From an uncultured Opitutia bacterium (GTDB lineage Bacteria; Verrucomicrobiota; Verrucomicrobiia; Opitutales; Opitutaceae), in contig CAIMAQ010000040.1 in NCBI GenBank assembly GCA_903839035.1, positions 62,001-126,000 of the forward strand: 64,000 bases of DNA, read 5' to 3'. Positions 1 through 64,000 of the stretch are shown here, piece after piece. The position numbers were made by a program, and so were the translations under genes. How positions within the stretch are numbered: position 1 is the stretch's first letter; the number at the start of each line of letters is the position of its first letter. The notes under the pieces are model-generated. The model did no database searches and was not told the DNA's origin. It saw nothing but the letters and a program-made list of their open reading frames with translations.

Positions 1-882
1 CTGACCAGCTCCATCGGCATCGCGCCCAACTGGCTGCTGGCGAAGATGGCCACGGACATGCAGAAGCCGGACGGGCTGGTCGTGCTCGAGGAGGCTGACC
101 TCCCGCAGAAGGTGCTCGGACTGGAACTGCAGGATTTCCTCGGCATCGGCGAGCGCATGGCCGCCCGTCTGCGGTCGCACGGCATTGATAGCGTGGAAAA
201 GCTTTACGCGGCCACCAAGGGCCAGCTGCGCGGCGTGTGGGGCGGAGTCGAGGGCGAGCGCATGCACGCGCGCATCCGCGGCGACCGCATCCCGCTGGAG
301 ATGGACAAGCACAAGAGTCTCGGCCACTCGCACGTGCTGCCGCCGGCCCTGCGCTCCGAGGCCAAGTCCTTCGCCGTGCTGCACCGGCTGCTGCAGAAGG
401 CGGCGATGCGGCTCCGCGGCATCGGGCACTATGCGGGGGAGTTGTCCGTGTATGTCGGCTACCGTGATGGCGCGAAGTGGGGCGACGAGATCCGGTTCAC
501 CGAGACGCAGGACACGTTGGTGCTGACCCGCGCGCTGAACCAGGTCTGGGCGCGCCGGACCGCGGCGCTGCGCCGGAAGACCCCGTTTCAAGTGGGGCTG
601 GTGCTGAACCGGCTGCTGGCCATGAGCGGGCACACCTCGAGCCTGTTCGAGCCGGAGCGGGAGGAAGCGCGCGAACGGCTGCACCACGCCGTCGACCAGC
701 TCAACCAGACCTTCGGCAACGGCTCGGTGTACTTCGGCGGCGCGTTCGGGGTAACGGCCAATGCGCCCATGCGCATCGCGTTCACCCGCATCCCCGCGCC
801 CGAGCAGGAGGAGATCGACCCCGCGCGCGAGCGCCGCGTGCGACCGAAGAAACTTCCGCCCGTGCCGCCGGAGGAGAACTGA
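1..882 (+). CDS. Y-family DNA polymerase (DinB/Pol IV-like), C-terminal part
   Basis: Translesion DNA polymerase of the Y family, cut by the left window edge; the frame is open from base 1. The visible part begins inside the palm/finger region with SIGIAPNWLLAK and KPDG, matching the family pattern S-x-G-I-x-x-N-x-x-L-A-K...KPxG. Next comes a helix-hairpin-helix thumb (FLGIGERMAARL), then the little-finger DNA-binding domain (from about SLGHSHVLPP to the end). The catalytic acidic residues lie upstream of the window, so activity cannot be judged. The C-terminus is basic and proline-rich (RRVRPKKLPPVPP) but does not look like a clear clamp-binding motif. It could be Pol IV or an ImuB-like relative; the intact little finger favours Pol IV-like. 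Confidence 0.85.
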   Translation: MTSSIGIAPNWLLAKMATDMQKPDGLVVLEEADLPQKVLGLELQDFLGIGERMAARLRSHGIDSVEKLYAATKGQLRGVWGGVEGERMHARIRGDRIPLEMDKHKSLGHSHVLPPALRSEAKSFAVLHRLLQKAAMRLRGIGHYAGELSVYVGYRDGAKWGDEIRFTETQDTLVLTRALNQVWARRTAALRRKTPFQVGLVLNRLLAMSGHTSSLFEPEREEARERLHHAVDQLNQTFGNGSVYFGGAFGVTANAPMRIAFTRIPAPEQEEIDPARERRVRPKKLPPVPPEEN

Positions 883-933
883 GGGCGGAAAGCTGCCCCG
901 GTCGATGGAACGTTGAGCGGACCGAAGCAGGAC

Positions 934-1530
934 CTAGTTCGGTCCCGGCGTCTTTTCAGGCGAGCCGGCTCGGAGCATGGGGCCCGCCGGCGGCGGCCGA
1001 CTGCCGCTCCCTTCGACGTGGCAACGCATGAGACAGTTGGCCTCGGAGGTCACAGCCAGGTTTTGCAGCACGGCGAGACCGGCCGGGGCGGAGTCCGACT
1101 TGTGGCAGGCGGCCACAACGACACCGATATAGTTTTCGGGTGTCACTTCCGTCTTGTCCGGTTCCGCCCGGCTCAGCCCCTGCGTGACCCAGGCCGCGCC
1201 ATTGCGGGTCTTGAGCACATGCGCGACGAGCATCAGGGGGGTGATGTCCGGCTTGTAGTAAACGACGGTCATCCCAGCGCGCAGATGCTCCCATTGCAGC
1301 GGCTGGATCACGATGACGGTTCCGCTGGGATAAAGGGGCAGCATGCTGGAGCCGTGCCCAACCATCAGCATGCCCCGGGGCACCTTGGCCCCGATCAATC
1401 CCGCTTCGGCCCACGCGCTATCGCTGACGATCGCCAGAGGCGGGGACAACTTTGGTTCGGGCGGCGCCGAGGTGCAGGCCACCAGCCCGATTAATATCGC
1501 GCCCCAAGCTCCAACCAGTCCGAAGACCAT
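934..1530 (-). CDS. Putative lipoprotein with signal-peptidase (S26)-like domain
   Basis: A 198-residue protein starting at the ATG at 1530, chosen because it gives a lipoprotein signal ending GLVAC (Cys19). A start at 1656 would add 42 residues before this signal. The mature part carries GHGSSMLP (Ser61/62), matching the serine box of signal peptidases. It is followed by LVAHVLK (His104) and VTQG...EPD (115-125), which resemble the His and Asp boxes of SipW/eukaryotic-type (S26B) signal peptidases rather than the Ser-Lys bacterial type. The C-terminal tail has several cysteines (VVAACHKS, NCLMRC). Processing of exported proteins, or a non-catalytic relative, are both possible. It is transcribed away from the LysE gene. 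Function is inferred from motifs only. Confidence 0.5.
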   Translation of the reverse strand: MVFGLVGAWGAILIGLVACTSAPPEPKLSPPLAIVSDSAWAEAGLIGAKVPRGMLMVGHGSSMLPLYPSGTVIVIQPLQWEHLRAGMTVVYYKPDITPLMLVAHVLKTRNGAAWVTQGLSRAEPDKTEVTPENYIGVVVAACHKSDSAPAGLAVLQNLAVTSEANCLMRCHVEGSGSRPPPAGPMLRAGSPEKTPGPN

Positions 1531-1711
1531 CGGTTGCCACCTGTCACCACGCCATTTGCACCGAAAATTTATCCCCGAGGTTACCAACGCGTTTCCAGGT
1601 ATCCAAGTGGATTTATGACCAACCCCGGATGCCAGCTCCGGCCGGTAGTGATCCACGCGTGGGTGGAGGTGACCCGCGCGGCGCGATCAACGCAGCCCCG
1701 GCGAAGTTCCG

Positions 1712-2368
1712 TTGCCAAGGGTCGAAACCACGCTTCATTTTTTACTCGTGCACCTCTCCGTCCTTGCCGCCTTCGCCGTCGCCCTGGCCATTGCCGTCGC
1801 CGTGCCGGGGCCGGGCATTTTTGCCGTGGTGTCCTGCGCCATCGGCCGGGGCTTCCGCGAGTCCCTCGCCCTGATCGGCGGCATGGTCATCGGGGATTTG
1901 ATCTATTTCACCCTCGCGGTGCTGGGCCTGGCGGCGCTGGCGCACACGATGGGAGAGTTCTTCATCGTCGTGAAGCTGGCCGGCGCCGGCTATCTCCTCT
2001 GGCTCGGGGTGAAACTCTGGCGGTCACCGCCGGCGGCCATGGCCGCGACTGAGGGCGAGATCGCGCCGCCCCGCGGCTTCCAGCGCAGCCTCCTGGGCGG
2101 GCTGATGGTCACCATCGGCAACCCCAAGGCGATCGGCTTCTACGCCGGCCTGCTGCCGACGTTCATCAACCTCGGCCAACTCTCCGTCAGCGAGTCTGTG
2201 ACGATGGGCGGGATCGTGGTCCTGATGGTGGGTGGCATCCCGGCGATCTATGCCTATGCCGCGGCGAGCAGCCGGCGTTTCTTCCACCGTCCCGCACGCA
2301 TGAAAGTCCTCCAGCGCACCGCCGGCACGATGTTGATCGGCGCGGGCGTGACCGTCGCGGTGAAGTAG
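1712..2368 (+). CDS. LysE/RhtB-family amino-acid exporter
   Basis: Inner-membrane exporter of the LysE/RhtB family, which moves amino acids or similar small metabolites out of the cell. The sequence shows about six hydrophobic segments and the family's early PGPG motif (AVAVPGPGIF) in the first helix, followed by the loop GRGFRESLALIGG typical of the second helix. The length (218 residues) is normal for the family. The first codon given is TTG at 1712; a GTG at 1748 (beginning VHLSVLAAF) is equally plausible, and no strong ribosome-binding site decides between them. The substrate cannot be told from sequence. It converges on ompW. Confidence 0.85.
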   Translation: MPRVETTLHFLLVHLSVLAAFAVALAIAVAVPGPGIFAVVSCAIGRGFRESLALIGGMVIGDLIYFTLAVLGLAALAHTMGEFFIVVKLAGAGYLLWLGVKLWRSPPAAMAATEGEIAPPRGFQRSLLGGLMVTIGNPKAIGFYAGLLPTFINLGQLSVSESVTMGGIVVLMVGGIPAIYAYAAASSRRFFHRPARMKVLQRTAGTMLIGAGVTVAVK

Positions 2369-2376
2369 CATTTGGC

Positions 2377-2411
2377 CTTCAGCTCTCAGCGGTCAGCTTG
2401 AGGCACTCAGT
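2377..2411 (+). repeat. Five-unit 7-bp array (nnTCAGC)
   Basis: Five consecutive heptads directly after the LysE stop codon, three of them ending TCAGC (CTTCAGC, TCTCAGC, GGTCAGC). The 11-mer AGCGGTCAGCT (2388-2398) recurs at 3269-3279 on the other side of ompW. Function unknown. Confidence 0.6.
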
Positions 2412-2445
2412 TCGGCGGGCACGCCGCCAGTCCGCAGTGGGCACG

Positions 2446-2472
2446 AAAAACGCCGGGCCTTGCGGCCCGGCG
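2446..2472 (-). terminator. Rho-independent terminator of ompW
   Basis: Read on the minus strand, a perfect 9-bp stem (CGCCGGGCC, loop GCAA, GGCCCGGCG; plus-strand positions 2451-2472) is followed by five T. It lies 34 bp past the ompW stop codon, the right place and orientation to end that transcript. There is no T run on the other side. Confidence 0.85.
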
Positions 2473-2505
2473 TCGAACACATCCTACGGTTGGCCGGTTG
2501 CCCGG

Positions 2506-3135
2506 TCAGAAGTCGTAACGCAGGCCGACGGCGTACAACCACGGGTCGAGCTGAGCCGTGGTCAGACGCGTGCTACCGGCGTAGACATCAGAGCTCAGGG
2601 ACGCGTGCTTCAGGTCAACATTCACGGACCAGTTGTTGCCCAGGTTCCAGTCGACACCCGCCTGCGCGGCAAAGCCGATGCTGTGGTGATCCAGATGCAG
2701 CGGAATACCGGCAACGGAGAGACTGTTGTCCCAGATCAGGGTGTAGTTGAAGCCGGCGCCGACGTACGGTCGGAACGCACCGGCCGGATTGAATCGATAG
2801 CCGAGGAGGAAGCACGGAGGGAGATGTTTGAACGTACCGAGTTTGCCCACCCCCGCGAGGGTCACATCCTGCGTCTGCGGGATGGTCAGCACGACCTCGC
2901 CGTAAATCGTGTCGGTAAACGCGTAGTCGATGTCGATTTCGGGGATGAGCTTGTCGTTCACCGAGATCGCATCCTTGGGAAAATTGATGCTGAGCGCCGT
3001 GAAGGCGTCCGATTGGTCGGCCGTCTGCAGATACGTGGCCCGCACGCGGACGGACCACGGATTGGCCGCGGAGAGCGCGACGGCGGACAGCACGAGCAGC
3101 GCGCCGCAAATCAGGATGGAGGTGAGGTATTTCAT
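2506..3135 (-). CDS. ompW: OmpW-family outer-membrane protein
   Basis: Small eight-stranded outer-membrane beta-barrel of the OmpW/AlkL family, thought to pass small hydrophobic molecules. A Sec signal peptide covers about residues 1-23 (ends LSAA). The mature protein begins with NPWSVRVRATYL, contains the family pattern of alternating amphipathic strands, including GYRFNPAGAFRPYVGAGFNY and WSVNVDLKH, and ends with the barrel-type C-terminus GLRYDF with a final Phe. The 209-residue length is typical. It stands alone as a transcription unit with its own terminator, and repeat arrays lie on both sides. Confidence 0.9.
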   Translation of the reverse strand: MKYLTSILICGALLVLSAVALSAANPWSVRVRATYLQTADQSDAFTALSINFPKDAISVNDKLIPEIDIDYAFTDTIYGEVVLTIPQTQDVTLAGVGKLGTFKHLPPCFLLGYRFNPAGAFRPYVGAGFNYTLIWDNSLSVAGIPLHLDHHSIGFAAQAGVDWNLGNNWSVNVDLKHASLSSDVYAGSTRLTTAQLDPWLYAVGLRYDF

Positions 3136-3268
3136 GTTAGTCGGGTGCTGCCGCGCAGGGGAGGATTCCCCTGGAGCAGGGCGTCAGCATAGGCCGCCAG
3201 CGTCCCCGTGACTCACCATGGCTTGCCAAACACTGTGTGCGGATTGGCGAGCGCGGTGGGCGAGTCTT

Positions 3269-3307
3269 AGCGGTCAGCTCTCCGTATCCCTTCCGCAGCT
3301 TACCGCT
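3269..3307. repeat. Inverted repeat of 7-bp-type units upstream of ompW
   Basis: AGCGGTCAGCT (3269-3279) and AGCTTACCGCT (3297-3307) are inverted copies with one mismatch, separated by 17 bp, within DNA that keeps a 7-bp period. It lies between the broken glycosyltransferase and ompW. The left arm is identical to an 11-mer at 2388-2398. Confidence 0.6.
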
Positions 3308-3344
3308 GATCGTTGAAGGTGACCGCAGGAACCTCGCCCTCTTT

Positions 3345-4757
3345 CTACTTCTTCGCAGACGGCACGAGTCCTTCGAACAGGTGGCTGCTTTGCTCAAAAC
3401 TCTGCCCGGCGTAGCGCATGAGGTAGTAACGCACGGCCAAGGGCGGGTCGTTGCGGGTGAGCCGCGCCAGCGGCCGCCAGTCGCCCGTGGCCCGGCCGTG
3501 CTCGGCGGCTTCCAGGCGCGCGACCTGGAACTCGTCGCGGGCTGTAGGCGGATAGATGACGAAATAGTATCGGAGGAAGCCCACCGCAAAGGCGGCCGCC
3601 ACCAGCGCGCCGGCCGGGAGGACCCACGGCCAGCGGTCCTCCGCCCGCGTCAGGCTGAAGCCCGTGAGCAGAACGAGAAAAGGCCAGCACTCGGAGGCGC
3701 GGACCGCATGGGGCACGCCTTCTCAGGTGAGCGCAGCGGGAAAGATCCCGATGATAAACCCGGCGCCGCAGAGCACCATGAAACGATTGACGGGTAGTCG
3801 CTGGCTCTGGACGACGGTCAACCCGAGAAGGGCGACGCCCATGATCAGGGCAAACGTGTCCAGCCAGCTGAACTCGCCCGTGAACTGCGTGGAGTGCCGG
3901 AAGTTGGCGTCGCCGCTGATGAACAAATAATCCGGCGCGAGGTGCAGCCGGAGGTTGTACAAAAATTCCCCAACCGTCGCCAGCGGGCCTCCGCCCTGGA
4001 GATGAGCCGGGAAAAATATTCCGACCACGGCATAGCGGGACAGCAGCGTGCCCCGCAGGGTGCCAATGAGAAGCGGGGCGCAGAGGAGCACACCCGTGAC
4101 GGCAAAGGCGGCCAGATACCGCAAGGTCACCTTACGGTCAGGCTGCTTTACCCAGAGCAGCAGTGGAAACAGCAGGGGCAGCGTCACCCGCGCCGAGCCA
4201 TAGGCATAGACCGCCACGGAAAAGCAGAGCGCGGCGATGATGGCGTCGGCCCACGCGGCCGAGCGCAGGAAGAAATACAGGCCCCACACCAGCCCGCAAA
4301 GACTGAGCATGGGATCTTCGACCGCCATCCGCGAGTACTGGAAGATCCAGGGTGAAAGACAGCCGGCCAGCAGGACCAGGACTGCGGCCCGCGTGCCCAG
4401 CCGGGAGCGGGCGAGAAAAAACAGTCCGGCGAGCAGCAGCGTGGCCTCCAGTCCCGCATAGGCTCGGAGGGCAGGGATGGAGTAGCCTGCCAGTGCGATC
4501 CAGAGCGCCTTCGGGTAGAGGTGGGCGGCCGAAACGTTTCCACCCGCGGTCATCGGCGTGAAGAGTTCGCGCTCGTGATGGGAATCGTAGCCCGTCTGCA
4601 CGAGGGCAATCGCCTCGGCGGCGACCACCGCCTCATCGGCGTAAAGGCCGGGCGGGGACTTATCGAGCCCAACAAACCGCACGACCGAGTAGACCCCGAT
4701 CAACAACAGGATAGTCACCCAGGCCGCTTTATGGGCTCCGCTCCCGTTTAACACCAT
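3345..4757 (-). pseudogene. Multi-spanning membrane glycosyltransferase (GT39-like), interrupted by one in-frame TGA
   Basis: A membrane protein with about ten hydrophobic helices resembling the lipid-linked-sugar mannosyl/arabinosyltransferase (GT39/PMT-like) superfamily. Near the N-terminus it has the luminal acidic motif PPGLYADEA, where family members keep Asp-Glu. Codon 345 (3723-3725) is TGA. The same frame continues without any shift for 125 more codons. The stop falls within a run that reads PAALT-stop-EGVPHAVRA, close to the conserved LT-x-EGxPHALR-type motif of such proteins, so the two parts were clearly one 470-codon gene. One base change (from TGG, GGA, CGA or TCA, for example) explains it. 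It may be a true nonsense mutation, a sequencing error or, less likely, readthrough; neighbouring genes use TGA as an ordinary stop. Confidence 0.75.
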
Positions 4758-4832
4758 GGCGGGATGGTTTCGGGTGAGTAAATCCTCGGCAAGTTGTTTC
4801 AGTCCGCACCACCGTGTGCGCCGGGGCTGGCG

Positions 4833-5411
4833 TCACTTGCGCCGCAGGACCCGCAGGCGTTCCCGGCCTTCGCGGCCATTGAACGCCACGTCGGGGACAT
4901 AGTCGGCCACGATCTCGTAACCGTCGGCAAACAGCGCGGTCAGGTCGGGAACACGGAACGGGAAGGGTGGTCCCTCTTCGCCGGGCGCGAGGTTGGGGTT
5001 GATGTACCACACCCCGATCAGGAGGCCGCCGTGACGCAGGGTCAGGTCGATACCGTGACGGTAACTCGCCCGCAGTGCCGGAGGCAGGCCGCTCATGCAG
5101 GTGTGCTCCAGCACGAGGTCAAAGGCTCCGCGCAACTCCGGCGCCGGGTTGAACAGGTCGCCAACGATCAGCCGGCCGGCAATCGCCGGGTACAGGGCCC
5201 GCGCCTCGGCGATGGCCGTCGGCGCGATGTCCAGTCCGGTCGCGTCCAGCCCGTGGGCCACGGCCAGTACCACTTCATGCGCATGGCCACAGCCGGGCAC
5301 CAGCGCTCGGCCGCGGACAGGATGGCGGTCGAGGTACTGCTTCATCACCGGCGACGGCGCACCTTTGTCCCAGAACACCTCGCCTTTTTGGTATGCCTCA
5401 TCCCAGTCCAT
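4833..5411 (-). CDS. TPMT-family SAM-dependent methyltransferase
   Basis: A 192-residue cytosolic methyltransferase of the thiopurine S-methyltransferase (TPMT) family, which methylates thiols, halides or related small nucleophiles. The start MDWDEAYQKGEVFWDKG matches the family's W-x-x-x-Y...W-D pattern. The SAM-binding glycine motif is ALVPGCGHAHEV (residues about 36-47), with acidic motif II ATGLDIAP and motif IV FDLVLEHTC. The substrate cannot be assigned. It is separate from the gene behind it by 75 bp and is on the same strand as the broken glycosyltransferase. Confidence 0.85.
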   Translation of the reverse strand: MDWDEAYQKGEVFWDKGAPSPVMKQYLDRHPVRGRALVPGCGHAHEVVLAVAHGLDATGLDIAPTAIAEARALYPAIAGRLIVGDLFNPAPELRGAFDLVLEHTCMSGLPPALRASYRHGIDLTLRHGGLLIGVWYINPNLAPGEEGPPFPFRVPDLTALFADGYEIVADYVPDVAFNGREGRERLRVLRRK

Positions 5412-5469
5412 GCCCGAAGTCAGGGCACGGATTGGGCGAAGTCAACGCGCCGGCCAGTGGGATGGCAGC

Positions 5470-5799
5470 CTAGGCGAAAGGCGGCCGGCCGGCCTCGGGG
5501 TCGAGGTCCACGACGACTTCGCCGAGGGTGGGGATTTCCTCGGGGGCGAACTCGAGTTTATCCGGGGGCAGGCCGCCAGCATCGCCGAACCGGCTGAGAC
5601 GCACGATCCGAGCGCGGCGTACGCCGGGTGTACCTAGGGCCGCGAGCAGGACCTCGCTCTGCCAGACCGTATTGCCCGGCGCGAGCAGCCCGAAGAAGTG
5701 CGGAAGCGCGTCCTTGGTCAGATGTTCCGCCACCGCCTCAAACCGGTACGAGGATACCGGACGGATCAGCAGAATGAGATCAAGCGGGACTTTGGACAT
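5470..5799 (-). CDS. Small protein of unknown function, weakly like the C-terminal part of baseplate J proteins
   Basis: I do not recognise this 109-residue protein with certainty. The ATG at 5799 (MSKVPLDLILL) is preferred over 5823 because the eight extra residues look non-conserved. It has no signal peptide or membrane segment. The pattern IRPVSSYRF, then GNTVWQSEVLLAAL, PGVRRARIVRLSRFG and finally LEFAPEEIPTLG recalls the C-terminal end of baseplate J-like proteins of contractile tails and injection systems (Ser-Glu before a pre-PGV helix, then a late EI motif). No other tail gene is nearby. It is adjacent to the methyltransferase and to icd on the same strand. Confidence 0.45.
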   Translation of the reverse strand: MSKVPLDLILLIRPVSSYRFEAVAEHLTKDALPHFFGLLAPGNTVWQSEVLLAALGTPGVRRARIVRLSRFGDAGGLPPDKLEFAPEEIPTLGEVVVDLDPEAGRPPFA

Positions 5800-5900
5800 G
5801 ACGGCAGGCGAACGTCGCAGCATAGTCGGCGAGCGTCCGGCTCGGCAAGCCAGGTCTGATCTGCGGAGAAATAGGTCGCATGGGGCTCGTGGGACTTATC

Positions 5901-5922
5901 GCGCGGCGTTGCGCCGCGCTAC
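5901..5922 (-). repeat. REP-like hairpin headed by GTAG behind icd
   Basis: On the minus strand GTAG is followed by GCGCGGCG, a 3-nt loop and CGCCGCGC, an almost perfect 8-bp stem. It starts one base after the icd stop codon. The GTAG header followed by a GC-rich palindrome is the known form of REP elements in other bacteria. There is no T run, so it is a poor intrinsic terminator. Confidence 0.55.
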
Positions 5923-5923
5923 T

Positions 5924-8297
<2,374 letters not shown>

Positions 8298-8367
8298 CGG
8301 CCGCTAATATCTGACGACGCGCGCGGATGAGTAGCGCTGATGAGTCCACCCGTTTCCCGGGCGGGAG

Positions 8368-8453
8368 TGTCACCTATTGGGTTACAAACTTCCATCCAGC
8401 CGCAGCGAATTCGTGCGGGAAATAATCAGGGGTATGTCACCCAATAGGTGACA
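8368..8453. repeat. Inverted pair of 19-bp palindromes (TGTCACC-N5-GGTNACA), locus A
   Basis: TGTCACCTATTGGGTTACA (8368-8386) and TGTCACCCAATAGGTGACA (8435-8453) are inverted copies of each other with one mismatch, 48 bp apart. Each is itself a palindrome with 7-bp arms around a 5-bp centre. The first is identical, base for base, to 18323-18341. It lies between icd and the DUF4337 gene; no open frame covers it. Confidence 0.8.
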
Positions 8454-8509
8454 AACCGGGGAGCGATTGCGCGAGAGGAACCGGCAAGCCAGTCGGGCCG
8501 GTGGGTCGT

Positions 8510-9397
8510 TTACACAAACAGGTAAACGTAGACGGCGAACGCGAAGGCGAAGACACCGGCGGCGGCGGCAATCGCCCAGAGGGCGTTGCGCTTCTGGACA
8601 GCCATGGAGAGTGTCGAGATGATCACCGCCAGCTGCGCCGCGAGCATGCCGTAGAAAAAGAAGCCGCTGCGCGCGTGGTGGCGCTCGGCGGAGGTGTTGC
8701 TCTGACGGACCTGGAGCTCGAGGAGCTGGGCGATGACCTGGTTTTGGCGGGATTCGGCGTCGTAGCGCTTGGCGGAATAGTTTAGGCGAGCGGCGGTGAA
8801 CGAAGGCACGATCATCGGTGAAATATGCTTTTCCAGCGCATCGATGTCGGAGGTAACGGGCTTCAGTGCGGCATCAAAGGCCCGGACATGGGCGGACGCG
8901 GCGGCCAAGGCGCTGGAGATGGCCGCTTTTTTGACTGACTTGAGGAGTCGGGAAATGTCCTCGTCGGACTGGCCTGATTCTACCGCCGCAAGGACCGCGG
9001 CGATCGGCTCCGCGAGCACCGGCTCCGGGCTGGTCGACGGCAAGGTCCCGTTGGCGAGGGAATCAAGCGCCAGTTGGCTGGCAGAGGAGGGTTCGAAAAG
9101 TTTAGCGTCCAGCGGGTACACCTTCGCCGTGGAGCGGATAACATCCAGGGTGCTGCGCTGCAGGGCGGCACGCAGGCGCTTGGCCTGGAAGTAGCCCCAT
9201 TGATCGCCGGCCTTGGACTGCTCCTGCGCAGCGAGCGAACGGTCGTACTGGGCGCGGATCATTTCGCCCGAGGACAGACCCGCGAGTAGCGTGGCGATGA
9301 CCGTCATGACGACCGGCGTGGTGGCGAGAACCTTGCCCCACTTGGTCTGCGGGAGGTCGGCTTTGAGGGCGTCGGGGATGGTGGCTTTGGCGGTCAT
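8510..9397 (-). CDS. DUF4337-like membrane protein
   Basis: A 295-residue inner-membrane protein. One transmembrane helix is near the N-terminus (about 27-45), followed by SLAAQEQSKAGDQWGYFQAKRLR, which matches the conserved A-x-D-Q-W-x-x-x-Q-A-K motif of DUF4337 proteins. A long helical, probably extracytoplasmic region follows, and two more helices lie at the C-terminus (about 237-257 and 270-292). The function of the family is not known. It is divergent from greB, and a symmetric 7-bp repeat structure fills the shared upstream space. Confidence 0.75.
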   Translation of the reverse strand: MTAKATIPDALKADLPQTKWGKVLATTPVVMTVIATLLAGLSSGEMIRAQYDRSLAAQEQSKAGDQWGYFQAKRLRAALQRSTLDVIRSTAKVYPLDAKLFEPSSASQLALDSLANGTLPSTSPEPVLAEPIAAVLAAVESGQSDEDISRLLKSVKKAAISSALAAASAHVRAFDAALKPVTSDIDALEKHISPMIVPSFTAARLNYSAKRYDAESRQNQVIAQLLELQVRQSNTSAERHHARSGFFFYGMLAAQLAVIISTLSMAVQKRNALWAIAAAAGVFAFAFAVYVYLFV

Positions 9398-9408
9398 GGA
9401 GGTGCGGC

Positions 9409-9490
9409 GTGTTAGGTTTTAGGTGTTATGTGTTACGTGCAGGATTTGCGAGCATGGCTTGCCTAACACCTAAAACTTAACACCTAACAC
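9409..9490. repeat. Inverted arms of four 7-bp units each, between DUF4337 gene and greB
   Basis: Four heptads GTGTTAG-type (9409-9436) face four heptads CTAACAC-type (9463-9490) across a 26-bp centre. The two 28-bp arms are near-complementary, so the region could form a long hairpin or cruciform. It occupies the divergent promoter region and ends 8 bp before the greB start codon. Confidence 0.8.
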
Positions 9491-9498
9491 GTATACCA

Positions 9499-10005
9499 AT
9501 GAGCAAGGCCTTTACCCGTGAGGATGATACCCCCGACGAGCCGGTGCTGCCGGCGCCGGTATCGTTGCTGCCACCCGGGGTGAAGAACTACCTTACGGCA
9601 GGCGGCGCAGAGCGGCTGCGCGGCGAGTTGGTGCGGCTCAACGACGAGCGGTCGGGACTGCTTGCGCGCGCGGCGGTGGACCCGGAGGTGAAGCGCGCGG
9701 TCGCGCAACTCGACCAGCGGATCCGTTACCTGCAAACCAGCCTAGCCACGGCGTCGATCGTGGATCCGCCGGGCGCCAAGGCGGGCAAGGTGCAGTTTGG
9801 CTCGAGCGTCACGGTGCGGGACGCCCGCTCGGGCGAGGTGTCGGTTTACCGCATCGTCGGCGTGGATGAGACAGACTTTGAGCGTAACGAGATCAGCTGG
9901 TTGTCGCCCATCGCGAAGGCGCTGATGAACGCAAAGGTCGGGCAGAAGGTGCCGTTCAAGTTCCCCAAGGGCGCGACCGAGCTGGAAGTCGTCCGGATTT
10001 CCTAG
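9499..10005 (+). CDS. greB: GreA/GreB-family transcript cleavage factor
   Basis: A 168-residue cytosolic factor that binds RNA polymerase through its secondary channel and stimulates cleavage of backtracked transcripts. The N-terminus MSKAFTREDD is characteristic of GreB. The coiled coil (about 36-90) contains GGAERLRGELVRL and, at its tip region, an Asp-Glu-type pair (NDERSG). The C-terminal FKBP-like domain ends with VGQKVPFKFPKGATELEVVRI. GreB-type is chosen over GreA because of the N-terminus and lower acidity. It is expressed from the divergent region that carries paired 7-bp repeats. Confidence 0.9.
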   Translation: MSKAFTREDDTPDEPVLPAPVSLLPPGVKNYLTAGGAERLRGELVRLNDERSGLLARAAVDPEVKRAVAQLDQRIRYLQTSLATASIVDPPGAKAGKVQFGSSVTVRDARSGEVSVYRIVGVDETDFERNEISWLSPIAKALMNAKVGQKVPFKFPKGATELEVVRIS

Positions 10006-10137
10006 TCGAGTTCGGGACCACATTGGGCTCGCGCCCATTGCAATGGGCAAAGAGTGGTTAGGACAATGTCAGAGGCGGTGGTCGCTTTTGAGTAGCCGAG
10101 CATCCACTCCCAGCGTAATCAATGCCGCGGTTCGGGC

Positions 10138-10179
10138 ACCCATCGCCCATGACCTAATGCCCATTACCCCAACCCCATG
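10138..10179. repeat. 7-bp array running into the xylB start codon
   Basis: Six heptads of the type GCCCATG/ACCTAAT occupy 10138-10179; the last one contains the xylB ATG (10177-10179). A loosely complementary heptad series (for example AATGGGC at 10042-10048) lies about 100 bp upstream. The xylB ribosome-binding region is therefore made of this repeat and shows no purine-rich Shine-Dalgarno sequence. Confidence 0.6.
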
Positions 10180-11694
10180 TCCCTATTCATCGGCATCGAT
10201 TCCGGCACCCAGAGCGTCAAGGCGGTCGTTCTCGACCTGAACACCCGCCAGGTCATTGCCGAGGCCTGGGCGCAGCACACCCTTATCGCCGGGCTGCCCG
10301 TGGGGCACATGGAGCAGCATCCGCAGGAGTGGACCGCAGCGCTCGACACCGTCCTGGGCGAGGTGGCGCGGCAGATTGACGGCCGCCGTGTGCGCGGCAT
10401 CGGCGTATCGGGACAGCAGCACGGCTTTGTGCCGCTCGACGCCAAGGGCCATGTGATCCGCCCGGCCAAGCTCTGGTGCGACACGAGCACCACGGCGGAA
10501 TGCTCGCTCATCACGAAAAAACTTGGCGGCCCGAAGGCGGCGATCCGCAAGACGGGCAATCTCATCCTGCCGGGTTTCACGGCCCCGAAAATTCTCTGGC
10601 TGAAACGGCACGAGCCGAGGAATTACCAGAAGCTGCGGCATGTGCTGCTGCCTCATGACTACCTCAATTTCTGGCTGACGGGGAATTACTTCATGGAGTT
10701 CGGCGATGCGTCCGGCACCGCGCTGATGGATGTGCGGAAGCGCGCGTGGTCGAGGGATGTGATCAACGCGATCGACCAGAAACTCGCGGCGTGGCTCCCG
10801 GTATTGTCGGAGTCGCACCAGGCGGCCGGTGTGCTCAAACCCGGCCTGGCCCAAAAATACGGCTTCACGGGCGACGTCGTCGTGAGTGCCGGTGGCGGCG
10901 ACAACATGATGGGCGCCATCGGCACGGGGAACGTCGCGCCGGGCGTGGTGACGGCGAGCTTCGGCACCAGCGGGACTATCTACGCCTACGCGGCAAAGCC
11001 GGTGGTGGATCCGCAGGGGGAGATCGCGGCGTTCTGCTCGTCGAGCGGCGGCTGGCTGCCGCTCTTGTGCACGATGAACGTGACGACGGTGACGGAGCAG
11101 GTGAGGGCCCTTTTCAACCAGGATCACGCCGCACTCGAGGCCGCGGTGCGCGGCACGCCGGCCGGCGCGGGCGGGCTCGTGCTGCTGCCGTACCTGGCGG
11201 GCGAGCGGACGCCGAATGTCCCGGACGGATCGGGCGTGCTGCTCGGGTTGAATCAGAAGACGTTCACCAGCGCCCATCTCGCCCGGGCGGCGATGGAAGG
11301 GGCCACCATGGGCATGAACTACGGACTGCGCCGGCTGGCCGCACTGGGGGTGACGGCGAAGGAGATCCGCGTGACGGGCGGCGGCGCGAAGTCGCCGGTG
11401 TGGCGCCAGCTGATGGCGGACATTTTCGGCGTGCCGGTGGTGGCCATGGTCGAGGACGAAGGCGCGGCGCTGGGCGGTGCGCTGCAGGCCGCGTGGTGTG
11501 TCGCGCGGCGCGAAGGCCGGCCCCAGGCGAAGCTCGGCGATTTCACGTCCGGCGTGGTGGCGATCAAGGAGCAGACGCGCTGCTGGCCGAACACGGCGAA
11601 TGTCGCGCGCTACCGGACGCTGCAGGCGCTGCAGGACCAGCTGAGCCTCGCGCTCCGGCCGGTGTTCGCCGCGCAGCGGAAGCTCGCGGAGTGA
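10177..11694 (+). CDS. xylB: Xylulokinase
   Basis: FGGY-family kinase that phosphorylates D-xylulose to xylulose 5-phosphate with ATP, feeding the pentose phosphate pathway. The 505-residue length is typical. The N-terminal ATPase phosphate-1 loop is FIGIDSGTQSVKAV. GVSGQQHGFVPLD carries the xylulose contact region seen in XylB (QQHG), and the second domain shows GGGDNMMGAIGTG, SFGTSGTIYAY and VTGGGAKSPVWRQLMAD, the FGGY adenosine motif. It lies 99 bp before a GH4 glycosidase on the same strand and may share a transcript with it, suggesting use of plant-derived sugars. Confidence 0.95.
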   Translation: MSLFIGIDSGTQSVKAVVLDLNTRQVIAEAWAQHTLIAGLPVGHMEQHPQEWTAALDTVLGEVARQIDGRRVRGIGVSGQQHGFVPLDAKGHVIRPAKLWCDTSTTAECSLITKKLGGPKAAIRKTGNLILPGFTAPKILWLKRHEPRNYQKLRHVLLPHDYLNFWLTGNYFMEFGDASGTALMDVRKRAWSRDVINAIDQKLAAWLPVLSESHQAAGVLKPGLAQKYGFTGDVVVSAGGGDNMMGAIGTGNVAPGVVTASFGTSGTIYAYAAKPVVDPQGEIAAFCSSSGGWLPLLCTMNVTTVTEQVRALFNQDHAALEAAVRGTPAGAGGLVLLPYLAGERTPNVPDGSGVLLGLNQKTFTSAHLARAAMEGATMGMNYGLRRLAALGVTAKEIRVTGGGAKSPVWRQLMADIFGVPVVAMVEDEGAALGGALQAAWCVARREGRPQAKLGDFTSGVVAIKEQTRCWPNTANVARYRTLQALQDQLSLALRPVFAAQRKLAE

Positions 11695-11793
11695 GTCACC
11701 TCCGAGCGAACATTCATCACTGCGCACTTGCCTAACGAAGGCGGCGCAGGATTTAGTCGCCCGCCTCGTTTCCCAATCCCTTCCAACCTTACC

Positions 11794-13266
11794 GTGAGCA
11801 CCAAACACAAACAAATCGGCCACGCCGACCACACCAAGGATGCCGCCGCGCGCGGCCTGGCCGGCAATCTCCTCCGTCCCATCAAGATCACCATGCTCGG
11901 CGCGGGCAGCGCGTTCACGCCCCGGCTGATGAATGACATCCTGCGGATCCCTGGCGACCAGGGCGGCACGATTGCGCTGGTGGACATCGACCGCGAGCGG
12001 CTCGACACGATGGTCAAGTTGATCACGCGGCTGACGCAGCAGATTGGGAAGACCAACTGGAAGGTCATCGGATCGGCCGACCGCCGGAAGGTGCTGGGCG
12101 GATCGCACTACATTGTGAACTGCATCGAGGTGAGTGGCACGGCCTGCGTACGCTTCGACAACGACATTCCCGCGAAGTACGGCATTGACCAGTGCATCGG
12201 CGACACGATCGGGCCTGGCGGTCTGTTCAAGTCCATGCGCACCATCCCGGTTTTCCTGCAGGTGCTGAAGGACGCGGAGGAGCTTTGCCCCGACGCGATC
12301 GTACTCAACTACACAAACCCGATGGCGATGATGTGCCTCGCGGCCGGCCGTTCGTCCACCATGCAGATCGTCGGCCTGTGCCATTCGGTACAGGGCACGA
12401 GCCACCTGCTGGCCGACCGCGCCGGCGTGCCGGTGAGCGAGATGGACTGGGAATGCGCCGGCATCAATCACATGGCGTGGTTCACCAAGCTCGAGCACAA
12501 CGGCAGGGACCTTTACCCGCTGCTGAAGCGCAAGGCGGCGGCGGAAGTCGCCCGCGCGCTCAAGGACGGCCGCGCGAAGAACCCGAAGAAGCTCAACCAC
12601 CACGAGTGGGAAGCGCCGCTCTGGCACAAGGATATCGTCCGCAAGGACATGATGCTGCACTTCGGCGCGTTCATCACCGAGTCCAGCGGCCACCTCTCGG
12701 AATACCTGCCGTACTACCGGAAGCGGAAGGACCTGATCTCGCGCTACAGCCGCGAAGGCTACGACGGCGGCACGAGTTTCTACGCGAACAACTGGCCGAC
12801 CTGGCGCAAGAACGCCGACCAGCAGCGCGCGCGCATGCTCGCCGGCAAGGAGGCGATGGAGTGGGAGCGCAGCTGGGAATACGCCAGCTGGATCATCGAG
12901 GCCCGCGAGAAGGACACGCCCTACCGCATTCACGGCAACGTGATGAACAACGTCGCCGGCGCCGGCCAGCTGATCACCAATCTGCCCGCCGACGGCTGCG
13001 TCGAGGTCGCCTGCATGGTGGACCGCAATGGCATCAATCCCACGCGCTACGGCGCGCTGCCGCGCCAGATGGCGGCGCTCTGCGACTCGAACATGCGGAT
13101 GTTCGACCTCGGCGCGCAGGCCTGCATCGAGCGCAGCAAGGAACTCGCGATCTACGCGCTGATGATGGACCCGCTCACCGCCGCCGTGTGCAGCCCCGAG
13201 GAGATCAAAAAGATGACCCTCGAGATGTTCGCCGCGGAGAAGGCGTACCTGCCGGGGTATCGTTGA
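11794..13266 (+). CDS. GH4 family glycosidase (alpha-galactosidase/alpha-glucosidase type)
   Basis: NAD+- and Mn2+-dependent glycosidase of family GH4, acting on alpha-linked sugars by an oxidation-elimination mechanism. The GTG at 11794 (MSTKHKQIG) is preferred over an upstream start at 11728 whose 22 extra residues are low in conservation. The Rossmann motif is KITMLGAGSAFTPRL, with the acidic NAD-ribose binder ALVDIDRERL. The substrate/metal motifs are LNYTNPMAM, GLCHSVQGT (metal-ligand Cys) and CAGINHMAW (catalytic-region His). The C-terminal half includes ITNLPADGCVEVACMVD. The CHS and NHM motifs fit MelA-like alpha-galactosidases; specificity is not certain. It follows xylB on the same strand. 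Confidence 0.88.
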   Translation: MSTKHKQIGHADHTKDAAARGLAGNLLRPIKITMLGAGSAFTPRLMNDILRIPGDQGGTIALVDIDRERLDTMVKLITRLTQQIGKTNWKVIGSADRRKVLGGSHYIVNCIEVSGTACVRFDNDIPAKYGIDQCIGDTIGPGGLFKSMRTIPVFLQVLKDAEELCPDAIVLNYTNPMAMMCLAAGRSSTMQIVGLCHSVQGTSHLLADRAGVPVSEMDWECAGINHMAWFTKLEHNGRDLYPLLKRKAAAEVARALKDGRAKNPKKLNHHEWEAPLWHKDIVRKDMMLHFGAFITESSGHLSEYLPYYRKRKDLISRYSREGYDGGTSFYANNWPTWRKNADQQRARMLAGKEAMEWERSWEYASWIIEAREKDTPYRIHGNVMNNVAGAGQLITNLPADGCVEVACMVDRNGINPTRYGALPRQMAALCDSNMRMFDLGAQACIERSKELAIYALMMDPLTAAVCSPEEIKKMTLEMFAAEKAYLPGYR

Positions 13267-13280
13267 GCGCGGGGCGCCCA

Positions 13281-13315
13281 GCGATTAGGGATAAGTTTTA
13301 AGGTTTAAGCGAAGG
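13281..13315. repeat. Five-unit 7-bp array after the GH4 gene
   Basis: Heptads GCGATTA, GGGATAA, GTTTTAA, GGTTTAA and GCGAAGG follow each other without a gap, 14 bp after the GH4 stop codon. The centre is much richer in A and T than its surroundings. Confidence 0.6.
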
Positions 13316-13326
13316 ACAGCAGCCAA

Positions 13327-13399
13327 GGTGGGCGGGCACGTCCCGTGCCCGCATTTGCTGCGCTCAGAAATGCTGCGACAGAGACGGCGCCGCCCACCT
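13327..13399. repeat. REP-like inverted element headed by GGTGGGCGG
   Basis: GGTGGGCGG at 13327-13335 faces CCGCCCACC at 13390-13398. The left end contains a perfect 9-bp stem with a 3-nt loop (GCGGGCACG, 13332-13340; CGTGCCCGC, 13344-13352). The right end abuts the stop codon of the acetyltransferase. It lies between two convergent genes and may end transcription in both directions, but has no T run. Confidence 0.65.
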
Positions 13400-13887
13400 C
13401 AGACGCGCTTGCCGAGGATGATCAGGTCGCGCTCGGTGTCGTCGAGTTTCGCCACGCGCGGCAGGTGTGCCCAGCGCTCGAAGCCGGAGGCGGCGAAGAG
13501 CCGCAAGCTCGGCTCGTTGTGGGCGAAGATGTAGCCGAGTACGGTGTGCACCCCGAGGGTCGGCGCGTGGGTCAGGGCGCGGGTCAGCAGCTGCTTGCCG
13601 AGACCAGCCCGGCGGTGTTTCTCCGCGACGTACAGCGCGATCATGATCGTGCCATCGTAGGCGGCGCGGGGGAAAAACGTGTCGAAGCTGAGCCAGGCGA
13701 GAATCTCGCCGTTTTCCTCGGCCACCCAGATCGGGCGCTTGGCCGGGTCGTGCGCCTGGAGCCAGGGCAGCCGGCTGGCGACGGTCACCGGCTCGAGGTC
13801 CGCCGTGACCATGCGGCTGGGGATGATCGAGTTGTAGATGGCAACAATGGTCGGCAGGTCGGCCTCGACGGCGTTACGGATGGTCAT
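13399..13887 (-). CDS. GNAT N-acetyltransferase (phosphinothricin-acetyltransferase-like)
   Basis: A 162-residue GNAT-fold enzyme that transfers acetyl from acetyl-CoA to an amine. The start MTIRNAVEADLPTIVAIYN and the long acceptor-side stretch resemble the PAT/Bar-like subfamily. The acetyl-CoA pyrophosphate loop is KHRRAGLGKQLL (Q/R-x-x-G-x-G/A) at about residues 90-101, followed by LGYIFAHNEPSLRLFAASGF, the usual NxxS motif of beta5-alpha4. The substrate is unknown; phosphinothricin-like, methionine sulfoximine or related amino acids are known for relatives. Confidence 0.85.
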   Translation of the reverse strand: MTIRNAVEADLPTIVAIYNSIIPSRMVTADLEPVTVASRLPWLQAHDPAKRPIWVAEENGEILAWLSFDTFFPRAAYDGTIMIALYVAEKHRRAGLGKQLLTRALTHAPTLGVHTVLGYIFAHNEPSLRLFAASGFERWAHLPRVAKLDDTERDLIILGKRV

Positions 13888-13893
13888 CGCCAG

Positions 13894-14142
13894 TTATTTC
13901 CTGATGAAGCGCAGCAGCCAGAGGAAGAGCAACGAACCCACCACGGCACAGATGAGCTGCCCGAGGAAATTGTGAGCGCCCAAGCCCAGGAGGTTAAAGC
14001 AAAAGCCGCCCAGGAACGCGCCAATGATGCCAACGATCATGTTGCCCAGAAGCCCGAATCCCTTGCCCTTGGTGATGAGGCCGCTGATCCAGCCGGCCAG
14101 CGCACCGACAATCAGGAAGACAACGAAGCTTTGAATCGTCAT
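13894..14142 (-). CDS. GlsB/YeaQ/YmgE-family small membrane protein
   Basis: An 82-residue, very hydrophobic inner-membrane protein with three predicted helices and the family's glycine-rich pattern (GALAGWISGLI, GLLGNMIVGIIGAFLGGF). Members are linked to stress response and were once called transglycosylase-associated proteins; the molecular job is not known. The gene lies 6 bp upstream of the acetyltransferase on the same strand, so the two are probably co-transcribed. Confidence 0.88.
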   Translation of the reverse strand: MTIQSFVVFLIVGALAGWISGLITKGKGFGLLGNMIVGIIGAFLGGFCFNLLGLGAHNFLGQLICAVVGSLLFLWLLRFIRK

Positions 14143-14194
14143 GTCGCCAGTCTGGCGGGGCGCTTCGGAGGCGCGAGTGAAATTCCGCCGGGGA

Positions 14195-14866
14195 TCAGGA
14201 ATCCGTGGCTGGCCGGGCGAACTCCATCTTCTTCAGGATGTCGGCCAGCCGCAGCCGGAGAATCTCGTCCTCCTCGGCGGTGGTTTTCCGGTACGAACTG
14301 CGCTCGATCTCACGCTCAGCGAGCTCGGTGCTGAAGATGTAAATGGTGCCACGCCGGACGAAGACTAGATTACCGCGTTTCGCGACGACCGGCTTGTCAT
14401 CGGCCCTGAGGAGGACGCGCTTGTCGCCAAACATCGATCCGCCCGGCAGGAGGGTGTAGGCGAGCAGGGCGCCGTTCATGATCTCAGGCTCGAAGCGCTC
14501 ACTCTCGGTGCGGGCCTCGGGAAACAGGTTGCGGAAGTCCGACATCACGAACGCTTCGAAAAAATACGCGAGGTAGTCCTTCAGTCCGCGGGTGGAGAGC
14601 TCCCAGCGCTGGGTCGCATCGAGGGGAAAGGCGGCGATGCTGACGTGCAGGTTGAAGCGGTCCTGGAAGGTGACGACGTTGGGGGTGTCAATGATAGTGC
14701 CGCCGAGTTCCGGCAGGACCGGGATCGCGATGCGAAAGGTGCCACCCGGAGCAATGTAGGTCTTGTCCTCCACGCGTCCCGACAGTCCCGGTTTCAAGCC
14801 CGGCCCGGGCTGGGCCAGCAACGGCCCGGCGGCGAGTAACAGGGCAATGGGAATGAAGCGCAGCAT
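14195..14866 (-). CDS. Secreted protein of unknown function
   Basis: A 223-residue protein with a clear Sec signal peptide (MLRFIPIALLLAAGPLLAQ). The ATG at 14866 is chosen because it starts this signal; 14899 would put 11 residues before it. The mature chain is soluble, mixed alpha/beta, with no cysteine pair or repeat and no enzyme motif I recognise. It lies 52 bp after rsmA on the same strand, so it may be read from the trpC-rsmA transcript. Confidence 0.6.
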   Translation of the reverse strand: MLRFIPIALLLAAGPLLAQPGPGLKPGLSGRVEDKTYIAPGGTFRIAIPVLPELGGTIIDTPNVVTFQDRFNLHVSIAAFPLDATQRWELSTRGLKDYLAYFFEAFVMSDFRNLFPEARTESERFEPEIMNGALLAYTLLPGGSMFGDKRVLLRADDKPVVAKRGNLVFVRRGTIYIFSTELAEREIERSSYRKTTAEEDEILRLRLADILKKMEFARPATDS

Positions 14867-14918
14867 GGATGTGACAACTAAGCGAAAAACCGCGGCCATT
14901 CAAGCCGGGCCTCACCCG

Positions 14919-15749
14919 TCATACCGCCAGCTTGCGCCAAAGTTCCACCGGAATGGCCTCCGCCCGGGTTTGGCCGGACAGCCCGGCGGCGGTGAGTTGC
15001 GCCACCCAGGCGGCGCCTTCGTCGGGCAACAGCCCGCGCAGAAGTCCGCCCACCTGTTTACGGCGTTGCTGGAAACAGGCGCGGATCAGGGTCTTCACCG
15101 CGGTCGGGAAAACGTGGGGCGCCGGTTTCCTCACGAGGACGAGCAGGTACGACTCGATGTCGGGCTTCGGGTAAAAGCAGGCCGAGTCCACCTTGTGGCC
15201 GGGCGCGACATCATAGGCCGCCTGGAGAAAAACGGAGATGGCACCGAACTGCTTGCCCCCGGGCGCGGCGGCGTAGCGCTGCGCGGCTTCCTGCTGGAGC
15301 ATAAGAACCATGCGATCCGGCAACGGACCGGAAAGGACGGCGTCCATCCAGGGCGTCGAGATGGCGTAGGGCAGGTTGGCGACGACCTTGAAGCCGGCGG
15401 CTGCGCGCGCGGCTGGGAGTCCGGCGAGCGGTTCCTCGACAGCGTCACCCTCGAGCAGATGCAGTCGGTTGGCGGCGAGAGGGAGGACGGATTCCTCGAG
15501 ATGCAGGTGCAGGTTGCGGTCCTTCTCGACGGCCCAGACCTCGGCGCCGGCGGCGAGCAGGGCGCTGGTCAGCGTGCCGAGGCCGGGACCAACCTCAACG
15601 ACGGTGTCCCCGGGGGCGATGGCGGCGAGCTCGAGGGATTTGCGGACGATGTTGCCGTCCACGAGGAAATTCTGCCCGAGGAAACGCTTCGGCTGGTGGC
15701 CAAGCTTGGCGAGCAACTCGCGCGTGGTCGTGAACGAGAGCGGTGGCAT
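14919..15749 (-). CDS. rsmA: 16S rRNA N6,N6-dimethyladenosine transferase
   Basis: RsmA (KsgA) dimethylates two adjacent adenines in the 3' terminal helix of 16S rRNA during small-subunit assembly, using SAM. The protein (276 residues) begins with the family's RFLGQNFLVD. SAM motif I is VVEVGPGLGTLT (about 47-58), and the catalytic motif IV is NLPYAIS (N-L-P-Y). The C-terminal rRNA-binding helices contain FQQRRKQVGGLLRG. Its ATG overlaps the trpC stop as TGATG, a sign of translational coupling. Confidence 0.95.
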   Translation of the reverse strand: MPPLSFTTTRELLAKLGHQPKRFLGQNFLVDGNIVRKSLELAAIAPGDTVVEVGPGLGTLTSALLAAGAEVWAVEKDRNLHLHLEESVLPLAANRLHLLEGDAVEEPLAGLPAARAAAGFKVVANLPYAISTPWMDAVLSGPLPDRMVLMLQQEAAQRYAAAPGGKQFGAISVFLQAAYDVAPGHKVDSACFYPKPDIESYLLVLVRKPAPHVFPTAVKTLIRACFQQRRKQVGGLLRGLLPDEGAAWVAQLTAAGLSGQTRAEAIPVELWRKLAV

Positions 15750-16543
15750 CAGGCGGACCGCAGCTGCGCGGCAAGGACGGCGGGATCGGGGGCGCGCATC
15801 AGGGCCTCGCCCACCAGCACGCCATGGGCGCCGGCGGCGCGGACGCGGGCGGCATCGGCCGCGGAGTGAATTCCGCTCTCGCTGATGGCAATGACGTCGC
15901 GCGGGAATTGCGGAATGAGCCGTTCGCTCAGGGCGAGGTCGGTCTTGAAGATGGCGAGGTCCCGGTTGTTCACGCCGATGATCTTCGCGCCGTGCCGGAT
16001 CGCGCGGGCCAGGTCGGCCTCGTGGTGGATCTCGAACAAGGCATCGAGCCCGGCGGACTGCGCGGCGGCGGCCAGGGGCTTGATTTCCTCGTCGGTTAGC
16101 GCGCGCACAATGATCAGGATCGCGCTGGCCCCGGCCTCGCAGGCCTGCACGACCTGGATCGGATGGACCATGAAGTCCTTGCGCAGGCAGGGGATGGCGG
16201 GCGGATTCGAACGAAAATGGCCGGTGACGCCGCGGAGGTCGTCGAGTGAGCCGCCGAAGAATTTGTCGTCGGTCAGGACCGAAAGCGCATCCGCGCCGGC
16301 CGCCTGGTAGCGCTTGGCCTGATCGGTGGCATTGGCGCCGGCCTTGATGTCACCGGCGGACGGCGAGCGACGCTTGATCTCGGCGATGATGGCGAGTTTG
16401 CCGTCGGCCCGGCGCAGGCCGGTGGCAAAGGACGGCGGGCGGTTGGCGGAGTACTGGGCGAGCTCGGTTTCGGACACGGGACGGACGAGCGGGGCGATTT
16501 CGCGCCGCTTCCAGGCCATGATCTCGGTGAGCTTGTCGGACAT
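15749..16543 (-). CDS. trpC: Indole-3-glycerol phosphate synthase
   Basis: Closes the ring of CdRP to indole-3-glycerol phosphate in tryptophan biosynthesis. The 264-residue (beta/alpha)8 barrel starts at the ATG at 16543 (MSDKLTEIMAWKRREIAP), the family's normal N-terminus; an upstream start at 16579 would add cysteine-rich non-homologous residues. Diagnostic stretches are IAEIKRRSPSAGDI (catalytic Lys and Glu), ALSVLTDDKFFGGS, CLRKDFMV, IGVNNRDL and ISESGIH. It is the only trp gene here, coupled to rsmA, and faces mazG across a paired-arm repeat. Confidence 0.95.
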   Translation of the reverse strand: MSDKLTEIMAWKRREIAPLVRPVSETELAQYSANRPPSFATGLRRADGKLAIIAEIKRRSPSAGDIKAGANATDQAKRYQAAGADALSVLTDDKFFGGSLDDLRGVTGHFRSNPPAIPCLRKDFMVHPIQVVQACEAGASAILIIVRALTDEEIKPLAAAAQSAGLDALFEIHHEADLARAIRHGAKIIGVNNRDLAIFKTDLALSERLIPQFPRDVIAISESGIHSAADAARVRAAGAHGVLVGEALMRAPDPAVLAAQLRSA

Positions 16544-16550
16544 CAGGCCC

Positions 16551-16617
16551 ACGGAACACCCGGAACACCCGGAAGACAAAGCCGAAAAATTTCCGTGTAT
16601 TCCGGGTGTTCCGCGGG
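16551..16617. repeat. Inverted arms of three 9-bp units each, between trpC and mazG
   Basis: Three 9-bp units (ACGGAACAC, CCGGAACAC, CCGGAAGAC; 16551-16577) face three inverse units (16591-16617) across a 13-bp centre. Within the arms CGGAACACCCGGAA (16561-16574) and TTCCGGGTGTTCCG (16600-16613) are a perfect 14-bp inverted repeat. The whole structure sits between divergent start codons. Confidence 0.85.
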
Positions 16618-16629
16618 CAACTTCCGTCC

Positions 16630-17298
16630 ATGAGCGCGATTGACGATCTTCGGCAGACCATGGCCCGGCTGCGGGCGCCCGACGGGTGTCCGTGGGACCA
16701 GGAGCAGACCCACGCCTCGCTGGTGCGCTGCCTGATTGACGAGGTGAGCGAGCTGATTGACACGATCGACCGCAACGACCTGCCGCACATGCGCGAGGAA
16801 CTCGGCGACGTGCTCATCCAAGTGGTGTTTCACGCCCAGCTGGCGCAGGAAGCCGGGCTGTTCAACTTCGACGATGTCGCCCACGATATTAACGAGAAGC
16901 TCGTGCGGCGGCACCCCCATGTGTTCGGCGCCGACAAGCTGCAGACTTCGGAGCAGGTGCTCGTCCAGTGGGATGTGATCAAGGCCACGGAGAAGAAACT
17001 CGGGCCCAAGCCGTCGTCCGTGTTCAAGAACCTGCCGCCGCGGCTGCCGGCGCTGATGTACGCCGAGGCCGTGTGGAAGCAGATCGCGAAGAACAAGCTG
17101 CCGGTGAACAAGTCGGTGGACTCCGCCCAGGTGACCGCACTCAGCCCGCATCTCACGGAGGAGCAGCTTGGCCGGATGCTGTTTGAGCTCACGGCAGCAG
17201 CGCAGGCGAAGGGACTCGATCCCGAGGACGCGCTGCGCAAGCACGCGAACAAGGTCATGCGCGATGTCGAAGCCCGCCTCCAGCCCACCACCGCCTGA
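16630..17298 (+). CDS. mazG: Nucleoside triphosphate pyrophosphohydrolase MazG
   Basis: House-cleaning all-alpha NTP pyrophosphohydrolase. The start at 16630 (MSAIDDLRQTMARLRAPDGCPWDQEQTH) matches the usual MazG N-terminus. The Mg-binding motif E-x-x-E...E-x-x-D appears as DEVSELIDTI followed by MREELGDVLIQVVFH. The protein has 222 residues, with a second, less conserved MazG half at the C-terminus. Its last 35 bp overlap the start of the Xer recombinase gene, so the two are likely co-expressed. Confidence 0.93.
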   Translation: MSAIDDLRQTMARLRAPDGCPWDQEQTHASLVRCLIDEVSELIDTIDRNDLPHMREELGDVLIQVVFHAQLAQEAGLFNFDDVAHDINEKLVRRHPHVFGADKLQTSEQVLVQWDVIKATEKKLGPKPSSVFKNLPPRLPALMYAEAVWKQIAKNKLPVNKSVDSAQVTALSPHLTEEQLGRMLFELTAAAQAKGLDPEDALRKHANKVMRDVEARLQPTTA

Positions 17299-18217
17299 GC
17301 TGCCGCCGGAAGTGGTGGCCGAATGGTGGCTGCCGTTCGCGGACTACCTCGCGAAGGAGCGGCGCTACTCGCCCTACACGCTGCGCAACTACCGGCAGGC
17401 GTTTGAGGACTTTTACCGCTGGCGCACCCAGGCGGGCGGGTCGGCGATGGACTTTGACGGGCTGGGTCCGCGGGAGGTGCGCGACTTTGTGATCGAGGCA
17501 CAGCGGCGGTTTGGCCGGCGGACGCTACACAACCACGTGTCAGGACTAAGGGCGTTTTTCAAATTCTGGCTCTCGCGGGAAAAGGTGAAACGTAATCCCT
17601 TCACTGGCGTGCCGCTGCCGAAGCTTGAGCGGCGCCTGCCGAAGTTCCTCACGGAGGAGCAGATGGTGAAGCTGCTCGGTGGACCCCAGCGGCTGCTGGC
17701 GAATGGGAGCATCGATGCGTTCACCGCCTGCCGCGACCGGCTGGTGATGGAGCTGCTCTACGGTGGCGGACTCCGCGTGAGCGAGCTTGTGGGGCTGAAT
17801 TACGGCGCGATCGACTTCGATTCGGGCGTGGCGCGAGTGCTCGGCAAGGGACGCAAGGAACGGCTGTGTCCGCTCGGTAAAGTGGCCACGGCGCTGCTCA
17901 CGCGGTTCAGGACAGAGTTCGCCGGCGAGGTGCGCCCGAGCTCTGCCGTGGTGATTGACTCCCGGCATCACCGGTTGCCCGTGCGGCAGGTCCAGTTGAT
18001 GCTGAAGCGCTATCTGGCGCTCGCGGAGCTGCCGATGGACCTGACGCCGCACAAGCTGCGGCACTCGTATGCGACGCACCTGCTGAATGCCGGCGCCGAT
18101 TTGCGACTCGTGCAGGAATTGCTCGGTCACGCCCAGCTGGTGACGACGCAGGTGTACACGCATGTCAGCGTGGCGCGGCTGAAGGAAATCCACGCCCGGG
18201 CACACCCGCGGGGGTGA
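17264..18217 (+). CDS. xerC: Tyrosine recombinase of the XerC/XerD type
   Basis: Site-specific recombinase that resolves chromosome dimers at dif-like sites. The ATG at 17264 gives a 317-residue protein with a proline-rich N-terminus, then the SAM-like core-binding domain (about 20-105) and the catalytic domain. The catalytic residues are all present: Arg171 (GGGLRVSEL), Lys in GKGRKER (195-198), His263-x-x-Arg266 (HKLRHSYATHLL), His289 (LGHAQ) and nucleophile Tyr298 (TQVYTHV). Overlap with mazG argues for a host gene, not an integrase of a mobile element. XerC versus XerD cannot be settled here. Confidence 0.9.
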   Translation: MSKPASSPPPPELPPEVVAEWWLPFADYLAKERRYSPYTLRNYRQAFEDFYRWRTQAGGSAMDFDGLGPREVRDFVIEAQRRFGRRTLHNHVSGLRAFFKFWLSREKVKRNPFTGVPLPKLERRLPKFLTEEQMVKLLGGPQRLLANGSIDAFTACRDRLVMELLYGGGLRVSELVGLNYGAIDFDSGVARVLGKGRKERLCPLGKVATALLTRFRTEFAGEVRPSSAVVIDSRHHRLPVRQVQLMLKRYLALAELPMDLTPHKLRHSYATHLLNAGADLRLVQELLGHAQLVTTQVYTHVSVARLKEIHARAHPRG

Positions 18218-18252
18218 TAACCGACCGTAGCGCGCTAGTCCAAACGCACCCG

Positions 18253-18341
18253 AGTCCAAGTAACCCAATAGGTTACTTGGACTTGGAGTCGCCTTGGTAA
18301 CCGAAATCCGCTTCCCGCAATGTGTCACCTATTGGGTTACA
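18253..18341. repeat. Inverted pair of CCCAATAGG/CCTATTGGG palindromes, locus B
   Basis: The left palindrome has perfect 13-bp arms (18253-18265 and 18271-18283) around the 5-bp centre CAATA, core GTAACC-CAATA-GGTTAC. The right copy, TGTCACCTATTGGGTTACA (18323-18341), is identical to 8368-8386. The pair lies between the convergent Xer gene and hemL. The palindromes point the opposite way round from locus A. Confidence 0.8.
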
Positions 18342-18403
18342 TTCCCCGGCGATCCAGGGATTCTCTGCCGCAAGGGCAGCAAGTGGCGAGGCCACCGACT
18401 CAG

Positions 18404-19681
18404 CTACAATCCCTTGATCGAGGCCGTGAAAACCTCGCAGGCGCGGTCGATGGCGGCGCCTTCGTGGGCGGTGCTGATGAAGCCGGCCTCGTAGGCGCTG
18501 GGTGCGAGGTAAACGCCGCCGTCGAGGCAGGCATGGAAAAAGCGGGAGAATATCTTCGCGTCTCCCTGCATGGCGGTGGTCAGGTCGCGGACGGGCGTCG
18601 GCGTGAAGAAGATGCTGAACATCGAGCCGCACTGCGGGACCTGGACCGGGATCCCCTTGGCCTTCGCGGCGGCGAGGACGGCGTCGCGCAGTTGGCGACC
18701 GAGAGTGTCGAGGCGCGCGTAGGGGTTCAGTTCCTCGAGGAGCTTGAGGCCAGCGATGCCGGCGGCCATGGCGAGCGGGTTGCCGCTGAGCGTGCCGGCC
18801 TGGTAAACCGGGCCGAGCGGGGCGAGGTAGTCCATGACATCGGCCCGACCGCCGAACGCACCGACGGGCAGGCCGCCGCCGATGATCTTGCCGAGGCAGG
18901 TGAGGTCAGGGGTGATCTTTTCGCGTTCCTGCACGCCGCCCTTGGCGATGCGGAAGCCGGTCATGACCTCGTCAAAAATAAGCAGCGCACCGTGTTTCGT
19001 GCAGGCCGCGCGGACGTGGGCGAGGTAGCCCGGGTCGGGCATGATGAAGCCGACATTGCCGCAGTACGCCTCGAGGATGACGCAGGCGATCTGGCCGGGA
19101 TTGGCGGCAAAGCCGGCGTCGAGCGCGGCGGTGTCGTTGTAGGCCAGCACGACGGTCTCGCGGGCGAAAGACGCCGGGACGCCGGCACTGTCAGGATTGC
19201 CGTGGGTGAGGGCGCCGGAACCAGCCTTGATGAGGAGTGAGTCGGAGTGGCCGTGGTAGCAGCCGGCAAACTTGATGATCTTGTCCCGCTTGGTGAAACC
19301 GCGGGCGAGCCGGATGGCGGACATGGTCGCCTCGGTGCCGCTGTTGCACATGCGGACCTTCTGGATCGAGGGGACGAACTTCACGATGAGCTCGGCCATC
19401 TCGACTTCGTACGGATTAGGCGTGCCGAACGACGTGCCGTTCTCGAGCGCCGTGGCGATGGCGGCTTTGATTTTGGGATGGTTGTGTCCGTGGATCGCCG
19501 GACCCCACGTGCAGACAAAGTCGATCAGCTCGCGGTCATCCGCCGTCGTGAGGGTGGCGCCCTGAGCCTTCTTCACGAAGAACGGCGCGCCACCGACGGA
19601 GCGGAAGGCCCGGACGGGGGAGTTTACGCCGCCTGGTATGAGCTGGAGCGCGCGGGTGAAGAGGTCGTTGGAGGCTGACAT
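18404..19681 (-). CDS. hemL: Glutamate-1-semialdehyde 2,1-aminomutase
   Basis: PLP enzyme making 5-aminolevulinate from glutamate-1-semialdehyde, the C5 entry to tetrapyrroles. The start at 19681 ([26 protein letters not shown]) matches the family; 19693 would only add four residues. Other signatures are [33 protein letters not shown] and the PLP-lysine segment [17 protein letters not shown]. Where most relatives have EPV/AGNMG it has [10 protein letters not shown], a small change next to the active site. Its ATG lies 13 bp after the nadE stop, so the two genes form one transcript. Confidence 0.94.
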
Positions 19682-19694
19682 ATCGTAAGTCAAT

Positions 19695-21344
19695 TTAGCC
19701 CATGTATTTCTGGACGATCGGGATACGGCGGCCGACGCCGAAGGCGAGGGGCGTGATCTTCAGGCCCGGTGCGGCCTGCTTTCGCTTGTATTCGTTGAGG
19801 TCCACCTTGCGGACGACGTCGCTGACGACGGCCTCGGGAAAGCCCTGGACAACGAGGTCGCGGCGGGAGAGACCTTCCTCGACGTAGCCGTGGAGGAGGG
19901 CGTCGAGCATATCGTAGGGCGGAAGGCTGTCCTGGTCGGTCTGACCGGGGCGCAGCTCGGCACTGGGGGCCTTGTCGATGGTGTTCCGCGGGATGATTTC
20001 CTTTTCCCGGTTGATCCAGCGGGAGAGGGCGTAGACCTGCGTCTTGAACACGTCGGAAATGACCGCAAGGCCGCCGCACATGTCGCCGTAGAGCGTGCAG
20101 TAGCCGACGGCCACTTCGCTCTTGTTGCCAGTCGTGAGGAGGAGGGAGCCGAACTTGTTCGAGAGCGCCATCATGAGGACGCCGCGGATGCGGGCCTGGA
20201 TGTTCTCCTCGGCGACATCGCGCGGGCGGCCGGTGAAGAGCGGACCAAGCGAGTGTTCCGTGGCGGCGACAGCGTCGGCGATGGTGATTGTTTCGAAGCG
20301 GATACCGAGATTCTCCGCGAGAATGCGGGCGTCGTCGCGGGAGTGTTGCGAGGAAATCGTCGAGGGCAGGGAGACACCGACGATGTTTTCCTTGCCGAAG
20401 GCGTCGGCGGCGATGACGGCGACGAGCGCTGAGTCGATGCCACCGGAGAGTGCGACCAAGGCGCGTTGGAAGCCACTCTTGTGCGCGTAATCGCGCAGGC
20501 CGAGGACGAGGGCGGCGTACATGTCGGGCATCTCGGCTTGGTCAAAACTGGGCGCGAAGGCGCCGGCCTTGGGTGCAGCGGCAGTGTCCACGACGCGCAG
20601 CTCCTCGGCGAAAGAGGCCAGTCCGGCGATGAGCTTGCCGGTGGCGTCGCAGACATGGCTGCGGCCGTCGAAGATGAGCTCGTCGTTGCCGCCCACTGAG
20701 TTGACGTAGGCGACCGGGCAGCCGAGCGACTTGACGGCGTCGATGACGAGTTTCTGACGAAGGTTTTCCTTGTCGTGGTGCCACGGGCTGGCCGAGACGT
20801 TCAGCATCAGGTCGCACTTCTGTGCCGCGAGCTGCTCGAGCGGCATCTGGCCGCTGTAGAGCCGGCGGGTGCTGATCATCGGGTGCGTCCAGATGTCTTC
20901 GCAAATCGTGATGCCGATTCGCACGCCTTGGTGCACGACGACCGTGGGTGCGGTGGCGGGCTCGAAGTAGCGGTCCTCGTCAAAGACGTCGTAGGTCGGC
21001 AGGAGACACTTGCGGGCGGTGGCGGTGACCTTGCCGCGGTGGCAGAAGGCGGCGGAGTTGTAGAACGGGCGGCCCTGACCGGTCGGGTTGAGCTCGACCG
21101 TGCCAATCAGCGCCGGCACGTCGCCCACGGCGGCGGCGATCTGGGCGAGCGACTCGACGATGTCGGGCACGAAGCGGCGCTTGAAGAGCAGGTCGCGCGG
21201 CGGGTAGCCGCAGACGGCGAGTTCGGGAAAGACCACGAGCTCGGCCCCTTGCGCGACGAGGGAAGCGTAGGCTTCCAGAATGCGACGGCGGTTGCCGGCG
21301 AGGTCGCCAACGATCGGGTTAAGCTGGGCTAGGCCGAGACGCAT
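19695..21344 (-). CDS. nadE: Glutamine-dependent NAD+ synthetase
   Basis: Makes NAD+ from deamido-NAD+, ATP and glutamine. The 549-residue protein has an N-terminal nitrilase-type glutaminase (about 1-260) with catalytic Glu in [12 protein letters not shown], Lys in [14 protein letters not shown] and Cys in [10 protein letters not shown]. The C-terminal synthetase domain (about 270-549) carries the PP-loop LSGGIDSAL and the conserved [19 protein letters not shown]. It is transcribed with hemL and is divergent from maf across a three-plus-three 9-bp repeat. Confidence 0.95.
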
Positions 21345-21421
21345 GGTGGAAATTGGAACCGGAAAACGTGGACGTGTTTCCTCGTGCTGACAACTCGCAA
21401 GCTGACTGCGCCGGACATTTA

Positions 21422-21503
21422 ACCGCGAAGGACGCTAAGCTCGCGAAGTTCTGCCCCGGCAGGGTCGACTCCGGACCTTGGCGTGTTTCGCGTCCTTTGC
21501 GGA
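21422..21503. repeat. Inverted arms of three 9-bp units each, between nadE and maf
   Basis: Units ACCGCGAAG, GACGCTAAG and CTCGCGAAG (21422-21448) face the inverse of CACGCCAAG, GACGCGAAA and TCCGCAAAG (21477-21503) across 28 bp. The architecture is that of 16551-16617 and 28256-28337. The remaining intergenic DNA (21345-21421, 21504-21606) shows no gene. Confidence 0.85.
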
Positions 21504-21606
21504 GGACTAATCAGGCGATTGGGCCACTCGCGAGAACTCCGGGTGACTTCAACCTCCGACTTTCCCCTTTCAACTGCCGCGGGCCGTGGCTTTGCTGGCG
21601 GCCCTC

Positions 21607-22182
21607 ATGGCCGACAAACTGATCCTCGCCTCCGCCTCGCCGCGCCGCCGCGAATTGCTCGCCCAGCTGGGCGTAAAGTTTGAGGTCGTGGTGGCGGACG
21701 TCACCGAGCACGAGGATCCGACCACCGAACCCCGGAAAATGGTCACGCACAACGCCGCGCTGAAGGCTGACTGGGTCGCTGCGCGACACCCGGAGGTATT
21801 CGTCCTCGGCGCGGACACGACGGTGTTCATTGACCAGACGGTCTTGAACAAGCCCCGTGACCTGACCGAGGCGCGGGCCATGCTCAAGCGACTGGCCGGG
21901 CGGACGCATACGGTGTTCACCGGCGTGGCGCTGCGCCGTCAGCGGGACGGAATCAAGGTGGATGAGGGCGTCACGAGCGAGGTGACCTTCCGGCCGCTGG
22001 ATGACGCCACCATTGACGCTTATTTCCAGGTCGTGAACCCCCTCGACAAGGCGGGTGCCTACGGGATTCAGGAGGGCCGGGAGCTGATTATCGCCGGCTG
22101 GGAGGGGTCGTTTACGAATATTATGGGCCTGCCGATGGAAGCGACGAAACAAATTTTGACGAGTTGGGGTCTGGTGGGCTGA
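21607..22182 (+). CDS. maf: Maf-family nucleotide pyrophosphatase
   Basis: Hydrolyses non-canonical or modified nucleoside triphosphates (dTTP/UTP or m7GTP class) to monophosphates. The ATG at 21607 gives MADKLILASASPRRRELL, with the family's SxSPRR phosphate-binding motif. Further conserved parts are LGADTTVFI (catalytic Asp), NKPRDLTEARAML, GRTHTVFTGVAL and DKAGAYGIQE. The 191-residue length is typical. Together with mutS and mazG in this window, it fits genome maintenance, but they are in different transcripts. Confidence 0.93.
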   Translation: MADKLILASASPRRRELLAQLGVKFEVVVADVTEHEDPTTEPRKMVTHNAALKADWVAARHPEVFVLGADTTVFIDQTVLNKPRDLTEARAMLKRLAGRTHTVFTGVALRRQRDGIKVDEGVTSEVTFRPLDDATIDAYFQVVNPLDKAGAYGIQEGRELIIAGWEGSFTNIMGLPMEATKQILTSWGLVG

Positions 22183-22208
22183 CTGAGCCCTGTCCAGCGG
22201 TCGCAACC

Positions 22209-23321
22209 ATGAGCCAAACCATTGTCACCCCTCCTCTTTCGCACACCGTGCGGCGCGCCCTCGCGCGCATGTGGGAGGAACCGGAGTCGCGCTCCATCCT
22301 GATTGGCATCGTGGGCACGATCCTGGTCCACCTGCTGCTGATGTTCATCGGTCCGGTCCTGCTGCGCAACGACCCGACCCAGGCGGTCGTCCGCCCGCAC
22401 GCGCAGCCGCGACAGTTCAGCATCCAGCTCGCGCCGGAGATGTACAAGCCGCCGGCGAAGCCGCGGATACCCAAGCAGTTTGTCGAGACCAACCCCGACA
22501 AGCCGGAGGACGTGCCGGACAAGACCAACAATTTCGCCTCCCGCAACCAGCAGGTCGCGCAGGAGAAACCCACGCCCAACGGCAAGAGCGACCGCCCCGC
22601 GATGGAAGGGGAGAAGGACCTCCATTCCACGCAGATCGTTTCGGGCCAGCTCCAAAAGCCGATGGAACAGACCCCGGTGCCGCCGACCCCCGTGGCGCCG
22701 ACCGAGTCCAAGTTGACCGCCCCCCGGCAGGAACAGACCCCGTTGAGCGGCTATGAAAAGAAAATCGGCGCCGCGGACGGCGGTTATGGCAGCAACATCG
22801 CGAATCCGTCCGATGCGCCCAAGGACATCCCCAACAAGATTGACGGCCTGAAAAACGTGCCGCTCATCGAAGGGGCGACCGACAGCCAGCAGGCAATTGA
22901 CCCGCATCATCCGCGCGCCCGGCCGCAAATCGTGAAATCGATTCAGGCCCGCCCGGCGATTTTTGCCGAAAACAAGGTCGGCACCCAGAATACCGGCCTC
23001 ATCGGCGTCAGTGCGGAGTTCAGCAATTACGGCGCGTACCTCCAGAAAATGGTGGAGATCGTGCAGGTGCAGTTTGACCGGCTGAACGACGAAAGCCGGA
23101 TCTATCCGCCGTCCGGCAGCATCGTCATCGTGAAGTTCATCCTCAACGACCAGGGGCAGATCGCCCGCATCATCAGCGTCGAGAACAAGGCGACGGACGC
23201 CGCGGCCCGCCTCTGCACCAGCGCCATCACCATCCCGTCGCCCTACGGTCCGTGGACGGATGACATGAAGGCGATGCTCGGCAAGGAGCAGGAGCTGACC
23301 TACGAGTTTTTCTACCGGTGA
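22209..23321 (+). CDS. TonB-like energy transducer protein
   Basis: A 370-residue protein anchored by one N-terminal helix (about residues 32-52) with a proline/lysine-rich periplasmic middle (PPAKPRIPKQF, PVPPTPVAP) and a C-terminal TonB-like domain (about 290-370). The start at 22209 (MSQTIVTPPLSHTV) is chosen for position after maf (26 bp) and a normal cytoplasmic head before the helix. It should couple inner-membrane proton motive force to outer-membrane transport, but no ExbB/ExbD is adjacent; the ExbB-ExbD pair of this window is 13 kb away with its own TonB-like protein. The final GTGA overlaps the next gene's start. Confidence 0.7.
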   Translation: MSQTIVTPPLSHTVRRALARMWEEPESRSILIGIVGTILVHLLLMFIGPVLLRNDPTQAVVRPHAQPRQFSIQLAPEMYKPPAKPRIPKQFVETNPDKPEDVPDKTNNFASRNQQVAQEKPTPNGKSDRPAMEGEKDLHSTQIVSGQLQKPMEQTPVPPTPVAPTESKLTAPRQEQTPLSGYEKKIGAADGGYGSNIANPSDAPKDIPNKIDGLKNVPLIEGATDSQQAIDPHHPRARPQIVKSIQARPAIFAENKVGTQNTGLIGVSAEFSNYGAYLQKMVEIVQVQFDRLNDESRIYPPSGSIVIVKFILNDQGQIARIISVENKATDAAARLCTSAITIPSPYGPWTDDMKAMLGKEQELTYEFFYR

Positions 23322-24082
23322 GCGCAGCGCCGGAAAGCTTCTGGGCGGAACTGCCGCTCGGCCGTGGGGTGACACTGATCGCGCACGATGCCAATGGGCT
23401 GGCGGCGTTCGACAAGCCCGCGGGCGTGCTCTCGCATCCCAACGCCGGCGGGGATGAGCCCCGCTCGCTCCTGACCGTGCGCTACATGCTGGAGGGAGAG
23501 TTTTTCCAATGGGCGCCGGTGAAGGGTGGGCCCCTGCTGAAACTCTGGCTGCTCAACCGGCTCGACTCCGCCACCTCGGGCGTGGTGCTCGCCGCCGCGG
23601 ACGAGAAACTGGCGCAGGAGATCCGGGCGCAGTTCAAGCGAAAGCAGGTGAAAAAAGTTTACCAGGCGCTGGTGTTTGGGGCGCCGCGACCGCCGGTCGA
23701 ATTGTGGAAGGATACCCTGGCCGTGGTGAAGAAGGGTGGGCAGGTCCGGGCCGCGCTGGGCACGGGTCGTGTGCCGGCCGAGTGCAAGATGAGCCTGACC
23801 CGCACCGGCCGGGGTGAGCCGCGGGTGTCGCTCCTGCGCCTCGAGCCGCACACCGGCCGGAGCCACCAGCTCCGCGCGCAGTGCGCCAAGCGCGGCATGC
23901 CGATCGTGGGCGACCAGACGTACGGAAATTTTCCCCGCAACCGGGAGTACGCGAAGACGGTCAAGACGAAGCGGATGTTCCTCCATTCGCTCGAAACGGC
24001 GTTTGAGTATGAGTTCAACGGCAAGCCTTACCGCTTCGCCGCGTCGGCGCCGCTGCCGGCGGAGTTTACGGCGGTGCTGTAG
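23318..24082 (+). CDS. RluA-family RNA pseudouridine synthase
   Basis: Converts specific uridines of rRNA or tRNA to pseudouridine. The GTG start at 23318 overlaps the previous stop codon (GTGA). The catalytic motif is LLNRLDSATSGVVLA, with Asp in RLDxxTSG at about residue 73, preceded by the domain entry FDKPAGVLSHP. LEPHTGRSHQLRAQCA and GMPIVGDQTYG are the usual RluA motifs. There is no N-terminal S4 domain. The target base cannot be named. Confidence 0.88.
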   Translation: MSAAPESFWAELPLGRGVTLIAHDANGLAAFDKPAGVLSHPNAGGDEPRSLLTVRYMLEGEFFQWAPVKGGPLLKLWLLNRLDSATSGVVLAAADEKLAQEIRAQFKRKQVKKVYQALVFGAPRPPVELWKDTLAVVKKGGQVRAALGTGRVPAECKMSLTRTGRGEPRVSLLRLEPHTGRSHQLRAQCAKRGMPIVGDQTYGNFPRNREYAKTVKTKRMFLHSLETAFEYEFNGKPYRFAASAPLPAEFTAVL

Positions 24083-24096
24083 GGTGGGCCGCGGGA

Positions 24097-24125
24097 TTGA
24101 CAAGGGCAGGGCCCGCAGGCACTGC
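24097..24125 (+). promoter_or_regulatory. Candidate promoter of the DAHP synthase leader
   Basis: A perfect TTGACA (24097-24102) lies 30 bp before the leader GTG. At 17-18 bp spacing the -10 hexamer is poor (around CACTGC/ACTGCT, 24120-24126). If used, transcription would start close to the GTG itself, so the leader mRNA may be nearly leaderless. Inference from spacing only. Confidence 0.4.
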
Positions 24126-24132
24126 TTCGGCC

Positions 24133-24219
24133 GTGAACCGCTTCAGCGCCTATTACTTTAGCTTCGCTTTCCGGGGGTATTTTACCCGGAAAAACCAAGG
24201 CGGCTGTCGCGAAAACTGA
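24133..24219 (+). CDS. Phe/Tyr-rich attenuator leader peptide for DAHP synthase
   Basis: A 28-codon frame (GTG start, TGA at 24217-24219) too short for usual gene calling. Eight codons are aromatic: Phe4, Tyr7, Tyr8, Phe9, Phe11, Phe13, Tyr16, Phe17, with the core YYFSFAF at residues 7-13. No Trp codon is present. The frame ends just after the 5' arm of an antiterminator hairpin and 73 bp before the DAHP synthase ATG. In known attenuators such peptides sense charged tRNA by ribosome stalling, so this one should report Phe and Tyr supply. The peptide itself is probably not functional. The start codon is inferred; a TTG at 24097 is in the same frame. Confidence 0.8.
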   Translation: MNRFSAYYFSFAFRGYFTRKNQGGCREN

Positions 24220-24269
24220 GTCCACCCCAATTTCGCAAAACAAGCCGCCCCCTCCCGGGCGGCTTTTTT
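24199..24269 (+). promoter_or_regulatory. Transcription attenuator (antiterminator/terminator switch) of DAHP synthase
   Basis: Two exclusive structures share one segment. Antiterminator: GGCGGCT (24199-24205) with AGCCGCC (24243-24249) and GCGAAA (24209-24214) with TTTCGC (24231-24236), a 7-bp plus 6-bp helix. Terminator: AAGCCGCCC (24242-24250) with GGGCGGCTT (24257-24265). The 5' antiterminator arm lies in the last codons of the leader peptide, so a ribosome finishing translation masks it and termination follows, while a ribosome stalled at the Phe/Tyr codons leaves it free. A further hairpin TTTCCGGG/CCCGGAAA (24168-24192) may serve as pause site. Confidence 0.85.
24242..24269 (+). terminator. 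Intrinsic terminator of the attenuator
   Basis: Stem AAGCCGCCC (24242-24250), six-base loop, GGGCGGCTT (24257-24265), with a run of six T (24264-24269). It ends 23 bp before the DAHP synthase ATG, so it would stop the transcript before the gene. Confidence 0.92.
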
Positions 24270-24292
24270 GTTAACCTCGAAACGCCTCCGTC

Positions 24293-25333
24293 ATGATCCT
24301 CCCCAAAACCAACCGTCTCACCGCTGAACAACTGACCGAAATCACCGCGATCGTCGGCGAGTTCGGCTGCAAGATCCAACCCATCATCGGGGCCGTGCGG
24401 ACGATCTACGCGATCGTGGGCGACGAGCGCGACGAGCTGATGATCAACCGGCTCGAGGGTCTGGCCTATGTGGACCGCATCGACCGGATCCAGTCGCCGT
24501 TCAAGCTGATGGACAAACGCTCCGATCTCGCGAGCCACCGCCTCCAGCTCGGCGGCGTGACGCTGGGCGAGCAACTGCTGGTGATCGCGGGCGCGTGCAC
24601 CATCGACCCGAAGAATCCCAACTATTTCTACGAGACCGCCGCAGCGGTGAAGGAAGCCGGCGCTCACGTGCTGCGCGGCGGCGTGTGGAAGCCGCGGACG
24701 AATCCGTACGCGTTCCAGGGCGACGTGAAGTCGCTGGACATCCTGATGGAGGCCTCGCGCCGCACGGGCCTGCCGGTGGACACCGAGGTCATGGAAGACA
24801 ACCACATCAAGCTGGCGCTCGACGCCGGCGTGCACTCGCTGCAGGTCGGTGCGCGCAATGCGCTCAATTACTCGCTGCTGCGGTCCATCGGCCGGGCGAT
24901 CGCGGAAAAGGACACCTGCGTCCTGCTCAAGCGCAGCATCCACATGGGGTCGCTGGCGGAGTTCATCTCGGCGGCGGAATACATCGCGGCGTTTGGCAAC
25001 CCGAACGTCATCCTCTGTCCGCGCGGCACTTCGCCGACTCTCGACGGCTACCGCAACCATCCCGACGAAAGCATCACGCCGCTACTCAAGGAAAAGACCT
25101 GGGCGCCGGTCGTGATCGATCCGTCCCACTCGGTGGGCAAGGCCGTCTATGTTCCCGCCTGCGCGCTCGCGGCCGTGGCGTACGGCGCGGACGGACTCTG
25201 CATCGAGTCGCATGTCAGCCCGAGCCACGGCATTGGTGACGATCCGAAGCAGGCGGTGACACCCGACGTGCTGAAGGAGATCATCAAGCAGGCCAAGCAG
25301 CTGTGGACACTGCGCCACGGCACCGCGAACTGA
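24293..25333 (+). CDS. aroF: 3-deoxy-7-phosphoheptulonate (DAHP) synthase, type I-beta with N-terminal regulatory domain
   Basis: First enzyme of the shikimate pathway, joining phosphoenolpyruvate and erythrose 4-phosphate. The 346-residue protein has a small N-terminal ferredoxin-like domain (about 1-70, beginning MILPKTNRLTAEQLTEI), known from the Thermotoga enzyme to bind Phe/Tyr for feedback control, then the barrel of the KDO8P-synthase-like type I-beta class. Active-site stretches include VIAGACTI, LRGGVWKPRTNPYAFQG, NVILCPRGTSPTL, VVIDPSHSVGK and DGLCIESHVSP. The gene sits behind a Phe/Tyr leader-peptide attenuator, so enzyme activity and transcription would both respond to aromatic amino acids. 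Confidence 0.94.
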   Translation: MILPKTNRLTAEQLTEITAIVGEFGCKIQPIIGAVRTIYAIVGDERDELMINRLEGLAYVDRIDRIQSPFKLMDKRSDLASHRLQLGGVTLGEQLLVIAGACTIDPKNPNYFYETAAAVKEAGAHVLRGGVWKPRTNPYAFQGDVKSLDILMEASRRTGLPVDTEVMEDNHIKLALDAGVHSLQVGARNALNYSLLRSIGRAIAEKDTCVLLKRSIHMGSLAEFISAAEYIAAFGNPNVILCPRGTSPTLDGYRNHPDESITPLLKEKTWAPVVIDPSHSVGKAVYVPACALAAVAYGADGLCIESHVSPSHGIGDDPKQAVTPDVLKEIIKQAKQLWTLRHGTAN

Positions 25334-25394
25334 CCCTGGCAAGTGTGTTAGCCAGGGTCTGCCCCGAGCATATCGGGCGTAAAGCCCGACCCAC
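25332..25394. repeat. Two hairpins after DAHP synthase, the second REP-like
   Basis: GACCCTGGC/GCCAGGGTC (25332-25340 and 25351-25359) forms a perfect 9-bp stem that begins inside the stop codon. A second hairpin (TCGGGC-GTAAA-GCCCGA, 25373-25389), read on the minus strand, is headed by GTGGG like the other REP-type elements. No T run follows either; they may still end or protect the transcript. Confidence 0.6.
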
Positions 25395-25408
25395 AACGGT
25401 GCACTAGG

Positions 25409-25669
25409 CTACTGCTGGAGCAGCTCGCGCATCTTGGCGACGCCGGCGTCATCGGCGATAAAAGCGACTGCCTGGATCAGCAGCGGATCCGCCCGCTGGA
25501 TCCGCATCGCCTCCAGCGCGGCATGGACCATCGCGCGACGCTGGATGCCCGGCAGGCGGAGGATATTCCTCAACTCCTCGCCGAATGAAGGGTCGGCCTT
25601 GGCCGCCAGCAGGAGCACGTTCGCGGGAGCACTGTCATCACCCGGCGGTGTCTGGGACGGGGAAGTCAT
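25409..25669 (-). CDS. Small protein of unknown function downstream of mutS
   Basis: An 86-residue soluble, mostly helical protein with a disordered, Pro/Ser-rich head (about 1-20) and no motif I recognise. It begins 14 bp after the mutS stop codon on the same strand, so it is probably read from the mutS transcript. The body (LRNILRLPGIQRRAMVHAAL) looks like an amphipathic helical bundle. No function is proposed. Confidence 0.6.
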   Translation of the reverse strand: MTSPSQTPPGDDSAPANVLLLAAKADPSFGEELRNILRLPGIQRRAMVHAALEAMRIQRADPLLIQAVAFIADDAGVAKMRELLQQ

Positions 25670-25683
25670 GCACGCGTGGCGAA

Positions 25684-28239
25684 CTACAGAAGATTGAGCT
25701 GCGAATCATCGGCTGGTACGACCGTGATTTTCTTCTTGGGCCGCGCCTGGGGCGAAGGCACGGACACACTCGTGTCGTCACTCTCCAGCTTGCCGAGGAT
25801 GGTCTTGGCGCGGTCGATCACGCTGAGGGGCAGGCCCGCGAGGCGGGCGACCTGGATGCCGTAACTGCGGTCGGCGGCACCGGGGATGACGCGGCGGACG
25901 AAGACGATGTCGTCGTTCCATTCTTTCACGGCGACCGAGAAATTGCGCAGGCGCGGCAGGTGCTTTTCCAGCTGGGTGAGCTCCTGGTAATGCGTGGCGA
26001 AAAGCGTGCGCGGGCCGCCCTCGGCGTCGCGGTGCAAGTGCTCAACGACGGCCCAGGCGATGGAGAGGCCGTCGTAGGTGGACGTGCCCCGGCCGATTTC
26101 ATCGAGGATGATGAGCGAGCGGCTGGTGGCGTTGTTGAGGATGTTGGCGGTCTCGTTCATCTCGACCATGAAGGTCGAGTTGCCGCGGGCGAGATCGTCG
26201 CTGGCGCCGACGCGGGAGAAGATGCGGTCCACCAGGCCAACCTGGCAGGCTTTGGCCGGGACCCAGGAGCCGACCTGCGCGAGGAGCGTGATCAGTGCGA
26301 CCTGGCGGATGTAGGTGGATTTGCCGGCCATGTTGGGACCGGTGATGAGCGCGATCTGGGCGTCGTTGCAGGCGAGCAGCGTATCGTTGGGGACAAACGC
26401 CTGGCTGGTGCCGCGGGCGAGGGCGGCGTCGGGGGCCTTGAGCATCTGCTCAACCACGGGGTGACGGCCCTCGGTGATGGACAGGACATCGCTCTCGTCG
26501 AGGGTGGGCCGGCAGTAATTCCATTCGCGGGCGAGCACGGCCCAGCCGGCGAGCACGTCGAGCTCGGCCACGGCATCGGCGGTCTGGGCGAGGGCGATGG
26601 ACTCGTCGAGGATGGCGGCGACGAGGGCGTTGAAGAGTTCCAGCTCGCGAGCGAGGGCGTTTTCCTCGGCGTGGAAGATCTCCTTCTCCTTGGCCTTGAG
26701 CGCCTCGGTGACGTAGCGCTCACCGCCGACCGTGGTCTGCCGGCGGATATAGTCGGCGGGGACGAGGTGCAGGTTGGCCTTGGTGATCTCGATGTAATAC
26801 CCGAAATTATTCGTGAAGCGGACCTTCAGGCTGCGGATGCCGGTGCGCTCCTGCTCGGCGCGCTCGAGGTCGGAGAGCCACGTCTTGTTGCCGCTGGTGA
26901 GCGTGCGAAGCTCGTCGAGCCGCGGGTCGTAGCCGCTGCGGATGTAGTTGCCCTCGGCAAGGTCGTTGGGGAGCTCCTCCGCCAGACCGCGCGTGAGCAA
27001 GTCACGCAAGGCCGGCAGCTCGCTGAGCCGCGACTGGTAACCCGTCGCCAGTGTCCCGCCAAAGCCGGCCAGTTCAGCCTGCAGCGCGGGCATCTGCATG
27101 AGGGTGTCGCGCACGCCGCCGAGCTCCCGCGGGTTCCGCAGACGGTTCTGCAGGCGGCCGAGGATGCGCGGGATGTCGCGGACGCTCGCCAGCAGTTCGC
27201 GCAGGGCGGCGAGACGGGAAGGCTGGGCGAGAAGTTCGCCAACCAGAGATTGCCGGCGGTTGATCTCGGCGAGGTCGAGCGTCGGTGCGGCAAGCCAGCG
27301 CTCGAGCAGGCGCGCGCCCGGGGCGGACGTGGTGCGGTTGATGGCGCCGAGCAGGGACGCCTCGCGGGTGCCGCGGATGGAGGCAAAGATCTCGAGGTTG
27401 CGCAGCGTCGCCGGATCAAGGAGAAGGGTACGGGCGCTGCGGTATTCCTGCAGGCCGCGGAGATTCTCGGGCTTGGCGCAGAGATTTTCCGTGGCGTAGA
27501 ACACCAGCGCCCCGGCCGGGCCGAGTGCGGGATGGGAATGGACGAGACCGAAGCCCTGCAGGTTCAGCACACCGAGGGTGTCCATCACGGTCTTGGCGCC
27601 GGTGGCGGTTTCGAAATGATAGCCCGACAGCTCCGTGACCAGCCGCGCGGTGCAGAAGGCATGGAGGGCGTGAACCTCAACCTGCTCGTGCGGCGAAGCC
27701 GCCCAGCGGGCGAGGGCGCCGTCAATGACGAGGAGCTCGGCGGGATCGAGCGCGGTGAGGACGGGCAACAGGTTCGCGATGTGGGTGTCGGTCGCGATGC
27801 GGAACTCGCCCGTTGACAAGTCGAGCCACGAGGCGTGCAGGCCGTGGGCATCCAGGGTGACGGCGCAGAGATAATGGTTGCGGGCGGCGTCGAGCTGGTT
27901 GGCGGCCAAGGTGGTGCCGGGCGAAAGGATGCGCGTGAGCTGGCGCTTCACGAGGCGGCCGGGCTGGGCGGTCTCGGCCTGGTCGCAGATGGCGACCTTC
28001 TTCCCAGCCGCGAGCAGCTTGGTGACATAATTGTCGCAGGAATGGGCCGGGATGCCTGCCATCGGGTGATCCTGGCGCTTCGTCAGGGTCAGCCCAAGGA
28101 GGCGCGACGCGACCACGGCGTCGTCGAAAAACATCTCGAAGAAATCACCGAGGCGGAAGAGCAGGATCGTGTCCCGCGGCAGCCCGCGTTTGACCTCGAA
28201 ATACTGCTGCATCATCGGGGTGAGTTTCTCGGCCGGCAT
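25684..28239 (-). CDS. mutS: DNA mismatch repair protein MutS
   Basis: Recognises mismatches and small loops and starts repair. The ATG at 28239 gives MPAEKLTPMMQQYFEVKRG, the standard N-terminus, for an 851-residue protein. The mismatch-reading motif GDFFEMF (Phe-x-Glu) is at about 31-37. The ATPase domain carries the Walker A ITGPNMAGKSTYIRQ, GNSTFMVEM, the Walker B LIILDEIGRGTST and the FATHY motif. A short C-terminal tail (PKKKITVVPADDSQLNLL) may hold the clamp- or tetramer-binding region. No mutL is in the window. Confidence 0.97.
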   Translation of the reverse strand: MPAEKLTPMMQQYFEVKRGLPRDTILLFRLGDFFEMFFDDAVVASRLLGLTLTKRQDHPMAGIPAHSCDNYVTKLLAAGKKVAICDQAETAQPGRLVKRQLTRILSPGTTLAANQLDAARNHYLCAVTLDAHGLHASWLDLSTGEFRIATDTHIANLLPVLTALDPAELLVIDGALARWAASPHEQVEVHALHAFCTARLVTELSGYHFETATGAKTVMDTLGVLNLQGFGLVHSHPALGPAGALVFYATENLCAKPENLRGLQEYRSARTLLLDPATLRNLEIFASIRGTREASLLGAINRTTSAPGARLLERWLAAPTLDLAEINRRQSLVGELLAQPSRLAALRELLASVRDIPRILGRLQNRLRNPRELGGVRDTLMQMPALQAELAGFGGTLATGYQSRLSELPALRDLLTRGLAEELPNDLAEGNYIRSGYDPRLDELRTLTSGNKTWLSDLERAEQERTGIRSLKVRFTNNFGYYIEITKANLHLVPADYIRRQTTVGGERYVTEALKAKEKEIFHAEENALARELELFNALVAAILDESIALAQTADAVAELDVLAGWAVLAREWNYCRPTLDESDVLSITEGRHPVVEQMLKAPDAALARGTSQAFVPNDTLLACNDAQIALITGPNMAGKSTYIRQVALITLLAQVGSWVPAKACQVGLVDRIFSRVGASDDLARGNSTFMVEMNETANILNNATSRSLIILDEIGRGTSTYDGLSIAWAVVEHLHRDAEGGPRTLFATHYQELTQLEKHLPRLRNFSVAVKEWNDDIVFVRRVIPGAADRSYGIQVARLAGLPLSVIDRAKTILGKLESDDTSVSVPSPQARPKKKITVVPADDSQLNLL

Positions 28240-28255
28240 GAAGAACAGAGAGGAA

Positions 28256-28335
28256 ACCACGATTTACCCGAAGCACACGAAAAATTTTCAGAACCTTGCC
28301 TGTGCAACGTTTTCGTGTGTTTCGTCTCCTGCGTG

Positions 28336-28337
<2 letters not shown>
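28256..28337. repeat. Inverted arms of three 9-bp units each, between mutS and the hydrolase gene
   Basis: Units ACCACGATT, TACCCGAAG and CACACGAAA (28256-28282) face the inverse of CACACGAAA, GAGACGAAA and ACCACGCAG (28311-28337) across 28 bp. The right arm runs into the GTG start codon of the next gene. Third member of the 9-bp family in divergent promoter regions. Confidence 0.85.
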
Positions 28338-33183
<4,846 letters not shown>

Positions 33184-33190
33184 TGGGACA

Positions 33191-33292
33191 GTTGAAAGTT
33201 GAAGGTTGTAAGTTGAAAGGCCGGAAAATTTAGAGCAGGAGGAATCGGGGCGTCGGTGATTTAGTTTTCAAACGTCCGCTTGCAACTTTCCG
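33191..33292. repeat. Facing arrays of four 7-bp units each, between tmk and holB
   Basis: GTTGAAA-type heptads (33191-33218) face inverse heptads (33265-33292, read back as CGGAAAG, TTGCAAG, CGGACGT, TTGAAAA) across 46 bp. The 28-bp arms equal those at the greB locus. It lies in the 127-bp gap upstream of holB. Confidence 0.75.
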
Positions 33293-33310
33293 CCGCGCGC
33301 ACCGCGCCCA

Positions 33311-33958
33311 TCAGCCCAGCCGTTCTTTCACGAGGGCCCAGATTTTTTTCTCGATGACGTCCTGACTGAGGGTGCCGTCGATCACGACCACGCGGTCCGG
33401 CATGCCCGACGCGAGCAGCAGGTAGCCTTCCCGAATTTTTTTGTAGAAATCGATGTTCTCGCGCTCCATGCGGTCGGGCAGGTCGGAGGCGCGCTGGCGG
33501 ATGCGCGCGAGGCCGACCTCGGTGGGCACATCAATCACGATGGTCAGGTCGGGCATGACATTGCCCACGGCGAAGTGGTTGATGCGGGAAACCGGATCCG
33601 CGGCGAGGTTGCGGCCGATGCCCTGATAGACCGTGGAGGAGTCGAGAAAGCGGTCGCTCAGGACGACAGCGCCGCGGACGAGGGCCGGGGCGATGACCTC
33701 GCGCACGACCTGCGCGCGGGCGGCGGTGAACAGGAGCAGCTCGGTTTCGGCGCACATCTCGTCGCCCTTGGAATTATGGACGATGATATTGCGGATCTGC
33801 TCGCCGATCTCGGTGCCGCCGGGCTCGCGCGTCGAGATGACCTCGCGGCCGGTCTGCTGGAGGCGGGCGGCGAGGCGGGAAATCTGGGTGGACTTGCCAC
33901 TGCCTTCGGAGCCCTCGAAGGAGATGAGTTTGCCGGTGGGTTTGGATTTCAGGGGCAT
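33311..33958 (-). CDS. tmk: Thymidylate kinase
   Basis: Phosphorylates dTMP to dTDP. The 215-residue protein has the P-loop SFEGSEGSGKSTQ (about 13-25), the TREPGGTEIGE motif, the DR(Y/F) motif SDRFLDSSTVYQG and an Arg-rich lid (RQRASDLPDRMERE). It is followed by holB on the same strand after a repeat-filled gap. The gene starts 18 bp after the PfkB kinase stop. Confidence 0.95.
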   Translation of the reverse strand: MPLKSKPTGKLISFEGSEGSGKSTQISRLAARLQQTGREVISTREPGGTEIGEQIRNIIVHNSKGDEMCAETELLLFTAARAQVVREVIAPALVRGAVVLSDRFLDSSTVYQGIGRNLAADPVSRINHFAVGNVMPDLTIVIDVPTEVGLARIRQRASDLPDRMERENIDFYKKIREGYLLLASGMPDRVVVIDGTLSQDVIEKKIWALVKERLG

Positions 33959-33976
33959 GGCGGGAGAATGCGCGGA

Positions 33977-35089
33977 TTATTTCCAGTTCGCGAGGAAGGT
34001 TTCGAGATCGGCCAGTGACGGGCTCTTGGCCGTGCGGACGTAATGGCCGCTGGTGCAGACGCCGAGGCCGAGGGCCGCCTCAGGCGTCAGGCCCATGAGT
34101 TGGGCGGCGACGAAGCCGGCGTTGAAATGGTCGCCCGCACCCGTGGTGATGAGCGGCTTGGCGGAGTAGGGGCCGGGTACCCACGACGTGCCCTCGCGGG
34201 TGGCGCAGGCGGCGGATTCCTTGGGGTGGACAACGACGGTGGTGAGGTCGAGGCGATCGCGGATCTTCTGGGCCATGGCGCGCAGGCCGCTCTCGGTTTC
34301 CGTCTCGGAGCCGAAGCCCAGCGCGGTGAACACCTGCTGTGCCTCCTTCAGGTTGAGTCCCAGCGTGACGCGGCCGAACTGCTCGAACTGGCCAATCGTA
34401 GCGAGCGCGTAGGCGAGGTCGGCAGATGAGCGCTTTTCCGGATCGGCGAGGTCGAAGAAGAAGATGCGGCCGGGCTTGGCCGGCACCCGCGGTAGGACGC
34501 GCGTGACCAGATCGGTGAACACCGACGTCAGGTTCGGGATCATCGTCCAGTTCACCAGGCCGACGAGGTCCGCGGCGCCGAGGGCGGCGCGGTAGGCGTC
34601 GTCGCCCATGACTTCCGTGATCTGGGCGGGCGTGATCTCATCCAGGCTGCGCATCATGCCGAGCATGAGCTTGCCGTCGGTGAACTCGACCGCGGTGGTC
34701 GCGGCCGGATCGCACAGTGACACCACTTTGGCCCGCTGGGCGAAATCCGCGAAGGCCGGGTGGATCGTGGTCCGTCCGAGCGCACCGATGTAGGTCACCT
34801 GGGCGCCGTGGGCGAGGAGGGCGTTGGCCATGATCGGGCCGTTGCCCCCGAGCTTGTCCATGCGCGGGTAGAACTCGAGGTTCGTGCTCTTGCCGGCGGC
34901 CCCGATGATGCGCTGGCCAAACTCGGCGATCGTGGTGATGGGCGTGAAGTTATCACCCTGGCCGGCGCGCAGGGCGACCGGGGTCACGATGGTGTCGACG
35001 AAGCCGTCGAAGCCGAGGAGCGCTTGCTTGGAGGCGAGGGTGCCGCGGCGGGCGCGCAGTTCCTGCAGGGTGCGGGTTTTGAAGTCCAT
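33977..35089 (-). CDS. PfkB-family carbohydrate kinase
   Basis: A 370-residue ribokinase-like kinase. The N-terminal substrate-binding region includes LLGFDGFVDTIV and KLGGNGPIMANALLAHGAQVTYIGALG (first PfkB signature area), and the second signature is ITTGAGDHFNAGFVAAQLMG with the catalytic Asp in GAGD. Specificity (fructose, ribose, nucleoside or another sugar) cannot be fixed. It heads a tmk-holB run on the minus strand and is divergent from exbB; the 128-bp gap between them should contain both promoters. Confidence 0.88.
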   Translation of the reverse strand: MDFKTRTLQELRARRGTLASKQALLGFDGFVDTIVTPVALRAGQGDNFTPITTIAEFGQRIIGAAGKSTNLEFYPRMDKLGGNGPIMANALLAHGAQVTYIGALGRTTIHPAFADFAQRAKVVSLCDPAATTAVEFTDGKLMLGMMRSLDEITPAQITEVMGDDAYRAALGAADLVGLVNWTMIPNLTSVFTDLVTRVLPRVPAKPGRIFFFDLADPEKRSSADLAYALATIGQFEQFGRVTLGLNLKEAQQVFTALGFGSETETESGLRAMAQKIRDRLDLTTVVVHPKESAACATREGTSWVPGPYSAKPLITTGAGDHFNAGFVAAQLMGLTPEAALGLGVCTSGHYVRTAKSPSLADLETFLANWK

Positions 35090-35217
35090 AGTGGGCGGCA
35101 GAGGTCAGGAAAAAATCCCGCGCCGTGCGCGGCAAACAGAATCGCCGGCGCCGGGCGGATATTCGGGCCGGAATTACCGTTGAATGCGTCCCGCAAACCC
35201 TCCAACTCTTTGGCGCG

Positions 35218-35922
35218 ATGTCCGCCCTCCACCTTTTTTCACCCGTCCTCGCGACGACCAATCTCATTGAAGTCTTCGCCCGGTGCGACGCCGTCGGCCA
35301 GGTGATCACCGGCGGACTGGGCGTCGTCAGCATCTTCGCCTGGTCGGTCATGATCGGAAAACATTTCGAGCTGAAGCGGCTTCGCGAGCTGAACCACGCG
35401 TTCGAGTCACACCTTCATGACCAGCGCGCCGTGCTCGACCTGCCGGAGTCGTTTCGCAACAAGCGCTCGATTCCGTACGCCGACCTGTTTTCCGACGCCG
35501 TGGAAAGCTACTGGCGTTCCGCCGCCATCGAGAAGGAGAAGGGCCAGACCGACACGCGCGCCCGCCTTGAACACACGGAGAACGCGCTGCAGCGCGCGCT
35601 CTCGCGCCAGACGCTGCGCTACGAATCGAGCATGATTTTCCTCGCCACCATCGTCACCGGCGCGCCGTTCCTCGGCATGCTCGGGACCGTGTGGGGCGTC
35701 ATGGAGGCGTTCAGCGCCGTCGCCGTGCAGGAGTCCGCGAGCATCAAGACTCTCGCCCCCGGCGTCTCGGCCGCGCTGCTCACCACCATCGCCGGCCTGC
35801 TGGTCGCCATTCCGTCGGTTTTTGGCTACAACTTCCTCCTCGGCAAGTCCAAGCAGCTCATCACCGAGCTGGAGAACTTCGCCAGCGAACTCGCCGACCG
35901 CATCGAGCTGGAGAGCAAATAG
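35218..35922 (+). CDS. exbB: ExbB/TolQ-family proton channel
   Basis: Inner-membrane proton-channel subunit that powers TonB or TolA. The ATG at 35218 (MSALHLFSPVLATTNLIEVF) gives 234 residues with three helices (about 25-45, 135-160, 175-200). The diagnostic segment is TGAPFLGMLGTVWGVMEAF followed by LAPGVSAALLTTIAGLLVAIPSV, carrying the conserved Thr of the channel. ExbB versus TolQ is not certain; with a Pal gene far away at 62 kb, a Tol role remains possible. The next gene, exbD, starts 8 bp after its stop codon. Confidence 0.9.
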   Translation: MSALHLFSPVLATTNLIEVFARCDAVGQVITGGLGVVSIFAWSVMIGKHFELKRLRELNHAFESHLHDQRAVLDLPESFRNKRSIPYADLFSDAVESYWRSAAIEKEKGQTDTRARLEHTENALQRALSRQTLRYESSMIFLATIVTGAPFLGMLGTVWGVMEAFSAVAVQESASIKTLAPGVSAALLTTIAGLLVAIPSVFGYNFLLGKSKQLITELENFASELADRIELESK

Positions 35923-35930
35923 GACCCGCC

Positions 35931-36365
35931 ATGGCACGGACCTTTCGCCGGAGACAGACCGCGGCCCCGATCTCGGAGCTCAACGTCACCAACCTGATCG
36001 ACCTCGGCTTCACGCTGCTGATCATCTTCATGATCGCGACGCCGCTGATCCAGCAGGAGCAGACGATCCCGGTGAACCTGCCGAGCGAGTCCCACAGCCC
36101 GCAGCAGAAACCGGACAAGGACGCGCGCTTTGTTGCCATCTCGATTGATGCGTATGGCAACTACTACCTCGACAACAGCACCACCGCCGTGCCGTACGCC
36201 GACCTCAAGATCCGCCTGCGTGGCTACGCGGCCGAGTCGAAGCCGCCGGTCATGCGCATCCGCGGCGACGCCAAGCTGCCCTACGAGAAGGTCATCCAGC
36301 TCATGGACGAGCTGAAGAAGAGCAATCTATTGAAGTTCACCTTCGACACGCAGTCGCCGAACTAA
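35931..36365 (+). CDS. exbD: ExbD/TolR-family protein
   Basis: Partner of ExbB/TolQ: a 144-residue protein with one N-terminal helix (LIDLGFTLLIIFMIATPL, about 22-40) and a periplasmic domain. The helix is preceded by SELNVTNLIDLG, which includes the proton-carrying Asp of the family. It follows exbB by 8 bp and precedes the TonB-like gene by 35 bp, forming a three-gene operon. Confidence 0.92.
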   Translation: MARTFRRRQTAAPISELNVTNLIDLGFTLLIIFMIATPLIQQEQTIPVNLPSESHSPQQKPDKDARFVAISIDAYGNYYLDNSTTAVPYADLKIRLRGYAAESKPPVMRIRGDAKLPYEKVIQLMDELKKSNLLKFTFDTQSPN

Positions 36366-36400
36366 GCTTTCGCCGCCCCGTCCGTCTTTCCGGTGCCGCC

Positions 36401-37291
36401 ATGACCGCCCGTTCGCCCAGTGCCCTCTTTCTCTCCGCCAGCCTGCACGGGCTGGTCGTCGCGCTCGTGGTTTCCCTCGCCTACCTGGCCCAGACCCACG
36501 TCAAGGAAACGCCCAAGATCCTGGAATTAGTGGCCGGGGCGGGCGATGACTATGGTGCCACGGCGGCCCCGGCGCTGGGCACGCCCGGCGGCATCAAAAT
36601 CGCGATCCCTGAGCCGCCGGCCCCCGCGCCAGAACCCGTCAAGCTGGCCGCTCCCGCCCCCGTGGCCCCGGAGCCCGAACCCGTCATGACCAAGGCCCCG
36701 GTCGAGAAGGCCGTCACGCCGCCGAAGACCAAGGAGACCAAGACCCCGAATTTTTCCAACCAGATCAAACGGAAAATCATCCGCGCAGAATCGAAGGCGA
36801 AGGCAGAGATCAAGAAGGAGCGCGAGGCGGAGCAAAAGCGCCTGACCAAGGCCGAGTTCGACCGGCAGAACCGGGCCAACAAGGTCTCCGGCGCCGGCAA
36901 TCCCAAGGTCAAGCATGTGGACTCCGAGGGTATTTCCGGCGGGGTGGTGGGCGGCTCAACCGCCAGCAAGGCCGGCGCCGGCGGGAAGGCGCTGACCCGC
37001 GAGGAAGGCGACCTGCTCGACGCGTATTTCGCAATCGTGAAGCAACGGCTCCAAGATGGACTCGAGAAACCGCCTGGGCTGGGTGACGCGGTGTTCGCCA
37101 TCGCCGAGTTCCGGCTCAACCCCGACGGCTCGATCTCGAGCGCGCGCATCACCCGCGGCTCCGGGAGCGAAGAATTTGACCGGGCGGTGATGGACGACAT
37201 CCGGCGCTACCGGCGCGTCAGCCCGCCCAGTGCCTGGAAAGGCGACACCGTCAGCCTGACCTTCCGGATGAAGGAAGAAGACAGCGGTTAA
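36401..37291 (+). CDS. TonB/TolA-like protein
   Basis: A 296-residue protein with one N-terminal membrane helix (about 9-30), a proline/alanine-rich stretch (PEPPAPAPEPVKLAAPAPV), a charged helical Lys/Glu/Arg-rich middle (about 115-165, TolA-like) and a C-terminal TonB-type domain (about 200-290) that ends TVSLTFRMKEE. The helical middle argues for TolA and the final domain for TonB. It is the third gene of the ExbB-ExbD operon. The same fold occurs in the protein at 22209-23321. Confidence 0.8.
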   Translation: MTARSPSALFLSASLHGLVVALVVSLAYLAQTHVKETPKILELVAGAGDDYGATAAPALGTPGGIKIAIPEPPAPAPEPVKLAAPAPVAPEPEPVMTKAPVEKAVTPPKTKETKTPNFSNQIKRKIIRAESKAKAEIKKEREAEQKRLTKAEFDRQNRANKVSGAGNPKVKHVDSEGISGGVVGGSTASKAGAGGKALTREEGDLLDAYFAIVKQRLQDGLEKPPGLGDAVFAIAEFRLNPDGSISSARITRGSGSEEFDRAVMDDIRRYRRVSPPSAWKGDTVSLTFRMKEEDSG

Positions 37292-37350
37292 AAAACTCCT
37301 TGCGTTCGCCCGCGGAACTTTGATTTTCCTCACCCCTCGTAAGTGGGAAA

Positions 37351-37426
37351 GGGCTCTTAGCTCAGTTGGTAGAGCGCCTCAATGGCATTGAGGAGGTCAG
37401 CGGTTCGAACCCGCTAGGGTCCACCA
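37351..37426 (+). tRNA. tRNA-Ala (anticodon GGC)
   Basis: 76 nt with encoded CCA. Acceptor GGGCTCT pairs with AGGGTCC, D stem GCTC/GAGC, anticodon stem CCTCA/TGAGG with loop ATGGCAT (GGC at 37384-37386), T arm AGCGG-TTCGAAC-CCGCT. It reads GCC, a frequent codon in this GC-rich genome. A terminator follows 10 bp later. Confidence 0.97.
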
Positions 37427-37435
37427 CTTTAGAAT

Positions 37436-37467
37436 AGCGCCACGGACTGGTCCGAAGGCGCTTTTTT
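37436..37467 (+). terminator. Intrinsic terminator after tRNA-Ala
   Basis: AGCGCC-A-CGGAC, 2-nt turn, GTCCG-AA-GGCGCT and then six T (37462-37467). It lies 10 bp past the tRNA and faces the 3' end of the M50 protease gene. Confidence 0.92.
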
Positions 37468-37484
37468 GTGCCCCTGCGCGGCGG

Positions 37485-38246
37485 TCACGGCCCCAGCAGG
37501 GGAGGCTCGTCGATCACCGGGGGCGTGGGATACAGCCGGTTCGCCATGGCGCGCCAGCGCGCATCCTCGAGGTCACGGCGCTGCACCGCGCGATATTCAG
37601 CGGCACCAGCGGCGTAAATGAACGCGAACAGAAATGCCGTGAGGTAGTTGTGGAAGTAAAACGCCGCGATCAAACCGGCGATCACGGCCAGCACCTTGCC
37701 CACCGTCGCGGCCCAGAATGTGGCGCGCAGGTAAGGCAGCCGGGTGGCGAGCAGCGCCCGCAGGATGCGTCCGCCGTCCATCGGGAAAACCGGGAGCAGG
37801 TTGAAGCAGCCCATGAGCAGGTTGGCATGGAGCAGCAGCTGGCCAAAGCCCACGGCGTTGGCCGGATAGTCGTCGTCCGCCACCCCCACCACAGCCCACA
37901 GGAGGGCCGCGAGGGCGAAGTTCACCGCCGGCCCGGCGAGCGTGATGAGCAGCTCGCGCGAGGGTTGCCGGGGAATGCCGTCAAACTCCGCCATGCCCCC
38001 GATGGGCATCAGCAGGATCCGCCGCACCCCAACACCGAAGTGCATCGCCGTGAACGAGTGCCCGAGTTCGTGGAGCACCACGCAGGCGAAAAACGCCAGC
38101 AAGATACCCACGCTCCAAAGGAGCTGCTCCCAGCCGCCGGCCTGCCAGCCCTCGTAGGCGGCATACGCCAGCAGCAGGAAGAAGCTCGCGTGCACGGCGA
38201 GCTGGATACCCCGGATGCGGAACAAGTTGATTGACCAGCCAAACAT
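37485..38246 (-). CDS. M50-family site-2-type zinc metalloprotease
   Basis: Intramembrane protease with about six helices (253 residues). The zinc-binding motif is [10 protein letters not shown] in the second hydrophobic segment (about 57-66), and the third zinc ligand is in [17 protein letters not shown] (Asp of the LDG/MDGG motif). There are no PDZ or CBS domains, so it belongs to the short SpoIVFB/Rip-like group. The substrate is unknown. It is divergent from the sigma-54 response regulator (72 bp between starts). Confidence 0.9.
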
Positions 38247-38317
38247 GTGAACTAATCAAAGCCGCCCGGACGAAAGCGCCAGCGCTCTTTTGCCACTGGG
38301 CTGACCTTTCCCTGCTC

Positions 38318-39838
38318 ATGCCCGAAACCTCCGCCAAGCCCTCGTCCATCCTCATCATCGATGATGACACCGAGATCCGCTACTCGCTCACGCGGGTGTT
38401 CTCGTCGCGCGGTTACAAGGTCACCGAGGCGGCCAGCGGCGAGGCGGGTCTGGCACTTGTCAAAAAAGGACCGGCCCCCGACTTGGTCTTTCTCGACGTG
38501 CGCATGGGCGGCATGGGCGGGATCGAGACACTCCGGTTGATCCGTTCCGCCAACCCGCGCCAGCTCGTGGTGCTGATGACCGCGTTCGGCACGGCGCAGA
38601 CCGCCATCGAGGCGATGAAATACGGCGCCTTCGACTATGTGATGAAACCCTTCGACCCGCCGAAGGTGCTCGCGCTGGCGGAAGCCGCGTTGAAGACCCA
38701 CGCCGACCTGCAGGCGGCAGGGGACTACAAGCCCGCCATCAACACCGAGGATTACAAGGAGGGCATCGTCGGCAGCTCCCCGGTCATGCAGGAGGTGTTT
38801 AAGATCATCGGCCAGGTCACCGCCAGCGACGTCACCGTGATGATCACGGGCGAGAGCGGCACCGGCAAGGAACTGGTCGCGCGCTCCATCTGGAAGCACA
38901 GCCATCGCGCTGGTAAGCCGTTCATTGCGGTCAATTGCGCGGCGATCCCGGACAACCTGATTGAGAGCGAGCTCTTCGGCCACGAGCGCGGCTCGTTCAC
39001 CGGCGCCACCGGACAGCGGCTGGGCAAATTCGAACTCTGTGACGGCGGAACGATCTTTCTCGACGAAATCGGCGATATGGCGCCGGCGACGCAGACCAAG
39101 ATTCTCCGCGTCCTGCAGGCCGGTGAAATCCAGCGCGTCGGTGGCACCGACACGATCAAGGTCGACGTGCGCGTCATCGCCGCCACCAACAAGGATCTCG
39201 AGGCCATGGTGAAGGCGAAGTCCTTCCGCGAGGACCTCTATTATCGGCTCAACGTCGTGCGGATCAAGATGCCGGCCCTGCGTGAGCGATCCCGGGATAT
39301 CCCGCCGATCATCGATTTTTTCCTGCAGAATCTCGCCAAGCAGCGCAAAACCCGCGTCACGAAAGTCTCCGCCGAGGCGCTCGGCGTGCTCGGGCGCTAT
39401 CCCTGGCCCGGCAATGTGCGCGAGCTGGAGAACGTGGTCTACCGCAGCGCGATTATCGCGCAGGGCGACGCCATCCTCGTCCACGACCTGCCGGTGGAGA
39501 TCCGCAGCGCCACGAGTACCGAGGCGACGCTCATCGCCCCGACGGATGGTAGCGACTCACCCTTTGACGCGATCCGGACGGCCAATGCCGAGAACGTCGC
39601 CCTCGCCAGTGCCAAGATCGCTGCGGAAAGCATCGCCGCTGGCGAACCCGCGCTGACTCCTGAGCGCGCCCTCGATTTTCTCCATGCCAACCTGCGTCAC
39701 GGCCAGCCGCCGCTGCTCGCGCGTCTGGAGTCGGAAATGATCCAGCGCACGCTGGCCGCGGTGGGGGGCGACCTCACGGCCGCCGCCGCCGAACTGGGGC
39801 TGACCCAGGCGGCGCTGAAGAAGAAGCTCAAAGGGTAG
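38318..39838 (+). CDS. NtrC-type sigma-54 response regulator
   Basis: Transcription activator for sigma-54 promoters, controlled by phosphorylation. The ATG at 38318 ([17 protein letters not shown]) gives 506 residues. The receiver domain (about 13-125) has the acidic pair IDDD and phospho-Asp in [10 protein letters not shown]. The AAA+ domain (about 150-390) has Walker A GESGTGKE, the sigma-54 contact loop GSFTGA (Ser replaces the usual Ala of GAFTGA) and Walker [14 protein letters not shown] Fis-type helix-turn-helix ends the protein ([20 protein letters not shown]). No sensor kinase is adjacent. The stop codon TAG is part of a GTAG-headed REP-like hairpin. Confidence 0.94.
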
Positions 39839-39955
39839 GGCGGGGTCTTTGACCCGCCCTTGCCGCGATGCCGAACTCCGGAACAGGCGCAGTCATCGAA
39901 ACCGGCTAGTCAGGTCCACCATTTCGAGCCAGGGCGGGTCGAAGACCCGCCCTAC
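39835..39955. repeat. Inverted pair of GTAG-headed REP-like hairpins (BIME-like)
   Basis: Left hairpin: GTAG (39835-39838, including the regulator's TAG stop), stem GGGCGGGGTC/GACCCGCCC ending at 39859. Right hairpin, inverted: GGGCGGGTC (39932-39940), loop GAA, GACCCGCCC (39944-39952), then CTAC. Between convergent genes, with galE's stop 6 bp further. The arrangement matches REP pairs known from other bacteria. Confidence 0.8.
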
Positions 39956-39960
39956 ACCCG

Positions 39961-40950
39961 TCACTTCCCGTACCCGCCGGGATGCGCCGCGTGCCACTTC
40001 CAGGCCGTGGCGACGATGGAATCGATGTCGGGGAACTTGGGCTTCCAGCCGAGCTCGCGCTGTGCCTTGGATGAATCGGCGTAAAGCGCGGCCGGGTCAC
40101 CCAGGCGACGCGGCGCCTCGACGACCTTGATTTTCCGGCCGGTGACTTTTTCCACCGCCCGGATGACTTCGCGATTCGAAGTCGGGCGGCCGGTACCGAG
40201 ATTGTAGAACAACGCGGCACCCGGCTTGGCCAGTTGCCCGAAGACGGCGATATGGGCGCGACTGAGATCGTCCACATGCACGTAATCACGCTGGCAGGTG
40301 CCGTCGGGGGTGGGGTAATCCGTGCCGAAAATCTCGATCTGCGCCCGGCGGCCTGTGGCGGCGTCGAAGGCGAGCGGAATCAGGTGCGTCTCGGGCGTAT
40401 GATCCTCCCCGATGCTCCCATCCTCGGCGGCGCCGGCGGCGTTGAAGTAGCGAAACGCGGCGAAGCTCAGGCCGTGGGCCACCGCGAGGGCCTTGAGGGC
40501 GTTTTCGACGTCGAGTTTCGTCTGGCCGTAGGGATTGATCGGCGCCTGGGGCATCGTCTCGACGATGGGCAGCGTCGTGGGCGTGCCATAGGTCGCGCAG
40601 GTCGAGGAGAACACGAATTTCTTCACGCCGGCCGCCAGCATCGCGCGCAACAGCTGCAGCGTGCCGACCTCATTGTTGAAGTAATATTTGAGCGGATCCG
40701 TCACCGACTCGCCCACGTAGCAGTAGGCGGCGAAATGCATCACCAGCTCGATCGCCTCGTCGCGGAGCAGCTTTCCGACCGCCGGTTCGTCCGCGAGATT
40801 GACCTGGTGCAGGGCCACGCCGGGCGCCACCGCGGCCCGGTGGCCGTAGACAAGGTTGTCCAGCACCACCGGACGATGCCCGGCGGCAATGAGCTGGCGG
40901 ACGCAATGGCTGCCGATGTACCCGGCGCCCCCGACAACAAGCACGTTCAT
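39961..40950 (-). CDS. galE: UDP-glucose 4-epimerase
   Basis: Interconverts UDP-galactose and UDP-glucose (Leloir pathway, envelope sugars). The 329-residue short-chain dehydrogenase-type protein starts MNVLVVGGAGYIGSHC (NAD-binding GxxGxxG). The catalytic residues are Ser/Thr in FSSTCATYG and Tyr-x-x-x-Lys in NPYGQTKLD. The substrate part contains YFNAAGAAEDGSIGEDH and GTCQRDYVHVDDL. It would serve galactose released by the beta-galactosidase at 29-32 kb, though it is transcribed alone. Confidence 0.96.
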   Translation of the reverse strand: MNVLVVGGAGYIGSHCVRQLIAAGHRPVVLDNLVYGHRAAVAPGVALHQVNLADEPAVGKLLRDEAIELVMHFAAYCYVGESVTDPLKYYFNNEVGTLQLLRAMLAAGVKKFVFSSTCATYGTPTTLPIVETMPQAPINPYGQTKLDVENALKALAVAHGLSFAAFRYFNAAGAAEDGSIGEDHTPETHLIPLAFDAATGRRAQIEIFGTDYPTPDGTCQRDYVHVDDLSRAHIAVFGQLAKPGAALFYNLGTGRPTSNREVIRAVEKVTGRKIKVVEAPRRLGDPAALYADSSKAQRELGWKPKFPDIDSIVATAWKWHAAHPGGYGK

Positions 40951-41009
40951 GCAGTGAGGCTTGTATTGCTTTCGGGCCGGGGTTGGCTAGCGATTTCCTT
41001 TCCCAACGA

Positions 41010-42248
41010 ATGAAGCCTTCCCGCATCGTCATCACCGGAGTCGGTTTGACTGCCCCCAACGGCAATTCCCTCGCGGAGTTCCGCGCGAACCTGCTCAACG
41101 GCGTCGCGGGCATCGAGCGCATGGAAATCCGGTACATGGGCTCGCAACTTGCCGGCGTATGCCACTACGACGCCCTCCGCCACCAGACCAAAAAGGAGGT
41201 CCGCGTCGGTACCCGCGCCGGCAGCATCAGCGTGTACTGCGCCCGTGAAGCCCTGGCCGACAGCAAGATCGACTGGGCGGCCCAGGCGAAGGACCGCGTG
41301 GGCATCTACATCGGCTGCACCGAGCACGGTAATGTCGAAACCGAGAACGAAATCTACAACATCTCGAAGTTTAACTACGACACGAAGTTCTGGTCGCATT
41401 ACCACAATCCCCGCACCGTCGCCAACAACCCGGCGGGCGAGGCCTCGCTCAATCTCGGCGTCACCGGGCCCGCCTACACCATTGGCGCCGCCTGCGCCGC
41501 CGGCAACCTGGGCCTGATCCACGCCGCGCAGATGCTGCGCCTTGGCGAAGTGGACCTGGCCATCTGCGGAGGCATCAGCGAAAGCATCCACACCTTCGGC
41601 ATATTCGCCGGTTTCAAAAGCCAGAACGCCCTCGCCACCCACGCCGACCCGGCCAAGGCCAGCCGTCCCTTCGACAAGGCCCGCAATGGCATCGTCGTTT
41701 CGGAGGGTGGCTGTTTGTACACGCTCGAACGACTCGAGGACGCCCAGGCGCGCGGAGCCAAAATCTACGCCGAAATCGCAGGGTATCATGTCAACTCCGA
41801 CGCCAGTGACTACGTGCTGCCCAATCCCGTGCGGCAGGCCGAGTGTGTGCGCGCGTCCATCCGCCGCGCCGGGCTCACCCCAGCGGATATTCACATCGTC
41901 AACACCCACGCCACCGCCACGCCCCTCGGCGATATCCAGGAGTGCGAAGCCATCCGTGCGGTATTCGGCGAGGGCTGCCCCGAAACCCACATCAACAACA
42001 CCAAGAGCTACATCGGCCACTGTATGGGTGCGGCCGGCGCGCTGGAGCTGGCCGGCAACCTGCCGGCCTTCGATGACCTGATCGTGCACCCGACGATCAA
42101 CGTAGACGACCTCGACCCTGCGTGCGCGCTGCCCGGGCTGGTCTTAAATCAGCCGCGGAAGGTTGCGAAAGTGGACACCATCCTCAATAACTCCTTCGGG
42201 ATGCTGGGGATAAATTCCACGTTGATTGTTAAACGCTTTGCCCCCTAA
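41010..42248 (+). CDS. Beta-ketoacyl-ACP synthase (FabF-like), first gene of lipid-like cluster
   Basis: Condensing enzyme that extends an ACP-bound acyl chain by two carbons. The ATG at 41010 gives 412 residues. The Cys-His-His active site is complete: Cys162 (GAACAAGN, where FabF usually has ACATS), His in NTHATATPLGD and His in NNTKSYIGHCMGAAGALE. The altered loop after Cys suggests a specialised synthase, not the housekeeping FabF. It is 21 bp upstream of a dedicated ACP and begins the 41-50 kb cluster. The malonyl-transacylase gene fabD of this window is 14 kb away. Product unknown. Confidence 0.85.
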   Translation: MKPSRIVITGVGLTAPNGNSLAEFRANLLNGVAGIERMEIRYMGSQLAGVCHYDALRHQTKKEVRVGTRAGSISVYCAREALADSKIDWAAQAKDRVGIYIGCTEHGNVETENEIYNISKFNYDTKFWSHYHNPRTVANNPAGEASLNLGVTGPAYTIGAACAAGNLGLIHAAQMLRLGEVDLAICGGISESIHTFGIFAGFKSQNALATHADPAKASRPFDKARNGIVVSEGGCLYTLERLEDAQARGAKIYAEIAGYHVNSDASDYVLPNPVRQAECVRASIRRAGLTPADIHIVNTHATATPLGDIQECEAIRAVFGEGCPETHINNTKSYIGHCMGAAGALELAGNLPAFDDLIVHPTINVDDLDPACALPGLVLNQPRKVAKVDTILNNSFGMLGINSTLIVKRFAP

Positions 42249-42269
42249 GTCCCACGCTTCCGCCCATAT

Positions 42270-42533
42270 ATGACCAAAGACGAATGCAAGAAGGTGGTGC
42301 TCGACATCATTGCCGACATCGCGCCCGACGAGGACCTGACCAACGTCAAGTCCGACGTGCGCCTGCGCGACCAACTCCAGCTCGATTCGATGGATTTCCT
42401 CGATATCGTGATGGAACTGCGCAAGCGCCACAGCATCGAGGTCCCGGAGGCGGACTACATCCAGCTCGCTTCGCTCGACAGCTGCGCGGAGTACCTGACG
42501 CCGAAGTTCAACGCGCTCAGCGCCAAGAGCTGA
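42270..42533 (+). CDS. Acyl carrier protein
   Basis: An 87-residue carrier protein with the phosphopantetheine site Ser40 in LQLDSMDFLD (D-S-M/L motif) and the usual four-helix, acidic character. It follows the ketosynthase by 21 bp. Such a private ACP next to a private KS points to a pathway kept apart from bulk fatty acid synthesis. A GTAG-headed hairpin with a T-rich tail follows 11 bp after the stop and probably ends most transcripts. Confidence 0.92.
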   Translation: MTKDECKKVVLDIIADIAPDEDLTNVKSDVRLRDQLQLDSMDFLDIVMELRKRHSIEVPEADYIQLASLDSCAEYLTPKFNALSAKS

Positions 42534-42544
42534 GCGGATAGAAT

Positions 42545-42632
42545 GTAGGGGCGCAGTCTTGCTGCGCCCTTTCTTTTTTGCCGGTATCGAATCCATGCTC
42601 AAGTTGAGGGCGCCGCAAGTCTGCGCCCCTAC
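42545..42632. repeat. Inverted pair of GTAG-headed REP-like hairpins; left one terminator-like
   Basis: Left: GTAG (42545-42548), stem GGGCGCAG (42549-42556), loop TCTTG, CTGCGCCC (42562-42569), then TTTCTTTTTT. Right, inverted: GGGCGCCGC...CTGCGCCCCTAC (42608-42632). Read in the same sense the two 30-bp copies differ at about three positions. The left hairpin plus T run could end KS-ACP transcription. Confidence 0.85.
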
Positions 42633-42650
42633 ATTCGACTACCAGGCCTC

Positions 42651-44084
42651 ATGACCAGCCGCTCCCACTACGATGTCGCCATCATCGGCGCCGGCATGTC
42701 CGGACTCGCCGCCGGCATCCGGCTGGCCCATTTCGGCAAGCGCGTCTGCATCTTCGAGCGGCACAACACCGTCGGCGGACTGAACAGCTTCTACAGCATC
42801 GGCGGGCGCAAATTCGACGTCGGCCTGCATGCGATGACCAATTTCGTCCGTCCCGGGGTCAAGGGCACGCCCCTGACCAAGCTCCTCCGCCAGCTGCGCA
42901 TCACCCGTGAGGAGTTTGCGCTCTGCGAGCAAAAGCAGACGCGCATCGCATTCGGCCCGCACGGCGAGACCTCGCTTCGGTTCACCAATGACTTTGCGGT
43001 GCTGGAGGGCGAGGTCGCGGAAAAGTTTCCTGCGCAAATCGACGGCTTCCGCCGGCTGACCGCCGCGGTGAGGGCCTACGATGATGTGTCACTCGACGCT
43101 CAGCCCGTCTCAGCGCGGACCCTTGTCCGCCAGCATATCACCGACCCGCTGCTGGAGCACATGCTGTTCTGCCCCTTGATGTATTACGGCAGTTCGTCCG
43201 AGCACGACATGGAGTTCGGCCAGTTCGTGATCATGTTCAAGGCGCTCTTCCTCGAAGGCTTCGCGCGGCCCTTCGACGGCGTGCGGGTCATTCTCCGCGT
43301 CCTGCTCGACAAGTACCGCACCGCCGGCGGCGAGCGCCGCATGAAGTGCGGCGTGAAGCATATCGTCGCCCGCGACGGCCGCGCCGCGGCCCTCCTGCTC
43401 GACAATGGAGACGAGATCACCGCCGACCATGTCATCTCATCCATCGGAGCGCCCGAAACCGCGCGCCTCGTGCAATCGGGTCACCGCCTGCAACCCGCCC
43501 CGGTGCCCGGGCGTCTGTCCTTTGTGGAAACAATCACGATCCTCGACCGGCAGCCGGCGGACCTCGGGTGGGGGAGTGACACCATCGTGTTTTTCAACGA
43601 CTCGGCGAAATTCGACTACGCGTGCCCGGAGGCCCAGGTGGACCCGCGCAGCGGCGTGATCTGCATCCCCAATAATTTCGACTACGGACCCGACCAGCAG
43701 CTCGCCGAGGGCATCTTCCGCTGCACCTGCCTCGCCAACTACGATCGCTGGGCCCATCTTCCCGAGGAAATCTACCGCGCCGACAAGTTGCGCTGGTACG
43801 CCACCCTACAGAAAAGCGCCCAGCGTTTCCTGCCGAAGCTACCGGCGCCCGAAGCGCTGACCCGCGCCACCGTGAGCACCGACATGTTCACTCCCCGCAC
43901 CATCACCAAGTTCACCGGCCACCTCGGCGGCGCCATCTACGGGGCGGCGGAAAAGAACCGGCAGGGCCGCACCGATCTCGCCAATCTCTACCTGTGCGGC
44001 ACGGACCAGGGTTTTCTCGGTATCGTCGGGGCCATGCTCAGCGGCATCTCCATGGCCAATTACCACATCCTCGCGAAAGCTTAG
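42651..44084 (+). CDS. FAD-dependent oxidoreductase (phytoene desaturase/retinol saturase-like)
   Basis: A 477-residue flavoprotein of the CrtI/carotenoid oxidoreductase superfamily, whose members desaturate, isomerise or saturate polyenes. The FAD-binding motif DVAIIGAGMSGLAAGIRLAHFG is at about 8-29 with the following ERHNTVGGLNS (x-GG-x). The C-terminal FAD contact is LYLCGTDQGFLGIVGAMLSG. No signal peptide. Its neighbours (KS, ACP, a second CrtI-like enzyme, dehydratase, enoyl reductase) make an acyl chain a more likely substrate than a carotenoid; no phytoene synthase is present. Confidence 0.8.
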   Translation: MTSRSHYDVAIIGAGMSGLAAGIRLAHFGKRVCIFERHNTVGGLNSFYSIGGRKFDVGLHAMTNFVRPGVKGTPLTKLLRQLRITREEFALCEQKQTRIAFGPHGETSLRFTNDFAVLEGEVAEKFPAQIDGFRRLTAAVRAYDDVSLDAQPVSARTLVRQHITDPLLEHMLFCPLMYYGSSSEHDMEFGQFVIMFKALFLEGFARPFDGVRVILRVLLDKYRTAGGERRMKCGVKHIVARDGRAAALLLDNGDEITADHVISSIGAPETARLVQSGHRLQPAPVPGRLSFVETITILDRQPADLGWGSDTIVFFNDSAKFDYACPEAQVDPRSGVICIPNNFDYGPDQQLAEGIFRCTCLANYDRWAHLPEEIYRADKLRWYATLQKSAQRFLPKLPAPEALTRATVSTDMFTPRTITKFTGHLGGAIYGAAEKNRQGRTDLANLYLCGTDQGFLGIVGAMLSGISMANYHILAKA

Positions 44085-44152
44085 CTTTTACCGGCACAAA
44101 GAGTTACCCCTTTTGTCTCAGTTCACCCAGTGCAGGAGCACTTCCTGCCCCC

Positions 44153-45460
44153 ATGAAACTCTCCACTGTTCCCGTCCTGAGCTTACTCCTTGGCCTCACA
44201 CTGCTCGTCGCCAGCACCGCTCGCGCCGAGGAAATTGACGTCAACGCGCCACTGAACCCGCAGCAGGTCGACCAGCTGCTCGGTCCCATCGCGCTTTATC
44301 CCGATGCGCTGGTTGCGATCATCCTGCCAGCCGCGGCCAGTCCCGCCGACATCGTGCTGGCCCAGCGCTATCTAAGCACCGGCGGTGACCCGGACACGAT
44401 CGACGACCAGCCGTGGAACGAGAGTGTCCGGGCCCTCGCGCGCTACCCGATGTTGATCAAGTGGATGGACGAAAACCTGACCTGGACGCAGCAACTCGGC
44501 GCCACGTTCCTCTACCAACCCGATGAGGTGATGAACTCCGTGCAGCGCCTGCGCGTTCGCGCGAAGGCCAACGGCACCCTCACGAGCACGCCGCAGCAGA
44601 AGCTCCTGCTGGATGGCGACGACATCCAGATCGTGCCGGCCCAGCCGGACGTCATCTACGTGCCGTATTACGACCCAAATCTGGTCTACGGCCAGGCCAG
44701 CTATTACGGCGGCCCGCCCTATGTGACGTTTGGGCTGGGCCTGCCGGTCGGCTTCTGGCTGAGCTACGATTTCAACTGGCGCACCCGCGTCATCATCGTC
44801 GGTGACCGCCATCACAACTGGTCCGAGCACCGTGATTGGGACCGCCGCCCGGGCCCCGGCGGGAGACCGAATTATGGTAATAACTGGCGCCCGTGGACTC
44901 CTCCAACCACGCGTCCGCCTTTCACGCGCCCTGACAATCATCGCTCCAATCCGGATATTATCCGCCCCCGGCCTTTCCCCAGTTCACCGTCGTATCCGTC
45001 GCGCGACGTGCACCCGGAACGCCCTCGGACGGACAATAGTTTCAGGGACAACGATCACAGCCGTCAGCCGGTGCCGACAAGTAATCCCAACTGGAACCAA
45101 GACAATCGCGACCATCGCGCGCCCCCGGCCCCCGGCCCACGGCCCGAGACTAATGCCTCGGTCAACAATCCCCGGCCTTCCGATTCGTCCAACCAACCGA
45201 CGCCGCGCCCCGCCAACAACCCCAACTGGAATCAGAACAACCGCGACCGTACGCCCGCCACGCCGCCACCCGCTCCCCGGCCTGAGACCAACGCCCCGCG
45301 CCCGACCGGCCAGTTCACCCATCAGCCGCCGCCCGCTCCGAACCATCAGCCGGCCGCCCGGCCGCCCGAGGTCCGTCAGGTTAATCCTCCTCCGCCGCCG
45401 CGTCCCACGCCGCAGCCGAAGGATAATCCCCGCGACCAGCTGCCGGAGCCTCAGCGCTGA
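44153..45460 (+). CDS. DUF3300 secreted protein with Pro/Asn-rich tail
   Basis: A 435-residue exported protein. The ATG at 44153 starts a clear signal peptide ([25 protein letters not shown]). A DUF3300 domain (about 30-200) includes [20 protein letters not shown] and [15 protein letters not shown]. The rest (about 240-435) is a low-complexity tail rich in Pro, Asn, Arg and Asp with duplicated segments, for example NPNWNQ followed by a PRPETNA run, each twice. Function unknown. It interrupts the lipid-like cluster without clear link to it; spacing is 68 bp before and 92 bp after. Confidence 0.82.
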
Positions 45461-45552
45461 GGGGCCGCCAGGCCTGGTTTCGGGATGAATCCGAGGGCAG
45501 GGGCACAAACCCCTTGCCCTCGCTCCGGCAGCGCGTTCACTCATCGGTTTCC

Positions 45553-47010
45553 ATGGCTTACGACTGGCTCAAAGGGGTGGCCGACGAGTATGACGTGATC
45601 GTCATCGGCAGCGGTCTGGGCGGCTTGACCGGCGCAAATGTGCTGGCGAAAGCCGGGCACAAGGTGCTGCTCCTTGAGCACCACTACCAGTTTGGCGGTC
45701 TCGCCACCTGGTTCACCCGCAAGGGCGGACACATCTTCGACATTTCCCTGCACGGCTTCCCCGTCGGGATGATCAAGTCGTGCCGCAAGTACTGGACCAA
45801 GGAGATCTCCGACGCGATCGCGCAGCTGAAGGACATCCGCTTCGTCAACCCGCAGATGGACGTCTGGACGACCTTCACCCGCGAGGATTACACCCGCGTC
45901 CTGGTGGAGCAGTTCCACCTCGAGCCCGCCCACGTCGAGAAGTTCTACGACTACCTGCGGGGGATGAACTACTACGACAACAACCCCGAGACCACGGGCC
46001 AGATGCTCGAGCGCTTCTTCCCGGGCCGCGATGATGTGAAACGCCTGCTGATGGAGCCGATCGCCTACGCCAACGGCTCCACGCTCAACGATCCCGCCAT
46101 CACCTACGGCATCGTGTTTTCCAACTTCATGGGATCGGGCGTCTACACCTTCCGTGGTGGCTCGGACGTGCTCATCGAAAAGATGATCGCCGAGCTGAAG
46201 CACAACGGTGTCGAGGTGCGGAAAAAGGTGCTCGTGGACAAGATCCTGGTCGAGGAGATCGATGGCCGGAAGGTCGCCTGCGGCATCGTCGCCAGCAGCG
46301 GCCGCGTCATTCGCGCCAAGGCTGTCCTTTCCAACGCGAGTATCAAGAACACCATCTTCCGCCTCGCGGGCGAAGCGAGTTTCCCGGCGGACTATGTCGC
46401 CGACGCCCAGGCCGTGCGCATCAACTCGAGCTCCTGCCAGGTCTACCTCGGCATCCGCAAGGGCGAGACGATCCCACACATCGGCGATCTCGTCTTCACC
46501 TCGGGCAACCCGAAGTTCAGCAGCGAGGAACTGACCGATTTTCACACCACGAGCCGCACGTTTTCGATGTATTACCCCGACACGCGGCCCGGCTCCGACC
46601 GCTACACCGTGGTCGTCTCGCTCAACGGCCGTTACGGCGACTGGCAAAAGCTGGGCGACGAGGAATACGAGCGGGAGAAAAACCGGCTCATCGAGGAGGC
46701 CATTGTCACGCTGGAGAAGTTCATTCCCGGCGTCCGGGGAAAGATCGACTGGAAGGAAGCCGCCACGCCGCGGACGATTGAGCGCTACACGACGCACGTG
46801 GGCGGCACGGCCTTTGGCACCAAGTTTGAGGGCCTGAAGGTCTCGATGGACCTGCCCGAAAAACTCCCCGGCCTGTACCACGCCGGCTCGGTGGGCATCA
46901 TCATGTCGGGCTGGCTCGGCACCATCAATTATGGTGTGATCGTCGCGAACAAGATCGACCAGGCCCTCTTCCGCCATCGCCAGCCTGCCACCACCGCCGC
47001 CAAACCATGA
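45553..47010 (+). CDS. Second FAD-dependent oxidoreductase (phytoene desaturase-like)
   Basis: A 485-residue relative of the enzyme at 42651-44084. The ATG at 45553 ([21 protein letters not shown]) gives the FAD motif [21 protein letters not shown] at about 15-35 and [11 protein letters not shown]. The C-terminal motif is [20 protein letters not shown]. It overlaps the dehydratase gene by 4 bp (ATGA), so it is translated in step with dehydratase, reductase and OleA-like genes. Whether it removes or adds hydrogen, or acts as isomerase, cannot be told. Confidence 0.8.
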
Positions 47011-47462
47011 GCGCCAGCCCCGACGTCCTCGCCCTGATTCCACACCGGCCGCCGTTCTTGTTCGTGGACGAGATCGTCTCCGAGAGTGCGGACGGCCTGG
47101 TGGCCAAGCGGACCCTGCGTGCCGACGAGGACTTTTACTCGGGGCATTATCCCGGCGCGCCGATCACCCCGGGCGTGCTGCTGTGCGAGGCGGTGTTCCA
47201 GACCGGCGCGCTCTACATGGCGCGCAGCATGGCCGGGCAGGGTGGGCCGGCCGGCGGCGTGCCGCTGCTCGCGAAGATCAACGACGTGCGCTTCCGTAAT
47301 CCGGTCTATCCCGGCGAGACCATTGTGATCGAGGTGAAGAAAAAGGAAACCCTGGGCGGTTTCACGATGATGAGCGGCAGCATCAAAAGCGGTGACAAGC
47401 GCGTGCTCTCCGTGGATTTTTCCGTGGCGTGGAAGGTTCCCGCCGCCACCCCTGTGTCATGA
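47007..47462 (+). CDS. FabZ-like 3-hydroxyacyl-ACP dehydratase
   Basis: Hot-dog-fold dehydratase (151 residues). The opening [14 protein letters not shown] and the catalytic [17 protein letters not shown] with His47 and Glu61 are the FabZ signature. It removes water from a 3-hydroxyacyl-ACP. It lies between the second FAD oxidoreductase and the enoyl reductase with start-stop overlaps on both sides (ATGA), hence a tightly coupled operon. Confidence 0.9.
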
Positions 47463-48271
47463 CCAATTTCCTCCAGCTCTCCGGCAAGACCGTCCTCGTC
47501 TTCGGCGTGGCCAACCGCAAGAGCGTGGCCTGGTTCACGGCCCAGTCGCTCGAGGAAGCCGGCGCCAGGGTGCTTTACAGCGTGCGCTCCGAGGCTCGCA
47601 AAAAGTCCCTCGAGACGCAGCTCGCCGGCAAGCCGGTCTTCATCTGCGACGTCGAGCAGGAGGGCGCGCCCGCCCGGCTCGCCGCCGAGATCGCCGCCGC
47701 CGACCACCCGGTGCTGCATGGCGTGGTGCATTCCATCGCGTTCGCCAACTACAGCGAGGGCTTCAAGCCGTTCCATGAGACCAAGCGCGCGGATTTTCTG
47801 CAGGCCATGGCCGTGTCGGCATTCTCGCTCGTGGAGGTCGCCCGCGCCCTCAAGCCGCTGCTCGCGAAGAACGCCTCCGTCGTGACCATCGGCATCTCCT
47901 CGCTGCTCGTGACGCCGGACAACTACGGTTACATGGGCCCGATCAAGGCCGCCCTCGAGTCCGGCGTGCGCTTTCTCGCCAAGTCCTTCAGCGCCGACAC
48001 CGCCGTACGCTTCAACGCCGTTGGTGCCGGGCCGCTCAAGACCAGCGCGTCGGCCGGCATCCCAGGCTATGTCGAAAGCTACCTCTACGCCGCCAAGCTC
48101 ACGTTCCGCAAACGGAACCTCGAGACCCAGGAAGTCGCCAACACCGTGCTGTTCCTGCTGAGCGAGCGCAGTAGCGGGGTGAATGGCACGACGCTTGTCG
48201 TGGACGCGGGGCTCGGCTCGAATTACTTCGACCAGGAAATCATCCGGCTCGCCATGCGGCCCGAGAAGTAA
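47459..48271 (+). CDS. FabI-like enoyl-ACP reductase (SDR)
   Basis: A 270-residue short-chain dehydrogenase of the FabI branch. The cofactor loop is VFGVANRKSVAW (FabI-like GVAN-x-x-S-I/V-A-W), then GVVHSIAFAN, catalytic Tyr156 and Lys163 in NYGYMGPIKAALE, and VRFNAVGAGPLKTSAS. The spacing and numbers agree with E. coli FabI. Position 146, Tyr there, is Ile here (IGISSLL), so the active site is altered. It may reduce an unusual enoyl chain. No 3-ketoacyl reductase (FabG) is in the cluster. The ATG overlaps the dehydratase stop. Confidence 0.85.
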   Translation: MTNFLQLSGKTVLVFGVANRKSVAWFTAQSLEEAGARVLYSVRSEARKKSLETQLAGKPVFICDVEQEGAPARLAAEIAAADHPVLHGVVHSIAFANYSEGFKPFHETKRADFLQAMAVSAFSLVEVARALKPLLAKNASVVTIGISSLLVTPDNYGYMGPIKAALESGVRFLAKSFSADTAVRFNAVGAGPLKTSASAGIPGYVESYLYAAKLTFRKRNLETQEVANTVLFLLSERSSGVNGTTLVVDAGLGSNYFDQEIIRLAMRPEK

Positions 48272-48278
48272 GGCGCGC

Positions 48279-49313
48279 ATGAGGTTCGCTCACGTCTGCA
48301 TCGAGTCCCTCGCGGTCGCACTCCCGGGAGAAATCTGGACCTCCGCCGAGATCGAGGAACGCCTGCGCCCACTGTACGAACGCCTCAAGCTGCCCGCGGG
48401 CCGCCTCGAGCTGATGACCGGCATCCGCGAGCGCCGGATGTGGCCCGCCGGGACGCGTCCGTCCGACGCCAGCGCCGCCGCCGGCAAGGCCGTGCTGGCA
48501 AAGTCGCAGCTCTCCGCCGCGCAGGTTGAACTTTTCATCCACTCCGCCGTCAGCCGCGACATGCTCGAGCCCGCCACCGCGTCGTTCGCCCACCGCAAGA
48601 TCGGCCTGCCGGGGACCGCGCAGATCTTCGACGTCTCCAACGCCTGTCTCGGTTTCCTTAACTCGCTCACCGTGGCCGCCGGCTTGATCGAGTCGGGCCA
48701 GATCAAGTGCGCCCTCGTCGTCGCCGGTGAGAACGGCCGGCCGCTCGTGGAACAGACACTTTCAACCTTGCTCGACCGACCGCTGAACCGGAATGAGATC
48801 AAACCCTATTTTGCCAATCTGACCATCGGGTCGGGCGCGGTCGCTGCCGTGGTCTGCCATTCCTCGCTCGTCGCGGGCCGCGCCCACCGGCTGCTCGGCG
48901 GCTGCGCCCGCGCCGCCACGCAGCACAGCGACCTTTGCCAGGGTGACACCCACGGTGCCGACGCGCTCGCGATGCAGACCGACTCGGAGCAACTGCTCAT
49001 CGCCGGGGTCGCGCTCGCGCAGGAAACGTGGCGCGAGTTTACCAGCGCGGCCGGTTGGGCGGGGGAGTCCTTCAACCGCTTTATCTGCCATCAGGTCGGC
49101 AGCACCCACCGCCGCCTGCTGTACGAAAAGCTCGGCCTTGATCTGGCGAAGGATTTTTCGACGTTCGAAACCCTCGGTAACACCGGCTCGGTCGCGCTAC
49201 CCGCGACCCTCGCCGCCGCCCTCGACGCCGGCGCCATCCGCGAGGGTCAGCGGGTGGGACTGCTCGGCATCGGAAGTGGACTCAATTGTCTGATGCTCGC
49301 CCTCGAATGGTAA
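48279..49313 (+). CDS. OleA-like / FabH-like ketoacyl synthase III
   Basis: Thiolase-fold condensing enzyme (344 residues). The nucleophile is Cys123 in IFDVSNACLGFLNSL, the wording typical of OleA (head-to-head condensation of two acyl chains), not of housekeeping FabH. GIRERRMWPAGTRPSD, also OleA-like, lies near residue 50. His in FICHQVGSTH and Asn in LGNTGSVALPATL complete the triad. It begins 7 bp after the enoyl reductase and overlaps the hydrolase gene by 7 bp. FabH-type initiation is the alternative. Confidence 0.82.
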   Translation: MRFAHVCIESLAVALPGEIWTSAEIEERLRPLYERLKLPAGRLELMTGIRERRMWPAGTRPSDASAAAGKAVLAKSQLSAAQVELFIHSAVSRDMLEPATASFAHRKIGLPGTAQIFDVSNACLGFLNSLTVAAGLIESGQIKCALVVAGENGRPLVEQTLSTLLDRPLNRNEIKPYFANLTIGSGAVAAVVCHSSLVAGRAHRLLGGCARAATQHSDLCQGDTHGADALAMQTDSEQLLIAGVALAQETWREFTSAAGWAGESFNRFICHQVGSTHRRLLYEKLGLDLAKDFSTFETLGNTGSVALPATLAAALDAGAIREGQRVGLLGIGSGLNCLMLALEW

Positions 49314-50203
49314 ACCCCACGCAATTGCCCGGCTGGCTGGTCCGCCAGTATCCCTTCAAGCCCGCCTCGTTTATCACGTCGCTCGGCGCCCGGATGAGCT
49401 ACGTCGACGATGGCCCGCGGAAGGATGAGGCCGTGCTGCTGCTCCACGGCAACCCGACGTGGTCATTTTACTACCGCGAGCTGATCCGGGAGCTCTCCGC
49501 CGCGGGCCTGCGCTGCATCGCCCCGGATCACATCGGCATGGGCCTGTCCGAGCAGCCCGAGGATTACCCGTACACGCTGGAGACCCGCATCGCCGACATC
49601 GAGGCGCTGGTGGCGTCACTGGGCCTCAAGCGCGTGCACCTGGTCGTCCACGACTGGGGTGGGGCGATCGGCTTTGGTTTTGCGGGACGCCATCCCCAGA
49701 TGATCGGGCGCCTGGTCATCCTCAACACGGCCGCGTTTGCGGCGAACCACATCCCGTTTCGCATCGCGGTTTGCGGCTGGCCCCTGATCGGCCCGCTGCT
49801 GGTGCGCGGCTTGAACGGTTTCGCCAGGCCGGCCACCCGCATGGCCATGCAGCGGAGGAGTCTCTCCGAGGACGAGAAGCGCGGTTACCTCTTTCCCTAC
49901 GATTCGTGGGCTCATCGCGTGGCGGTCAGCGCCTTCGTGCGCGACATCCCGATGAATTCATCCCATCCGAGCTGGGATACCCTGGCGGCCGTCGAGCAAA
50001 GGCTGGGGCAGTTCCGCAACCATCCGGCGCTGATCGTGTGGGGCGGCCTGGATTTCTGCTTTGATGACCAGTTTCTGGCCCGCTGGCAGGGAATGCTGGC
50101 GAACCTGCAGTGCGAGCGCATCAGCGATGCCGGGCATTACGTGCTCGAGGATGCCGGCCCGCAGGTGGTCCCGATGATCAAGGCGCACCTGCTGAAAGCC
50201 TAG
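49307..50203 (+). CDS. OleB-like alpha/beta-hydrolase (haloalkane dehalogenase branch)
   Basis: A 298-residue alpha/beta-hydrolase. The HGNPTWSFYYRELI motif (residues 47-60) and the nucleophile elbow VHDWGGAIGFG with Asp116 define the haloalkane dehalogenase/OleB branch; the catalytic His is in SDAGHYVLED. OleB enzymes decarboxylate beta-lactones to olefins in the ole pathway. Its overlap with the OleA-like gene supports that role. OleC (beta-lactone synthetase) and OleD (reductase), usually neighbours, are absent; malQ follows on the other strand. Confidence 0.82.
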   Translation: MVNPTQLPGWLVRQYPFKPASFITSLGARMSYVDDGPRKDEAVLLLHGNPTWSFYYRELIRELSAAGLRCIAPDHIGMGLSEQPEDYPYTLETRIADIEALVASLGLKRVHLVVHDWGGAIGFGFAGRHPQMIGRLVILNTAAFAANHIPFRIAVCGWPLIGPLLVRGLNGFARPATRMAMQRRSLSEDEKRGYLFPYDSWAHRVAVSAFVRDIPMNSSHPSWDTLAAVEQRLGQFRNHPALIVWGGLDFCFDDQFLARWQGMLANLQCERISDAGHYVLEDAGPQVVPMIKAHLLKA

Positions 50204-50223
50204 CTGGCGCGGGCCGCGCTGAA

Positions 50224-51747
50224 TCAGCGCCGGTACAGCGCGGCGAGTTCGCGGAAGTAGGGACCGGAACGGGCGAGCAGGGTGGCCAGCTGTTCGGTGC
50301 GGAACCGCCACGACCAGTTGCCCTCGGCTTTGCCGGGGCTGTTGAAGCGGGCGGTCGAGCCCAGGCCGAGCAGGTCCTGCAGGGGAATGATGGCCAGGGC
50401 GCAGACCGAGGCGTAGGCCGTGCGCAGGAAATCCCCGGAAATATCCTGGCCGCTCACGCGCAGGTAGCGGCGCACATGGTCGCGGGTCTTTTCATCCGCC
50501 GTCGCATACCAGCCGGCCGTCGTGTCGTTGTCGTGGGTGCCGGGGTAGACGACGCAGTTGGCGCGCTGGTTGTGCGGCAAATAAAAATTATCCGCGCCGC
50601 CGCCGAAGGCGAATTGCAGCACCGCCATGCCGGGCAGGCCGGTGGCTTCCCGCAAGGCGACCACCTCGGGCGTGAGCGTGCCGAGATCCTCGGCGATGAG
50701 CTTGGCCTCCGGCAGGGCGGTCCGCACCGCGCGAAAGAAATCCAATCCCGGACCTGGAACCCAGTGGCCGGGCTTCGCCGTCGCAGAGCCGGCGGGAATG
50801 GACCAATAGGCCTCGAATCCGCGGAAGTGATCGATCCGCACAACGTCAAAGAGGGTGAAATTCGCCCGCAGACGGGCGAGCCACCACGCGTAGCCATCGG
50901 CGGCGTGCGCCGGCCAGTCATAGAGCGGGTTGCCCCAGAGCTGGCCGTCAGCCGAAAAATAATCGGGCGGGCAGCCGGCGACGGCGATGGGACGCGAGGT
51001 CGTGGGATCCAGTTGGAAATACTGCGGGTGGGCCCACACATCCGCGCTGTCGAGCGCGGCGAAGATCGGGGTGTCGCCGATGATGGTGATGCCCAGCTTG
51101 GCCGCGCGGGCACGCAACTGGGCCCATTGGCCGAAAAACAGGTACTGGATAAACTCGAAGGCCTCGCTGCGCTCAGCGAGCGCGGCCGGTGCAGGGTTTT
51201 TACGCGAACCGGCCGCAGTCCGGACCTCGGCAGGCCATTCCCACCAGGGGCGGCCCTTGAAATGCACCTTCAAGGCCGAGAAGCGCGCATAGTCGGGGAG
51301 CCAGGTGGCGTGCGTGCGACGGAACGCCGCAAAGTCGCCGTAAGGCTGGAGCTTCCGCTTGCTCGCGACAAATGCGCCGTAGGTCTTGAACAGGATTGGC
51401 CACTTGAGCTGATAAAGCTGGCCGAAATCCACGCGGTCCGCGCTGAGCATCTGGAGCGGGCGGATATCCTCAGCCGTCAGCAATCCGACCCGCACCAGAG
51501 CCGCGACATCAACGAGGTAGGGATTCCCGGCGAAGGCCGAAAAGCACTGGTAGGGTGAATCACCATAACCGGTGGGTCCAAGCGGGCAGATTTGCCAGGA
51601 TTTGAAGCCTGCGGAGGCGAGGAACTCCAGGAAGGCGACGGCATTCTCATCCATCGTGCCAATGCCCTGGGACCCAGGCAGGGACGTTGGGTGCAAGAGC
51701 ACGCCGGCGCTACGGTCCTTCAGCCACTTAAACAGGGGCTCATTCAT
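50224..51747 (-). CDS. malQ: 4-alpha-glucanotransferase
   Basis: Disproportionates maltodextrins and takes part in glycogen/maltose turnover. The 507-residue GH77 protein starts at the ATG at 51747 (MNEPLFKWLKDRSAGVLLHPTSLPG). Markers are GSQGIGTM, CPLGPTGYGDSPYQCFSAFAGNP, the nucleophile region DVVRIDHFRGFEAYW (Asp), the acid LIAEDLGTLTPEV (Glu) and GTHDNDTTAGW (Asp). The start codon touches a palindrome in AT-rich DNA, a possible operator. Confidence 0.95.
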   Translation of the reverse strand: MNEPLFKWLKDRSAGVLLHPTSLPGSQGIGTMDENAVAFLEFLASAGFKSWQICPLGPTGYGDSPYQCFSAFAGNPYLVDVAALVRVGLLTAEDIRPLQMLSADRVDFGQLYQLKWPILFKTYGAFVASKRKLQPYGDFAAFRRTHATWLPDYARFSALKVHFKGRPWWEWPAEVRTAAGSRKNPAPAALAERSEAFEFIQYLFFGQWAQLRARAAKLGITIIGDTPIFAALDSADVWAHPQYFQLDPTTSRPIAVAGCPPDYFSADGQLWGNPLYDWPAHAADGYAWWLARLRANFTLFDVVRIDHFRGFEAYWSIPAGSATAKPGHWVPGPGLDFFRAVRTALPEAKLIAEDLGTLTPEVVALREATGLPGMAVLQFAFGGGADNFYLPHNQRANCVVYPGTHDNDTTAGWYATADEKTRDHVRRYLRVSGQDISGDFLRTAYASVCALAIIPLQDLLGLGSTARFNSPGKAEGNWSWRFRTEQLATLLARSGPYFRELAALYRR

Positions 51748-51780
51748 GCACAATAATAGTTAACATAATATATATTGTGC
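51748..51780 (-). promoter_or_regulatory. AT-rich promoter/operator palindrome before malQ
   Basis: GCACAATA (51748-51755) and TATTGTGC (51773-51780) are perfect 8-bp inverted arms around a 17-bp A/T-only-like core that includes GTTAAC. On the minus strand several -10-like hexamers (TATATT, TATTAT) lie here. It ends at the malQ start codon. A sugar-responsive repressor site is possible; inference. Confidence 0.5.
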
Positions 51781-51800
51781 GTATACTACCTATGGGATTT

Positions 51801-53123
51801 CTACCGCGACGGACCCCATCGTTTACTGAACGGGAAATAGATGAACAAGGGCCGGCCAACGACCTCTTTGCCCGGGACAAAGCCCCAATACCGTCCGTCG
51901 AAGCTATTGTTGGAATTGTCGCCCATGGCGAAAAACGAGTCCAGCGGAACGTTGATCGTGTCACCGGGAGCCAGCAGATGCTCGGCGCGGCCCTCGGGGC
52001 CAAAAACGTAGCCCTGGAAGTGATCCGCGCGCTGGGCATTTTTTTCGAAGGCAAGGGCGCCGGTAATCGGCTGGCCGTTGCGCCAAAGGACGGGCGGCTT
52101 GATTTCCAGCGTGTCACCCGGCGTGCCAACGAGGCGTTTGATGTAATACTGCTCGCCCATGACCCTGGCAATGCCGGGAATGTTGCCGGTGAAGAACACG
52201 AACCCCTGCCCTACCTTGGGCCGGACGAAGTGGTAGCTCATGCGGTCCACAAAGAGCTGGTCGCCGGTGATGACATCAAAGGAGAGCAACGCCTTGCCCG
52301 CCTCCGCCCGCCGCGCGAGCGTGACCCAGCCGAAATTGCCCTGCCGCTTGGGGGTGGATTCGGCCATGACGGCCAGTTGCGCCTGGGTGAGGCCGAACGC
52401 CTCCTGGAAAGCCCAGTCGAAATCGAAATCCTGGGGAACCTGCAGTTTCACCGGCGTCTCGTTGACGTAGATGACGTACTCCCGGCTGGTTGAGGGAAAG
52501 ACCAGCCACGACTTTGCCGGCACGGTGCCATAAAGCAATTTTCCGCCACCGTCTGAGATCCGCGCGATGCCGACCGGAACCGTGATCGTGCCGGACTCGG
52601 GGGCGGTGACTTCCTGATGCCGGGCCCCAAACAGGACGAATCTCGCCGCCCGGCTCAGCACCCCGGGCACGTCCTCGGGCCGGTGATAAACATCCGGCGT
52701 CATCCCATAATAACTCGGCCACATCGAGTTGGTGGGAATCTTAAACGGCTGCACGAAATAGGAACGTACCCCGATGATCACGATCGCCGCGACGAGGAAA
52801 AATTCCACGTTCTCGACCAGCGCGGTCTTGGGATAAATGGCGCCGCCGTTGCGCTTCAGCACGGGTTCCAGCGCATCCATGCTTTGCTTCACCTGGGCGC
52901 TGTCCGCCCGATTCCGGTACTTCTCGCGCAGGTCCTCCGTGCGGGTGCGCAGTTCGGCGGCCTCACGCTCCGGCAGGACGTCCCGGCGGAACGCCCAGAC
53001 CTTGTCCGCCAACTCGAGCCAGTTTTCGGCGTGGGTCCGGGCCTTGCCCTCGGCGCCACCGAGGCCCACCCATTCGCGCAGCCGCTTGCCGCCACGGTTG
53101 AGCAATTGGGCTACGGTCGGCAT
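51801..53123 (-). CDS. lepB: Signal peptidase I with large insertion
   Basis: Membrane serine protease that removes Sec/Tat signal peptides. The 440-residue protein has an N-terminal charged helical part (about 25-90), one membrane helix (VEFFLVAAIVIIGVRSYF, 106-123), the Ser box FKIPTNSMWPS (Ser133) and the Lys box EQYYIKRLVGTPGD (Lys329). The C-terminal boxes are GDTINV and FAMGDNSNNSFDGRYWG. E. coli LepB has 55 residues between Ser and Lys; here there are 196, so about 130-140 residues are inserted. It lies between lepA and malQ, close behind lepA (12 bp). Confidence 0.93.
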   Translation of the reverse strand: MPTVAQLLNRGGKRLREWVGLGGAEGKARTHAENWLELADKVWAFRRDVLPEREAAELRTRTEDLREKYRNRADSAQVKQSMDALEPVLKRNGGAIYPKTALVENVEFFLVAAIVIIGVRSYFVQPFKIPTNSMWPSYYGMTPDVYHRPEDVPGVLSRAARFVLFGARHQEVTAPESGTITVPVGIARISDGGGKLLYGTVPAKSWLVFPSTSREYVIYVNETPVKLQVPQDFDFDWAFQEAFGLTQAQLAVMAESTPKRQGNFGWVTLARRAEAGKALLSFDVITGDQLFVDRMSYHFVRPKVGQGFVFFTGNIPGIARVMGEQYYIKRLVGTPGDTLEIKPPVLWRNGQPITGALAFEKNAQRADHFQGYVFGPEGRAEHLLAPGDTINVPLDSFFAMGDNSNNSFDGRYWGFVPGKEVVGRPLFIYFPFSKRWGPSR

Positions 53124-53135
53124 GGGGACGCGGGA

Positions 53136-54935
<1,800 letters not shown>

Positions 54936-54937
54936 CG

Positions 54938-55849
54938 TCAGGCGGTCACATCGGCATATTCCGCAAAGCTTTTCACCACCCAGCTCTTCTCCGTGCGCCG
55001 CGCGAGGCCCGCGAGCACCCCGCCCGGCCCGAGCTCCCAGAATTCCGTGGCCCCGGCCGCGGCGGCGCTGCGCATGCAGTCCTCCCAGAGCACCGACGAC
55101 ACCACCTGTTTCACCAGCGCGGCCTTGATCGCCTCCGGCGTGCCCACGGCCTGGCCGGTGGTGTTGGTGAAGACGGTGAACTTGGGGGCGGCAAATGTCA
55201 CCCCGTCGAGAAACGCCGCAAACGCCACGCGCGCCGGCTCCATCAGCCGCGAGTGGTACGCACCGGCGACATTGAGCGGGATGATTTTCTTGATGCCGCG
55301 CTCCTTGCCGGCTGCGACGGCGGCGTCGATTTTCGCCTTTTCGCCCGAAACGATGATCTGGCCCGGGGCGTTGAAGTTCGCCGCCTCGATGTCGAACTCG
55401 CGGCAAAGCTCCTGCACCTTCGCGCGTTCCTCGCCCATGATGGCCGCCATGCCGCCGGTGGTCTGCTCGCACGCCAGCTGCATGAGCCGGCCGCGCTCCG
55501 CGACCACGCGCAGTCCCGTCGCAAAATCGACCACGCCCGCAGCGCAGTATGCCGTGACTTCGCCGAGGCTGAGCCCCAGCGCGTACTGCGGCTCACCCGC
55601 CGGAACCTTGCCCGACTCGCGCAGTGCCGCCCGCAGCGCCAACCCGTGGACAAACAACGCCGGCTGGCAGACCTTGGTCTGCGTCAGCTCCGTCTCGGGC
55701 CCCTCGAAGCAGATCTTGGCCAGATCCCAGCCCAGCACGGAATTTGCCTCAGCGTAGAGGGCGCGCGCCGCCGGGGACTGCTCGGCGAGCGACTTTCCCA
55801 TGCCGACCTTTTGGGCACCCTGTCCGGAAAAAATTAATGCCAATGCCAT
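54938..55849 (-). CDS. fabD: Malonyl-CoA:ACP transacylase
   Basis: Loads malonate on ACP for fatty acid synthesis. The ATG at 55849 (MALALIFSGQGAQKVGMGK) is the normal family start; 55891 would add 14 residues. The catalytic Ser is in LGLSLGEVTAY (GxSxG), Arg in VAERGRLMQ and His in NVAGAYHSRLM. The 303-residue length is typical. It begins a fabD-lepA-lepB run. It may also supply the cluster at 41-50 kb, which lacks its own transacylase; that is inference. Confidence 0.95.
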   Translation of the reverse strand: MALALIFSGQGAQKVGMGKSLAEQSPAARALYAEANSVLGWDLAKICFEGPETELTQTKVCQPALFVHGLALRAALRESGKVPAGEPQYALGLSLGEVTAYCAAGVVDFATGLRVVAERGRLMQLACEQTTGGMAAIMGEERAKVQELCREFDIEAANFNAPGQIIVSGEKAKIDAAVAAGKERGIKKIIPLNVAGAYHSRLMEPARVAFAAFLDGVTFAAPKFTVFTNTTGQAVGTPEAIKAALVKQVVSSVLWEDCMRSAAAAGATEFWELGPGGVLAGLARRTEKSWVVKSFAEYADVTA

Positions 55850-55894
55850 GGTTGAACCGGCTAGAAAATCGCCCGCCCCCCTAAAAACCAAGCC

Positions 55895-56482
55895 CTAAAA
55901 ACGCTTTAGCTGGGGGAAATATTTCGCGTCGCCCTGCGACTTGAGCATCTCGACGGGCGGCCCCGGGGGTTTGGCCGGCGTCGCGTCGTTATTGACGGCC
56001 AGCGAGGCGGGTGCGGGCAAGGTGGCCGCGGGGATCCCGGGCGGGGCCTTGCCGTCGACCGGGGCAGCCGGCGCGGGCCCGGGCAGATAGGGATTGGCCG
56101 GCGCACCCGCGGTCAGACCGCCGCGCGTCTTCGAACTCCGGACCGAGGCACCTGCCAAGCCGTTTGGGTTGGTGGCCGACTCCTTGAGTTTCAGCACTTC
56201 CAGGTCATGCGGAGTCATCCACGTTGCGAGGTAGGCCGACAGGGGGTTCACCACCCCTTGCTCCAGCCGGGAGCCGGTCGGTGCGGTCGCTGCCGCCGCC
56301 ACGCTGACACCTGATTGGGTCCCTTGCGCCGACGCGCCGCGCGTCGCGGTGGCTTTTACGTCCATGGCGTCCACCAGCCAGTTGCCGGTTTTGACGGGTG
56401 CGTCCGCGGATTTTTCCTCTGCCCGCAGCCCGGTGGCCAGGACCACCAGCAGCAGGCAGCGGAGGTGGCGCGGGCCGGCCAT
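55895..56482 (-). CDS. Secreted Pro/Ala-rich protein of unknown function
   Basis: A 195-residue protein with a signal peptide (MAGPRHLRCLLLVVLATGLRA) and a low-complexity mature chain rich in Ala, Pro, Gly and Ser (PGPAPAAPVDGKAPPGIPAATL). It includes one more structured part (LSAYLATWMTPHDLEVLKL, about 82-100). I do not recognise a family. It starts 7 bp after the pilT stop on the same strand, so it is likely co-transcribed with pilT and may have a role at the cell envelope. Confidence 0.6.
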   Translation of the reverse strand: MAGPRHLRCLLLVVLATGLRAEEKSADAPVKTGNWLVDAMDVKATATRGASAQGTQSGVSVAAAATAPTGSRLEQGVVNPLSAYLATWMTPHDLEVLKLKESATNPNGLAGASVRSSKTRGGLTAGAPANPYLPGPAPAAPVDGKAPPGIPAATLPAPASLAVNNDATPAKPPGPPVEMLKSQGDAKYFPQLKRF

Positions 56483-56489
56483 GCGGCGA

Positions 56490-57590
56490 TCAGGACTTCA
56501 TGAAGATGCCCTTGAGGTTCATCTCCAGCGCCTGCGGGTTCGGCGAGAAGCGCAGCCCCTCGGCCTTGCTGATCTTGCCCGACTTGATGAGGCGGAAAAT
56601 ATCCTTGTTGAACGAGAAGCTGCTGGAGTCACCGGTGCCCTCGAGGATGCCCTGGATTTTCTCGAACTGGCCCTCGAGGATCAGGTTGCGGACGACGGTG
56701 TCGGCATTGAGCACCTCGTTGGCCGGGATGCGGCCGCCACCCTCGAGCGCGGGAATGAGCTTCTGGCAGATGAAGCCGCGCAGCGAACCGGAGATGGCGC
56801 GGCGCGCCTGCAGCTGCTCCTCAGGCGGGAAAAACTCAAAGAGGCGCGTGAGCGACTGCGCCACGGTCGCGGCGTGCATGGTGGAGAACACCAGGTGACC
56901 CGTTTCAGCCGCGGAGATGGCGGTCTCAAACGTTTCGCGGTCGCGCATTTCACCGATGAGGATGATGTCGGGGTTTTGCCGGAGCACGGCGCGGATCGCC
57001 AGTTGGAAGCTGCCCACATCGAGACCGATTTCCCGCTGCTGAAACAGGGATTTCTCATCCTGGAAGGTGTACTCGATCGGGTCCTCGATCGTGACAATGT
57101 GCTTGTCCATGTTCTGGTTGATCCAGTTGAGCATGGCGGCCATCGTGGAGCTCTTACCGGAGCCGGTGGCGCCGCAGATCAGCAGGATGCCGTCCTTGGC
57201 CTGGGCCAGCTTGAGCATGGGCTCGGGGGTGATGTTCAGATCCGCAAACGTGGGCACGCGGCTTTTGATGTGCCGGAGCACGATGCTCACGAGGCCGCGC
57301 TGGTGGAAGGCATTGACGCGGAAGCGGCCCACGCCCTCGGCGGAGTAGGCGAAGTCGATCTGGCCCTCCTCCTCCCACTTGGCCTTGAACACCTTCGGCA
57401 CGTGCTCGTCCACGAACGCCTGGGCCTCCGGGCACGAAATCGGGTCCATCTCCACGGGCTTGAGGCGCCCCGACAGGCGCACGTAACCCGGTTTGTTCGA
57501 TTTCACGACGATGTCGCTCGCGCCGCTTTCGACGGCGAGTTTGAGCAGGTCGTTGAGCATTTCCGTGTGCGGAGTCATAGGAATGGCCAT
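56490..57590 (-). CDS. pilT: Type IV pilus retraction ATPase PilT/PilU
   Basis: Hexameric AAA-like ATPase that depolymerises type IV pili (twitching, DNA uptake). The 366-residue protein has an N-terminal PAS-like domain (about 1-110), Walker A LLICGATGSGKSSTMAAM, the Asp box, HIVTIEDPIEYTFQ, Walker B NPDIILIGEMRDRETFE and the His box GHLVFSTMHAATVAQSLTRL. PilT versus PilU is open: the C-terminal SGKISKAEGLRFSPNPQALEMNL favours a PilU-like member. No other pil gene is near. It is divergent from dapA. Confidence 0.93.
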   Translation of the reverse strand: MAIPMTPHTEMLNDLLKLAVESGASDIVVKSNKPGYVRLSGRLKPVEMDPISCPEAQAFVDEHVPKVFKAKWEEEGQIDFAYSAEGVGRFRVNAFHQRGLVSIVLRHIKSRVPTFADLNITPEPMLKLAQAKDGILLICGATGSGKSSTMAAMLNWINQNMDKHIVTIEDPIEYTFQDEKSLFQQREIGLDVGSFQLAIRAVLRQNPDIILIGEMRDRETFETAISAAETGHLVFSTMHAATVAQSLTRLFEFFPPEEQLQARRAISGSLRGFICQKLIPALEGGGRIPANEVLNADTVVRNLILEGQFEKIQGILEGTGDSSSFSFNKDIFRLIKSGKISKAEGLRFSPNPQALEMNLKGIFMKS

Positions 57591-57659
57591 GGGTAAAAAA
57601 GCGTTGCGGATTCTCTATTTCACCATGCCCTGTACCGCAAGGCAACATTGCCTGTCTCC

Positions 57660-58547
57660 ATGAAACTCCGCCCGCTCACCGGCACGCTCACGGCGCTCGT
57701 CACGCCTTTCAAGAATCACGAGGTCGCTTACCGCGATCTCGAGAAACTCGTTGAGCACCAGATCAAGGGCGGAATCAACGGCCTGGTCCCCGTCGGCACC
57801 ACCGGCGAATCTCCCACCGTCAGCCACGAGGAGCACCTGGATGTCATCCGGGCGGTCATCGGCACGGTAAATGGACGGGTCCCGGTCATCGCCGGCACCG
57901 GCTCCAATTCCACGCACGAGGCGGTCGAGCTCACCCAGGCGGCCCACGCCGCGGGTGCGGACGGCATGCTCGTCGTCACGCCCTACTACAACAAGCCGAG
58001 CCAGGAGGGCCTGTTCCGCCACTACTGCGCCGTGGCCGACGCCACGGACAAGCCGATCATCCTTTATTCCGTGCCCAGCCGCTGCGGGATTGAGATCAGC
58101 GTGCCCGTCGTCGAGCGCCTCCGCGCGAAGTACCGCCACGTCCGCTGGATCAAGGAAGCCGGCGGCAGCGTCGACCGCGTCGACCAGCTCAAGACCGCCC
58201 TGGGCTCTGACATCACCGTGCTCTGCGGCGATGACTCCCTCACCCTGCCCTTCATCGCAAACGGCGCCGAGGGGGTCATCAGCGTCGCCTCCAACCTCTT
58301 CGTCACGGAGGTCGGCCAACTGGTGCGTTTGGCCCTGGCCAACGATTTCGTGAAGGCCGGCCAGATCCACCGCCGCCTCTACCCGATGTTCAAGGCGATC
58401 TTCATCGAGCCCAATCCCGTGCCGATCAAAGTCGCCCTCGCCCGCGCCGGCATCATCAGCTCGGCCGCGGTCCGCCTCCCGTTGTGCGAGATGAGCCCGG
58501 CCAACCTCGCCGTGTTGGTGAAGGCCCTCGCCGCCGCCCGCCGCTGA
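57660..58547 (+). CDS. dapA: 4-hydroxy-tetrahydrodipicolinate synthase
   Basis: Condenses pyruvate and aspartate semialdehyde, the first committed step to lysine and diaminopimelate. The ATG at 57660 gives 295 residues. Signatures are GTLTALVTPFKN, GINGLVPVGTTGESPTVSHEEH (pyruvate site), VTPYYNKPSQEGL with the second Tyr and the Schiff-base Lys in VRWIKEAGGSVDR. It heads dapA-dapB-ruvA; no lysine riboswitch is visible in the 69-bp upstream gap, only a small palindrome (AGGCAA-CA-TTGCCT, 57640-57653). Confidence 0.96.
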   Translation: MKLRPLTGTLTALVTPFKNHEVAYRDLEKLVEHQIKGGINGLVPVGTTGESPTVSHEEHLDVIRAVIGTVNGRVPVIAGTGSNSTHEAVELTQAAHAAGADGMLVVTPYYNKPSQEGLFRHYCAVADATDKPIILYSVPSRCGIEISVPVVERLRAKYRHVRWIKEAGGSVDRVDQLKTALGSDITVLCGDDSLTLPFIANGAEGVISVASNLFVTEVGQLVRLALANDFVKAGQIHRRLYPMFKAIFIEPNPVPIKVALARAGIISSAAVRLPLCEMSPANLAVLVKALAAARR

Positions 58548-58552
58548 TTCCC

Positions 58553-59284
58553 ATGGCTTCCCGCATTCTCATCAATGGTGCCAAGGGCCGCATGGGGCAC
58601 GCACTCACCTCGGCCGCGGCCGACCTCGGTCTCACCGTCGGCGCCGCGGTCGATGCCGGTGACGACCTCTCGGCCGGCATGAAAAACGCGGACGTGGTAG
58701 TCGACTTCAGTTCGCACAGCGCGACGCAGACCGTGCTGGAGCTGGCCATTGCACAGCGCAAGCCGGTCGTGATCGGCACCACCGGCCATTCCGCCGAGGC
58801 GAAGAAGAAGCTGCTGGTCCTCGCAGCCCAGGTGCCGTGCGTCTGGGCGGGTAATTTCTCCGTCGGCGTAAACCTCCTTTTTGCCCTCACCCGGCACGCC
58901 GCCAGCATCCTCGGATCCGACTACGACGCCGAGGTGATCGAGATGCATCACCGCTTCAAGCAGGACGCCCCCAGTGGCACCGCCGCCCGCCTGCTCGAGA
59001 TCATCCTCGAGGAGCGCAAGCTCACCGCCGCGGCGCTCCGCCACGGCCGCAGCGGCATCCCCGGCGCCCGCACGTCCACCGAGGTCGGCGTCCATGCGCT
59101 GCGCGGTGGCGATGTCGTCGGCGACCACACCGTGATGTTTGCCGGACTCGGCGAACGCATCGAACTCACCCACAAGGCCAGCGACCGCGCAATCTTCGCC
59201 CGCGGCGCCCTCCGCGCCGCGCAGTGGGTCGTCACCCAGCAGCCCGGCGTGTACGACATGCAGGACGTGCTGGGGTTGAAGTGA
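58553..59284 (+). CDS. dapB: 4-hydroxy-tetrahydrodipicolinate reductase
   Basis: Second step after DapA, using NAD(P)H. The ATG at 58553 (MASRILINGAKGRMGHAL) gives 243 residues. The nucleotide-binding loop is INGAKGRMGHAL, with DVVVDFSSHSA, GTTGHSAEAKKKLL and the substrate motif EVIEMHHRFKQDAPSGTA (His-His and Lys). It starts 5 bp after dapA and ends 1 bp before ruvA, so one transcript is certain in form. Confidence 0.95.
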   Translation: MASRILINGAKGRMGHALTSAAADLGLTVGAAVDAGDDLSAGMKNADVVVDFSSHSATQTVLELAIAQRKPVVIGTTGHSAEAKKKLLVLAAQVPCVWAGNFSVGVNLLFALTRHAASILGSDYDAEVIEMHHRFKQDAPSGTAARLLEIILEERKLTAAALRHGRSGIPGARTSTEVGVHALRGGDVVGDHTVMFAGLGERIELTHKASDRAIFARGALRAAQWVVTQQPGVYDMQDVLGLK

Positions 59285-59285
59285 T

Positions 59286-59888
59286 ATGATCACCTCGATC
59301 CAGGGCACGCTCAGCTCCGCCACGCCCCTGCACGCGATTATTGAACTCAACGGCTTCGGCTATGAGCTCAACATCCCGGTCACGACCGCGGAAAAGCTCC
59401 CCGCGCCCGGCGCGACGGTGAAATTGCACACCCTCGTGATTTACCGCGAGGACTCGCAGACGCTCTACGGTTTCGCCAGCCCGGCGGAGCGGGACTTTTT
59501 CCGACTGATGATCGAGAACGTCACCGGGGTCGGCCCGAAGGTCGCGCTCAGCATCATGAGCCGGCTCTCGCTGCCGCTGCTGGAGGATGCCATCCGCATC
59601 GGTGACATCGCCACGCTCGCGAAATGCCCGGGCATCGGCAAAAAGACCGCCGAACGCCTCGTCGTTGAATTGAAGTCCAAGGTCGGTGCGACCCACTCCG
59701 CCGGCCCGGCCGCGGAGGGCGGGACTGCCGGCGAGGTTCCCGCGGGCGGCCCGCATCGGGACGCCGTCGCCGCCTTGGTGGCGCTCGGTTACAAGCCCGC
59801 GGATGCCGACCAGGCGGTCCGCCGGGCGGCGCTCACGCTCGGGCCCAAGGCCACGACCGAGGGCCTCATCAAGAAAGCCCTCAGCTGA
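59286..59888 (+). CDS. ruvA: Holliday junction branch migration protein RuvA
   Basis: Tetrameric DNA-junction-binding partner of RuvB. The 200-residue protein starts MITSIQGTLSSATPLHAIIELNGFGYEL (OB fold), then has two helix-hairpin-helix motifs (VTGVGPKVALSIMS and CPGIGKKTAERLVVELKSK), a flexible linker (about 140-158) and the C-terminal RuvB-binding domain (DAVAALVALGYKPADADQAV). It follows dapB by one base. ruvB and ruvC are outside the window. Confidence 0.95.
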   Translation: MITSIQGTLSSATPLHAIIELNGFGYELNIPVTTAEKLPAPGATVKLHTLVIYREDSQTLYGFASPAERDFFRLMIENVTGVGPKVALSIMSRLSLPLLEDAIRIGDIATLAKCPGIGKKTAERLVVELKSKVGATHSAGPAAEGGTAGEVPAGGPHRDAVAALVALGYKPADADQAVRRAALTLGPKATTEGLIKKALS

Positions 59889-59906
59889 TTCCGCCCCCGG
59901 GCGGGA

Positions 59907-60530
59907 TTACTTCTGGAAAGTGAAGGCGGTCCACTCGACCTTGCCCTGAATCGGCCGCCCCGCGCGATAAGTCCGCACGTCCGGCTGCAGCGTGCCATGG
60001 GCATCGAAGCGGAGATCATCCGCCGAGGCGCCGGGCATCGTGGAGAGCTGAATGTTGTTCATCCATTCCGCAAAGGCCGCCGAATCCGCGGACGACTCGG
60101 CCAGCTCGGCATTTTGGGCGCGAAGCGAGAGCACCTTCGGGCCAAAGACGGGTTGCAGGGCCGGCCGCGCCACCGGGGCCTCGGCCACCGCCGGCGCCAC
60201 GGCGGCGAGCGGCGCGGACTGCCTGGTCCGCAGAGTGAACAGCACGGTCACGCAGGCCGCCACGGCCACGAGACTGCCAACGTAGGCGATGGCCCCCAGC
60301 GGCAGACGACGGGGCTGAAACTCCACGATCTTCGGGTCGCCGGCGGGCGCCTCGGTGCGGAAATTTTCGGCCAGGACGGCGCAGGCCTTCTGCATCTGAC
60401 AATACTCGCGGTAGACGCGGCGGCGCTCAGGGTCGCCCTTCACCTCGGCCTCCAGCTGCTCGGCCTCGGCCGGGCTGATCTGGTGGTCGACGTAGAGGTT
60501 CAGCAGTTCGATGAACTTGGAGTCTTTCAT
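59907..60530 (-). CDS. Putative anti-sigma factor
   Basis: A 207-residue protein with a cytoplasmic N-terminal helical domain (about 1-75; DHQISPAEAEQLEAEVKGDPERRRVYREYCQMQKACA region), one membrane helix (about 80-100, AIAYVGSLVAVAACVTVLF) and a periplasmic part rich in Ala. The head resembles anti-sigma domains with a His and two Cys (YREYCQMQKAC) but the classical H-x3-C-x2-C zinc motif is not intact. Downstream of an ECF sigma gene by 49 bp, which is the usual sigma/anti-sigma order. Confidence 0.75.
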   Translation of the reverse strand: MKDSKFIELLNLYVDHQISPAEAEQLEAEVKGDPERRRVYREYCQMQKACAVLAENFRTEAPAGDPKIVEFQPRRLPLGAIAYVGSLVAVAACVTVLFTLRTRQSAPLAAVAPAVAEAPVARPALQPVFGPKVLSLRAQNAELAESSADSAAFAEWMNNIQLSTMPGASADDLRFDAHGTLQPDVRTYRAGRPIQGKVEWTAFTFQK

Positions 60531-60579
60531 GGCGGTGTTGGGTCAGGGTTGGGCGCAGGGTCAAGCTGCGGCCGGGTAA

Positions 60580-61191
60580 TCAGAGTTTGTGCTTAAAATC
60601 CTCGCCGAGCTTCGAGCGCAGGCTTTCGCGGGCGCGGGCGATGCGGCTTTTCACGGTGCCGACGGAGATCGAGAGGATGTCGGCGATTTCCTCGTAGGAC
60701 AGGTTCTTGATGTTACGCAGGGTCAGGATCTCCCGGTGCTTCGCGCTGAGCTTTTCCATCCCTTGCGCGATCCGGTCGATAAACTCCTGGGTTACGGTAA
60801 TGTCATCCGGGGTTTCCGTCTCGGCGGGGATCAGGTCGGCCAGGGTGGTCGCGTTATCGGCACTCACCGGGGCGTCGAAGGACACGGACTTGTCCCGCTT
60901 CCGCCGCCACCAGTACCAGTAACGGTTCCGGGCCAGGTTGGTGGCAATCTGGTAAAGCCAGGTGGAAAAGGCGGAGTCGCCCCGGAAATTGGCCAGGCCG
61001 CGGTGGGCGCGGATGAAGGCGTCCTGCGTGACCTCCTCGGCGTCCTGGGAGTTGCGCAGGAGCTGGTTGACCATGCCGTAGATGCGGTCCCAGTAGCGTG
61101 ACACCATCTCGTCAAAGGCCGCCTGGTCGCCGCCTTTGAAGCGGTTCACGAGTTCCTGATCAAAAGCCACTTCCTGAGCTTTGGTAGACAT
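60580..61191 (-). CDS. ECF RNA polymerase sigma factor (SigE/SigW-like)
   Basis: Group IV sigma factor. The ATG at 61191 (MSTKAQEVAFDQELVNRFK) gives 203 residues. Region 2 contains FDEMVSRYWDRIYGMVNQLL, DAEEVTQDAFIRAHRGL and FSTWLYQIATNLARNRYWYWWRR (promoter -10 contacts); region 4 contains LSAKHREILTLRNIKNLSYEEIADILSISVGTVKSRIARARESL. It is divergent in space from tRNA-Lys. Pairs with the anti-sigma gene that follows; the stress it senses is unknown. Confidence 0.93.
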   Translation of the reverse strand: MSTKAQEVAFDQELVNRFKGGDQAAFDEMVSRYWDRIYGMVNQLLRNSQDAEEVTQDAFIRAHRGLANFRGDSAFSTWLYQIATNLARNRYWYWWRRKRDKSVSFDAPVSADNATTLADLIPAETETPDDITVTQEFIDRIAQGMEKLSAKHREILTLRNIKNLSYEEIADILSISVGTVKSRIARARESLRSKLGEDFKHKL

Positions 61192-61368
61192 GCGTTCTGC
61201 CTCGCTCTGATGGGTATATTTTTGAATTGTTCCCAAAATCGTAGGGGTGAAGGGCTGGCTTAGGGCCTCGAATCTTTGCGGTCAATGCCGCGGCCGCAAC
61301 CCTCCCGGGCGAAATTACTTGCCAAAGTTTGACGCCGGAACCTATTTCTCGCTTTTACTTTGCCCGGG

Positions 61369-61443
61369 GGCTGGTAGCTCAATGGTAGAGCAGCATCCTT
61401 TTAAGTTGTTGGTTCTGGGTTCGAATCCCAGCCAGCCCACCAC
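61369..61443 (+). tRNA. tRNA-Lys (anticodon TTT)
   Basis: 75 nt with encoded CCA. Acceptor GGGCTGG/CCAGCCC, D stem GCTC/GAGC, anticodon loop CTTTTAA (TTT at 61401-61403 approx.), T arm CTGGG-TTCGAAT-CCCAG. The anticodon stem GCATC/GTTGT contains a T-T mismatch at 30-40 and a G-T at 27-43. A TTGACG at 61330-61335 could be the -35 of its promoter. 45 bp before the NarL-type regulator. Confidence 0.93.
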
Positions 61444-61488
61444 TCTTTGATTGTATCCCTTACCCATTCATTCCACGCTTCATAACCC

Positions 61489-62136
61489 ATGAAGCGGCTC
61501 GTCATTATTGAAGATCAGACTGCGATCCGCGAGATGCTGGTCGAGATTCTGCGGCTGGATATCAATTATCAGCTCGTAGGAGAAAGCGGTGACGGCCAAA
61601 GCGCCCTCACCCTTTGCCTGGACGTCAAACCCGACCTCCTCGTCCTCGACGCCAAGCTGCCCGGCCTGAACGGCGTGGATATCCTCCGCCGCATCAGCAA
61701 GAAGCTCCCCAACATGCGGGTGCTGGTCTTTTCGGGCCACGAGAACCCTGTGCTAGTCCGCGAGATGCTGGAGGCGGGCGCCCATGGCTTCGTGGAAAAA
61801 ACCGCCGGTTTGTTCGAATTCAAGAAGGGCCTCGAGACCGTCGCCAATGGCGGTACCTACTTCGGCCCGGCCGTCGCCGCCATGCTCCGCGATGTCGTGG
61901 CCAACCCTGACGCGAGCAGCGCCTCGGATTTCCTCACCGACCGCGAGCGCGAGATCCTCCAGCTGGTCGCTGAAAGCCACAGCACGCGCGAAATCGCCGC
62001 CAAGCTCGGCATCAGCATCAAGACGGTGGATAACCACCGCACCAACCTGATGCGGAAACTCAACCTCCACGACGTCGCCAGCCTCACCCGTTACGCCCTG
62101 GAGGTCGGCCTCATCGAGCAGAAAAAAGCGCAGTAA
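61489..62136 (+). CDS. NarL/LuxR-type response regulator
   Basis: Two-component regulator, 215 residues. Receiver domain (about 1-120) with acidic pair IIEDQ, phospho-Asp54 in [10 protein letters not shown], Ser/Thr in VLVFSGHEN and Lys in GFVEKTA. The C-terminal LuxR helix-turn-helix is [44 protein letters not shown]. No histidine kinase gene is adjacent, so the partner is elsewhere. It precedes pal on the same strand by 64 bp. Confidence 0.93.
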
Positions 62137-62200
62137 AACCTTGCGGGCGCTGGGGGGTTCCCCCAGAAAATTTTCCCCACGACCTATCCTGACCACTTCC

Positions 62201-62758
62201 ATGAACACCGCTTCGAAGAAACTTTGCCTCCTGATCGCCAGCGCCGCGTTTATTTTTGCCGGCTGCTCCAAAAAGCCGAAACGGCCTGACCCGAGCTCCA
62301 CGGTCCTCGGTCCGACCGGCGGCGGCGCCCTCAATCCGGACACGCTGACCCCGGCGGTGGACCCAAACGCGCAGGCCTTGGAACAGCGTGACCCGAACAT
62401 CATCGAGACGGCCGACATGATCAAGGGCCTCCTCGGCGCGGTCTACTTCGACTTCGACAAGTCCAGCATCAAGGAGCCTGAGCGCGCCAAGATCCAGGCC
62501 GCCAAGGACTACCTCGCCAAGAATCCCACCTACCGCATCCTCTTCGAAGGCCACGCCGACTGGCGCGGAACCGACGAGTACAATCTGAGCCTCGGTGACC
62601 GCCGCGCCACCGCCGCCAAAAAGTACCTGATCTCGCTCGGCGTTCCCGCCGACAAGGTCGAGGCCAACTCCAAGGGCAGCCTCGAGGCCGCCAAGAACGC
62701 CGATGACGCCACGATGACGAAAGACCGTCGAGCGGAGATCATCGTGCTCAAGAAGTAA
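62201..62758 (+). CDS. pal: Pal-like peptidoglycan-associated lipoprotein
   Basis: Outer-membrane lipoprotein binding peptidoglycan, normally with the Tol system. The ATG at 62201 starts a lipoprotein signal with lipobox FIFAGC (Cys22). The OmpA/Pal domain (about 75-185) has VYFDFDKSSIK, ILFEGHADWRGTDEYNLSLGDRRA and the final TKDRRAEIIV; the Asp and Arg for diaminopimelate binding are kept. The ExbB-ExbD-TonB-like operon at 35 kb could be its Tol partner. A strong terminator follows. Confidence 0.92.
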   Translation: MNTASKKLCLLIASAAFIFAGCSKKPKRPDPSSTVLGPTGGGALNPDTLTPAVDPNAQALEQRDPNIIETADMIKGLLGAVYFDFDKSSIKEPERAKIQAAKDYLAKNPTYRILFEGHADWRGTDEYNLSLGDRRATAAKKYLISLGVPADKVEANSKGSLEAAKNADDATMTKDRRAEIIVLKK

Positions 62759-62773
62759 TCTTCCCCCTTCAGC

Positions 62774-62803
62774 AAAAGCCCCGGTGCAAACCGGGGCTTT
62801 TTT
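62774..62803 (+). terminator. Intrinsic terminator after pal
   Basis: AAAAGCCCCGG (62774-62784), loop of 6, CCGGGGCTTTT (62791-62801), with six T from 62798. Arms are perfect and, since it starts with AAAA, it can also stop the M20 transcript coming from the other side. Confidence 0.95.
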
Positions 62804-62838
62804 ATTGGCGGAATTTGCCGGGCGACACCGCCCGGCGT

Positions 62839-64000
62839 TTACGGCTGCGCAATCGCCGACAGGATCCGCCGCGAGGTTTCGATGCCCTTCTTCATGACGT
62901 CGAGATTGAAGCTCTCATTCGGCGCATGGAGGTTATCCTCCGGCAGGAACAGGCCCATCATCACCGAGTCGAGCCCGAGCACGCGCTTGATCTCGCCGAT
63001 GATCGGCACACTGCCGCCCTCGCGGAGATAAAGCGGCGCCTTGCCCCAGATTTCCGTGACCGCGGTTTCGGTCGCGCGAAACGCGCGCGCCAGCACCAGC
63101 GACTGGTTCTTCGGCGTGTTGGAGCGGTCTGGCGGAACGACGACGTAGGGCAGCCCGGTGTGGCCGTCGGTGATGGTCAGTTTCACGCCCTTGGGCGCGC
63201 GTTCCTTGATCGTCTTGTACAGGAGGGCCTTGATCTTCTCCGGGTTCTGGTTCGCCACGAGCCGGCAGCTGATTTTCACGAACGCCCGGCTCGGGATGAC
63301 GGTCTTGCCGCCCTCCCCCTGGTAGCCTCCGCCAAAGCCATTGAACTCCAGCGTCGGGTAAAATCGCACCGCCTCGAACGGCGTGATGCCCGGCGGCGTG
63401 TGAAACGCCTCGATGCCGAGGAACTTCAGGTACTCCGACTCCTTCGGGCCCAGCTTTTCCAGCTCTTCACGCTCCCACGGCTCCACCTCGAGTACCTCGT
63501 CGTAGTACCCCGGGATGTTTACGCGCCCGTCCGGCGTGTGCAGCGAAGCGCAGAGGTCCACCAGCGCCTGGATCGGATTCAGCAGCACGCCGCCGTGCAG
63601 GCCGGAATGCAGGTCGCTCTTCGGTCCGACGGCCTCGATTTCAAACGTCACCAGCCCGCGCAGTCCGGCCGTGATCACCATCTGGGTTTCATTGGGAATG
63701 CCGGTGTCCGAGAGAAAAACAAAGTCCGCCTTCTTCAGGGTGTCTTTGTAGCGCTCCAAGAAGGGCAGGAAGCTTGGGCTGCCCATCTCTTCCTCGCCCT
63801 CGACGAGAAACGTGATCCGCAACGGCAGGTTCGGGTTCTGCTCCAGCAGGTGCCCGACGGCCGTGATGTGCGTCAGCAGCGGACCCTTGTTGTCCGCTGC
63901 ACCGCGCCCGTAGATCCGGTTGCCGCGGATTGTCGGCTCGAAGGCTGGTGACGTCCACAGGTTGAGCGGATCCGCCGGCTGCACGTCGTAATGCCCGTAA
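62839..64000 (-). CDS. M20-family dipeptidase/deacylase, N-terminus beyond the window
   Basis: Zinc metallopeptidase of the M20 family. The frame runs off the right edge of the window; the last bases still encode YGHYDVQPADP (His and Asp of the metal/active site). Further signatures are GRGAADNKGPLLTHI (bridging Asp), LVEGEEEMGSPSF (catalytic Glu-Glu), DLHSGLHGGVLLNP in the lid domain and EGGSVPIIGEI near the C-terminus, followed by HAPNESFNLDVM (last zinc His). The order fits carnosinase-like/CNDP dipeptidases. The start codon is not visible. Confidence 0.92.
   Translation of the reverse strand, partial: YGHYDVQPADPLNLWTSPAFEPTIRGNRIYGRGAADNKGPLLTHITAVGHLLEQNPNLPLRITFLVEGEEEMGSPSFLPFLERYKDTLKKADFVFLSDTGIPNETQMVITAGLRGLVTFEIEAVGPKSDLHSGLHGGVLLNPIQALVDLCASLHTPDGRVNIPGYYDEVLEVEPWEREELEKLGPKESEYLKFLGIEAFHTPPGITPFEAVRFYPTLEFNGFGGGYQGEGGKTVIPSRAFVKISCRLVANQNPEKIKALLYKTIKERAPKGVKLTITDGHTGLPYVVVPPDRSNTPKNQSLVLARAFRATETAVTEIWGKAPLYLREGGSVPIIGEIKRVLGLDSVMMGLFLPEDNLHAPNESFNLDVMKKGIETSRRILSAIAQP

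Follow-up and report, generated by a model that had tools for sequence, protein, structure and literature searches.

Background

The trp, his and phe attenuators of enterobacteria combine a run of regulatory codons, a protector, an antiterminator and a terminator with shared strands, and in such classical attenuators antitermination rests on the order in which the RNA is synthesized. According to the available passages of a 2010 survey, Proteobacteria and Actinobacteria were the only groups in which systems of this kind had been demonstrated until the survey added its own case from Firmicutes (PMC2965389). In the available part of a study of Actinobacteria, operons for phenylalanine or tyrosine are reported to lack a conserved upstream RNA structure (PMC1262725). 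In Corynebacterium glutamicum, a leader peptide with Phe-Tyr-Phe before the DAHP synthase gene aroF is described as a proposed attenuator in the accessible text of a paper that also cites the ilvBNC leader peptide of the same species, formed without a ribosome binding site (PMC4046766). No amino-acid leader-peptide attenuator from Verrucomicrobiota was found among the papers listed by searches of the openly licensed PubMed Central literature; on leader peptides, the accessible text of an Akkermansia paper deals only with ermB (PMC11683593). The literature consulted also includes PMC4833913 and PMC10783764.

The locus described here lies in a window of 64,000 nucleotides, the whole stretch of DNA that was analysed, which is part of contig 40 of a 3.39 Mb Opitutaceae-like genome (Verrucomicrobiota) that is 97% complete. 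The sequence parts, their conservation, their covariation and their tie to a DAHP synthase gene are direct observations, and what they very probably represent, judged from sequence, is ribosome-mediated transcription attenuation before DAHP synthase that senses charged tRNA-Phe and tRNA-Tyr. The features are as follows.

24097-24102, plus strand: TTGACA, candidate -35 element at a conserved distance from the leader start codon (here 36 nt)
24120-24126, plus strand: CACTGCT, candidate -10 element, 17 nt after TTGACA
24133-24219, plus strand: leader peptide ORF of 28 codons, 8 of them Phe/Tyr, with a GTG start and without a Shine-Dalgarno word
24139-24151, plus strand: region 1, candidate protector strand, pairing with 24198-24211 (minimum-energy fold, swap test)
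24168-24192, plus strand: hairpin ab, 8 bp (24168-24175 with 24185-24192), fold of -12.9 kcal/mol (synonymous-codon test)
24199-24214, plus strand: region 2, antiterminator 5' strand, within the leader ORF (alignment, swap test, folding)
24231-24249, plus strand: region 3, antiterminator 3' strand (alignment, swap test, folding)
24243-24269, plus strand: intrinsic terminator (3:4) with T run 24264-24269 (sequence, folding, mechanical scan)
24293-25333, plus strand: DAHP synthase (3-deoxy-7-phosphoheptulonate synthase), the putatively regulated gene (PF00793, PF18152, PDB relatives)

The leader and the gene behind it

The leader peptide, VNRFSAYYFSFAFRGYFTRKNQGGCREN, runs from GTG at 24133 to the TGA stop at 24217-24219 and contains five Phe, three Tyr and zero Trp, with the Phe/Tyr codon run spanning 24142-24183. 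Six neighbouring genes together have 140 F+Y in 2590 residues; at that frequency, eight or more in 27 residues have P = 6.4e-5. The whole-leader fold (24130-24275) has z = -3.40, with none of 200 shuffles equally low. Since 57 loci of the family carry the feature, it is not a product of chance. An earlier note on this DNA had read the eight Phe/Tyr codons without Trp in frame 24133-24219, and this agrees with the sequence base by base. The antiterminator that it described is likewise present in the sequence, as 7 bp between 24199-24205 and 24243-24249 and 6 bp between 24209-24214 and 24231-24236, as are the terminator (stem 24243-24250/24257-24264, T run 24264-24269), which a mechanical scan also calls, and the ATG of the DAHP synthase at 24293, 23 nt past the T run. 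The candidate promoter, the possible 1:2 helix, hairpin ab and the Phe/Tyr-rich leaders found elsewhere in the phylum are additions to that note. In some leaders, that of the window among them, the TTG within TTGACA shares the reading frame of the peptide, so that a longer peptide is conceivable; a start at this TTG is unlikely.

The gene product is a DAHP synthase of type I-beta that carries a ferredoxin-like (FXD) domain at its N-terminus. It matches PF00793 (DAHP_synth_1) with 141.9 bits, above the cut-off, and PF18152 (DAHP_snth_FXD) with 33.6 bits against a cut-off of 27, so the N-terminal regulatory domain that had been proposed for the enzyme is real; none of the NCBIfam DAHP synthase models attained its cut-off on this protein. 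Relatives in the PDB are 1rzm, 3pg9 and 4grs, and the closest named relatives are from Opitutae/Opitutaceae metagenome genomes (Verrucomicrobiota), the best at 97% identity.

The genome holds two additional DAHP synthases, both AroFGH-type, and a fourth DAHP-synthase-like match that, from its context, looks like a KDO8P synthase gene. No comparable leader was found in the 400 nt before each AroFGH-type gene, where the maximum was four F/Y per 16 residues compared with eight for the window leader, or in the 180 nt scanned upstream of trpE. The start of pheA coincides with the stop of the preceding gene, and a covariance-model search of the genome gave no second strong match (next E = 0.007). 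At locus L001, a perfect palindrome, GGCCGGCCACATA-GGGG-TATGTGGCCGGCC, followed by a T run, occupies positions 1201-1238 upstream of an AroFGH-type DAHP synthase, and no aromatic leader was found there.

Conservation within the family

A covariance model built from 11 leaders was run against 252 genomes of the family and gave 53 matches at E<1e-6, of which 52 lie upstream of the DAHP gene on the same strand; the remaining match, in genome G141, sits at a contig end, and the DAHP contig of that genome begins inside the leader. Because an initial search required TTGAC at 35-38 nt, a bias built into its design, it was redone without the distance limit. Removal of short pieces and second (antisense) matches reduced 67 matches to 57 study loci, which comprise the 52 strong matches upstream of the gene, four weaker hits from the family and the hand-picked L191 of genome G045, which had escaped the model (E 0.01). 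Model and inspection together, G141 included, place the leader in at least 58 of 252 family genomes, a lower bound because the model missed G045. By the model, the leader stands at 10 of 80 named DAHP-gene loci, one of them truncated by a contig end. Matches weaker than E 1e-6 are mixed, some being true leaders of divergent genera (g20). All 11 hits inspected away from a DAHP gene, with E from 1.3e-6 to 1.5e-4, read as the ends of genes that carry terminators and were rejected as leaders.

The leader is on the strand of the DAHP gene in all 57 loci, and its T run ends 9-58 nt from the DAHP start in 47, the farthest lying at 370 nt. In ten loci (L149, L153, L155, L156, L161, L162, L165, L166, L169, L170) terminator and gene are 92-370 nt apart. 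The outer antiterminator strand and the terminator were located in 55 of 57 loci, two (L188 and L191) having no clear region 2; both arms of the terminator stem are present in every locus. Terminator energies were computed for the window, and stem arms and T runs of the other loci were read from alignment rows. The earlier note had named in advance the alignment of relatives as the place where its reading could fail: the aromatic frame recurs in 57 loci (uncertainly in L188), the antiterminator is kept and the inner helix compensates. This comparison of the 57 loci supports Phe/Tyr attenuation as the probable function.

The 55 distinct leaders average 7.0 F+Y and 0.4 W per peptide, and their 1408 residues are 19.2% F, 8.0% Y and 1.6% W. 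The minimum of two F+Y occurs in the uncertain locus L188, where two frames are candidates and one of them is poor in F/Y. Among loci, the peptides vary in length, C-terminus and stop position. The position of region 2 shifts along with the stop codon, as in genus g20, whose peptides of 18-19 residues have region 2 starting at the stop.

Part of the peptide is kept within clades, as in FxFxGYFTR....GG, and this would be expected of a TnaC-like arrest peptide, in which the nascent chain would stall the ribosome in response to free Phe/Tyr or another signal instead of codon starvation. Arrest peptides are usually constrained at their C-terminal residues, whereas the C-termini here differ by clade (GGCREN, GGMSPRKL, GGCLEA, none in g20), F and Y interchange, several loci stop earlier at GG, and RNA pairing accounts for part of the conservation. 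An arrest peptide is therefore very unlikely, and the variation in peptide length, C-terminus and stop position fits codon sensing better.

Candidate promoter and translation start

TTGACA lies 35-38 nt upstream of the leader start in 54 of 57 loci and 41 nt upstream in two. The distance is 36, 37 or 38 nt in 52 loci and 35 in one; L163, counted among the 54, has TTGACA at 37 nt and another TTGAC at 8 nt, and in L188 TTGACA was not found in range. The dinucleotide CA stands at offset 23-24 from TTGACA in 50 of 56 loci, and CA together with T at offset 29 in 42 of 56, while a standard sigma-70 scan called no promoter at the leader. Leader start codons are GTG (24/57) or ATG (33/57), and none of GGAGG, AGGAG, GAGGT and AAGGA occurs within 22 nt of the leader start at any of the 57 loci. 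The same four words are likewise missing before the DAHP gene of 64 loci with the leader and 69 loci lacking it (some genomes counted twice), so their lack is usual for the DAHP gene with or without a leader. The fixed TTGACA spacing and the missing Shine-Dalgarno word suggest that the leader mRNA may itself be leaderless, with the transcription start probably on the leader start codon or no more than about 3 nt away; if so, the ribosome must load at the 5' end of the RNA without Shine-Dalgarno pairing.

The pattern TTGACA-N17-CAnnnnT matches the genome three times, with one match at the leader, another 54 nt upstream of a small ORF and the third 35 nt upstream of an ORF with a GTG start. A backward control pattern matched twice, so these counts alone mean little. 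The small ORF resembles ribosomal protein L34. At locus L294 (1501-1692), TTGACA-N17-CACCTCT precedes this L34-like ORF, hinting that the CA-type -10 form is a housekeeping promoter in the source genome.

Position also bears on another account, in which the upstream RluA-like gene simply ends in an ordinary terminator, a chance ORF is present and the DAHP synthase has its own later promoter. Similar terminators end many genes, as at the 11 weaker model hits away from the DAHP gene described above, but the element accompanies that gene at all 57 loci, the distance from TTGACA to the leader start is nearly fixed, and aromatic content and antiterminator are kept. In addition, the T run lies no more than 58 nt from the gene in 47 of 57 loci, leaving little room for a promoter. 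This account is barely credible.

Alternative RNA structures

Part of region 3 (24243-24249) also belongs to the 5' arm of the terminator, and folding of masked RNAs follows the alternation expected of an attenuator. With region 2 masked (24199-24222; the earlier note had proposed masking 24199-24214), the terminator remains; with 24133-24165, 24133-24183 or 24133-24195 masked and the RNA ending at 24254, the antiterminator folds. Even with no ribosome present, unmasked nascent RNA ending at 24254 folds into the antiterminator (2:3) in preference to 1:2, and unmasked full-length RNA prefers 1:2 plus the terminator. Masking of 24133-24165 in the full-length RNA still leaves the terminator preferred, the antiterminator not being favoured at equilibrium, so antitermination must be kinetic.

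The swap test used 35 of 55 loci as representatives at under 85% similarity (region 2 of L139 is probably misplaced). For the inner antiterminator helix, true partners have a mean of -6.99 kcal/mol against -5.46 (sd 0.29) for partners swapped between loci, and none of 10,000 swaps was equally low. In 33 of 35 loci the loop folds better than its own shuffles do on average; measured against these shuffles, the effect is moderate, with a mean z of -1.56, 23 of 35 loci below -1 and two loci above 0. Better pairing within than across lineages indicates change on both strands, with kinship remaining in the swaps. One compensating change is GCGAAA/TTTCGC in the clade of the window, which corresponds to GCAAA/TTTGC in genus g37. 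Little test of covariation comes from the outer antiterminator strand, which codes for Gly-Gly and is nearly invariant. For regions 1 and 2, five of 10,000 swaps were equally low and 23 of 35 loci had z below -1, the pairing being weak in g20 and not favoured in the nascent fold; the protector helix in the leader is a possible candidate, as modelled.

Selection on these structures was further assessed by swapping codons for synonyms at leader usage in 31 loci, four of the 35 with a stop before region 2 being omitted. Hairpin ab, whose loop contains the codons for Tyr16 and Phe17, is the structure most clearly favoured at synonymous sites among those tested (mean z -1.80; 30 of 31 below 0; 15 of 31 at ≤0.05). 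The 1:2 helix is favoured in 28 of 31 loci, six at ≤0.05, and the 2:3 helix also in 28 of 31, none at ≤0.05.

Proposed mechanism

Regulation most likely runs in the direction of making the enzyme when Phe or Tyr runs short. With ample charged tRNA-Phe and tRNA-Tyr, the ribosome would get to the stop at 24217 and cover region 2 (24199-24214), regions 3 and 4 would pair, and RNA polymerase would halt near 24264-24269. When Phe or Tyr is scarce, the ribosome would stall on the codons at 24142-24183 and leave region 2 free to pair with region 3 before region 4 is synthesized, so that no terminator would form in time and DAHP synthase would be transcribed. In an untranslated leader, 1:2 pairing might let the terminator form. 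Hairpin ab, located between regions 1 and 2, may hold RNA polymerase for the ribosome.

In alpha-proteobacteria, attenuator products with roles in trans are known, and the terminated RNA or the peptide could correspondingly act mainly as a small RNA or peptide regulator, attenuation being only part of its function. Such a role is highly improbable here, as attenuation alone explains both the linkage to a single gene and the covariation in cis. A T-box, a riboswitch and other known leader families were rejected, the region having no Rfam match at gathering score; across the whole window, only two tRNA matches exceeded the curated score of the Rfam covariance models.

Distribution beyond close relatives

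Among near relatives, three loci (L006, L008 and L017) have the DAHP synthase without a leader, through natural loss or assembly faults, and are useful as controls. Outside the family, the covariance model gave no strong match in 132 genomes of the order and 240 of the phylum, and none of its weak matches (E of at least 8.9e-6) adjoins a listed DAHP gene. A separate scan covered short ORFs with at least seven F/Y in 16 residues upstream of 78 DAHP homologs (24 of the 39 listed loci of the order and 54 of the 68 listed phylum loci outside it, some genomes counted twice), and it found Phe/Tyr-rich leader ORFs at 11 of the 78, compared with about 0.15 expected from base shuffles. None of the 24 scanned loci from other families of the order has a comparable leader. 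All 11 are among the 54 scanned loci elsewhere in the phylum, and one (L267) is doubtful because the start of its gene comes from an extrapolation across 94 residues. At eight of these 11 loci, the scan also places a terminator between the leader and the gene. The 11 leaders include MSGKIYNSFYFYFGYRFYFRNGARCCMVGC at locus L269 and MMTGTAERFFNFYFYYFAFQKRGSSAAA at L235. The model of the window leader did not recognise these outside-family leaders in the phylum sample.

Phe/Tyr-rich leaders stand before DAHP homologs of distant families of the phylum at L235, L240, L242, L243, L249, L261, L263, L269 and L272. In L240, L242, L249, L269 and L272, TTGACA and TATA-like boxes lie well upstream of the leader, so these transcripts look leadered.

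On a tree of DAHP synthases (137 rows), the leader label needs at least eight changes, compared with 43.6 when shuffled, gains and losses not being distinguished. The tree was made by a quick method from a set that over-represents leader loci and includes 8 of 23 loci from outside the family, with partial and identical genes and one row with short upstream DNA omitted. A convergent, independent origin of the outside-family leaders is plausible. The fuller proposal, joining a leaderless RNA from the leader start codon, 5' loading free of Shine-Dalgarno pairing, timing by hairpin ab and a switch that arose or was kept several times across Verrucomicrobiota, is evenly poised between right and wrong.

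Comparison with known attenuators

The 57 loci, varying in stop position, hairpins and spacing, make a testable model both of attenuation that lacks a Shine-Dalgarno site and of the repeated evolution of one switch on the enzyme at the entry to the shikimate pathway. Like aroF of C. glutamicum, as described in the available text of PMC4046766, the locus has a short Phe/Tyr leader before a DAHP synthase gene; compared by that description, it differs from the actinobacterial case in its eight Phe/Tyr codons, its FXD-domain enzyme and the comparative support for its hairpins. The earlier note had stated that no example was known on this gene in this lineage, and this stands for the lineage but not for the gene, since the aroF leader was already described (PMC4046766). 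The trp, ilv and leu attenuators of Actinobacteria are a further likeness, as leader-peptide control outside Proteobacteria; the accessible part of that study, by contrast, finds no conserved RNA structure in front of Phe/Tyr operons (PMC1262725).

With the enterobacterial trp, his and phe attenuators the locus shares the codon run, an antiterminator and a terminator with a strand in common and, as a candidate, the protector. It differs from them in a region 2 placed inside the ORF, an extra hairpin with sensor codons, probable leaderless translation, another phylum and gene, and the lack of an Rfam match. A hairpin with sensor codons under selection, together with a leaderless start, probably constitutes its distinctive traits, in an attenuator that is classical in logic and, as far as the literature was searched, new in the phylum.
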